Positions 1 to 34,620 of a stretch of DNA of 34,620 bases are shown here, piece by piece. The notes below the pieces were generated by a model. That model was not told where the DNA came from and did no database searches. It saw nothing but the letters and a program-made list of their open reading frames with translations. This DNA comes from a virus. How positions within the stretch are numbered: the stretch's first letter is position 1; the number at the start of each line of letters is the position of its first letter. The DNA lies in the IMG/VR virus record IMGVR_UViG_3300005831_000036, positions 1 through 34,620 of that record; one strand, given 5' to 3'. The translations under genes and the position numbers were made by a program.

Positions 1-216
1 AGAATGAAAGACGCAGAAGACCGCGGAAAACAGAAAGGACGTATAGACTCACTAGAATTGCAGCTCAAAGCACATGAGGACGCAGTAGAAAAAAAGTTCG
101 ATAAGAACGACATCCAATTTGAAAAGGTGTTAGATAAGCTAGAAAAAATATCATGCGATTTAAGAATGTACTTTGACACCCATGTGCAAAACTACCATAG
201 GGACGGCAAAGAATGA
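1..216 (+). CDS. Membrane-anchored coiled-coil protein, copy 1 (5'-truncated)
   Basis: This is the C-terminal part of a small lysis-region protein cut by the window edge. The first in-window ATG (4-6) is an internal Met: the homologous complete gene at 33705-34004 has about 29 more residues upstream, with a transmembrane helix. What remains is charged, heptad-rich and helical, typical of a cytoplasmic coiled coil. It overlaps the next gene by 4 bases (ATGA). Exact function is unknown; XhlA-like haemolysin/lysis helpers and spanin-type proteins have similar architecture, but that is analogy only. Confidence 0.75.
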   Translation, partial: RMKDAEDRGKQKGRIDSLELQLKAHEDAVEKKFDKNDIQFEKVLDKLEKISCDLRMYFDTHVQNYHRDGKE

Positions 217-698
217 TAGACCTACCAAAACAAACGTCAAGCCCCGCTATTCATGTTCGCGGCTATGGCTGCAAAGCCCATTCAGATATGGCTTTAGTAC
301 AACTGTTTTTACAGCACAGCTTGTCACCTGAAGAAATCATACTGATTATCGACCGCGCTATCAAAGCCGGTTATATCCTTGACAATGCAATACCGACTAC
401 CCAAAACGGGTGGTATAGGTGCTTTGTGAAAGACCCTGTTAGCCTTATAGCACTAACCGGTGAATACTTTGGGCGTAAGATATCAGGTAAAGAGCTTATG
501 CGGAATGTCCCAAGCATAGCAGAAAGACCTCTAAAATACGACTATATGCAAATCGAATGGAAAACAGACATAGGATCACATTTTGGACTAGGTGAATGGG
601 TAAACGGAGTTGTTGAAACAACGTACAACCCATGGCCAGCGCTAAAGACTAACGGCATTAGAACGGTGCGATATTGGCGCATATTTGAGACAGCTTAA
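213..698 (+). CDS. Candidate C39-like cysteine peptidase (possible endolysin), copy 1
   Basis: 161 residues, 80% or so like the complete homologue at 34001-34504. A conserved order of possible catalytic residues is visible: Cys20 in a GYGC segment at the start of a helix, His123 in GSHFG, and Asn139 in YNPW. Papain-like C39-type peptidases have the same order (Cys at the head of a helix, then His on a strand, then Asp/Asn before Pro). No signal peptide is seen. Lying between a coiled-coil membrane protein and a two-TM protein, it is the best candidate for the lytic enzyme, or for a peptidase with another target. The family resembles spirochaetal DUF261-type proteins from memory only. Function is an inference. 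Confidence 0.55.
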   Translation: MIDLPKQTSSPAIHVRGYGCKAHSDMALVQLFLQHSLSPEEIILIIDRAIKAGYILDNAIPTTQNGWYRCFVKDPVSLIALTGEYFGRKISGKELMRNVPSIAERPLKYDYMQIEWKTDIGSHFGLGEWVNGVVETTYNPWPALKTNGIRTVRYWRIFETA

Positions 699-710
699 AA
701 GGAAGGTGGT

Positions 711-893
711 ATGAAAATCATGCAGTTTTTGAAAGACCCTAACGGAGATTTAAGCTCTAAACGGCTTTACGGGATAGCATGCCTAATCGTAGCTATAGTT
801 TTAGCCTTTGTAAAGAACGATGCTGTTTTAACAGGCACGTTCCTAGCATCCGCAAGCGCTGTATTTATTGCGCAATCAATAAGCAAGGGCTAG
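711..893 (+). CDS. Two-TM holin-like membrane protein, copy 1
   Basis: 60 residues. A short polar N-terminus (FLKDPNGDLSSKR) is followed by two hydrophobic segments at about residues 20-34 and 40-56, separated by a short polar turn. This fits class II holins, which form holes in the inner membrane and release the endolysin. The SD AAGGAAGGTGGT lies directly before the ATG. The gene sits right after the peptidase-like gene and before the spanin-like frames, a typical holin position. Assignment is from size, topology and position. The homologue begins at 34516 and runs off the window. Confidence 0.6.
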   Translation: MKIMQFLKDPNGDLSSKRLYGIACLIVAIVLAFVKNDAVLTGTFLASASAVFIAQSISKG

Positions 894-895
894 TC

Positions 896-1261
896 ATGTG
901 GAAAAACTTTTCGCGGCTCTTGGCATTGTGCTTGGCCTTATCATTGCTGCTTTCTTTTCCACTTTCGGCGCAAAGCCTAACAACGGAGCAAAAACTAAAG
1001 ATAGCGGAAGCGACGTTAATGGATTGCCTGACAGTCTTAGAGGAAACGTCGAGCAAGTTAAAGACATTAGAGGAAAACTCGCTACAGACAGAGAAACAAT
1101 TGCAAGCATTAGAGATACAACTGACAAAAGCATCGAGCGACTCAGCAACACTCTTAAACTCATTAAATCAACAGACAATGCAGACGGAAATCTTCAAGAC
1201 AAGTAGCATAGTTTTAGGGGTGTTTTCGGTCATATTCGCGGGACTGTATGTTTTTAAGTAA
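896..1261 (+). CDS. Secreted coiled-coil protein with C-terminal TM (spanin-like)
   Basis: 121 residues, ATG at 896. Residues 5-25 form a signal peptide ending in an AxA-like site (PLSAQ); no lipobox Cys is present. Residues about 30-95 are heptad-rich coiled coil (LEENSLQTEKQLQALEIQ), and residues about 100-118 are a C-terminal TM helix. The shape recalls spanins that connect the two membranes during lysis, though the missing lipobox argues against a classic o- or u-spanin. It overlaps completely with the GTG frame at 898. Support that this frame is real: a second copy of its last 13 codons lies just downstream (1294-1335) in an intact frame. An upstream ATG at 779 would run through the holin-like gene and is not preferred. 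Confidence 0.55.
   Translation: MWKNFSRLLALCLALSLLLSFPLSAQSLTTEQKLKIAEATLMDCLTVLEETSSKLKTLEENSLQTEKQLQALEIQLTKASSDSATLLNSLNQQTMQTEIFKTSSIVLGVFSVIFAGLYVFK
898..1206 (+). CDS. Overlapping N-TM coiled-coil protein (i-spanin-like)
   Basis: 102 residues, GTG start two bases after the ATG of the overlapping frame (ATGTG at 896-900), so both would use the same SD (AAGGGC). Residues 3-22 are a hydrophobic TM segment (FAALGIVLGLIIAAFF). A Gly/Asn/Asp-rich linker follows, then a charged helical region from about residue 50 to 95. This is the topology of an inner-membrane spanin (Rz type): N-terminal anchor plus periplasmic coiled coil. It is entirely embedded within the 896-1261 frame, as Rz1 can be inside Rz, but here the two starts practically coincide. 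Either or both frames may be translated. Confidence 0.5.
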   Translation: MEKLFAALGIVLGLIIAAFFSTFGAKPNNGAKTKDSGSDVNGLPDSLRGNVEQVKDIRGKLATDRETIASIRDTTDKSIERLSNTLKLIKSTDNADGNLQDK

Positions 1262-1293
1262 ATCGTAGAATAGTCAATAGTATTAAGTGTTTT

Positions 1294-1335
1294 ATGTTTT
1301 CGGTCATATTCGGTATAGCGTATTTAGTGAAATAA
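1294..1335 (+). pseudogene. Remnant of a duplicated 3' gene end
   Basis: An 18-base sequence at 1221-1238 (end of the spanin-like gene) recurs at 1295-1312. Read in the same frame, the second copy encodes MFSVIFGIAYLVK followed by TAA, against VFSVIFAGLYVFK and TAA at the true gene end. Nothing upstream of the second copy forms a gene. It looks like the tail of a diverged paralogue left after unequal recombination. It has no obvious SD and is unlikely to be expressed on its own. Confidence 0.6.
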
Positions 1336-1336
1336 A

Positions 1337-1362
1337 AAAAGCGCTCGTAATTGAGCGCTTTT
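1337..1362. terminator. Bidirectional terminator between late and early regions
   Basis: A perfect 10-bp stem (AAAAGCGCTC / GAGCGCTTTT) with loop GTAATT. It carries A-runs on one side and T-runs on the other, so it can end rightward late transcripts and leftward early transcripts, which converge here. Confidence 0.85.
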
Positions 1363-1425
1363 AGTTTATTTAAGTCTTGCCAGAACGGTTTGACAACTAC
1401 ATCATACATACTTTATTTTACATTG

Positions 1426-1662
1426 TCAACTAAATTGCTTATCATACCATTTAGAAAATTGATACTTTTTAAGTAAATGCCATACATACGGTTTTAAGTA
1501 AAATGGTATTTTAATATTACAATGGTAACCCTGTAAATATTCCCACCCGTTAGCAATCCATAAATCAATATTGGTGTTTTTAACAAGAATAGCCCTAAAC
1601 TCAGTTATCTTGTATTCATCGTTTTTTAACGACTCGCACAGCTTACGCATAACATAATTCAT
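1426..1662 (-). CDS. Small hypothetical protein, end of early region
   Basis: 78 residues when started at the ATG at 1662, which has a strong SD (AGGGGGTTAT-ATG). A longer frame from 1770 exists but its first 36 residues are an out-of-frame reading of the neighbouring membrane-protein gene. The protein is basic and aromatic with no TM segment (WIANGWEYLQGY, WHLLKKYQFSKWYDK). The family is not recognised. The SD overlaps the TAG stop of the upstream gene, so translation is probably coupled. It is the last gene of the leftward operon before the terminator. Confidence 0.65.
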   Translation of the reverse strand: MNYVMRKLCESLKNDEYKITEFRAILVKNTNIDLWIANGWEYLQGYHCNIKIPFYLKPYVWHLLKKYQFSKWYDKQFS

Positions 1663-1670
1663 ATAACCCC

Positions 1671-2561
1671 CTAAAGAAAAAGAGCGACGCCTATCATAAC
1701 AGGCGCTATTACATCCAGAAAAACTGCAGGAAATGAAGCAAAGACAAACTCCAAGGCATCCGCATCCCATCCGAATAAACCCGCTACAAAGCTATAGAAG
1801 TCCTTCCTGTCTACTTTTGTCACTATTGCAATAGAATCAAGCCTAGATACTTCCTTGACGATTATAGATAGTTTTGCTTCATAGTCTGCTCTATCCTTTT
1901 TTCCTTTTTGAACATAATAGTCCGCTGTATTGATTTGCGCCTTACTACTAAACGGGCTTGCAGACTTTGCTAAGTTAGCGTCAATCTCACGGTTAAGCCG
2001 GTCTATCTCTTTACTCAATCTAAGGCTTTCAGACTTAGCGCTTTCAAGTAGCCTTAAGTTTTTATTGTTCTCAAGATTTACCACGCTTTCAATCTTTATA
2101 GCGCTAGACCGTGCATTATACAGCCCTGCAATTGTACTCATCATGCTAAAAGACATAGCTAGAAGCCCGATTAACGCAATACAAACACCGGCAAGCCAAA
2201 AGCGCTTAAAAAGCATGATAGCAAACTCAGGCAAAAGTGTACTTGACGCTACAATAATTAAAGCCATAATGAACGCAAAAATCGGCGGGAGCTTATCACT
2301 AAACCACTGAAAGCTAAAGTACATCGACTGAATACAGCTCAAAACTCCGATTGAAAGCGCAACCTTTTTTAGTACATACTTCTGATCTATTTTACCAGAT
2401 TTCGAGCTTGTCAATATCGGTTTCGACTCTATCGGCTTTTCTGGTACTGATACTTTCACTTGCGGGCTTTGCAGTTGTGGTGGTACGTACTCTGTTATCG
2501 GTACTGTCGAAAACAAATCCTGTTGCTTGTGGACTCTGTTTTCTGTCTTCGTACCAGTCAT
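1671..2561 (-). CDS. Multi-pass membrane protein with coiled coil
   Basis: 296 residues from the ATG at 2561 (SD AAAAGG, spacing about 7); a start at 2609 adds 16 Ser/Thr-rich residues and has a poor SD. The polar N-terminal about 75 residues precede three hydrophobic segments (about SIGVLSCIQSMYFSF, IFAFIMALIIVASSTLLPEF, FWLAGVCIALIGLLAMSFSM). A helical, heptad-rich stretch (LENNKNLRLLESAKSESLRL) follows, and a last hydrophobic C-terminal segment (FPAVFLDVIAPVMIGVALFL). An inner-membrane protein of unknown role. A superinfection-exclusion or host-envelope function is conceivable because it is a late-positioned early gene, but there is no family evidence. The first about 170 bases overlap another frame at 2392-2634. 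Confidence 0.65.
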   Translation of the reverse strand: MTGTKTENRVHKQQDLFSTVPITEYVPPQLQSPQVKVSVPEKPIESKPILTSSKSGKIDQKYVLKKVALSIGVLSCIQSMYFSFQWFSDKLPPIFAFIMALIIVASSTLLPEFAIMLFKRFWLAGVCIALIGLLAMSFSMMSTIAGLYNARSSAIKIESVVNLENNKNLRLLESAKSESLRLSKEIDRLNREIDANLAKSASPFSSKAQINTADYYVQKGKKDRADYEAKLSIIVKEVSRLDSIAIVTKVDRKDFYSFVAGLFGWDADALEFVFASFPAVFLDVIAPVMIGVALFL

Positions 2562-2634
2562 ATCCAAGCCTTTTCCGGTTTTGCTTGATGAAGTATTTGA
2601 TGAATTCATCTACACTAACGTTGGTAAAATCCAT
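2392..2634 (-). CDS. Small protein overlapping the membrane-protein gene
   Basis: 80 residues, ATG at 2634 with a good SD (GAGGTGGTAAG). The first about 35 residues look like an ordinary folded helical protein (VSVDEFIKYFIKQNRKRLGYDWYEDRKQ). The remainder is Ser/Thr-rich and overlaps the N-terminal coding part of the membrane protein in another frame. The SD quality suggests that this is the frame ribosomes enter first after the nuclease gene, with the membrane protein started by re-initiation inside it. No family is recognised. Confidence 0.55.
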   Translation of the reverse strand: MDFTNVSVDEFIKYFIKQNRKRLGYDWYEDRKQSPQATGFVFDSTDNRVRTTTTAKPASESISTRKADRVETDIDKLEIW

Positions 2635-3017
2635 CTTACCACCTCTTCAGCCGTTCCATAAACACCATGAAACGTTAAGCCATCTATGCTTGGATTGATA
2701 TAGTCCTCAACGTTCTTATAGTCTGTACCATAGACAAACAAGCCGTTAGATTTTTCAATGACCAGATAGGCGGGCTTTGCTTTGCTTGCTAGTGTGTACC
2801 ACATAGGCGGCTGTGAGGTCTCAGCAAGCGCTACAAGGTCAACGTCTAGCGTTTCACAGCATTTAAGTTCTATTAGGCAGTAATGATTGTCTTTTAGAAT
2901 CAGTAGGTCAGGAAAGCCGTCTGTAAGCATATCGGCGTGATAGGCTAGGCAACCCGATGCACGAAAAGCGCTTATAAAAGAGCGCTCAAGTTTTACTTCA
3001 TTACCTTGACGCATCAT
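2610..3017 (-). CDS. VRR-NUC (PD-(D/E)XK) nuclease
   Basis: 135 residues. The VRR-NUC core is clear: Glu11 in the first helix, GFPDLLIL with Pro36-Asp37, then a strand with Glu50-x-Lys52 (LIELKC). VRR-NUC proteins are small endonucleases of the restriction-enzyme fold, found in phages beside replication helicases and thought to process branched or flap DNA. The C-terminal half (PPMWYTLASKAKPAYLVIEKSNGLF) is usual for such phage proteins. Two tandem ATGs open the gene (3017 and 3014); the SD AAAGGCGG fits the first. It overlaps the stop of the upstream Cys-rich gene by 4 bases. Confidence 0.85.
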   Translation of the reverse strand: MMRQGNEVKLERSFISAFRASGCLAYHADMLTDGFPDLLILKDNHYCLIELKCCETLDVDLVALAETSQPPMWYTLASKAKPAYLVIEKSNGLFVYGTDYKNVEDYINPSIDGLTFHGVYGTAEEVVRWILPTLV

Positions 3018-3187
3018 TTTACCGCCTTTTTTAACATACTTCTCATAAAATCAATTAATTCTTTGTTTTTTGCACCCTTTTTAAAACAATCACATGAGCA
3101 AAAGTTTAATACTCTACCATAAGCTTCCAGTTCCACAGAGCCTTCTTTTTTATCATATTCTATACTACATATAAAACACTTTTTCAC
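3014..3187 (-). CDS. Cys-rich micro-protein, 57 aa
   Basis: GTG start at 3187 with a very strong SD (GGGAGGAAAGGAAA). The 57-residue product has CFIC near the N-terminus and a CSCDC cluster near residue 30, so four or five Cys could bind Zn or an Fe-S centre, followed by a Lys-rich helix. Length and codon use suit a real gene, and it overlaps both neighbours by 4 bases. The family is not recognised. Confidence 0.7.
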   Translation of the reverse strand: MKKCFICSIEYDKKEGSVELEAYGRVLNFCSCDCFKKGAKNKELIDFMRSMLKKAVK

Positions 3188-3339
3188 TTTCCTTTCCTCC
3201 CATTGCGTATGTTTTGATTAAGTACCTGTTCTTTACCCTGTATACCCATGCAGTTTACATATGATAACAGCGCACCCGCTTTGCATACCCTTATATGATC
3301 GTCAACTGTTGCCATAGTAAGGCGTATTTTACTTGCCAT
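3184..3339 (-). CDS. Hypothetical micro-protein, 51 aa
   Basis: ATG at 3337-3339, SD AAAGGGGAAAGCA. The product is basic (MASKIRLTMATVDDHIRVCK at the start) and ends KGK. The stop overlaps the GTG of the next gene. It is a member of the dense run of very small genes; no family is recognised. Confidence 0.6.
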   Translation of the reverse strand: MASKIRLTMATVDDHIRVCKAGALLSYVNCMGIQGKEQVLNQNIRNGRKGK

Positions 3340-3532
3340 TGCTTTCCCCTTTTATACATTTAGGTGGGTACTTTGGCTTAGGTGTTTTAACTCTTAAAGG
3401 GCAAATTGCTTCATCATTTTCAAAAGCAACGCACATTCTGGCACCAAAAAAGACAAAAGCCCTTTTTGTTTTATTATGAAAACACCAACAGCCCGAATCA
3501 TTGTAGATGCAATTTACTTTTTTACCGGCCAT
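3329..3532 (-). CDS. Cys-rich small protein, 67 aa
   Basis: The start is taken at 3532 (MAGKKVNCIYND), which has SD AAGGGAGTTACGCA; the longer frame from 3616 only reads through the upstream gene. Cys residues occur as CIYNDSGCWC, then singly in RMCVAF and AICPL, and in PPKC, so six in 67 residues. That spacing suggests a metal-binding fold. The C-terminus is Lys/Pro-rich. Unknown function. Confidence 0.65.
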   Translation of the reverse strand: MAGKKVNCIYNDSGCWCFHNKTKRAFVFFGARMCVAFENDEAICPLRVKTPKPKYPPKCIKGESNGK

Positions 3533-3761
3533 TGCGTAACTCCCTTTGAATCTTTTTAGCAAACACCTTACCAGTGTCTTTAAGGCTTTGCATGTAGTCA
3601 TTAAGTAACAAAGCATTGCGTGTCATGCGATTATGATATATAAACCTGCCTATTATTGGAAGCCTTTCAATCCATGATTCAGTTAAGTAGGGCAATCGTT
3701 TCGCGTTATCATGTTCTTTCATAATCTCGCGTGTAATCTGTCTAGCTTTTTTCGGTTTCAT
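3522..3761 (-). CDS. Basic helical small protein, 79 aa
   Basis: ATG at 3761 with SD AAGGAATAACA. Highly basic, mostly helical, many Arg/Lys (MKPKKARQITREIMKEH at the start). It has no Cys, unlike its neighbours, and no TM segment. It may bind nucleic acid, judging only from charge. It overlaps the previous gene by about 20 bases and the next by 11. Confidence 0.65.
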   Translation of the reverse strand: MKPKKARQITREIMKEHDNAKRLPYLTESWIERLPIIGRFIYHNRMTRNALLLNDYMQSLKDTGKVFAKKIQRELRNGR

Positions 3762-3951
3762 TGTTATTCCTTATATACATATTCACCTGTGATATGAACG
3801 CTTCACGGCTAAGCGCTGTACCCGATCTTGATAGTTCCGCAACCGCGCCACTACAAAAGTCAGTAAATGGACAATCGCCACACTGTATTAAATAAGCCTG
3901 GCAATCGTAATTTGCGCCACGAATAGTTTTGGCTATTTCTAGTTTAGTCAT
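3742..3951 (-). CDS. Cys-cluster small protein, 69 aa
   Basis: ATG at 3951, SD GAGGCGCAAA. A compact four-Cys cluster is seen in residues 17-33 (CQAYLIQCGDCPFTDFC), resembling metal- or Fe-S-binding knuckles. The rest is polar. It overlaps the neighbouring 45-residue gene by 8 bases. Unknown function. Confidence 0.65.
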   Translation of the reverse strand: MTKLEIAKTIRGANYDCQAYLIQCGDCPFTDFCSGAVAELSRSGTALSREAFISQVNMYIRNNNETEKS

Positions 3952-4081
3952 TTTGCGCCTCTACCTTAATAGCCGTATCTTTAGGCTCCCATAAATGCCA
4001 ATCGTTTGAAGTACAATCACTATCAGATAGATTAGTACAATCACCATCAAAATCATACTTACAGTTTCTACAGTTTTTCAT
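3944..4081 (-). CDS. Cys-rich micro-protein, 45 aa
   Basis: ATG at 4079-4081 with SD GGGGGTGAAGTA. The product begins MKNCRNCKYDFDGDC and has a further Cys near residue 23, giving CxxC-x7-C-x7-C, then an acidic and Trp-containing tail. A zinc-ribbon-like micro-protein by appearance; no family is recognised. Its ATG overlaps the stop of the TM gene upstream. Confidence 0.65.
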   Translation of the reverse strand: MKNCRNCKYDFDGDCTNLSDSDCTSNDWHLWEPKDTAIKVEAQND

Positions 4082-4323
4082 TACTTCACCCCCAAATATT
4101 TTCGCACTTCTTGCGATTGCTCAAAACTGTTGCAATTTACTTGTTCAACATGTCCATTAACCAGGTACTCAATTATAAACCATTCCTTACCTAGTTCGTC
4201 TTCCATTTCAAATGTGCTTAGTACCTTAACACGCGGTGTTTCTATATGAACTAAAGCATTTAAGAATAGTAGTCCTATAATTGCTACAACTAATACTAGC
4301 ATTGTTAATTGATAGCGTGTCAT
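4081..4323 (-). CDS. Single-TM small protein, 80 aa
   Basis: The start is taken at 4323, where the ATG overlaps the TGA of the upstream gene (ATGA). The longer frame from 4371 is upstream-gene shadow. Residues about 7-25 form one TM helix (LTMLVLVVAIIGLLFLNAL), followed by a soluble domain of about 50 residues with a beta-rich look (VKVLSTFEMEDELGKEWFII). It probably faces the periplasm or cytoplasm of the inner membrane; unknown role. Confidence 0.6.
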   Translation of the reverse strand: MTRYQLTMLVLVVAIIGLLFLNALVHIETPRVKVLSTFEMEDELGKEWFIIEYLVNGHVEQVNCNSFEQSQEVRKYLGVK

Positions 4324-4544
4324 GCGTCTACATCCTTGTCCCAGCATTCTTTGCACGTAATACCACGGCATCCAGTTACATCGCCATATTTACCTATTCT
4401 CGTATTATCATCCATATTTTCATTCCCGCAATCAATATAGAAGGGGCAACATCCGTGCCAAGTACCATTACTGTATTTGGTTTCTATTCCATGCTCAAAA
4501 ACCCTATTATCAGGTTTTAGCAAGGCTTTGTCTTTTCGTGTCAT
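4320..4544 (-). CDS. Cys-rich small protein, 74 aa
   Basis: The start is taken at 4544 (MTRKDKALL), because SD AAAGGAAGG lies 6-10 bases upstream. The Cys pattern is GCCPFYIDCGN and, near the C-terminus, GCRGITCKECW, giving six Cys that could hold one or two metal ions. Part of the small Cys-rich gene series. Function unknown. Confidence 0.65.
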   Translation of the reverse strand: MTRKDKALLKPDNRVFEHGIETKYSNGTWHGCCPFYIDCGNENMDDNTRIGKYGDVTGCRGITCKECWDKDVDA

Positions 4545-4545
4545 C

Positions 4546-4755
4546 TTATACCTTCCTTTCAGTATCTGTTTTGTAACCATCATCTGTTTTTATGATGCCA
4601 TAATGGTAGCAAAACAAGCCTTCTAAATCTTTTTGAACTTTATAAAGCAGTTTTAGCTTTTGCAGTATATTGTCAAAAATTATAGCAAGTGTTACGAGCA
4701 TTATCGCAAGCCCTGCTATAAGAATTAAAACCATGTCAAAATTGTTAAAATACAT
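4546..4755 (-). CDS. Single-TM small protein, 69 aa
   Basis: ATG at 4755, SD AAGGTAGG. The N-terminal hydrophobic helix (residues about 8-27, MVLILIAGLAIMLVTLAIIF) is followed by a basic amphipathic helix and a polar tail. It lies just beyond a terminator-like hairpin that follows the ssDNA-binding protein gene. Unknown function. Confidence 0.6.
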   Translation of the reverse strand: MYFNNFDMVLILIAGLAIMLVTLAIIFDNILQKLKLLYKVQKDLEGLFCYHYGIIKTDDGYKTDTERKV

Positions 4756-4776
4756 ATAAACCTACCTTAAAGTTAA

Positions 4777-4802
4777 AACCGATATCGTATTTGATACCGG
4801 TT
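4777..4802 (-). terminator. Terminator-like hairpin after the SSB gene
   Basis: On the minus strand AACCGGTATC pairs with GATATCGGTT (10 bp with one G.T), loop AAATAC, then TTTTAACTTT. It lies 20 bases after the stop of the ssDNA-binding protein gene and probably reduces transcription into the run of micro-genes. Confidence 0.6.
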
Positions 4803-4821
4803 ATTGCTAGCTAGTGATTAC

Positions 4822-5427
4822 TCAAAAAGGGGTGTCATTGAAATCGTCTGAAGCTTTTACTTTAGGCAGAATATCAGGCATTGCAATACCTAGATCATCG
4901 GCTGTCATGCGTTCAGAGCTTCCAAGCTTTTCACCTTCACCCATGAAAACAACTGCATTCAGGTACGCTTTTACTCCGGTGGAGCGCATACCTTCTTTTG
5001 ATGTGGTATCATACGGTACAACGCGTAAAATTGCCGCAACGTAGCAACCGGAATAGATGCCAGTTCCAGGAATACTACGCACATCTGGAGCATGGTCTTT
5101 ACCGGCATTACCTGATAAAACATAGCTATTCTTGTAAATAGCAAAGTCTTCAGCTTCAAGCCCTGCGTTTACTTTTTCACTAATTAAAATGTCACCATCT
5201 TTAATCGCTGCGCTTTTCCATCCGCCTTTACCAAAAGCCTTGTTACCAAGCTCAATAACCTGTTGTCTAAGCTCTGAAATGCCTTTAGTGTCTTTAGGAA
5301 GGATGAACTGACTGCGGTATACACCTACTTTATCAGGTGCGTCAAGGAAAGCGTAGGAAGTTCTAGCTCCATAAATCTTGACTGTGATTCCCTTGTCATC
5401 CGCTTTGCTTTCTACTCTCATGTCCAT
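4822..5427 (-). CDS. Single-stranded DNA-binding protein (DUF2815 type)
   Basis: 201 residues from the ATG at 5427 (SD AAAAGAGG). A GTG at 5460 in the same frame is possible but less well placed. Features of the phage DUF2815 / T7 gp2.5-like group: IYGARTSYAFLDAP near the N-terminus, the middle GNAFGKGGW-type stretch, YSGCYVAAILRV (OB-fold strand), a Gly-rich GVKAYLNAVVF segment, and an acidic tail ending DDFNDTPF. Acidic tails of phage SSBs contact polymerase or helicase partners. It would coat ssDNA at the fork. In the leftward operon it lies downstream of the tRNA-like RNA region. Confidence 0.8.
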   Translation of the reverse strand: MDMRVESKADDKGITVKIYGARTSYAFLDAPDKVGVYRSQFILPKDTKGISELRQQVIELGNKAFGKGGWKSAAIKDGDILISEKVNAGLEAEDFAIYKNSYVLSGNAGKDHAPDVRSIPGTGIYSGCYVAAILRVVPYDTTSKEGMRSTGVKAYLNAVVFMGEGEKLGSSERMTADDLGIAMPDILPKVKASDDFNDTPF

Positions 5428-5458
5428 ACAAAACCTCTTTTCCGTTTTACTCGTTTTC

Positions 5459-5472
5459 ACCCATACGGGCTA
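5459..5472 (-). repeat. 14-bp repeat 3' of tRNA-like element T3
   Basis: Minus-strand TAGCCCGTATGGGT, identical to 5753-5766. Both copies directly follow a T-arm/acceptor-like segment, and each precedes a coding start. The core CCC-GTAT-GGG can form a small hairpin. Confidence 0.7.
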
Positions 5473-5474
5473 GC

Positions 5475-5574
5475 CGGAGCTAGACGAATCGAACGTCTAT
5501 CGGTTTTTACACCTACCCCGTATTACCAATCAAAACTCTAGGCCAAGTCAGTCAATGATTAGCTTTACGCTCCG
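5475..5574 (-). ncRNA. tRNA-like element T3
   Basis: On the minus strand a perfect T-arm is seen at 5482-5498: stem AGACG/CGTCT with loop TTCGATT. The 3' flank AGCTCCG pairs over 6 bp with CGGAGC at 5569-5574. No normal D-arm or anticodon arm can be drawn in the intervening 69 bases, and the total (100 nt) is long for a tRNA. It could be a degraded tRNA, a tRNA-like regulatory RNA, or partly chance. Its 5' part overlaps a short frame ending at 5552. Confidence 0.4.
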
Positions 5575-5734
5575 TAATGCCGTCTTTCCGGCTGTCCACC
5601 TTTTCGCACTTTGGTTTGTGTTCAGTTCCATCATTCTTGTCACTGACAACGAGCCGGCGTTTATCGATACGTCTTCAATCGGCATAAATTACAACCTGTT
5701 GCATACCAGGTGCAACTGCTACGTTCTCATTCAT
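5552..5734 (-). other. Short frame with in-frame TGA between T2 and T3
   Basis: An ATG at 5734 has SD GAGGGA (spacing about 9). It encodes MNENVAVAPGMQQVVIYAD, then TGA (5675-5677), then 40 further sense codons in the same frame (start RRIDKRRLVVSDKNDG) to a second TGA at 5552. Another frame of 45 codons starts at 5685 and ends at 5548. Which, if any, is translated is unclear: it may be a broken micro-gene, a readthrough product or RNA-coding sequence. Confidence 0.3.
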
Positions 5735-5752
5735 GCTAGAGTCCCTCGCTTA

Positions 5753-5766
5753 ACCCATACGGGCTA
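5753..5766 (-). repeat. 14-bp repeat 3' of tRNA-like element T2
   Basis: A second identical copy of minus-strand TAGCCCGTATGGGT, placed one or two bases beyond the acceptor-like end of T2, as the other copy is for T3. Confidence 0.7.
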
Positions 5767-5767
5767 T

Positions 5768-5859
5768 AGAAAGTGTCAGGCGTTGACCCTGAGGTGACCG
5801 TGTCGCGTCTCCGTGACCACATACCGACGTTGTAGCCTTACCCTTGCTACCTCACTTCC
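5768..5859 (-). ncRNA. tRNA-like element T2
   Basis: The best of the three tRNA-like folds. Acceptor GGAAGTG (5853-5859) pairs with CACTTTC (5769-5775) over 7 bp with one G.T. The D-stem is GTAG/CTAC around CAAGGGTAAGG. The T-stem is TCAGG/CCTGA with a 7-base loop GTCAACG at 5776-5792. Between D- and T-arms are 39 bases in which no standard 5-bp anticodon stem with a 7-base loop can be formed. The length (91) would suit a class II tRNA, but the missing anticodon arm makes it a tRNA-like RNA or a decayed tRNA. Confidence 0.45.
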
Positions 5860-5898
5860 TAGCTAGTTCCTACCCGTCCGTATACTAGCAACCGCGAC

Positions 5899-5963
5899 TA
5901 GCACTATAGAAGGATTGAACTTCTTTGACCCATCGCATTGTTACACTCGATTGTCTAGTGCTA
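5899..5963 (-). ncRNA. tRNA-like element T1
   Basis: TAGCACTA (5956-5963) pairs perfectly with TAGTGCTA (5899-5906). A canonical T-arm lies at 5908-5924: AGAAG/CTTCT around TTCAATC. Only about 30 bases remain for D- and anticodon arms, too few for a normal tRNA. It begins within a few bases of the predicted transcription start of the promoter at 5969-5997, so it would be the 5' end of that transcript. Confidence 0.4.
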
Positions 5964-5968
5964 CCTAT

Positions 5969-5997
5969 ATACTAGCATACCAGCTTAGAATATGCAA
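5969..5997 (-). promoter_or_regulatory. Promoter for the tRNA-like RNA locus
   Basis: TTGCAT, 17-base spacer, TAGTAT, with an extended -10 TGC directly before the -10. Transcription would start at about 5962-5964, at the first base of T1. This makes the RNA locus an independent unit and also feeds the SSB gene. Confidence 0.65.
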
Positions 5998-6010
5998 GCA
6001 TAAAAGTTGT

Positions 6011-6172
6011 TTATTCTACAAACTTTTTATAATCTTCTGGTTTAGCTCGCAATAATAAGCTTATCGTATTATCCTTAGCTAAAAACATAGCCATTTTTTC
6101 ACACTTTTTATCATCAAGCATTGTTTCATGCCTAAAAAAGTTTTTTAGTGTTTCAAAATCCCATTTTTCCAT
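6011..6172 (-). CDS. Hypothetical micro-protein, 53 aa
   Basis: ATG at 6170-6172 with an excellent SD (AAGGAAGGTTAAT). A compact helical, Lys/Glu-rich product with one Cys (MEKWDFETLKNFFRHE at the start; KPEDYKKFVE at the end). It follows the 179-residue protein by 12 bases, so the two are co-translated. No family is recognised. Confidence 0.65.
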   Translation of the reverse strand: MEKWDFETLKNFFRHETMLDDKKCEKMAMFLAKDNTISLLLRAKPEDYKKFVE

Positions 6173-6184
6173 ATTAACCTTCCT

Positions 6185-6724
6185 TTATTTTGTCAATTTT
6201 GCACGTTCAAATACGCGTACCGTGCAAGCCGTTTCAGGTGGTAAACTGCCTGTCTCTTTTAATTGGTCAGAAACTATCTTTTTAAGTGTCATTGCTTCGA
6301 CCTTGCTATCCCTTGAAAACTCGTAGCCTTGATTCTTCAGATTAAAAAGTAAATCTTCGTCAATCTGTCCCTTACCAAAAGCAAGCGTTTCTTTTATAGC
6401 GTCTGCATAGCCTACGCTTTCAAGCCAATCAAACAGTTTTGCTTTGTCTTTCTGTGCTACTGATACAAGGCTTTGTATAGCTATCTTTGACCCATCGTCA
6501 AACTCAGCCGTTTTTAAACCCATGCAACCTAGTAAAAGCGGTATCTCTTTCTCCAAGATTGCGTCACGTTTAGCCTTATAGTGGTCTAAGATTGCTTCAA
6601 GTGTTTCAATTGACATGCACTCCCCAAAATAATCGGCATGTGCTTTACATTCATCAAAATTAGCTGGCTCTTCGTAGCGCTCAAGCTTGATTTTCAGTTC
6701 GTCTAGTTGCTTCTTAAAGTCCAT
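6185..6724 (-). CDS. Conserved phage replication-region protein of unknown function
   Basis: 179 residues. The N-terminal helical/coiled-coil half is followed by a recognisable phage pattern: EKEIPLLLGCMGLKTAEFDDGSKIAI, LFDWLESVGYADAIKETLAFGKG, and a C-terminal MTLKKIVSDQLKETGSLPPE. Proteins with this arrangement (helix, DG-K-x-V strand, WL-x2-G motif, a conserved late TLK-x-(F/V)-V) occur in T7-like and siphoviral replication clusters beside SSB, but their role is unknown to me. It lies between KilA-N and SSB genes, consistent with DNA replication or recombination. The start codon abuts the stop of the KilA-N gene. Confidence 0.7.
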   Translation of the reverse strand: MDFKKQLDELKIKLERYEEPANFDECKAHADYFGECMSIETLEAILDHYKAKRDAILEKEIPLLLGCMGLKTAEFDDGSKIAIQSLVSVAQKDKAKLFDWLESVGYADAIKETLAFGKGQIDEDLLFNLKNQGYEFSRDSKVEAMTLKKIVSDQLKETGSLPPETACTVRVFERAKLTK

Positions 6725-7417
6725 TTAGTTACTCCTTTTAATAAGACTTATTACTTCTTCTTGCGTTTTAACAAAGCCGTTATCAATAGCAAAAGCTATT
6801 TTATCTTCTAAGCGGTAAAGGTTTTCAAGCTCTTTTTCACTTTTAGTATTTCTAATACCTGTAAAGTGTTCACCAAATACAGCCATATTTAAAGCTATTG
6901 CTATTGAAATATAATCTGGCTTACCTAGTCTTTCTAAAGCACTACTTAGCTTTTTATAAAAATTACCCGCTTCAATCCTGTTAAGAATAAGCTTGTCAGT
7001 TACCCACATTATAACTTTTGCATAGATTTGTGGATTAAGCTCCATTGCTACAAGCACCCATATATATGGGTCACACATAACACGCTTATTTTCGCCTCTC
7101 CCGGTGGTTTTATAAACACCGCAAGATTTCAAAACCTTAGTAATACTATCTTTTTCAACCATTTCCATAAAATCAGAGAATCCTGAGTTTATGACGCCAC
7201 GTTCTTTTAGTAAATAATACAAGCGTTCAGAGTTTTCTGTTTGCTTTATTATATCCTGAATATGACCTTTATCCTTCCATCCGTTCAAAACTCTTGCATG
7301 AGTATATGCTTCCTGCAAGTCTGTTAATGACATAAAGCCAGTTTGTGTTTCCTGCTTTATCACGACTCCGTAAAGATTGCGGTCTTCTTCTGACCTCATT
7401 GTTATGTTTGTTTTCAT
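6725..7417 (-). CDS. KilA-N domain protein
   Basis: 230 residues. The KilA-N core is visible as MSLTDLQEAYTHARVLNGW (about 29-47), then CDPYIWVLVAMELNPQIYAKV (about 114-134) ending in a helix before W138. This matches the family signature of a phage DNA-binding domain in which a His/Asp-Pro-Tyr block precedes an aliphatic helix. The C-terminal about 80 residues are helical (LSSALERLGKPDYISIAIAL), possibly an effector or oligomerisation part. KilA-N proteins bind DNA and often act as phage regulators. The predicted promoter -10 lies only 7 bases before the ATG and there is no SD, so the mRNA is probably leaderless. Confidence 0.8.
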   Translation of the reverse strand: MKTNITMRSEEDRNLYGVVIKQETQTGFMSLTDLQEAYTHARVLNGWKDKGHIQDIIKQTENSERLYYLLKERGVINSGFSDFMEMVEKDSITKVLKSCGVYKTTGRGENKRVMCDPYIWVLVAMELNPQIYAKVIMWVTDKLILNRIEAGNFYKKLSSALERLGKPDYISIAIALNMAVFGEHFTGIRNTKSEKELENLYRLEDKIAFAIDNGFVKTQEEVISLIKRSN

Positions 7418-7424
7418 ACTTATG

Positions 7425-7453
7425 ACTATATATCTTTATAAAATGTTTGTCAA
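7425..7453 (-). promoter_or_regulatory. Promoter of the KilA-N operon
   Basis: TTGACA (7448-7453), 17-base spacer, TATAGT (7425-7430), a near-consensus sigma-70 promoter. Seven bases separate the -10 from the ATG at 7417, so transcription would start at or next to the A of the start codon. Confidence 0.75.
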
Positions 7454-7513
7454 TGTAATTTTTATGATTGTATACGATTTTTACATTATTTTTACTATAC
7501 AGTTGTTAAGTAG

Positions 7514-9049
7514 TTATACCAGTTTTAGTATATCCGCTAGCGTTCCATGCCTAAAGCCATCAAGAAAGTTTTTCTTTTGCTCTAAAAGAGACAAAACTCT
7601 TTCATCTACCGTATCCCGTGCAATAATCCGCTTATACACGCAAGCAACGGTCTGCCCTGTGCGATGTATGCGCGCTTCTGCTTGCTCGGAATCTACCATA
7701 GAAAGCGGAAGACTATACCAGTAAATCAAATGACAATGCTGTAAGTTTAGACCCATCGATGCGCAAGCGGGATTAGTTACTAAAAACCTTACATCTCCAC
7801 TAGTATGGTCTACTATAGCCTTTTGACGCGCTTTACTATCTGTAGTGCCGTCAAATATTGCGCTAGTGTAACCTGCTTTCACTAAAGCTTCATGCACTAA
7901 CTGGATTTCTTCACTAAAAGCGCAAAAAATTATAGCCTGTTCGCTTGTGTCCTCAAGGTCATCAAGTAAAATATCTAGTTTAGGATTAGACTTTAAGCGT
8001 TGACCGATCCCCTCGACGCATACCGTCCCGCCTGTAATCTGCCTAAGCTTTTGAAACGCCGATATCTTGTTAGGTAGGGTAACAAGTTCATCGGCTACCA
8101 TAGCTAAAAGTTTATCCCTAAAATCCGAGTATATCTTTTTCTGTTCACTAGATAGATCGACGCATAAATCGACGTAAATCTTTTCAGGTAGGTCTAAACA
8201 GTCCTCTTTATGTGCCCTATAAACTACTTTATCGATTTTTTCCTGAAGTTCGTCAAGGTTTTGATAGCCTTCAATTGCTAAAAACTGTCTACCACCAGAT
8301 AAATACTTAGTCACTAAACGCGCATAACGCTGCTTAAACTGATAGAAGTTTTTACCCCAAAAGCCTTTTTGTAAAAACTCAGCCTGCATATACACGTCAA
8401 GCGGTGAATTGCGTATTTCAGTACCTGTAAGTATTACCTTGTATAGTGCTTTATCGGCGATTTTAACCACTGCCTTTGAACGCGATGCGGTAGGACTAGC
8501 AATCTTGCTGCTTTCGTCTAAAGCAAGTAATACGGGCAGTTTTTCAAGCTTCTTAAAGCATTTAGCAAGCACTTCATTTTTTACCTGGAAAGCCTCAACG
8601 TTTACAATAAAAACAGGGAAACAAGTAGTGTTGAATAAGCCGTCAAACTCTTTTTGCCATTTATCGCTTTTTGCTTTTGTGGCGTTCCAAGTAACGATTT
8701 TAGTAGATTCAATTACATGTTTAGCTATCTCTTTATGCCATGTATCACCATCTATAAGGCTTTTCGGGCAGATAACGATTAGCGCTTTGATCTTGTCTTG
8801 TTTGCGTAACATTCTAGCCATGGTTAGGGTAGTAAAGCTCTTACCCGTGCCCATATCCATAAGAAAACCAAAACCGTTAAAACAAGAATCAAAAGTTTTA
8901 AGGCATTTCTGTATAGCCCGTTTTTGATGTTCATACAGTGGGTAAGCCGTCTCAATACCATCAAATATGTTTTTAGGCTTTGAGAAAAGCGCACCTTTTA
9001 GGCTATCTGAAACGGGGACGCCTAAGTTAAGCCTTGTATCTTGGTGCAT
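7514..9049 (-). CDS. SNF2/SWI2-type DEXX helicase
   Basis: 511 residues. Motif Q/I region YPLYEHQKRAI (about 36-46), Walker A MDMGTGKS (64-71), motif II LALDESS (about 174-180, DESS in place of DEAH), and motif VI RIHRTGQ (about 460-466), with the usual C-terminal IARDTVDERV. This is the phage group of SNF2-like ATPases that lack extra domains. They probably act as DNA translocases or helicases in replication or recombination. The gene starts inside the end of the upstream 132-residue gene (23-base overlap), with a weak SD, suggesting coupling. It is one of two ATPases in the early region. Confidence 0.9.
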   Translation of the reverse strand: MHQDTRLNLGVPVSDSLKGALFSKPKNIFDGIETAYPLYEHQKRAIQKCLKTFDSCFNGFGFLMDMGTGKSFTTLTMARMLRKQDKIKALIVICPKSLIDGDTWHKEIAKHVIESTKIVTWNATKAKSDKWQKEFDGLFNTTCFPVFIVNVEAFQVKNEVLAKCFKKLEKLPVLLALDESSKIASPTASRSKAVVKIADKALYKVILTGTEIRNSPLDVYMQAEFLQKGFWGKNFYQFKQRYARLVTKYLSGGRQFLAIEGYQNLDELQEKIDKVVYRAHKEDCLDLPEKIYVDLCVDLSSEQKKIYSDFRDKLLAMVADELVTLPNKISAFQKLRQITGGTVCVEGIGQRLKSNPKLDILLDDLEDTSEQAIIFCAFSEEIQLVHEALVKAGYTSAIFDGTTDSKARQKAIVDHTSGDVRFLVTNPACASMGLNLQHCHLIYWYSLPLSMVDSEQAEARIHRTGQTVACVYKRIIARDTVDERVLSLLEQKKNFLDGFRHGTLADILKLV

Positions 9050-9425
9050 CTTTTAGCGCTTCAATACGCATATCTTTTTGGCCGTCGTATTTGGCTACAT
9101 TGCTGTAACAATGCCTAGCAGTATCATCACTGAATAATCCAAAAGGCATTACTACATAATAACTATTGTGATCATCAAATATCGCTACAGGTTCACCAAT
9201 TTGTGGTGCCCATACTTCTATAGGTCTTGCATCTTGCCAATAATTACCATTTGAATCTATAAAAACATTTTTACCATGCTTACCAAAAATTGATGCAGTA
9301 TCTTGTAAATACCATACAATAGTTTTAACTACTACAGAAAATGTATTTTGATTTGAAACAATACATTTAATACCAGGAACAAACCATTCTGGCGCACCTT
9401 CTGGTTTTACTATTTCGTACTTCAT
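9027..9425 (-). CDS. Hypothetical protein upstream of the helicase
   Basis: 132 residues, beta-rich, no TM segment, few charged clusters; contains PEWFVPGIKC, NVFIDSNGNYW and EPVAIFDDHNSYYVVMPFG. No family is recognised. The gene overlaps the upstream gene by 4 bases (ATGA) and the helicase by 23, so the trio is translated together. Its tryptophan- and asparagine-rich strands suggest a small globular domain; the function cannot be inferred. Confidence 0.7.
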   Translation of the reverse strand: MKYEIVKPEGAPEWFVPGIKCIVSNQNTFSVVVKTIVWYLQDTASIFGKHGKNVFIDSNGNYWQDARPIEVWAPQIGEPVAIFDDHNSYYVVMPFGLFSDDTARHCYSNVAKYDGQKDMRIEALKDAPRYKA

Positions 9426-9667
9426 ACACCCTCCGCTTTAGTTAAAAAATCCTTCAAGTTTTGCGCGTCGACGGCTTTTCTTGCTTCAATGACCTTATCG
9501 ATACTCTCTATGTCCTTCACTAAAGCGTGGATTGCTCTATCAAGTTTTACCTGGCGTACCTTTTGCGCGTTGTAATCGTCTAAAAGTATCTTTAGCGCCG
9601 TAGCCGTCTTTTTACTGTACTCGCTTCCGGCGTTTTCTAGCGTTTTTAATGCATCTGGTAGTGTCAT
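9422..9667 (-). CDS. Small helical protein, 81 aa
   Basis: The start is placed at 9667 (MTLPDALKTLEN) because it overlaps the TGA of the previous gene (ATGA) and has SD AGAGGCTATAAA. Almost entirely alpha-helical with a heptad pattern (KVRQVKLDRAIHALVKDIES). No cysteine, no TM segment. It could be an oligomerising partner of the helicase-region proteins, from position only. Confidence 0.65.
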   Translation of the reverse strand: MTLPDALKTLENAGSEYSKKTATALKILLDDYNAQKVRQVKLDRAIHALVKDIESIDKVIEARKAVDAQNLKDFLTKAEGV

Positions 9668-9897
9668 TTTATAGCCTCTATTTTTGCGCCACACTTTTTG
9701 TTTATTGAATAACAGGGTCTTCCTGCAGGGCGTCTAGCTTTTAGCACCGCTTGCCATTCTTTTTCGCTTAGCATTGTCCAGCCAGTTACGGCATCAATAC
9801 TTCCAATTCCCGACCGCTTTACAAGCTGTCTAGCGGTTACTTGTTTCATTCCGTCACGCTCACTATAGTAGCGTATCGGGTGCTTTTCGTTAGTCAT
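9664..9897 (-). CDS. Small putative DNA-binding protein, 77 aa
   Basis: The start is placed at 9897 (MTNEKHPIRYY), preceded by GGAG at spacing 6; an ATG 12 bases upstream lacks an SD. The middle (QVTARQLVKRSGIGSIDAV) resembles a helix-turn-helix. The C-terminus is basic, with two Cys and a GRP motif (RRPAGRPCYS). A small DNA-binding regulator is plausible. The start codon overlaps the stop of a broken gene upstream. Confidence 0.6.
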   Translation of the reverse strand: MTNEKHPIRYYSERDGMKQVTARQLVKRSGIGSIDAVTGWTMLSEKEWQAVLKARRPAGRPCYSINKKCGAKIEAIK

Positions 9898-10153
9898 GAT
9901 AAACTCCATTTAGTTCAAAACAATTTTCAAAAACTTCTTTTGTTCCTACAAAGAACTGTCCGTCATATTTACATATATAATCAAATCGGTTTACCTATAT
10001 AAAACCAAATAAAGCAGTTTTTACATTAGGATAACTTAGCTTGTTATCATAATTACCATCTAAAAAAACCTTACATTCTTCAAAATTATTCCCTGTAAAC
10101 TGGATAGCTTCAAACTGTATAGGCTTCTTTGTTATATAAACATTAACTCCCAT
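9890..10153 (-). pseudogene. Phage protein gene interrupted by an in-frame TAG
   Basis: An 88-codon frame from ATG 10153 to TAA 9890 with one in-frame TAG at 9995-9997. The first half reads KKPIQFEAIQFTGNNFEE and DNKLSYPNVKT. The part after the TAG reads FDYICKYDGQFFVGTKEVFE, with no shift of frame. The two halves form the beginning and the end of a common small phage protein family (typical ending DYI-x5-G-F-x6-FE-x3-E), so the gene was intact until one base change, or the TAG is read through. Other genes in the window stop normally at TAG (893, 1206, 1671, 30227). Confidence 0.7.
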
Positions 10154-10164
10154 ATTACCCCATT

Positions 10165-10204
10165 AAAAACAAAGCGCTCTATACTTAACAAGTACAAAGC
10201 GCTT
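10165..10204 (-). terminator. Nested-hairpin terminator
   Basis: Outer stem AAGCGCT/AGCGCTT, inner stem TACTT/AAGTA with loop AAC, followed on the minus strand by TTTGTTTTT. It separates the upstream Cys-rich gene group from the broken gene and helicase operon. Confidence 0.75.
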
Positions 10205-10223
10205 GCCCGACTTGCTTCACTGT

Positions 10224-10412
10224 TCAAGACAGAATTGCTTGCCTAATAAATACCATATCTGAATCATAGCTAATAATATTAACGTTGTCAAGGTTAATTA
10301 GTATATCTTTTACATAAAATTGATACTGTGATGCCTGGCATACATACTTAAGCGCACCATATCGAAAGGTACAACCGGTATCGTGGTAGATGCAGGTTTT
10401 ACAAGAGCGCAT
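10224..10412 (-). CDS. Cys-rich small protein, 62 aa
   Basis: ATG at 10412, SD GGGAAGG about 10 bases upstream. The N-terminus is MRSCKTCIYHDTGCTF with a further Cys near residue 25, so a four-Cys CxxC-x6-C-x10-C metal site is likely. The C-terminal half (YVKDILINLDNVNIISYD) is beta-rich. It resembles the Cys-rich micro-proteins at 3014-4544 in style. It overlaps the preceding 59-residue gene by 14 bases and is followed directly by a terminator. Confidence 0.7.
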   Translation of the reverse strand: MRSCKTCIYHDTGCTFRYGALKYVCQASQYQFYVKDILINLDNVNIISYDSDMVFIRQAILS

Positions 10413-10578
10413 GACTTCTTACCTTCCCATCCTCAACCGTTATAATAGATTTATCGGTATCAGTTACTTTAGTCAACGCCAGTGCTAGCGATTCACGGCT
10501 TATTAATCCTAGCGCTATTAATGGCTTGAAGCCGTCTATAATAGCGTTGCGTTCTGCTTGGACTTCGGTTTGATTCAT
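10399..10578 (-). CDS. Small hypothetical protein, 59 aa
   Basis: ATG at 10578 with SD AAAAGGAATAAACC. Helical N-terminus (MNQTEVQAERNAIIDGFKP), then LGLISRESLALALTK. No Cys. The stop overlaps the next gene by 14 bases and the start overlaps the previous gene's stop, so it lies inside a tightly packed three-gene unit. Unknown function. Confidence 0.65.
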   Translation of the reverse strand: MNQTEVQAERNAIIDGFKPLIALGLISRESLALALTKVTDTDKSIITVEDGKVRSHALL

Positions 10579-10799
10579 GGTTTATTCCTTTTGTATAAAT
10601 CTCGGCATCTTCTACCATACAAAAAAAACGCTACAATTTTATTTACTTTTTTTCCTGTGTTAGGGTTATAAAGACCCCCTATGTCGTGGTAAGTGCATAA
10701 ACAATCTTCGCAAGATTCGCCATGTTTTGCTATACATTCGTATTCATATCCACAGTCTGTCGAATATCTATGGCTAGTACATTTTGGTAAACGAATCAT
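10575..10799 (-). CDS. Cys-rich small protein, 74 aa
   Basis: The start is taken at 10799 (MIRLPKCTSH) because GGAGGACAAT lies directly before it; ATGs at 10847 and 10811 lack an SD. The Cys series is KCTSH, DCGYEYEC, SCEDCLC and RRC, giving eight Cys in 74 residues plus nearby His. A metal-binding fold is likely, with a basic C-terminus (YGRRCRDLYKRNKP). It is the first gene of an operon with its own promoter at 10819-10847. Confidence 0.65.
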   Translation of the reverse strand: MIRLPKCTSHRYSTDCGYEYECIAKHGESCEDCLCTYHDIGGLYNPNTGKKVNKIVAFFLYGRRCRDLYKRNKP

Positions 10800-10818
10800 A
10801 TTGTCCTCCATATCTATA

Positions 10819-10857
10819 ATACTAGCACACCTGATTAGGATAGTCAAGCGTGCTAGT
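10819..10857 (-). promoter_or_regulatory. Promoter embedded in an inverted repeat
   Basis: TTGACT (10842-10847), 17-base spacer with extended -10 TGC, TAGTAT (10819-10824). The arms ACTAGCAC (10821-10828) and GTGCTAGT (10850-10857) form a perfect 8-bp inverted repeat that brackets the -35 and covers the -10. This suggests control by a symmetrical DNA-binding protein. Confidence 0.7.
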
Positions 10858-10865
10858 GATTTTTT

Positions 10866-13217
10866 TTAGTAGGGGTGGTCGTTGTACATATTAGAATCTC
10901 GCGTATGATAGGATTGTTTTTCGTTATCAATTCTAATCATATCGGAAAGTTCGTCCATTGTGCGCATTTCTGGCATTCGCCACCCTTTATTTTTGCTCTT
11001 TGTTGTACCTGAGAAAAACTTTCCTGAGTTTCTCATATATACCGATATTGCCCTTACATCCTGTTGTTTAGGATTTTGTAAACCAATTTCAATAGCTATA
11101 TCAGTACAAGTCAAAATGCGCGTAGCTTTTTTAGTATAATCATAGTACTTAAGTATTTTTTCTTCATACATAGATACATCATTATGCTCTTGGTTCTTTA
11201 CATCAAGTCTTTCTTCCTCTTCAGGCGTTAACCACCAAATATAATCCATTTCACACTCTTTTAACATATCGTAAGAATGCTTCATTTGCGCCCATAACTG
11301 GCCAATATCTATGGAATGCTTGTAATTCAAAGAGCCTACTTTAATAATCCAAAAGCGAGTACTGCCGGTTTGATCAGATAAAAACTTGCTATCATTTACA
11401 GAAGCGCAAAACACCGTTCGCCTTTTATGAGTCTCGGCTTTTGCTTCGTAAGGTCGTCTATACCTGTCTTCTGTTGTAGTTAAGAAGGATTTAAGCGCGG
11501 CAATGTCTGATTTTTTAAAAGTTCCCTCAAGCTCTCCAAGTTCGCAGCAAGCGTATGCAAGAGCGGTTATTCTATCATCTTTTGAAGCTGTATCGAAGGA
11601 AAGCCCGTCTTTAAAAAATCCTTCTGGATATAATGACTTAAGAAAACTTGTCTTTCCTTTTGATTGCGCGCCTTGTAATGTTAAAACACCGCGCGTTCTA
11701 GGTTCTTTTTCATATAAAACAGCTATTTGAGACAAAAGCCATTTATTCCAAAAAACCTTGCAAAGCTCATAATCTTGATCACGTAAAACACCCATAGCTT
11801 GAAAAGCTTCTGTCATGCGGTCGACGCCGTCCCATGAAAAAGATTCAATAAACTCTTTGAATGGGTGTCTTTGATTTTCATGTGCCACCGCGTCAATAAG
11901 GGCTTGAGCTTCATAACTAGGGAAGTTTGATATAGTCATAATAGACTTTATTCTTGTTAAAGAAGCGTTTTCTTCATTACCTTCTTTCCTTTCAGTTCCA
12001 GGGAGTTCAATAACCGTATTGTGGTTCATCATGTTTTCCCATACCGAAATACCGTAATGATTCAAAAGTATTTTAGTGTTTTCAATCGATGGCTTTGGTG
12101 TAATATCCTCACCGTTTTTACTTTCTGTTACGTGCCCCGGAAACCAAATATCAAAAGGACATGGGACTCTCATTATATCCTTATGGCCTTCTAGTTTTTT
12201 AGCTGTTTCCTTTTTTGCTGTATTTATACGCTCGGCGTGTTTTATTTTATCGGCGTATTCAACTGATTGTAGTTTTTTTTTAAACAAAGAAGGCCTTGAT
12301 AACCTTGCAAAGTGGACAAGAGTTCCAGATGTTATGCCAGTTGGTACTGATACGCTATTCCATACCCTATCGCAAGCGCTTTGAGCATTAGGCCATGACA
12401 ACGATTTATAATCATCTATAGAAAAACCAGATACCTTTAGAGCAAAGCCTAATCTTAGCCATTCGTCATAATCATCAAAAAAACCGCTTGCTTGAGTATC
12501 TTGTATAGCTTCAAATAGCTTTTTACGTGAACTAGCGTCTTTCATTATATCGCCAGAAACTCTACCAATTCCATCCATATAAGAAAAAACATCTAATGGG
12601 TCGTCTAGGTTTTTAGGTATTTCAATCGGCTTTTCAGACTGTTTTGTGTTAGCTATCTTTTCAGCTTCAATTTTTTCCTGTATATCTTTTGTAAGGTCTA
12701 ACGGTTCATAACTCTTACCTGTTATGTTTACAAAGGTATCTGTCTCAGGAAATCCCGCGAAATACCTCACAGCGTCTTTTACTGCAGGGTCACAAAAGTT
12801 ATGATCAAATATAAATCGTGTCATATATTCTTTCATTTTTGCATGATCATCAACCGATTCTTTTAGTATAAAACCAAAATGAAAACGGTCTTCTGCAGGA
12901 TATGTTTTTTCACCATCGCGCGACTTTTTTTCTTTTTGATGGTTTCTAGAAGTACACGTAAAAAAATTATACTCTTTAAACATTTCATGGAACTGTTCGC
13001 GCGTACACTTATTTTCTGTTGTATTATCTATATCACCAATAAGCAATTGACTTGAAATAAAACAGTCTGTACGACGATGGCCACCGTTTACCACGGCGGC
13101 TGTCCAGTCATGTTTTAGCCATTCTTTTATATCCGCAGGGCTTGAAACAGTTAAAGTTTTCCAGTTCCAAGCCGAGTTTTTATGATCGCAAACACGATTA
13201 CAAGTTGATACTAACAT
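10866..13217 (-). CDS. PrimPol-VirE primase-helicase
   Basis: 783 residues. The N-terminal archaeo-eukaryotic primase-type domain shows Asp62-x-Asp64 (GDID) and RFHFGF with His113, then DPAVKDAVRYFAGF. The middle DYDEWLRLGFALK with WPNAQSACD resembles PriCT-type domains. The C-terminal VirE/D5-like ATPase has Walker A GAQSKGKTS (516-524), ELGELEG (559-565), FLTTTEDRYRRPY and FCASVNDSKFLSD. A short winged-helix-like end follows (about 690-760). It would synthesise primers and unwind DNA at the phage origin. It is preceded by a 96-residue gene with a 1-base stop-start overlap (TAATG) and is the largest early gene. Confidence 0.9.
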   Translation of the reverse strand: MLVSTCNRVCDHKNSAWNWKTLTVSSPADIKEWLKHDWTAAVVNGGHRRTDCFISSQLLIGDIDNTTENKCTREQFHEMFKEYNFFTCTSRNHQKEKKSRDGEKTYPAEDRFHFGFILKESVDDHAKMKEYMTRFIFDHNFCDPAVKDAVRYFAGFPETDTFVNITGKSYEPLDLTKDIQEKIEAEKIANTKQSEKPIEIPKNLDDPLDVFSYMDGIGRVSGDIMKDASSRKKLFEAIQDTQASGFFDDYDEWLRLGFALKVSGFSIDDYKSLSWPNAQSACDRVWNSVSVPTGITSGTLVHFARLSRPSLFKKKLQSVEYADKIKHAERINTAKKETAKKLEGHKDIMRVPCPFDIWFPGHVTESKNGEDITPKPSIENTKILLNHYGISVWENMMNHNTVIELPGTERKEGNEENASLTRIKSIMTISNFPSYEAQALIDAVAHENQRHPFKEFIESFSWDGVDRMTEAFQAMGVLRDQDYELCKVFWNKWLLSQIAVLYEKEPRTRGVLTLQGAQSKGKTSFLKSLYPEGFFKDGLSFDTASKDDRITALAYACCELGELEGTFKKSDIAALKSFLTTTEDRYRRPYEAKAETHKRRTVFCASVNDSKFLSDQTGSTRFWIIKVGSLNYKHSIDIGQLWAQMKHSYDMLKECEMDYIWWLTPEEEERLDVKNQEHNDVSMYEEKILKYYDYTKKATRILTCTDIAIEIGLQNPKQQDVRAISVYMRNSGKFFSGTTKSKNKGWRMPEMRTMDELSDMIRIDNEKQSYHTRDSNMYNDHPY

Positions 13218-13507
13218 TAGATAACACCTCTCTTAAAGTCTCGATGATTTCTTCTTATATAACATTCATTAAAATACTTATAAGCTTCCTTGTAAGTATA
13301 AAAATGATTAAATCTTGCATTATGATACTTTACAATATATTTGTCACCAATTTTTGTTATACTAGACCAAAGTATTCTTTGATTTTTTATTAGCGCATCG
13401 ATTTTGCATATTTTGCTTTTAATTTCTTTTTCTGCATCTTGTAAATGTTTTTTTTCTTCTATAAGCTTTTTGTACAAAACAATATCTTCATCATAATCTT
13501 CACACAT
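13217..13507 (-). CDS. First early gene, basic coiled-coil protein, 96 aa
   Basis: ATG at 13507 with SD AGAGGTGTTAT. Residues 8-45 form a charged helix (LYKKLIEEKKHLQDAEKEIK). The C-terminal half is Tyr/His/Arg-rich (YIVKYHNARFNHFYTYKEAY). No recognised family. It is the promoter-proximal gene of the early operon, lying about 150 bases after the promoter and immediately after the attenuator-like hairpin. Its stop overlaps the primase start, implying a linked role or a regulatory first gene. Confidence 0.7.
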   Translation of the reverse strand: MCEDYDEDIVLYKKLIEEKKHLQDAEKEIKSKICKIDALIKNQRILWSSITKIGDKYIVKYHNARFNHFYTYKEAYKYFNECYIRRNHRDFKRGVI

Positions 13508-13516
13508 ATAACACCT

Positions 13517-13633
13517 CTAAAAAAAGAAAACCCCTTAAAACTGTCACCCGCTTGCGCGGTTAGTCCTGACAATTTTAAGGGGTTAATTACCTATCAAAGA
13601 TAGGACGCTAAAAAATGCAAGGTACGGGACTAA
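13517..13633 (-). promoter_or_regulatory. Attenuator-like leader of the early operon
   Basis: On the minus strand AACCCCTTAAAA pairs with TTTTAAGGGGTT (13529-13540 with 13573-13584, 12 bp). It is extended by a 5-bp TGTCA/TGACA helix and a CCGC/GCGG tip. A T-rich tail (TTTTCTTTTTTT) follows on the minus strand, so it should terminate transcription before the first early gene. Upstream are a 6-bp hairpin (CCTATC/GATAGG) and the sequence TTAGTCC (13627-13633), which is fully complementary to GGACTAA inside the terminator loop (13560-13566). A switch between terminated and read-through states is suggested; the trigger is unknown. Confidence 0.65.
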
Positions 13634-13661
13634 TCATTCCTAACATCGTCTAGCGTGATTC

Positions 13662-13691
13662 ATAGTATCATATTTATAGAAAAAATGTCAA
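13662..13691 (-). promoter_or_regulatory. Main early promoter
   Basis: TTGACA (13686-13691), 18-base spacer, TACTAT (13662-13667) with an extended TGA before the -10. The predicted start is near 13655, giving a leader of about 150 bases that contains the attenuator-like hairpin. Confidence 0.7.
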
Positions 13692-13693
13692 GA

Positions 13694-14069
13694 ACTTTAT
13701 CCAAAAAATAGAATAAAGTATAAAAAACGCTATTTTAGTAGTGTCGGTAGTATGGTAGTAGTATCAGTTTTTAAGAACGTACTACTTGATAACTTCTTAC
13801 ACGGTATATAATTACTTATAAAAGTAGTACGGTAGTTCCATTTTGACGATTTTCTATACATATAGGGAAATATAAAATACATATATGGATATTTTTTTAT
13901 CGATACATAAAACTTTTTTATTTACTATAGATATACAGAATATGATACTACTGATACTATTTATGTTTTATATATTTATGCTATATGGATTTAACTGGTA
14001 GTATTGCTCTAAAAAAACGGCACTACCACGATACTACCGTACTACTTTATTCCCGAATTGGAATAAAGT
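13694..14069. other. AT-rich repeat region, candidate replication origin
   Basis: No gene is present. Copies or parts of GGTAGTAT and its complement occur at about 13736-13767, 13778-13787, 13820-13836, 13944-13957, 13996-14003 and 14022-14046. The longest pair is a 16-bp inverted repeat (AAAGTAGTACGGTAGT and its complement) about 190 bases apart. The core (13855-13990) is very AT-rich. Both ends carry ACTTTAT/ATAAAGT inverted repeats; the right one (14044-14069) is a perfect 10-bp stem with loop CGAATT. Iterons plus an AT-rich core between divergent operons fit an origin or a shared operator. Confidence 0.5.
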
Positions 14070-14141
14070 TTCACAAAACAAGGTGTGAAATCTGCATATC
14101 TTGCTTTGCCTGTCTAAAATATCATACACTTTTGCAGGCAC

Positions 14142-14182
14142 TTGACAATCATGCGTAAAATGTATACGTTTACATTTGTAAA
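14142..14182 (+). promoter_or_regulatory. Possible late promoter and operator before terS
   Basis: TTGACA (14142-14147) is present, but the best -10 (TATACG at 14163) is 15 bases away, so the promoter is weak or activator-dependent. It is followed by a perfect inverted repeat TTTACA-TT-TGTAAA (14169-14182), which could be an operator for a late regulator. Confidence 0.4.
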
Positions 14183-14200
14183 AAGATAAAGGAAAGATAA

Positions 14201-14563
14201 ATGGCAAACCCAAGACCAGCTAATTCCATAAAAACCGGTGAAGTTAGAAACCCGAATGGACGCCCAAAGAAAGGCGAAACCCTTACGGATATTCTAAAGC
14301 TCAAAGCCGACTGCATCGAAGAAACAGAAAAGCTACCTATAAAGGACGTGATCGCTAAGAAGCTGCTAGACCTGGCAATCAAGGGCGATATGGCTGCAAT
14401 TAAGTATGTGTACGATAGAATAGACGGCACACCCATCCAGTCAGTCAACCTTGATGCAAAGATGGAAGGGTCACTAACGCAAGACTTCTTTACCATTACA
14501 ATGGTCGACCCTAAAGAACCACAAAGCGACGAAAACACAACGCCAAGCGATTCTGTAGAATAA
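14201..14563 (+). CDS. terS: Small terminase subunit
   Basis: 120 residues, ATG at 14201 after SD AAAGGAAAGATAA. The N-terminus SIKTGEVRNPNGRPKKGET is the Pro-Asn-Gly-Arg-Pro motif of DUF5681/terminase-small proteins. A helical segment (TDILKLKADCIEETEKLP) and an AIKGDMAAIKYVYDRIDGTPIQ region typical of phage small terminases follow. It would recognise packaging DNA and load the large subunit. It lies 3 bases before the large terminase gene. The C-terminus is acidic/polar and probably contacts the large subunit. Confidence 0.85.
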   Translation: MANPRPANSIKTGEVRNPNGRPKKGETLTDILKLKADCIEETEKLPIKDVIAKKLLDLAIKGDMAAIKYVYDRIDGTPIQSVNLDAKMEGSLTQDFFTITMVDPKEPQSDENTTPSDSVE

Positions 14564-14566
14564 GTT

Positions 14567-15751
14567 ATGGAATTACCACGAAAGATTGCCAAAGCCTTAA
14601 CATACCCCCTACATTCTCGCTACAGAGTGTTTTATGGTGGACGCGGCAGTGGTAAATCGTGGAGTATAGCAAAAATGCTCTTAATGATAGCCTGTGCTAG
14701 GCGTATTCGAGTGCTTTGCGCGCGTGAGTACCAAATCAGCATGGCCGATTCTGTGCACAAGCTATTATCAGAGAAAATCGACGAACTAGGCTTATCAGAA
14801 TACTTTGAGATACAGAAAACTACCATTATATGCAAGCTGACAGGCAGTGAGTTTATATTTCGTGGACTGCATCACAATGCTAACGAGATTAAATCAATGG
14901 AAGGGCTTGACTATGTATGGGTAGAGGAAGCGGAAAAGGTATCTGAAGAGTCATGGTCTTTACTTGTGCCAACAGTTCGCAAGCCTGATAGTGAAATATG
15001 GGTAAGCTTTAACCCTCATCGACAGACAGACCCGACATACCAGCGCTTCATTAAAAACACGCCGCCTAATTGCACGCTATGCAGGGTAAACGCCGATGAT
15101 AACCCATGGTTTCCTGACGTTTTGCGTGCAGAAATGGAATGGGATAGAAAGACCAATACGGATAAGTATCTCTGGATATGGGCAGGTAATCCGGTTGGCA
15201 TAAGCGCAGCACAGGTATTCCGTGGTAAGTATGTAGTAGACGTTACACCGGAACCAAATGAGAAAGATCATCTATTCTACGGTGCAGATTGGGGCTTTGC
15301 TAATGACCCAACAGCCTTAATACGCTGCTTTGTCCGTGATCGTATTTTATACATAGATCATGAAGCCGGTGGCGTAGGTATCGAGATTGACGAACTGCCG
15401 GCTTTGTTTTCTAGGATGCCTGACTCTGGTAAATGGCCGATATACGCCGATTGCGCTAGGCCTGAAACAATCAGCTTTGTAAAGCGAAAAGGCTATAATA
15501 TAAAAGCCGCGCCTAAATGGGCAGGAAGTATTGAGGATGGAATAGCCTACATTAAAAGCTTTGAAAGAATCGTGGTAAATCCGCGCTGTAAAAACATGAT
15601 TCAAGAGTTTGAGTTATACCAGTATAAACAAGACCGCTTAACAGGCGACATACTGCCTATCGTGGTAGACGCTAACAACCATTACCAGGATGCGCTTAGG
15701 TATGCCCTAGCCGATTATATAAAATCAAAAGACTTCGCTTTTTCTCTATAA
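14567..15751 (+). CDS. terL: Large terminase subunit (ATPase-nuclease)
   Basis: 394 residues. Walker A GGRGSGKS (24-31), Walker B VWVEEAE (about 117-123), and a coupling-type SFNP (147-150). In the RNase H-like nuclease Asp241 lies in YGADWGFANDP, Asp295 in YADCARPE, and a third acidic residue in VDANNHYQDALRYALAD near the end. This is the PBSX/phage terminase large type. It pumps DNA into the prohead and cuts concatemers. There is little SD before the ATG, so translation is probably coupled to terS. Length is usual for the family. Confidence 0.95.
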   Translation: MELPRKIAKALTYPLHSRYRVFYGGRGSGKSWSIAKMLLMIACARRIRVLCAREYQISMADSVHKLLSEKIDELGLSEYFEIQKTTIICKLTGSEFIFRGLHHNANEIKSMEGLDYVWVEEAEKVSEESWSLLVPTVRKPDSEIWVSFNPHRQTDPTYQRFIKNTPPNCTLCRVNADDNPWFPDVLRAEMEWDRKTNTDKYLWIWAGNPVGISAAQVFRGKYVVDVTPEPNEKDHLFYGADWGFANDPTALIRCFVRDRILYIDHEAGGVGIEIDELPALFSRMPDSGKWPIYADCARPETISFVKRKGYNIKAAPKWAGSIEDGIAYIKSFERIVVNPRCKNMIQEFELYQYKQDRLTGDILPIVVDANNHYQDALRYALADYIKSKDFAFSL

Positions 15752-15766
15752 ATCGTATCAAAACGC

Positions 15767-15795
15767 TTGCACAATATAAACCGCTATGCTATGAT
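15767..15795 (+). promoter_or_regulatory. Internal promoter after terL
   Basis: TTGCAC (15767-15772), exactly 17-base spacer, TATGAT (15790-15795), with TGC before the -10. It would drive the accessory block (75-residue protein, NUMOD-like protein, B-box protein) separately from terminase. Confidence 0.65.
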
Positions 15796-15813
15796 TATAC
15801 CAAGAGGTAGCAA

Positions 15814-16041
15814 ATGATTAAATTACTGGTTTTTATATGTAAGGTGTGTGATCGTGAAAGACCTTGTGTTTTATCTGGTTTGGTAGAAGGTGACGATGCG
15901 CCGTCGAGCTGCCCGTTAAACAGTGAAACTCCTAAATGGGAGATTGACCAAGAGGTAGAATTACAATCTAAGCCAACAGACCCTTTCTACGTTGACCCCA
16001 TGACAGCCGCAAAGTACGCTAAAGAAGACGCAAGGCCATAA
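15814..16041 (+). CDS. Small Cys-containing phage protein, 75 aa
   Basis: ATG at 15814 with SD AAGAGGTAGCAA. The N-terminus has CKVCDRERPC and a fourth Cys in SSCPLN, so a four-Cys zinc site is likely. The C-terminus is acidic/polar. Short proteins with this shape (C-x2-C-x5-C ... CPL-x-E-x-PKWE) occur in phages near terminase. Unknown function; a metal-binding adaptor is possible. It is followed by the NUMOD-like gene with one base between. Confidence 0.65.
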   Translation: MIKLLVFICKVCDRERPCVLSGLVEGDDAPSSCPLNSETPKWEIDQEVELQSKPTDPFYVDPMTAAKYAKEDARP

Positions 16042-16042
16042 C

Positions 16043-16828
16043 ATGAAATACAACCCTAGCATGATGCACGTCTTAACAGAAACATTGCGCAAGGCGATGG
16101 GCTGTAAGCCTATTCGCGTACCAAATCCAGAGCAAGGCGCGCCAAAAGCCGTAGTATGCACTAACCTGAAAACAGGCGAAGTAGTTAGCATGTCTAACTG
16201 TGGCGCATTAGATACATACCTAAATAAAAGCAAGAATTACGTGTCTGGCGTTCTGTTAAGCTATGAAGGCTGGATAAACGACAGCTATTTTATCTGTGAA
16301 GAAAAGGACTACGACCCGATGCCGCTTGATGAGCTAAACAAGCAGTGCCAGGCATACTGGAAGGTAGTAAAAGCAGAACGCGAAAAGAAAGCCAAGCTGA
16401 GACGGGAAGAAAGGCGTCTAGCAATAGAGCAAAAAAGGCAGATAGCGAAGCCTGCAAAGGTTGAAGAAACAAAAGGCATTGTACGATTAACCAGTGACGC
16501 CGGTGTTGTCCATGAGTTCTCTTGTAACAAAGAAGCGGCTCACTTCCTGGGAACACAGCAAAGCTATGTAGGCTTATGCAGGCGTAAAAAGCGCTACTGT
16601 CATGGCTACAGGGTTGAAGTGTATTACATGGGTAAGCTAGTTGAGCCGGTAGGCAAGAAAAAACGTGTGCCGCTTATTAGACCGATTATGGCAATTAAAT
16701 ACGGTGTAAGCACTACCTATAAAAACGTCCCTGAGTGTTCAGAATCGCTTAACATTGACACCCAGCGCATATACTACTCGGCTAGAACTAACACTTTAGT
16801 GCTAGGGTATCTGTTCAAGTTCGTTTGA
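16043..16828 (+). CDS. NUMOD1-like repeat protein, no nuclease domain
   Basis: 261 residues. Three related segments are seen: about 37-88 (TNLKTGEVVSMSNCGALDTYLNK), 149-196 (LTSDAGVVHEFSCNKEAAHFLG) and 216-258 (TYKNVPECSESLNIDTQRI). Each has the strand, S/C-x4-AA-x-LG or LNI helix and a GY-x-(F/V) ending that resembles NUMOD1 DNA-binding modules of HNH/GIY-YIG homing endonucleases. Between modules 1 and 2 lies a long Lys/Arg-rich helix (about 110-140). No nuclease catalytic motif is visible. It may be a DNA-binding protein derived from a homing endonuclease. The SD is modest (AAGGCCATAAC). Confidence 0.6.
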   Translation: MKYNPSMMHVLTETLRKAMGCKPIRVPNPEQGAPKAVVCTNLKTGEVVSMSNCGALDTYLNKSKNYVSGVLLSYEGWINDSYFICEEKDYDPMPLDELNKQCQAYWKVVKAEREKKAKLRREERRLAIEQKRQIAKPAKVEETKGIVRLTSDAGVVHEFSCNKEAAHFLGTQQSYVGLCRRKKRYCHGYRVEVYYMGKLVEPVGKKKRVPLIRPIMAIKYGVSTTYKNVPECSESLNIDTQRIYYSARTNTLVLGYLFKFV

Positions 16829-16839
16829 CAAAAAGCATT

Positions 16840-16917
16840 GGAGGTGATAAGATTAAGCTAAGTTTGAATTTCACGCCCGCCTATTCCTTCTTGAAAGGTA
16901 CGGCGGGCAAACTTTAA
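16840..16917 (+). other. Strong SD with no standard start codon, and hairpin
   Basis: GGAGGTGAT (16840-16848) is a near-perfect SD, but the codon at the right distance is ATT (16852). The frame that follows is 21 codons (IKLSLNFTPAYSFLKG at the start) ending in TAA at 16917. GCCCGCC/GGCGGGC (16875-16908) forms a 7-bp stem within it. It may be a non-AUG micro-gene, a regulatory leader for the B-box gene, or a decayed gene. Confidence 0.35.
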
Positions 16918-16926
16918 GGGGTATTT

Positions 16927-17148
16927 ATGATTAAACAGATAAACATTTCATACTGTCATGTATGCAAAGCGCCTAGTATGTACCAATGCACAGACTGTAT
17001 GGTAAAGCTATGCCAGGCTTGCGCTAGTACCCATGAGTGCAAGAAAGAGCCGGTAAAAAATGTCGAGGTCGACAACTTTGTCGAATCCAAGCCGTTTAAC
17101 CCTGAAACAGTTAAGCCGTTTGTAACCACGCCGAAGCGCAAGAGATAA
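16927..17148 (+). CDS. B-box-type zinc-finger protein
   Basis: 73 residues. Residues 10-38 give CHVC-x6-CTDC-x4-CQAC-x3-H-x-C, the ligand order of a B-box zinc finger. The C-terminal half is Pro/Lys-rich and ends PKRKR. B-boxes are typical of eukaryotic TRIM proteins and protein-protein contacts, and occur occasionally in bacteria. The SD TTAAGGGG is close to the ATG. It sits between the NUMOD-like gene and the ferritin promoter. Function unknown; a host-interaction or assembly adaptor is possible. Confidence 0.65.
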   Translation: MIKQINISYCHVCKAPSMYQCTDCMVKLCQACASTHECKKEPVKNVEVDNFVESKPFNPETVKPFVTTPKRKR

Positions 17149-17151
17149 TAC

Positions 17152-17180
17152 TTGACAAGTACTTGACAAACGTGTAGTAT
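17152..17180 (+). promoter_or_regulatory. Promoter of ferritin-portal unit
   Basis: TTGACA (17152-17157), 17-base spacer, TAGTAT (17175-17180). It overlaps a direct repeat (ACTTGACAA twice) and a perfect palindrome CAAGTACTTG. It shares GTACTTGACA-type sequence and GTGTAGTAT with the promoter at 21696. A small AAGGG/CCCTT hairpin lies in the leader before the SD. Confidence 0.75.
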
Positions 17181-17217
17181 TCGTGCTAAGGGAAAACCCC
17201 TTACACGGAGGCACCGT

Positions 17218-17760
17218 TTGAAGATTAGCACCTCACTTCTTGCACTTCTGCAAGATCAGTACAATCATGAACAACATAACCATTTTATTTACTCGCAGCT
17301 TTCGTCATGGTGCGACTATTACGGCATGACAGGCACCGCATCATTCTTGCGTAAGCAGGCTAAAGGCGAGCTAGACCACGCTGAAAAGGTCATGACTTTC
17401 ATTACAGACCGTAATGAGCAACTAGGCGAAGTATTACCACTCTATATGCAGCCAAAGCCAGCGAACTTCCGGGGCGTGTTTGAAGCCATCTATGATCGTG
17501 AGGTATTGACAACTGAAAAGCTGTCTAACATCTACAAACAAGCCGTAATCGAGTACGATACACTAGCCATGGCATGGCTTATGGGCGATTCAGGGCTACT
17601 TATTGAACAGGTAGAGGAAGAAAACGTTATACAGACCATACTTGACCGCATCGATGCCAGGATGAATCAAAGCTTGTCCGTATCAGTTGAGCCAATCTCA
17701 ATGGCACCTGATTCAGGTGGCGCACTACATGACCTTGATGTGTTTATCGGTGGTTTATAA
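17218..17760 (+). CDS. Ferritin (Ftn-type iron-storage protein)
   Basis: 180 residues, TTG start after GGAGG at spacing 6. The full four-helix ferritin pattern is present, with ligands matching the E. coli FtnA ferroxidase site: Glu18, Glu51, His54 (ELDH), Glu95 (DREV), Glu130, Gln131, Glu133, Glu134 (IEQVEEEN). The stretch SSWCDYYGMTGTASFLRKQA matches the bacterial FtnA signature. Length is near the 165 of FtnA plus a short C-terminal tail. It would oxidise Fe(II) and store Fe(III) in a 24-mer shell. Its TAA overlaps the portal ATG by one base, so it is translated with a virion gene, and it has its own promoter. Dps and rubrerythrin are less likely because all Ftn ligands are in one chain. 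Confidence 0.9.
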   Translation: MKISTSLLALLQDQYNHEQHNHFIYSQLSSWCDYYGMTGTASFLRKQAKGELDHAEKVMTFITDRNEQLGEVLPLYMQPKPANFRGVFEAIYDREVLTTEKLSNIYKQAVIEYDTLAMAWLMGDSGLLIEQVEEENVIQTILDRIDARMNQSLSVSVEPISMAPDSGGALHDLDVFIGGL

Positions 17761-19883
17761 TGGGAATCATAGACCGCATTAAAGCCGCCAATCCGTTCGC
17801 ATCGAATCGGTCGGCCGCGCTAAGCCGTGTATGGTCACAGGCGCCACGCCTTGAGACTACGCGTTTACCTGACATGTTCTATAAAAGCCCTAGACTGGAT
17901 TCAGTGGACATGATAGCGGAAGCGGTGGCAGGTACATCGCTTTGCTTATATGATACTAAACAGCGTCGCAATAATCCCGATGAAGCCAAGAAACTGATAG
18001 ATCACCCGTTCCTAGACCTGATTGAACAGCCTTCAAGGGCATTCCCTGAGATAGACGGGCATCAATTACTAAAGATTATAGCGAGTTTTAATATACTATT
18101 AGGTGAAGGCTTTGTTGTAAAGGTACGCTCGGGCGGTACGGGTAGCAAGATAAACGAACTATTGTTTTTCCCGCCTTCATGGTGTACGCAAGTGCCAACC
18201 AACGGAAACCCAAATTTTCAGTTTATACCTTTTGGAGCCGCTGCTGGCCGTGCAATTACACTACCGCCAGAAGACGTTATCTGGTTTAAACGCGCTGACA
18301 TTTCAGACCCGTACGGTCGAGGTCGCGGACGCACAGAGCCAATCGGCGATGAAATCGATACCGACGAAATGAGTGCTAAGTTTCAAAAGAACACCATGTA
18401 CAACGATGGGTCAACGCCTTTCTGGGCTAACCTTCCAGGCGTAGACAAGGCAGGGCTTGATACATTAAAAGACGGATGGGCGCAAAAAGTATCAGGATGG
18501 CTTAACGCTAGAAAGCCTGCCTTTACTAACGCGGATAAGCTTGAGATCGTTAAGCTAGGCGAAAACATGAAAGACTTGGACTTTATCGAGTCCAGAAAGT
18601 TCTTGCGTGACGAATGTATTCATCATTACAAGATCCCGCCTGAAATGTTTGGCATACTTGAAAACTCAAACCGCTCGACTATCGACGCAAGTTACTACCA
18701 CTTTGCAAAGATGGCTGTAAAGCCTGAACTAGACTTTATAGCACGCGTATTCACTACACAGCTCTTACAATGTGACTTTGACGCAAGGTTAACTTGCGAC
18801 TTTGACTTTACCATTCCAGAAGACGAAGACTTCAGACTTAAAAAGGTAAACGAGGGCGTTGCTCGTGGAATGCTAACCCGTGGCGAATGGAAAAAAGCTA
18901 TGGGCTATCCTGTTTTACCTAGTGACAACGTTTACATTATGCCCGCAAACTTTATAGAAGTGCCACAAGGTCAAGCAATCCCAAAGCCTATTGCACCCGT
19001 AAAGCCTGCCTTAGAAGCGCCTAAACTTGAGGAACCGGAAGAACCCAAAGAGGAACCAGAGCCTGAAAAGCCGGTTAAGGCATACTTTACATTAAAGAGT
19101 GAAGAAAAGCTTGATGTGAAGCGTGAAGCTATCTGGAAAAGCGCAGACGCGGCCATGACTAAGAACGAGAACGGCTTTAAGGAAGCAGTCAAGAAGTTTG
19201 CTAATAACCAGTTGAGCCGAATAAGCATTAAAGATTATTCTACCGTTGAAAGCTGCATGAAGGGCGTTGACAAGGCGTTTATTGGAGCCGACGATGCACT
19301 GAAGCGGGCCTTACGTCCTGCATGGCTAGATGCTATGCAATCGGGCTATAATGTCGCACGTGACCAGTTAGGCATGAAAGGCTTATTTGACCTTGTAAAC
19401 GAGTACTTTTCTAAGTGGGTAGAAAAAGAAGGGCTGAAGCTTGCTAAGGACATAAACGGCACCACTTACGATGCACTTAGAGCTAAGATTCAAGAGTCTA
19501 TCAAGGCGGGCATTGAAGCAGGCGATAGCATGGCTAAGATCGGAAAGCAAGTCGATGCTGATTGTATTTTTATTTACACGCAAATGACAGAATCACGGGC
19601 TGAACTGATTGCACGGACTGAAACCATGCGTAGCGTGAACTTCGGGTCTTTTGTTACCTACAAACAGACAGGCGTTGAAAAGATTGAATGGATTGCAAGT
19701 CCCGGGAAGTCTACCCGTGAAGCTCACAGAGTCGGGGCGGCTTTCGGAGCACCTTTGATTGCCGATATTGACAAAGGATTTATGATAGGCGGAGAGCGTC
19801 TAATGTTTCCAGGTGACCCTAACGGAAGCGCAAGCAATACTTGTAATTGCAGGTGTACTACCGCTGCGATTATAGAACTATAA
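17760..19883 (+). CDS. Portal protein fused to MuF-type minor head protein
   Basis: 707 residues. Residues about 1-400 are an HK97/SPP1-type portal (DMFYKSPRLDSVDMIAEAV near the start; DECIHHYKIPPEMFGILENSNRS near 285-305; GMLTRGEWKKAMGYP). Residues about 400-440 are a Pro/Glu linker (EEPEEPKEEPEPEKP). Residues about 450-707 are a MuF head-morphogenesis domain: LIARTETMRSVNFGSFVTYK, WIASPGKSTREAHR, and a Cys-rich end NTCNCRCTTAA. Portals and MuF proteins are usually separate neighbouring genes; here they are one frame with no internal stop. It would form the DNA channel, with a MuF domain inside the head. It starts on the ferritin stop. Confidence 0.9.
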   Translation: MGIIDRIKAANPFASNRSAALSRVWSQAPRLETTRLPDMFYKSPRLDSVDMIAEAVAGTSLCLYDTKQRRNNPDEAKKLIDHPFLDLIEQPSRAFPEIDGHQLLKIIASFNILLGEGFVVKVRSGGTGSKINELLFFPPSWCTQVPTNGNPNFQFIPFGAAAGRAITLPPEDVIWFKRADISDPYGRGRGRTEPIGDEIDTDEMSAKFQKNTMYNDGSTPFWANLPGVDKAGLDTLKDGWAQKVSGWLNARKPAFTNADKLEIVKLGENMKDLDFIESRKFLRDECIHHYKIPPEMFGILENSNRSTIDASYYHFAKMAVKPELDFIARVFTTQLLQCDFDARLTCDFDFTIPEDEDFRLKKVNEGVARGMLTRGEWKKAMGYPVLPSDNVYIMPANFIEVPQGQAIPKPIAPVKPALEAPKLEEPEEPKEEPEPEKPVKAYFTLKSEEKLDVKREAIWKSADAAMTKNENGFKEAVKKFANNQLSRISIKDYSTVESCMKGVDKAFIGADDALKRALRPAWLDAMQSGYNVARDQLGMKGLFDLVNEYFSKWVEKEGLKLAKDINGTTYDALRAKIQESIKAGIEAGDSMAKIGKQVDADCIFIYTQMTESRAELIARTETMRSVNFGSFVTYKQTGVEKIEWIASPGKSTREAHRVGAAFGAPLIADIDKGFMIGGERLMFPGDPNGSASNTCNCRCTTAAIIEL

Positions 19884-19893
19884 GGAGTTATAC

Positions 19894-20268
19894 ATGGCAG
19901 ATTTAGTATCTTTTACCATTGAACAAGGCGCAACATTCCTGGGGACTATTACGCCGGTAGTGCCGGTTGATTATTCCGGCTATTACGGCGTGTGTCAGAT
20001 CAGAGCCGAGAATGACCCTACAAGCCCCGTGATAGCATCGCCTGTTGTGCTAGTAACTCCCGGAGTTTTAGGCGTTCATACTATTGCGCTTACAAGAGCC
20101 GAAACGCTAGCACTTCCAGTATCAGGCGCAACACGTTCAGACGTTACAAGCTACCAGTATGATATTTTTTTAACAAACGGCGCGGAAACTGAGACAATCA
20201 AGACCGCAAATGGTGTAATACAGGTAATCCCTTGCGTTACTCATTCATACCCTGCAATAACACACTAA
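19894..20268 (+). CDS. Small virion-region protein with beta fold
   Basis: 124 residues, SD AAGGAG before ATG 19894. The N-terminus FTIEQGATFLGTITPV, then YYGVCQIRAEND, then VIQVIPC, is the beta-sandwich pattern of small phage structural proteins often placed after the portal (BppU- or head-fibre-like). No TM segment. It probably belongs to head or neck assembly; the exact role is unknown. Confidence 0.6.
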   Translation: MADLVSFTIEQGATFLGTITPVVPVDYSGYYGVCQIRAENDPTSPVIASPVVLVTPGVLGVHTIALTRAETLALPVSGATRSDVTSYQYDIFLTNGAETETIKTANGVIQVIPCVTHSYPAITH

Positions 20269-20278
20269 GGAGTTTTTT

Positions 20279-20638
20279 ATGGGAACACAGATCAATAGTC
20301 AACAGGCCGCAAGCGGTCAAATGCTACGAGAGGAAGGCTTATCCTACAATATCGCGGACGCTATGGAAATGAGCATGGGCGGTAAGGGATGCAATATCAT
20401 TACCACCACAGCAAAAACCGACCCCGTAGCCGGTCAGGCCTTTGTTGCCTTGCACTGTATAACCGATTGCGTTTTCACAGCTTATACAGTACGCGCGTAT
20501 GCGCCCATACTGCCTACAAACGGCTTAAACGGAATTATCTTCCCTGCCGGTACTGTGCTATACGGCCAGTTTACGAGCATAACTCTTGCAAGCGGCAACA
20601 TGATTGCATATTGTGGAGTCAACAATGCTGGGGCATAA
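20279..20638 (+). CDS. Putative head-decoration protein
   Basis: 119 residues, SD AAGGAG. Beta-rich with Thr/Ala (CVFTAYTVRAYAPILP; GIIFPAGTVLYGQFTS). Size and strand pattern (IFPAGTVLYGQ-x3-ITLASG, the usual C-terminal barrel of small decoration-type proteins) resemble phage head-decoration or related surface proteins, but the sequence match is only from general features. It lies between the head proteins and a structural gene. Alternative: a chaperone or neck protein. Confidence 0.45.
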   Translation: MGTQINSQQAASGQMLREEGLSYNIADAMEMSMGGKGCNIITTTAKTDPVAGQAFVALHCITDCVFTAYTVRAYAPILPTNGLNGIIFPAGTVLYGQFTSITLASGNMIAYCGVNNAGA

Positions 20639-20789
20639 GCTAAGTCTTAAGCATAAAAACAATACACCGCTAAGCCCTGCCGCTTCTGTTGTTTGGCTAT
20701 TAAATGCGGATGCAGTTCCCGGTGTCGGGAAAACGTATGTCTGGAAAGACGACGCTATATGGGATGATGCAAATGTCTGGAAAGACTAA
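20625..20789 (+). CDS. Micro-protein with Trp-repeat end, 54 aa
   Basis: The start is taken at 20625 (MLGHKLSLKHKNN), which has TGGAG upstream; a further ATG at 20604 lacks an SD. The C-terminus carries YVWKDDAIWDDANVWKD, three Trp-Asp-rich units, like short Trp-repeat ends of small phage tail or head proteins. It overlaps the previous gene by 14 bases. Function unknown. Confidence 0.5.
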   Translation: MLGHKLSLKHKNNTPLSPAASVVWLLNADAVPGVGKTYVWKDDAIWDDANVWKD

Positions 20790-20801
20790 AAGGAGCTTTT
20801 G

Positions 20802-21686
20802 ATGGCAGGATATACAAGTATAGCAGACGGTGAAGCCGGTGCAAATATACGCGGTAAAATAAACACACAATTTTCAGAGCTATTCGGAGAAAATGCTAAA
20901 GCCATGATAAGCGTTGCTGATGCAGCTGCTTTGGCGGCTATTCCCGCGGAATATCTAGCAGTTGGTAAAATTGTTCACCAAGTAGACACATCTACGGATT
21001 ATGAATGGAACGGTGCAACATGGGATATACATATCCCTACAGGTGGTCAGTTTTTTGGTGAAGCTTATTTATACAACAATTCAACGGCTATGGCTATTGA
21101 TATTGTAAACATCTACCATGCGTGCCCTAACGGAGCGCAAGGTCTATTAAACGGCTTTACTTACAAAAACGGTAAAGTATCGGCTGTTTCGGGCGTTACA
21201 TCGGCTTCTGGTGGTACTAAAATTACTTGTACAAGCGTTGCACATGGCTTTCTTGATGGTGAAGTTATAACTATTACCAACTCAACCAACTATGACGGCG
21301 TTTACCTCGTAGAAAGCAAGACAGACGACACTTTTGTTGTCGCTAAAGCTTACGTAGCATCAAGAACCTTTAATGCTGTGCGCGGATTTAGCCTAAAAGC
21401 AGGCGCAACAACTTCAGGTACGTTTATACTTGACTGGAATTGTTCAGCAAAAAATGTAAGCGGTACGAATAAAGACTGGCGTATTGAAGCTAATGTAAAC
21501 CTTGTGGCAGAAGACAAGGCATCTAGCCAGGTACGGCTTCCATCGTCTACCGAAGCAAGCGCTTTAGCTGCAGGATGTATTCTGACTATTGCAGCCGGTG
21601 ATTATTTATGGATGAGCGTAAAAAACCTTACAGATTCGGTTGACCTTGTAATAGTTGATGCTAATCTAAGGATTAGGCGCGTATAA
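20802..21686 (+). CDS. Phage structural protein with beta-roll repeat
   Basis: 294 residues from ATG 20802 (AAGGAG at spacing 6; a TTG at 20799 is less likely). An N-terminal helical IADGEAGANIRGKINTQFSE segment like those opening tail/head fibre proteins is followed by a VGKIVHQVDTSTDYEWNG-type region. The middle VTSASGGTKITCTSVAHGFL with NSTNYDGVYLVESKTDDTF is the HG-x4-G-x-x-V-x-I, NYDG pattern of phage tail/baseplate ubiquitin-like or beta-barrel repeats. The C-terminal half is beta-rich. It is probably a head or neck fibre, exact role unknown. Confidence 0.5.
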   Translation: MAGYTSIADGEAGANIRGKINTQFSELFGENAKAMISVADAAALAAIPAEYLAVGKIVHQVDTSTDYEWNGATWDIHIPTGGQFFGEAYLYNNSTAMAIDIVNIYHACPNGAQGLLNGFTYKNGKVSAVSGVTSASGGTKITCTSVAHGFLDGEVITITNSTNYDGVYLVESKTDDTFVVAKAYVASRTFNAVRGFSLKAGATTSGTFILDWNCSAKNVSGTNKDWRIEANVNLVAEDKASSQVRLPSSTEASALAAGCILTIAAGDYLWMSVKNLTDSVDLVIVDANLRIRRV

Positions 21687-21695
21687 ACTTAGTAC

Positions 21696-21724
21696 TTGAC
21701 AGGTACTACATAATAGTGTAGTAT
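21696..21724 (+). promoter_or_regulatory. Promoter of protease-capsid unit
   Basis: TTGACA (21696-21701), 17-base spacer, TAGTAT (21719-21724). The -35 is inside an inverted repeat AGTAC-TTGACAG-GTACT. It shares AGTACTTGACA and GTGTAGTAT with the ferritin promoter. A TCGCT/AGCGA hairpin lies in the leader. Confidence 0.75.
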
Positions 21725-21765
21725 CTGTTTTAGACTATCGCTGTGAAGCGAAAGGAACCTTTTTA

Positions 21766-22536
21766 ATGGACAGCGCTCAAAAGCACTATACCGTAAAATC
21801 CCAGACCCTGGCCGATAGAACCATACGTTTTATTGGCTCTGACGAATCAATCGACCGTGACGGTGACACCATTGCACTAGACGGATGGGACATCAAGAAT
21901 TACATGGCTAACCCCGTAGCACTCTACGGGCATAACTCACTTGGCTTTCCAGTCGGCAAAACTCAAAGCATTACAATTGACAAACGCTCTGGCAAGATGT
22001 TTTTTGACATCTCGTTCCCTACCATTGAAGAACTTTCAAGCAATCCAAAAACTCCAAGCGAGCAAGCGCTAACAGTCGATGCAATTTATTGCATGGCAAA
22101 GGCAGGGCTTTTAAATGCCGTATCAGTAGGCTTTAGGGGCTTAGAGTATGAACCGATTGCAACGGGTAGAGCCTACAAAAAGCAAGAACTTATTGAAATA
22201 TCCATAGTACCTGTACCTGCTAATCCTAACGCGCTTGCCGTGTTAAGGTCGGCTAACACACAGGAAACCGTAATAAAAGGACTTAACATGGACATACAAG
22301 AAAAATCAGGCGCTCGCCTGTCTGCAAAGTCTAAAGAACGCCTTGCCCGCATACGTGCGAAATGCAACGACGTTATGAAAGAGCTTGACGACTTTGAGAA
22401 TGAACCTAATGTAAACGAGGAAGAACAGGGCGCACAGACTGCACCTTCTAACAACATACCACCTGAAAAATCTGCGGAAGCACCGCAAGCTAAAGCATAT
22501 TTTACTTTCGTTGAGAAAAACTCAACTGACAAATAA
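21766..22536 (+). CDS. HK97-type prohead protease
   Basis: 256 residues. His56 in LYGHNS, Ser120 in LLNAVSVGF, and the usual ELIEISIVPVPANPNAL stretch (about 143-160) identify the U35/S78 prohead protease, which cleaves the capsid delta/scaffold domain after assembly. The C-terminal about 80 residues are extended and Glu/Pro/Ala-rich, perhaps with scaffold function, ending KAYFTFVEKNSTDK. The motif KAYFT also occurs in the portal linker (about residue 440). It is downstream of a strong promoter and directly before the capsid gene. Confidence 0.9.
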   Translation: MDSAQKHYTVKSQTLADRTIRFIGSDESIDRDGDTIALDGWDIKNYMANPVALYGHNSLGFPVGKTQSITIDKRSGKMFFDISFPTIEELSSNPKTPSEQALTVDAIYCMAKAGLLNAVSVGFRGLEYEPIATGRAYKKQELIEISIVPVPANPNALAVLRSANTQETVIKGLNMDIQEKSGARLSAKSKERLARIRAKCNDVMKELDDFENEPNVNEEEQGAQTAPSNNIPPEKSAEAPQAKAYFTFVEKNSTDK

Positions 22537-22546
22537 GGAGTTATTC

Positions 22547-23728
22547 ATGGAAATGAACAAAGAACAATTTGATGCCATGCTCAACGAAACAGTTGAGAAA
22601 AAATTGGCTGAAAAGCAGGCTGAACAAAAGAAAAGCCTGAGAGCGGACTTCCAAGAGGCTTATGAGGCCAATCAGAAGTATGTAGAAAACAAAGGCTATA
22701 AAGAAGAAGCACCGGTTATCAAAGCCGCACGCCTCATTCGTCTAGCCGCTGCGGGTGCTTGTAACCCAGAACGCATGCTTGAAATCGCAAAGACTTCATG
22801 CCCTGACGATATGGAAATCAAAGGCTATGTACAGAAAGCCCTTGAAGCCGGCGTACCTACTAACGGCGGATTCGGTATTCCCGCACCTTTATCAGGACGC
22901 GTTATCGAAGCTCTTTATGCTAACACCCTGCTTGAGAAAACAGGCGTTTCACGCATTCCACTTGCCGCCGGTCGCTTAGACATGGCTAGAATGGACACCT
23001 CAAGCACAGTTGGTTGGGTTGGCGAACTGCCTACCAATACACCAACACAGCCCGTATTCGGTCAAGTATCTTTACAGGCTAAAAAGCTTGGCGCTAACTG
23101 CGAAATCAGTAACTCACTTTTACGATATAACAGTGTAGGAATTGATTCATGGGTAGCAAAAGACTTAAGCCACAAGTTTAAGATCGCACTTGATGCAGCT
23201 ATGCTTTATGGTGCTGGTACACAGTACACACCATCAGGCCTTACTAACTTAGGCGTACAGACAATCGGAAGCGCATCTACTGCACTTACACAAACAGCAC
23301 CTCGCGACATGATTGCTTTACTCAAAGCCGCTAACGTTGACATGACTAACGTAATCTGGATGATGTCACCACAGATGGAATCATGGCTCTTGAACCTCAA
23401 AACCACTACTGGCGCATGGATTTTCTTACCAGAAATGACCGAACGTGGTACACTTTGCGGATTCAAATACCTTGTTTCAACTAGCGTATCTTATACCGAT
23501 ACTACTACCGACTATGGTGATTTATGGCTTGGTGATTTTGATTACTTCATGTGGGGTGTAGGCCTTGATATGGAACTCAGAATGTCACAAGACGCATCAT
23601 ACGTATCAGGCGGAACCACTTACTCTGCATTCCAGAGAGACAGTACTTTAATTCGCGTTATTGGTGAACATGACTTCAATGTTATGCAACCAAAAGCGTT
23701 CGTTAAAGGAACCTGGTCAGTAGCTTAA
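22547..23728 (+). CDS. HK97-fold major capsid protein
   Basis: 393 residues from ATG 22547 (AAGGAG; a longer frame from 22511 overlaps the protease). An N-terminal charged coiled-coil delta/scaffold region (about 1-100, EKKLAEKQAEQKKSLRADF) is followed by the HK97 fold: GGFGIPAPLSGRVIEALYA, SSTVGWVGELPTNTPT, ANCEISNSLLRYN, LDAAMLYGAG, and a C-terminal QRDSTLIRVIGEHDFNV. Length and order fit. It builds the icosahedral shell, probably cleaved near residue 105 by the protease. It is followed by a hairpin that may limit downstream transcription. Confidence 0.9.
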   Translation: MEMNKEQFDAMLNETVEKKLAEKQAEQKKSLRADFQEAYEANQKYVENKGYKEEAPVIKAARLIRLAAAGACNPERMLEIAKTSCPDDMEIKGYVQKALEAGVPTNGGFGIPAPLSGRVIEALYANTLLEKTGVSRIPLAAGRLDMARMDTSSTVGWVGELPTNTPTQPVFGQVSLQAKKLGANCEISNSLLRYNSVGIDSWVAKDLSHKFKIALDAAMLYGAGTQYTPSGLTNLGVQTIGSASTALTQTAPRDMIALLKAANVDMTNVIWMMSPQMESWLLNLKTTTGAWIFLPEMTERGTLCGFKYLVSTSVSYTDTTTDYGDLWLGDFDYFMWGVGLDMELRMSQDASYVSGGTTYSAFQRDSTLIRVIGEHDFNVMQPKAFVKGTWSVA

Positions 23729-23735
23729 TAAAACG

Positions 23736-23760
23736 GCGCTGTCCTAACCGGCAGCGCTTT
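23736..23760 (+). terminator. Hairpin after the capsid gene
   Basis: GCGCTG/CAGCGC (23736-23741 with 23752-23757), 10-base loop, then TTTAAAA. The weak T-run makes it a partial terminator or 3' stability element for the capsid mRNA. Confidence 0.5.
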
Positions 23761-23782
23761 AAAACTATAAAGGAGACAACTA

Positions 23783-24232
23783 ATGAGCATTGTAAATAAA
23801 TTACCACAGCGAACAAAATCCGTTGCGGCCATAGTTCCCGCCGTTATTGACGGCACAAAAACCAACTCTGTTGTTATCGACAGACTTGGTTATCAGAGTA
23901 TGCAGATCAACCTTAACTATTCTGCTTGCGTAGGCGGTGGTGCACCATCGGCTGCAGCACTTTCTTTCAAGGTTTACTCAAATAGCGCTTCTAGCACCTC
24001 AAGCCCCGCGCCTGTTTTGCTTGCAACACTTGAGACAGCACGCAATATCCTTTTAGCAGGCTTTGCAACCTACTCAATCGATCTTAGCGCTGCAGATAGA
24101 TACGTTTTTGTAGAGTATGATTCAGACCTTACAGGCGGAACCACACCTTCAAATATCGTAGCTTGTGATTTCGTACTTGGTGACAAGAACGTACTTCCTG
24201 CAAACAGTACTGAAACTGTATACGGTAGATAA
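23783..24232 (+). CDS. Small capsid-region protein (possible decoration)
   Basis: 149 residues, SD AAGGAGACAACTA. Beta-rich, Ser/Ala/Thr-rich (VYSNSASSTSSPAPVLLATL; YVFVEYDSDLTGG). It lies directly after the capsid gene, which often holds a head-decoration or cement protein. Length and composition fit, but no family hallmark is clear. The stop overlaps the next gene's start region with no gap. Confidence 0.5.
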   Translation: MSIVNKLPQRTKSVAAIVPAVIDGTKTNSVVIDRLGYQSMQINLNYSACVGGGAPSAAALSFKVYSNSASSTSSPAPVLLATLETARNILLAGFATYSIDLSAADRYVFVEYDSDLTGGTTPSNIVACDFVLGDKNVLPANSTETVYGR

Positions 24233-24889
24233 ATGGCAATCATTGACGGCCTTACAACACTTGCAAGCGTAAAAGCAGAGCTTCAAATCTCTGACACCTC
24301 ACAAGATTCATTACTAGAAGCCCTTATAAACGCGAATAGCGCTTTAATCGGTAACTATGTAAAGCGAACCTTGAAAAGAGTAACACACGCTACAGAACCG
24401 TATGCCGTCAATGGTATGCTTAATTTATATTTACAAGAATATCCAATTCAAAGCGTCTCAGAAGTGAAGTTGTCCGGCGTTACGCTCCTCCTTAACGACG
24501 GTTATTTCTTGTCCAGTCTCGATGCTGAGGCTGGACGTTTATATAGAACTCAGGGATGGGCAAGCCGGTATTTATCCAGGGGAACTTTTCCCGATGTATT
24601 TGCCGGTATGCGCGATGTCACAGTATCGTACGTTTCAGGCTATTACCTACCCGCCGATTTACTCTATGTAGCAGGTCAAGCCGACAGTCTACCTTTAGCT
24701 ATTCAATTCGCTTGTAACAGGGCGGTTTGCGAGCGCTTTAGACAGGTAGAAGCGCAACAGGACGGTTTAGAGAGCCTCACGGAGGGACAATTAAGCTATA
24801 AGTGGCGCGCTATTACCCGCAACGGTTCAGGCTTATCAGACATGGTTGAAGGTATGCTTACCAATTACAAACGGATATATGTAGCATGA
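24233..24889 (+). CDS. Head-tail connector (gp6-like)
   Basis: 218 residues. The N-terminus TLASVKAELQISDTSQDSLL, followed by ALINANSALIGNYVKRTL, is the hallmark of the HK97 gp6/SPP1 gp15 adaptor family. The later DVTVSYVSGYYLPADL and PLAIQFACNRAVCERF match the second conserved helix. It forms a ring under the portal. The family is usually about 110-200 residues; this one has an extra about 50-residue beta stretch. It is followed by the head-closure gene with a 4-base overlap. Confidence 0.8.
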   Translation: MAIIDGLTTLASVKAELQISDTSQDSLLEALINANSALIGNYVKRTLKRVTHATEPYAVNGMLNLYLQEYPIQSVSEVKLSGVTLLLNDGYFLSSLDAEAGRLYRTQGWASRYLSRGTFPDVFAGMRDVTVSYVSGYYLPADLLYVAGQADSLPLAIQFACNRAVCERFRQVEAQQDGLESLTEGQLSYKWRAITRNGSGLSDMVEGMLTNYKRIYVA

Positions 24890-25218
24890 TACTTAACAGA
24901 AGTGTAGTAATACAGTCTAAAGTTACAACTCAGGATTCAGAAGGCTTGGCTATAAACACATATTCAATTTTTAAGACGATTAAAATGTGTGTACAGCCGA
25001 ACCGTTTGTCAGAAGTGCAGCTTAAGGTGTTCGGTGCAAGTGATATTGATGCAAACTGCAAACTTGCCTTTATTAAAACCGATTCTACCATTAAAGAGCT
25101 TATGCGCGTGATCGATGGCACAGACGTTTACGAAATTATAGCAAAAAACCCCTACGGCTTTAGAACACAGCATGATGAACTACTACTTAACCCTATCCAA
25201 GGGGTAAGAAATGACTAA
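24886..25218 (+). CDS. Head-tail joining (head-closure) protein
   Basis: 110 residues. The pattern SVVIQSKVTTQDSEGLAINTY with CVQPNRLSE and a later RVIDGTDVYEIIAKNPY is the SPP1 gp16/HK97 gp7-type head-closure barrel. It seals the portal-adaptor complex and joins the tail. The start overlaps the adaptor stop by 4 bases. Confidence 0.75.
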   Translation: MILNRSVVIQSKVTTQDSEGLAINTYSIFKTIKMCVQPNRLSEVQLKVFGASDIDANCKLAFIKTDSTIKELMRVIDGTDVYEIIAKNPYGFRTQHDELLLNPIQGVRND

Positions 25219-25630
25219 AAGCACAAAAGAACAAGTAGACGAAGCCGTAAAAGCCTTCAAAAGCGTATTCTTGCAGATAAATGATGAAATTGAAGCCGGA
25301 CTTATGATGGCCGGTGCACAGATAGAAGGCGACGCAAAGCGTAACTGGAAGGGACGGGAAGAAGAAAGCGTAAAAGGTGAAATGCCACGCGTTCAGACTG
25401 GCCGTTTACGCGGGTCAATCACTCATGCTTTACGCCGTGATATGTTCGGCTCTTCTGTTGAAATTGGTACAAACGTAAGCTATGCAAAGGCTGTTGAAAT
25501 GGGAACGTCTCAGACATGGCCTCACCCATTTTTAACGCCTGCATTAAATAAGACAAAGCCAAATATTCGTAAGTACATAGAAAACGCTATCAAGAAAGCA
25601 GTACAGGCAGGCACGTATGCTAAACACTAA
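25211..25630 (+). CDS. HK97 gp10-like tail completion protein
   Basis: 139 residues. The sequence GRLRGSITHALRRDMFGSSVEIGTNVSYAKAVEMGTS with WPHPFLTPAL is the HK97 gp10 signature (arginine turn, YA-x2-(V/L)E-x-GT, HPFL-x-PAL). It is needed for joining or completing the tail. The start overlaps the upstream stop by 8 bases and its end overlaps the next gene by 14. Confidence 0.9.
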   Translation: MTKSTKEQVDEAVKAFKSVFLQINDEIEAGLMMAGAQIEGDAKRNWKGREEESVKGEMPRVQTGRLRGSITHALRRDMFGSSVEIGTNVSYAKAVEMGTSQTWPHPFLTPALNKTKPNIRKYIENAIKKAVQAGTYAKH

Positions 25631-26003
25631 AGCATGGGTATGCGGGAAGCTTAAAGCTAACACAGCCTTAACCACTCTTTTGGGTGGCGCTGACAGAATC
25701 GGCTATATGTACCCGAACGATTTTACGGTTATGCCTCAAGTATGCTATCAAGAGCTTAATCAAAGCGCTGTTGACGAAGGCTACAAAGATAACTTTGCTA
25801 TAAGTTACGATACCGATATGCAGATCGACGTATGGACGGCTAACAACGTCTCTACAAGCTCGATTTCTATAGCTGTGTCTAGTGTCATGGAAGCCTTGCT
25901 TTTTAACCTTGATTCTGCTATAGATGTTCCAGACCCTGACACTAAGTTACAACATAAAGTTCTGCGGTTTAGTCGCAGAGTGATCGCAGAAGAATTGATA
26001 TAA
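25617..26003 (+). CDS. Tail terminator (DUF3168-like)
   Basis: 128 residues. The segments ALTTLLGGADRIGYMYPNDF, MPQVCYQELNQS and DMQIDVWTANNVSTSSIS, then VMEALLFNLDSA, have the order of DUF3168/SPP1 gp17 tail terminators, which cap the tail tube and bind the head. It overlaps the gp10-like gene. Downstream is the major tail protein with SD AAGGAG. Confidence 0.75.
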   Translation: MLNTKAWVCGKLKANTALTTLLGGADRIGYMYPNDFTVMPQVCYQELNQSAVDEGYKDNFAISYDTDMQIDVWTANNVSTSSISIAVSSVMEALLFNLDSAIDVPDPDTKLQHKVLRFSRRVIAEELI

Positions 26004-26013
26004 GGAGAGTATT

Positions 26014-26934
26014 ATGGCTTTAGCATCGACAAGACAAAGTATAGGTCTTTCAAATGTAGTCTATTCCGTAATGGATGAGTCAACAGACTACTTAAACAAT
26101 GCACCTACCTATGGAACAGTTTACCCATTAGTAGGCGCAAAGGCAATGGAGTTTGATCCAGGCTCAAGCATTGCGCGCGAGTTTGCAGACGACGGTCTAT
26201 TTAATGCCGCCGATGCAGTTGGTGAAATGAAGGTCAATTTCGTATTGGCTTCTATATTACCAGAAGACTATGCACGCATTTTGGGCTATGAATATGCTAA
26301 CGGCATTATTCAGGAAAAGGCTGTTAAACAGTCACCTTCAATCGCAATCGGCTTCAAGGCTTTACGCTCAGGCAATGAATCTGGAAACAACGTATACGAT
26401 TATGTTTGGTTTCCAAAAGTTAAGCTATCGAAGCCAAAAAGCGCTGATAAGACAAAAGCGGCATCAATTGAGTTCAAAGACGTACAGTTTGAAGGTGCAG
26501 TTCTTACCCTTCTTTCAAACGGCGTACACCGTGTTAGAACCCGTTCTGATGACCCTGCAGTAGCAGCCGTTACACTTACCAACTGGTTTACAGCTCCACT
26601 TTATTCTAACAGTGCTGACCTTAACGCACTAAACGTAGCAGTAGCCGCAGCAACGCTTAACTTAAAGTTTACCTTTACCAAGACAGGTGGTGGAAACGTT
26701 ACAATCGCAGCTGCAAATTGCACTACATCAACACTTCCAGTATTGAAAGGCGCATCGGCCGCGCCACTTGCAGGCACTTATGCCGTAACAGGTGCAGGAA
26801 CCGCGTCTTGTGTAGTTACCTTTACGCCAACCGTTGCTTTTGGAACTGCATACATTGCAGGCTATTGCACTAATCTGATTGTAGATCAAAACGGCGTACC
26901 GGCAACACCGGCGGGCGCAGTTATCAGTTACTAA
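26014..26934 (+). CDS. Major tail tube protein with Ig-like C-terminal domain
   Basis: 306 residues. The N-terminal about 190 residues are a tail-tube fold of the siphoviral type (SIGLSNVVYSVMDESTDYLN; AVGEMKVNFVLASILPED; IAIGFKALRSGNESGN). The C-terminal about 110 residues (ALNVAVAAATLNLKFTFTK; AAPLAGTYAVTGAGTASCVV) look like an Ig-like or bacterial cell-surface beta-sandwich, often decorating tail tubes. It forms the tail hexameric stack. The gene is followed by a strong hairpin. Confidence 0.85.
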   Translation: MALASTRQSIGLSNVVYSVMDESTDYLNNAPTYGTVYPLVGAKAMEFDPGSSIAREFADDGLFNAADAVGEMKVNFVLASILPEDYARILGYEYANGIIQEKAVKQSPSIAIGFKALRSGNESGNNVYDYVWFPKVKLSKPKSADKTKAASIEFKDVQFEGAVLTLLSNGVHRVRTRSDDPAVAAVTLTNWFTAPLYSNSADLNALNVAVAAATLNLKFTFTKTGGGNVTIAAANCTTSTLPVLKGASAAPLAGTYAVTGAGTASCVVTFTPTVAFGTAYIAGYCTNLIVDQNGVPATPAGAVISY

Positions 26935-26941
26935 TCTTTAT

Positions 26942-26966
26942 AGCCGGCCAGCATCGGCCGGCTTTA
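26942..26966 (+). terminator. Hairpin after the major tail gene
   Basis: A perfect 8-bp stem AGCCGGCC/GGCCGGCT, loop AGCATC, then TTTACTTT. A partial terminator that would separate high-copy tube protein from lower-copy chaperone and tape measure. Confidence 0.65.
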
Positions 26967-26981
26967 CTTTAGGGGGATTTC

Positions 26982-27437
26982 ATGACTAGGGATATTCAGA
27001 ACATTAAACAAGATCCAATTGTCTTAGACCTAGACAAGCCTAGAAAGTTCTTTTTAGGTATGCGTGGTTTTGCTATTTTAGCGGAAAAGTACGGTTCAGT
27101 ACAGAAAGCGCAAGAAAAGTTTTTTACGCTTTTCATTAAAACAGACGAAAACGGGCAAGCTGTTTCACCTGAAATTACAGTAGAGCTGCTTGAAGCAATT
27201 GTAATATTTGCAAAGGCGGGGCTTGATAAGTTTAACCCCGAAATAGAAACAGCTGACCTAGAAAATATGATCGATTCATCCAATAATACCATGTTCGAGA
27301 TAATGCGCGGCATACTTTACTGCTTTGGTTTTAACTTACCAAAGAACGAAGAGCCTGCCGACCCTATCAAGGCAAGAGCGAAAAAGACTGGCCGTGGGAG
27401 TACTTCTACACAATCGCCCGCTCTTGCCTCGGACTAA
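26982..27437 (+). CDS. Tail assembly chaperone, short form (G)
   Basis: 151 residues. N-terminal VLDLDKPRKFFLGMRGFAIL is the typical start of the phage tail-chaperone family, with a helical body (ENMIDSSNNTMFEIMRGILY). It ends at TAA 27437 in its own frame. A -1 ribosomal frameshift near 27378-27386 would make the longer GT form. It binds the tape measure protein during tail assembly and is not in the finished tail. Confidence 0.85.
   Translation: MTRDIQNIKQDPIVLDLDKPRKFFLGMRGFAILAEKYGSVQKAQEKFFTLFIKTDENGQAVSPEITVELLEAIVIFAKAGLDKFNPEIETADLENMIDSSNNTMFEIMRGILYCFGFNLPKNEEPADPIKARAKKTGRGSTSTQSPALASD
27378..27386 (+). promoter_or_regulatory. Predicted -1 frameshift site
   Basis: GCG AAA AAG in the 0 frame, five A then G. 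A shift of -1 on AAAAAG joins the short chaperone to the overlapping frame ending at 27628. The classic six-A heptamer is not complete here (G-AAA-AAG). Confidence 0.65.
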
Positions 27438-27628
27438 GTGATGAAGAGTTTTGGGGCATGGCTCCAAGAACTCTTTTGGCCATGATTGATGCACATAACG
27501 AAATAGAGAAAGGGAAAGCCATTTTATACGGATATACCGCTCAAGGTGGTAAGGTAGACATGGCAGAGGAACCAGAGGAAGAGCTTGAAGTCCGCGAAGA
27601 GTGCGGGGCGTTTTTCGATAACTTTTAA
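27386..27628 (+). CDS. Tail assembly chaperone, T extension (by frameshift)
   Basis: An 80-codon frame -1 to the short chaperone, with no SD and no early ATG. It reads DWPWEYFYTIARSCLGLSDE, then FWGMAPRTLLAMIDAHNEI, the well-known T-part pattern (W-x2-Y, L-(G/S)-x2-(P/D)-E-x-FW, P-x2-L). The upstream frame is open only from about 27334. The fusion product would be about 215 residues, made at low level. It ends 10 bases before the tape measure gene. Confidence 0.8.
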   Translation, partial: DWPWEYFYTIARSCLGLSDEEFWGMAPRTLLAMIDAHNEIEKGKAILYGYTAQGGKVDMAEEPEEELEVREECGAFFDNF

Positions 27629-27638
27629 GGGGTAGAAT

Positions 27639-30227
27639 ATGGCAAGTATTGCGGAATTATCAGTTTCAATCAATGCCGATACAACGGGATTGCAAAAAGG
27701 CCAAGCTGAAACTAAGGCAATACTTGGCAATATTGGCGCACAGTTTACCGCAATGCCGAAAACAACGGGAACAGCCGTTCAGGGCATGATGGGGCAATTC
27801 GGTAAACTAGCCGTTCAGCTTGTAGGTTTAAGCTCTATATTAAACGTATTCAAGCAAGGCTTAAACTTCAATAAAGAGATGGAAACCGCTAAGGTTGCCT
27901 TTGGTGTTATGATCGGCTCTACTCAAAAAGCCGATTCACTCATTAAACAATTACAAGAGACAGCTAAAAAGACTCCAATGGCTTTTGGTGAACTGCAGGC
28001 AGCCGCTAAGAACTTACTTGCCTTTGGAATAGGCGCAGACGATATAAACAAAAACTTAATAATGATCGGAAACATTGCTTCAGGTATTGGTGCACCGGTT
28101 GAAGACCTGGCCGCTATATTTGGTAAGATAAAGACTTCAGGCCGAGTCATGGCAGATGACCTAAATCAACTCGGCGGGCGTGGTATTCCTGTAATATCCG
28201 AGCTTGCCAAGGTCATGGGCATTGCAGAAACTGAAGTCCGCAAAATGTCTGAACAAGGTAAGATCGGCTTCCCTGAGATAGAAAAGGCTTTTCAAAACAT
28301 GACGGGCGAAGGTGGCAAGTTTGCAGGCATGATGGAAAAGCAAAGCGCTACTTTTGCCGGTATGCTTTCAACTATGCAAGACACGCTTACACAGTTTGCC
28401 GGTAAAATGACCGAATCGCTTATTACACCCATGAAAATGGGCATGACACTTATAGACGGTCTAAACAACCTATTTGGTATGCTCCCAGGCCCGATTCAGA
28501 CAGTCATAGCTAGTTTTGCGGCTTTAGGCTTAGCCGTCGGTGCGGTTATTTTAGGCGCTCAAATGTTAGGCGTTGCACTCCCTGCAGCTTTCGGGCCGTG
28601 GGGTGTTGCTATAGCTGGTGCAATCGCTTTAATACTTGGAGTTGTTGCCGCTTTTGAAGAAATGGCCGATAAATCAAAGAAAAGCGCTGAAGTTATGGGA
28701 ACGGATTTCAGAACTAATACCAAGGATATTAAAGAGCTAGACGCAGCGTTAAAAATTGTAAATGATAACATTCAAACAAATGAAAACTCGCAAAAAGCCG
28801 CTGCTAGCGCCAGGTACAGAGACCAAGAAAGAATAAATGCTCTTAATAAAGAAGCTATAGAGCTTCAAGATAAGAAAAATCAGATTGTAAATGCTATGAA
28901 AAGCTCTACTCAAACAACCGTTGCAAAAACAGAAATAAAACAATCTGAAGATAAAAACCTGGAAGTTTTACAAGAAAAGCAAAAACAGGCCGAGATTGAT
29001 GCGGTAAAAGAAACCGCCGCTGCTAAAGAAAAAGCACGCCTTGATAAAATAGAAATGGATAAAAAAATAGCCGCCGATAAATGGTTAGCCGATAGTACAG
29101 CCCTGCAAAGGGAAGTAAGGGAAGCGGAAGAAAAGCGCATAAGCGATGTTGCAGACTATGAAACAAAAATGCGGGATAACAGGTTAGAGGAAGAAAAAAA
29201 AGCCAATGATGAGTTGACTTCAATATCTATAGCTTCTGCAAATAAAACAAAACAAACTATCGATACCATAATGGGACTTGTAAACTCAAACTCTGACGAT
29301 TTAGGCCGGAACATTTTAACCGCAATTGGCGGTGCTATGCTTGCTTGTATCCCGATGGCTGGCGCCTTAGGTGTTGCTATTGGTGTTGCAGCGGCTCCAC
29401 TGACTATAATTGCTGCTATAATTGCCAGTGTTACTTTTTCAGTAGTAGCGGTTATTGATTTAATACAGCGCGCGGAAAAAGATGCTCAAAAAATGGCACA
29501 ACTAAGCACGGACATTGCTTTATCGGTTATATCTAATAAAGAAAAGATTGAAAAAGCGGCGCTTGATACCACCCTTAAAAACCTTGAAAAAGAACGCCAG
29601 GCGCGTATGAAAGCTGCCGGAATAGTGGTTAAAACGGAAAAAGATGTACAAAAAGAGCGAATGAAGAACCTTGAAGAACAGCTTCAAGCGGCAACCGATG
29701 CAACTGACGAAGAAAGTGCGGCAAAGATACGCGCTACCATAGCTGAACAGCGGATTAACGACGAGTTTGACGAAAAGATGCAGAAAGCAGAGGAAGAAAG
29801 CGCCGCTCGTATGCGCCAGTATGCTTATGACAAAGCTGTAGTAGAAAAGAAAGTCGCACTTGCAACAGCTGAAATTAACCGCTCAAAGCAGAAATCGGAA
29901 ACATTGCCCTGGGATTGGAAAATGAGAGATTCCATTGACGCACTATTTAATACACTCGTTGGTAGCATCCAGAGTATTCCACTCCCTGCCCTTGCCAACG
30001 GTACGAACTTTGCTACAGGTGGTGCGACTTTAGTTGGCGAACGTGGCCCCGAAATTGTGAACATTCCAAAGGGTGCAAGTGTACTGCCTGCCCATGAGTC
30101 TAAAGGCATGAGTGGTAAAGGGAACAATACTTTTATATTTAATTCACCTATGGCACTTAATCCTAGTCAAGCAGCTGAAGCTATGCGAAACAGCATGAGA
30201 CAGTTATCGTTCCAGGGGGCTTTCTAG
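27639..30227 (+). CDS. Tape measure protein (TP901-type)
   Basis: 862 residues, SD TTAAGGGG. The N-terminal core AKVAFGVMIGSTQKADSLIK with TPMAFGELQAAAKNLLAFG is the TP901-like tape measure domain (about 85-250). Hydrophobic segments lie at about 275-340 and 560-610, long helical coiled coils at 380-545 and 615-760, and the C-terminal NGTNFATGGATLVGERGPE motif. It sets tail length and enters the host membrane during DNA delivery. The length suggests a tail of about 120-130 nm by the usual 0.15 nm per residue. It is the longest gene in the window. Confidence 0.9.
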   Translation: MASIAELSVSINADTTGLQKGQAETKAILGNIGAQFTAMPKTTGTAVQGMMGQFGKLAVQLVGLSSILNVFKQGLNFNKEMETAKVAFGVMIGSTQKADSLIKQLQETAKKTPMAFGELQAAAKNLLAFGIGADDINKNLIMIGNIASGIGAPVEDLAAIFGKIKTSGRVMADDLNQLGGRGIPVISELAKVMGIAETEVRKMSEQGKIGFPEIEKAFQNMTGEGGKFAGMMEKQSATFAGMLSTMQDTLTQFAGKMTESLITPMKMGMTLIDGLNNLFGMLPGPIQTVIASFAALGLAVGAVILGAQMLGVALPAAFGPWGVAIAGAIALILGVVAAFEEMADKSKKSAEVMGTDFRTNTKDIKELDAALKIVNDNIQTNENSQKAAASARYRDQERINALNKEAIELQDKKNQIVNAMKSSTQTTVAKTEIKQSEDKNLEVLQEKQKQAEIDAVKETAAAKEKARLDKIEMDKKIAADKWLADSTALQREVREAEEKRISDVADYETKMRDNRLEEEKKANDELTSISIASANKTKQTIDTIMGLVNSNSDDLGRNILTAIGGAMLACIPMAGALGVAIGVAAAPLTIIAAIIASVTFSVVAVIDLIQRAEKDAQKMAQLSTDIALSVISNKEKIEKAALDTTLKNLEKERQARMKAAGIVVKTEKDVQKERMKNLEEQLQAATDATDEESAAKIRATIAEQRINDEFDEKMQKAEEESAARMRQYAYDKAVVEKKVALATAEINRSKQKSETLPWDWKMRDSIDALFNTLVGSIQSIPLPALANGTNFATGGATLVGERGPEIVNIPKGASVLPAHESKGMSGKGNNTFIFNSPMALNPSQAAEAMRNSMRQLSFQGAF

Positions 30228-30272
30228 TAGATACTAGACAATTGTTAAGTATTTTGGTAAGGTGGTGGCACT

Positions 30273-31904
30273 ATGAGAAAACTAACCTTTACTAACAGCG
30301 CTGGCACCTCAATTGTTTTTGGAGATGCCACGCTTTCAATACGTTCAATCACCGGAATTGGTGAAACCGGTCAAGACGACCAAAACCAGAAAGCACCTTT
30401 TCAAGACGGTGAAACCTACATTGACACGCTACTTAATGCCCGTGAAATTACGCTTGAAGGCATCATAAATAAAGCTCAATTATTTACCGCAATTAATACC
30501 CAGCGTGATTTAATGCTCAAAACTTTAAACCCTAAGCTTGGAGAGGGCACGATACTGTATGAATACGACGGTGGGAGCCGTGAAATTACAGCCGTTCCTA
30601 CTTTACCGGTTTTTAGTAATAAAGTTTTTCAAAATCCGTGGCAAAACTACCAGGTTACTTTTAAATGTCACGACCCATATTGGCGATCGGCAACAGATAC
30701 AACCATAAACCTACCGACACCAGTAACAGGCTCGCAGACGGTTATAACCGCAACAGCTAATAGCGCTAGCAGTATAAAACGCGCCGATAATAAACTAATG
30801 GTTGCTTATAGACGCGGAAGTGACGGTTTTTTAGTACACAAAACAAGCACGGACGGTACTACGTGGAGCGCTGAAACAGTTATAAACGGAGCTGCAATAC
30901 TCTATTGCTCACTAAAACAACTGCTAGACGGGTCGTATATATGTGCTTATGTCAGAGATAGCGACGATTTTCTAGTACACAGAACAAGTGCAGACGGTAT
31001 AACATGGAGCGCGGAAACAGTTATAAACGGCGCTGCAAGTGCATACCCTTCAATAGTACAACTTCTTTCAGGCGGCTTTGTTTGCGCTTATACTAGGATA
31101 AGTGATGATTATGTAGTTTGCAGAACTAGCACAACCGGAGCAACATGGAGCGACCCTGAAACAGTTATAAACGGGGCTGTTAGCTCAAACTGTTCTTTGA
31201 TTCAACGCAGCGATACTGTCCTAATGATAGCTTATATCATTGGAAGTGGTAATTACTTAATGAGTAGGACTAGCACTGATTTTGGTGTAACATGGTCTAC
31301 AGAAGCAACGATTGTAAACAGTTCAACTGGCGGATGTTTCTTAATACAGCGAGATAACAACACTCTTTATCTTTTTTATATAGTGTCTACCAATTTATAT
31401 CAAAAAGCAAGTAGTAATTTTACAACATGGTCTGATTATTCCGTAGTCGATTCAGGCAGGCCAAGCGGGGCATCCGCTGTTTTTACAAGCAATGTTCAAA
31501 TGAACTTTTTTTATACCAGTTTTGGCGGTGACGTTGTTACAGCGGCCAGAACCGTTACATCTGTCCCGGCTACAGTAACAGGCCATACATCGACACCCAT
31601 TATAGTTAGACTTGACGCCCCGTCTGTAAACCCTAGAGTCGTAAATGCGGACACTTTAGAATACATAGGCATTTTAGCAACGCTTGCTGCGGGCGATTAT
31701 TTCATAATCAATACTGCTTTTGGTAAAAAATCTGTAGAGCTTTGGCAAGGTGGCGTCAAGAAAAATGGCATGGCTTTTCTTGACATAAATAGTACGTTTT
31801 TTGACCTTTCCACAGGTGTAAATACTGTTTACTATGAAGATGATGAAGTTGCTTCAAGCGCTACGGCTACACTAACATTTACAGAGAGGTATTTAGGTTT
31901 ATGA
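30273..31904 (+). CDS. Distal tail protein (Dit) with inserted beta-propeller
   Basis: 543 residues. Residues 1-145 are a siphoviral Dit ring domain (LTFTNSAGTSIVFGDATLSI; FKCHDPYWRS). About 150-420 are five or six repeats with Asp-box motifs: STDGTTW (about 192), SADGITW (about 240), STTGATW (about 286), STDFGVTW (about 334) and SSNFTTW (about 380). This is the sialidase/BNR propeller signature. About 435-543 are the galectin-like C-terminal Dit domain (TPIIVRLDAPSVNPRVVNA; AAGDYFIINTAFGKKSVELW). It joins tail tube to tip and could bind host carbohydrate. The 4-base overlap with the tip gene suggests coupling. Confidence 0.85.
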   Translation: MRKLTFTNSAGTSIVFGDATLSIRSITGIGETGQDDQNQKAPFQDGETYIDTLLNAREITLEGIINKAQLFTAINTQRDLMLKTLNPKLGEGTILYEYDGGSREITAVPTLPVFSNKVFQNPWQNYQVTFKCHDPYWRSATDTTINLPTPVTGSQTVITATANSASSIKRADNKLMVAYRRGSDGFLVHKTSTDGTTWSAETVINGAAILYCSLKQLLDGSYICAYVRDSDDFLVHRTSADGITWSAETVINGAASAYPSIVQLLSGGFVCAYTRISDDYVVCRTSTTGATWSDPETVINGAVSSNCSLIQRSDTVLMIAYIIGSGNYLMSRTSTDFGVTWSTEATIVNSSTGGCFLIQRDNNTLYLFYIVSTNLYQKASSNFTTWSDYSVVDSGRPSGASAVFTSNVQMNFFYTSFGGDVVTAARTVTSVPATVTGHTSTPIIVRLDAPSVNPRVVNADTLEYIGILATLAAGDYFIINTAFGKKSVELWQGGVKKNGMAFLDINSTFFDLSTGVNTVYYEDDEVASSATATLTFTERYLGL

Positions 31905-33685
31905 GTGTACCTCAATTATCAATTCGGTGCTTTGATTCGTCGCTTAATCTACTTACAGAGCTTGATACGTACGAAAGTGCGTATTTTAGCCGTTCATGGT
32001 ATGATATAGGCGACTTTGCAATAAAAATAAACTGGAACCTTACAGACGCAGCTGGCTTCCGTTTTGCTTCATACTTTACTATTGGTAATTATGTACTGTT
32101 TGGAACTGATTACTTAAAAATCGGCCAAATCCTAGAAATAGAAAAGACCGTAGACCAAGGCGGTAAAGGCTCACAGTTTGTTACTGTTAAAGGTAAGGAA
32201 GCTAAAACAATCCTTACTCAAAGGCTTGTAGAGCCGACCACTACCGCTAACTATACAGCCGTAGGAGTTGCGGAAACAGTTATAAAGAACCTTGTAAAGT
32301 CACAGATAGGCTCAACAGCAACCGCGAACCGCATACACCCGCTTGTAAATGTTACTACAGATCAAACACGAGGCTCAAGCGTAACTGTTTCAAGCCGTTT
32401 TGTTATGCTATCTGAAGAAATCCGTAAGGCTGCTTTAGCTTCAAGCATGGGTAGTTCTTTTAGTTTCAACCCTACCACAAAGTTACTTGATTTTGAATGT
32501 TATGAGGGCACGGATAGAACCGCTAGCCAATCAGTCAACCCACGCATGATTATTTCGACCGATTACGACACTTTGAAGTCTGCAAGCGTAAAAACCAGTT
32601 ATGCTACCTATAAAAACTTAGTCTATGCAGCGGGTCAAGGCATTGGTACAGCCCGAAACATTCGTAAAGTATATTCAGGAACAGAACCCTCAGGCGCTGC
32701 AAGGCGTGAAGTCTTTTCGGATATGCGGGAACTTTTTACATCGACCGAAATTGATGCAAAGGGCGCAAATGTTTTAGCGGGGCTTACTACCCAAAAGTTT
32801 ATTGATGCAAAGGCTTTAGTTTACAGCCAATATGTTCTAGGTACGGATTACAACTTAGGCGATATTGTTACGGTAAAAGCGTATGATGAAAACCTTGATA
32901 CACGGATTACAGCTGTAAAAGAATCATGGGCAAATCTAAGTTATGAAATCGATTTAACCTTTGACAAGCCATATCCAGAACTTCCTAAACAAATACAAAG
33001 CAATGTCTTTAATGCGACTCAAGTACAAAACAACTCGGAAACAGGCATAAGTCAAACAACGATTACAAGCACTTACACGATTGAAAATAGTGAAAAACTT
33101 GTACTGGTAAACACTAACAACGCTGTGACCATAAACATTCCTACCGGTCTACCGATTGGTAAAGAGCTTGAAGTACAGCGCGTTTCAAGCGGGTTGACCA
33201 CTAACGCCGTGACTTTAAGCTTTACAGGTGAGACTATTTACGCAGCTTCTAGTATAGCCCTTTTTGGGAATACACTTGCAAAGTTTGTAAAGTATACAGA
33301 ACATTTTGTAATTAGAAAAATTACCTCAACTACATGGGAACTAATAGCGGGGGAGGATTCCGGAGCAAATACAAACGGTGATTATATCAATAGCTATAAT
33401 AAAAAATCAAAACAAACAGGTATTGTTAGTCAAAGTTTAGCAACTACTACTTTTGTAGGCAACCTGTATATCAGTCCAAGCTATTCAGTATCACTGCCAT
33501 ACACATTTAAAACCGGATCACCTCATGTAAACACTTTTTTTGTACCGTATAGCAGTGAAGCACAATGGATAGCAGGATCAGCAACAGCCGATACGGAAAG
33601 CACTTTGTATTATCGTGCATGGTGTTTTGCATCGGCTACAGCTACTAGAGATATTTTATGGACAAGCCAAGGTTATTGGATTTAA
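31901..33685 (+). CDS. Tail-tip protein (Gp37-like) with receptor-binding end
   Basis: 594 residues. Residues about 1-360 match the ReqiPepy6 Gp37-like tail-associated group: LNLLTELDTYESAYFSRSWY, FAIKINWN, GQILEIEKTVDQGGKGSQFV, VKGKEAKTIL, AATVY-type stretches and DTRITAVKESW. From about 365 the sequence becomes Thr/Asn/Ser-rich and beta-like (TIENSEKLVLVNTNNAVTIN), ending AWCFASATATRDILWTSQGY, similar in layout to tail-fibre tips. It forms the hub and probably contacts the receptor. One ORF replaces the usual separate fibre gene. It overlaps the Dit stop by 4 bases. Confidence 0.8.
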   Translation: MSVPQLSIRCFDSSLNLLTELDTYESAYFSRSWYDIGDFAIKINWNLTDAAGFRFASYFTIGNYVLFGTDYLKIGQILEIEKTVDQGGKGSQFVTVKGKEAKTILTQRLVEPTTTANYTAVGVAETVIKNLVKSQIGSTATANRIHPLVNVTTDQTRGSSVTVSSRFVMLSEEIRKAALASSMGSSFSFNPTTKLLDFECYEGTDRTASQSVNPRMIISTDYDTLKSASVKTSYATYKNLVYAAGQGIGTARNIRKVYSGTEPSGAARREVFSDMRELFTSTEIDAKGANVLAGLTTQKFIDAKALVYSQYVLGTDYNLGDIVTVKAYDENLDTRITAVKESWANLSYEIDLTFDKPYPELPKQIQSNVFNATQVQNNSETGISQTTITSTYTIENSEKLVLVNTNNAVTINIPTGLPIGKELEVQRVSSGLTTNAVTLSFTGETIYAASSIALFGNTLAKFVKYTEHFVIRKITSTTWELIAGEDSGANTNGDYINSYNKKSKQTGIVSQSLATTTFVGNLYISPSYSVSLPYTFKTGSPHVNTFFVPYSSEAQWIAGSATADTESTLYYRAWCFASATATRDILWTSQGYWI

Positions 33686-33704
33686 TCTTAATAAGGGGTA
33701 AAAA

Positions 33705-34004
33705 ATGAGTGCCGATTTAATTGCTATCGTTGTATCTATTCTTAGTGTTTTAGTAAGCCTTTCTATTATTGCAAGTTTTTTCTATGCAAGAATGAAAGAC
33801 GCAGAAGACCGGGGTAGGCAGAAGGAACGGATAGACAAGCTAGAAGCGCAACAAAAAGCGCATGAAGATGCAGTTGAAAAAAAGTTTGACAAGAACGATA
33901 TCCAATTTGAAAAGGTTTTGGACAAACTAGAAAAAATATCATGCGATTTAAGAATGTACTTTGACACCCATGTGCAAAACTACCATAGGGAAGGCAAAGA
34001 ATGA
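33705..34004 (+). CDS. Membrane-anchored coiled-coil protein, copy 2
   Basis: 99 residues, SD AAGGGG. TM helix at about 5-27 (LIAIVVSILSVLVSLSIIASFF), then a heptad-rich helix to about 85 (IDKLEAQQKAHEDAVEKKFD). This is the complete form of the truncated gene at 1-216. Topology suggests an inner-membrane anchor with cytoplasmic or periplasmic coiled coil. Starts the second lysis-type cassette after the tail genes; ends with an ATGA overlap with the peptidase-like gene. Confidence 0.7.
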   Translation: MSADLIAIVVSILSVLVSLSIIASFFYARMKDAEDRGRQKERIDKLEAQQKAHEDAVEKKFDKNDIQFEKVLDKLEKISCDLRMYFDTHVQNYHREGKE

Positions 34005-34504
34005 TCGAACTACCAAAAACAATAGACCTACCTAAACAAACAGAAAGCCCGTCAAGCCATGTCCGCGGGTATGGCTGCAAGGCCCATAGTGACATGGGTA
34101 TGGTGCAACTATACCTAAAACACGGTATGGCACCTGAAGAAGTGCTTTTAGTCATTGAGCGGGCTATTAAAGCGGGCTTTATTCTGGATAACACGCTACC
34201 TACCTCTCAAAACGGCTGGTATAGATGCTTTGTGAAAGACCCTGTAAGCCTAATAGCCTTGACCGGTGAATACTTTGGGCGCAAGATAAGCGGTAAAGAG
34301 CTAAGCCGTGGAGTCCCGGATAGTAAGAACATTCCGCTCAGGTACGATTTTATGCAGATTGAATGGGCAACGGATATAGGTAGCCATTTCGGGCTAGGCG
34401 ACTGGGTTAATGGTAAGATTGAAACGATGTATAACCCATGGCCAAGCTTAAAAGTAAACGGTATTCGTACTGTTAGATATTGGCGCATATTTGAGACAGC
34501 TTAA
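34001..34504 (+). CDS. Candidate C39-like cysteine peptidase (possible endolysin), copy 2
   Basis: 167 residues; the homologue at 213-698 lacks 6 N-terminal residues. Conserved: Cys26 (GYGC), Cys76 (WYRCFVKD), His129 (GSHFGLGDW), Asn145 (YNPW). This gives the Cys-His-Asn order of papain-like C39 peptidases. A long middle block (SLIALTGEYFGRKISGKEL) is nearly identical in both copies. No signal peptide is seen, so holin-dependent release would be needed if it is a lysin. Alternative: a non-lytic peptidase or a tail-associated protein. Function is an inference. Confidence 0.55.
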   Translation: MIELPKTIDLPKQTESPSSHVRGYGCKAHSDMGMVQLYLKHGMAPEEVLLVIERAIKAGFILDNTLPTSQNGWYRCFVKDPVSLIALTGEYFGRKISGKELSRGVPDSKNIPLRYDFMQIEWATDIGSHFGLGDWVNGKIETMYNPWPSLKVNGIRTVRYWRIFETA

Positions 34505-34515
34505 AGGAAGGTGGT

Positions 34516-34620
34516 ATGAAAATTATGCAGTTTTTGAAAGATCCGCAAGGTGATTTAAGCTCTAAACGGCTCTATGGTATTGCTTGTTTAATCATAGCAA
34601 TAGTTCTAGCCTTTGTAAAA
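34516..34620 (+). CDS. Two-TM holin-like protein, copy 2 (3'-truncated)
   Basis: The first 35 codons of the homologue of 711-893, with the same SD (AAGGAAGGTGGT) and only two residue differences. The first hydrophobic segment (IACLIIAIVLAF) is present; the second lies beyond the window. It is followed off-window presumably by another spanin-like pair. Confidence 0.65.
   Translation, partial: MKIMQFLKDPQGDLSSKRLYGIACLIIAIVLAFVK

Follow-up and report, generated by a model that had tools for sequence, protein, structure and literature searches.

The stretch of DNA analysed here (the window) is a 34,620-base IMG/VR virus record, whose head gene block contains a non-heme ferritin gene directly before the portal gene (Table 1). 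The left part of the block runs from the terminase large subunit through two small ORFs, one of them with a NUMOD1 domain, and a Cys-rich ORF to ferritin and portal, which is followed by the genes for the prohead protease, the HK97-type capsid protein, connectors, the tail tube and the tape measure. The surrounding terminase, portal, protease and capsid genes bear out the location within a phage head operon that had been proposed in the initial annotation. None of the genes in the window was recognised as an integrase. The two contig ends carry diverged copies of a two-gene unit (positions 1-698 and 33702-34504; 550 of 806 aligned columns identical), which represent either a true duplication of this gene pair close to the tail genes or the related ends of a permuted genome. 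The peptide KAYFT[LF] is found in the portal linker near 19080 and at the C-terminus of the protease near 22500, and a similar pair is present in the related contig L002.

Table 1. Features of the head gene block and of two crAss-like contigs (window positions unless a contig is named)
Feature	Position	Strand	Basis or remark
Terminase large subunit	14567..15751	+	PF04466; exchanged between ferritin-portal lineages
Small Cys-rich, B-box-like zinc-finger ORF before ferritin	16927..17148	+	PF22586 below cut-off; conservation
Promoter-like site TTGACA-17-TAGTAT before ferritin	17152..17180	+	Consensus match plus conservation in L002 only
Shine-Dalgarno GGAGG of ferritin	17207..17211	+	Sequence; also in L002
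Non-heme ferritin, 180 aa, TTG start	17218..17760	+	PF00210, AF2, VIA-align, position before portal
3-residue insertion Gly-Asp-Ser 123-125	17584..17592, approximate	+	Alignment with cellular ferritins; AF2 helices 115-122 and 127-154
E helix, residues 166-179	17713..17754	+	Confident in AF2; aligns with EcFtnA E helix
Portal protein, C-terminal Mu-F domain, ATG start	17760..19883	+	PF04860 E 1.4e-36, PF04233 E 9e-10
Prohead protease	21766..22536	+	PF04586
HK97-type major capsid protein	22511..23728	+	PF05065 E 2e-42
crAss-like ferritins	L119:1340-1891, L143:2209-2763		After portal, before capsid gene

The 180-residue product is a complete Ftn-type ferritin, as originally annotated, and the profile search and the structure prediction both place it inside the ferritins. 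It matches the Pfam family Ferritin with an E-value of 1.6e-18 (67.4 bits, cut-off 24.5) as well as PHROG 16594 (no name), and the 51 PDB sequence matches are headed by the E. coli non-heme ferritin (E 3e-16). Its score with the NCBIfam equivalog for FtnA (NF007638) is 61.2 bits, below the 178-bit cut-off; on sequence grounds the protein is a relative of ferritin and not an FtnA orthologue. No bacterioferritin is among the named PDB sequence matches, and residue 52 is Leu, not the bacterioferritin heme ligand Met52. The Dps family gave no match in Pfam or NCBIfam, and an E helix is predicted.

The AlphaFold2 model has a pLDDT of 86.9 and was calculated from an alignment of 31 ferritins, comprising the protein of the window and others from viral contigs; it replaced a run with two sequences that had reached a pLDDT of 46. 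The predicted helices (5-34, 38-64, 84-111, 115-122 with 127-154, and 166-179) correspond to a four-helix bundle plus a short E helix. T. maritima and E. coli ferritins rank first in Foldseek (TM-score about 0.85), and VIA-align superimposes residues 1-180 on TmFtn and EcFtnA with Z about 23 and an rmsd of 1.1-1.6 A, the Z of 23 spanning 162 residues of TmFtn. Matches among predicted viral structures included a non-heme ferritin from an uncultured marine phage.

The ferroxidase ligands listed in the initial annotation (Glu18, Glu51, His54, Glu95, Glu130, Gln131, Glu133 and Glu134) were all recovered at those positions. Together with E135 they are invariant in the 31-ferritin alignment from viral contigs, and the same set from E18 to E135 is kept in all 11 aligned full-length family members, which are 36-81% identical to the protein of the window. 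E18, E51, H54, E95, Q131 and E134 are also identical in the aligned ferritins of E. coli, Salmonella, S. aureus, Halobellus and Bacteroidales. The alignments thus indicate that the ligands of di-iron sites A and B are all present, and fold and alignment together suggest that they meet in space. The fragment on contig L180 reads EQIAEE in place of the EQVEEE of the other members, so this one member may be losing a ligand.

FtnA of E. coli (1eum, 9bye) and of T. maritima (1vlg) has the same fold, including the E helix, and the same site A and B ligands, at 26-28% identity to the protein of the window. The latter differs from FtnA in being phage-encoded and located before a portal gene, and in three structural respects. 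Site C, which consists of Glu49, Glu126, Glu129 and Glu130 in EcFtnA, retains three of its four residues, Gly50 replacing the equivalent of Glu49; this position is Gly in 10 and Asp in one of the 11 family members. Not all ferritins have a site C. The Gly-Asp-Ser insertion splits helix D directly before the EQVEEE ligand motif, and the D-E loop is 15 residues longer than in cellular ferritins. The missing site C glutamate in almost every member and the interrupted helix D could mean that iron handling differs from that of the cellular proteins. The tail motif HDLDxxIGxx is conserved and aligns with the E helix of cellular ferritins.

The GGAGG element ends six bases upstream of the TTG start, and both are the same in L002, an independent contig with the same gene arrangement (ferritin 81% and portal 75% identical to the window; portal search). 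The initial annotation had credited the gene with its own near-consensus promoter, and this claim holds in part: the candidate site matches the consensus at 10 of 12 positions and is kept in L002, but judged by itself it is weak, with five promoter-like sites of that quality in the region against 2.5 expected, and it characterises only part of the family. Similar sites with 10 or 11 of 12 matches lie 5' of the ferritin in L110, the L111 group and L165, and shuffled versions of the individual upstream stretches (window, L002, L110, L111 group, L165) reach an equal score in 0.2-2% of cases; none was found upstream of the ferritin in L114, L168, L183, L189 and L197. A GC-rich inverted repeat at 16866-16918, located 5' of the Cys-rich ORF, is kept in L002; its best Rfam hit is nuoG with a sub-threshold 17 bits, and the Rfam search returned no match over the cut-off.

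Scans of viral contigs with one protein or two sequences as query returned no or one relative. The family became visible when cellular ferritins were added to the query of the window and L002 proteins, complemented by a scan for the portal family. On fifteen further contigs (L110-L115, L156, L165, L168, L173, L180, L183, L184, L189, L197) a member of this ferritin clade immediately precedes a homologous portal gene; L156 and L180 contain just the end of the ferritin gene. Including the window and L002, the ferritin-portal pair is present on 17 contigs from about ten lineages, so that the gene is found in relatives and is not the product of a chimeric contig. A profile from which the window and L002 had been left out scores these two at 189 bits, compared with at most 101 bits for all other ferritins tested, and the ferritins of this family are monophyletic (97/95). 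Two unusual ORFs were noted on these contigs: the terminase of L114 (2-2116) contains a long intein-like insertion with an HNH-like ORF in another frame, which is absent from the terminase of L115 (3061-4476), and L110 harbors between terminase and ferritin (2698-2985) a 95-residue ORF of nearly all Gly with Ala/Tyr/Asp/Asn repeats.

Between the window and L002 the ferritin has a dN of 0.17 and a saturated dS of 2.3 (dN/dS about 0.07), similar to the portal (dN 0.21, dS 2.9); these rates indicate that the ferritin gene is under purifying selection. Pairwise distances of ferritin and portal are correlated (Mantel r 0.61, p 0.0004; without L002 r 0.48, p 0.005), and no similarity was detected between the terminase of the window and the terminases of L110, L111 and L115. 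The combination of correlated distances and dissimilar terminases is indicative of a joint inheritance of ferritin and portal with exchange of the terminase; judged from these comparisons, the pair outlives the replacement of its left neighbour.

The one-base overlap between the ferritin stop codon (TAA, 17758-17760) and the portal start codon (ATG, at 17760) was correctly described in the initial annotation, and the shared base is 17760. The TAATG junction recurs in L002, L110, L165 and L189, and it is represented by ATGA in the L111 group, L168 and L180, by GTGA in L197 and by a short gap in L114. The overlap had also been read as a special coupling of ferritin and portal, which did not hold: in the ferritin-less contigs L172 and L174-L177 the last base of the Cys-rich ORF coincides with the first base of the listed portal ORF. 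Since another gene overlaps the portal in the same way, the stop/start overlap is ruled out as proof of functional coupling and reflects a compact operon rather than a feature of the ferritin.

Ferritin-less relatives are frequent. Of the 44 portals placed on a tree, 17 have the ferritin and 27 lack it, a pattern that requires five gains or losses. The frequent absence from near relatives shows that the ferritin is dispensable, and its absence beside 27 of the 44 portals suggests that any benefit is conditional. The slot before the portal is occupied in ferritin-negative relatives by the Cys-rich ORF, HNH genes or other small ORFs. The Cys-rich ORF, which has a Lys/Pro-rich tail, stands before ferritin and/or portal in the window, L002, L110, L111, L170, L172 and L174-L177; it is common in the portal family, including relatives without ferritin.

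The proposed search for ferritins adjoining portals in other phages was positive, and the result was broader than expected, with three unrelated portal families. A second ferritin family (alignment A9; contigs L226-L246, L117, L120, L145, L158 and L161), whose members have about 158 residues, is flanked by a phrog_2739 portal upstream and a phrog_3313 protein downstream; in 20 of 21 close contigs that portal lies at a distance between directly adjacent and about 1 kb. The ferritin gene of two crAss-like contigs begins 1-4 bases past a crAss-type portal (phrog_6547) and is followed within about 2.3 kb by the gene for the major capsid protein. Both groups thus carry the ferritin on the opposite side of the portal compared with the family of the window. 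As the contigs are interrelated and their counts not independent, three unrelated groups is the safe figure. Ferritins away from any recognised portal were found on four large viral contigs (L122, L136, L151, L152), and ferritin domains also occur within ORFs of 593 and 645 residues (L162:4563-6344, L248:3144-5081).

The clade is present in no INPHARED record. Ferritin matches in that database comprised S. aureus-labelled unannotated records, which match in the same way as S. aureus ftnA and are explained by this host gene rather than by a phage gene, and short unannotated faecal contigs, in which a portal of these families was undetected. The terminase of the window resembles that of Nitratiruptor phages (52.6%), whose annotated head genes include no ferritin, and no ferritin-portal pair was present at 80 genome loci with related terminases. 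The portal profile at E 1e-40 found none in 398 genomes from the phylum of G013 (Alphaproteobacteria MAG) and none in 390 genomes from the phylum of G016 (Desulfomicrobium); two matches, both without ferritin, were obtained in 398 genomes from the phylum of G018 (Oscillospiraceae). The ferritin profile retrieved from 395 genomes of the Desulfomicrobium phylum solely ferritins below 100 bits, scores that identify them as the cellular type.

No description of a ferritin-portal linkage in phages was found in the open-access literature searched. Encapsulins with ferritin-like cargo resemble the window in combining an HK97-fold shell gene and a ferritin-type gene in one block; in the window, however, the shell gene codes for a phage capsid and is accompanied by terminase, portal, protease and tail genes, and the ferritin has retained its E helix. 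Encapsulated ferritins are loaded via a C-terminal peptide. A targeting peptide of this type was considered for the C-terminus of the window ferritin and is unsupported, as this part of the protein corresponds in the alignment to the E helix of cellular ferritins.

Ferritin-superfamily proteins of other viruses have been described repeatedly. Gratiaviridae and other gut phages encode Dps and Mn-catalase (PMC8008677), which are likewise phage-encoded iron or peroxide enzymes of the superfamily but belong to other families, Dps being a 12-mer mini-ferritin; we found no link to the portal reported for them. A Bathyarchaeia virus encodes a bacterioferritin described as an auxiliary metabolic gene (PMC10904782); it is a virus-encoded 24-mer-type protein under purifying selection, as in the window, yet a bacterioferritin of an archaeal virus. 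These enzymes have been interpreted in terms of iron or oxygen control (PMC8008677, PMC10904782), and a giant-virus ferritin, virus-encoded like ours but from viruses of eukaryotes, in terms of iron control in the infected cell (PMC7136201). Moreover, a Dps-like protein is known from Lactobacillus phages (PMC6669764), one ORF of phage PMBT24 has been called ferritin (PMC11035940), and a Phyre2-named ferritin was detected by mass spectrometry in Vi01-like phage particles (PMC10892097).

The explanation that we favour, and regard as somewhat more probable than the others taken together, is that of a functional ferritin, synthesised along with the head proteins, which would oxidise and store iron in the infected cell. 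It is based on the family assignment, the fold, the ligands, the E helix, purifying selection, co-inheritance with the portal and the recurrence beside unrelated portals. From these we infer the timing of expression, cage assembly, iron oxidation and a benefit to the phage. The gene, long inherited within the head block directly before the portal, would be expressed together with the head proteins, and a 24-mer-type cage would assemble through the four-helix bundle and the E helix. This cage would take up Fe(II), oxidise it at the di-iron centre and store the product as a ferric mineral within the infected cell. Free iron would most likely be kept from peroxide during replication and packaging of the phage DNA, and iron-driven DNA damage would be lowered; iron buffering may be an additional effect.

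A fixed place by the portal in three unrelated groups nevertheless exceeds what a plain metabolic gene needs, and a function in the head could account for it. The ferritin would then be packaged in the capsid, sit by the portal or aid assembly, and bring an iron-oxidising or DNA-protecting activity into the particle. We consider this possible but rather unlikely. The three portal families and the co-inheritance with the portal while terminases change both argue for it, as does the ferritin named in Vi01-like particles (PMC10892097); predicted viral structures named prohead protease also show a weak alignment to the ferritin model (E 0.2-1). On the other hand, many near relatives have the same portal without the gene, which is therefore not needed for assembly, and the conserved tail, alignable with the cellular E helix, offers no clear targeting peptide. 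A wider version, which we put forward as a speculation and judge unlikely, is that tailed phages recruited full-length ferritins several times as head-module proteins, in or on the capsid or in portal-side assembly, as iron-oxidising or iron-carrying cargo of the virion. By analogy, this would be an encapsulin-like use by real viruses.

The portal slot may also simply accept cargo, in which case the ferritin would be an ordinary moron between terminase and portal, its place meaningless and its benefit an iron or redox advantage to the cell or lysogen. The HNH genes and other small ORFs that fill the slot in ferritin-less relatives fit this idea, and so do the patchy presence, the promoter-like site in part of the family and the four contigs with ferritins away from a recognised portal. 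We nonetheless regard it as distinctly improbable: one ferritin clade has stayed in one slot across about ten diverged lineages, with distances matching those of the portal, the two other groups have a ferritin on the other side of the portal, and a lysogen is hypothetical, no integrase having been recognised in the window. An artefact, either a host ferritin misassembled onto a phage contig or a ferritin fold without iron chemistry, is highly improbable. Some database 'phage' ferritins are indeed host contamination, as in the S. aureus-labelled record, but misassembly is refuted here by 17 contigs from many metagenomes with the arrangement in common, and the ligands are invariant and dN/dS is low.

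Virus-encoded relatives of ferritin are known as scattered extra genes. In the window family a complete 24-mer-type ferritin is a long-lived member of the head block, fixed beside the portal. The occurrence of ferritins next to the portal in three unrelated groups, crAss-like phages among them, suggests that some phages manage iron while building new particles. Phage iron control or carriage thereby becomes testable at one defined gene pair, for which the ferritin-minus relatives represent natural controls.
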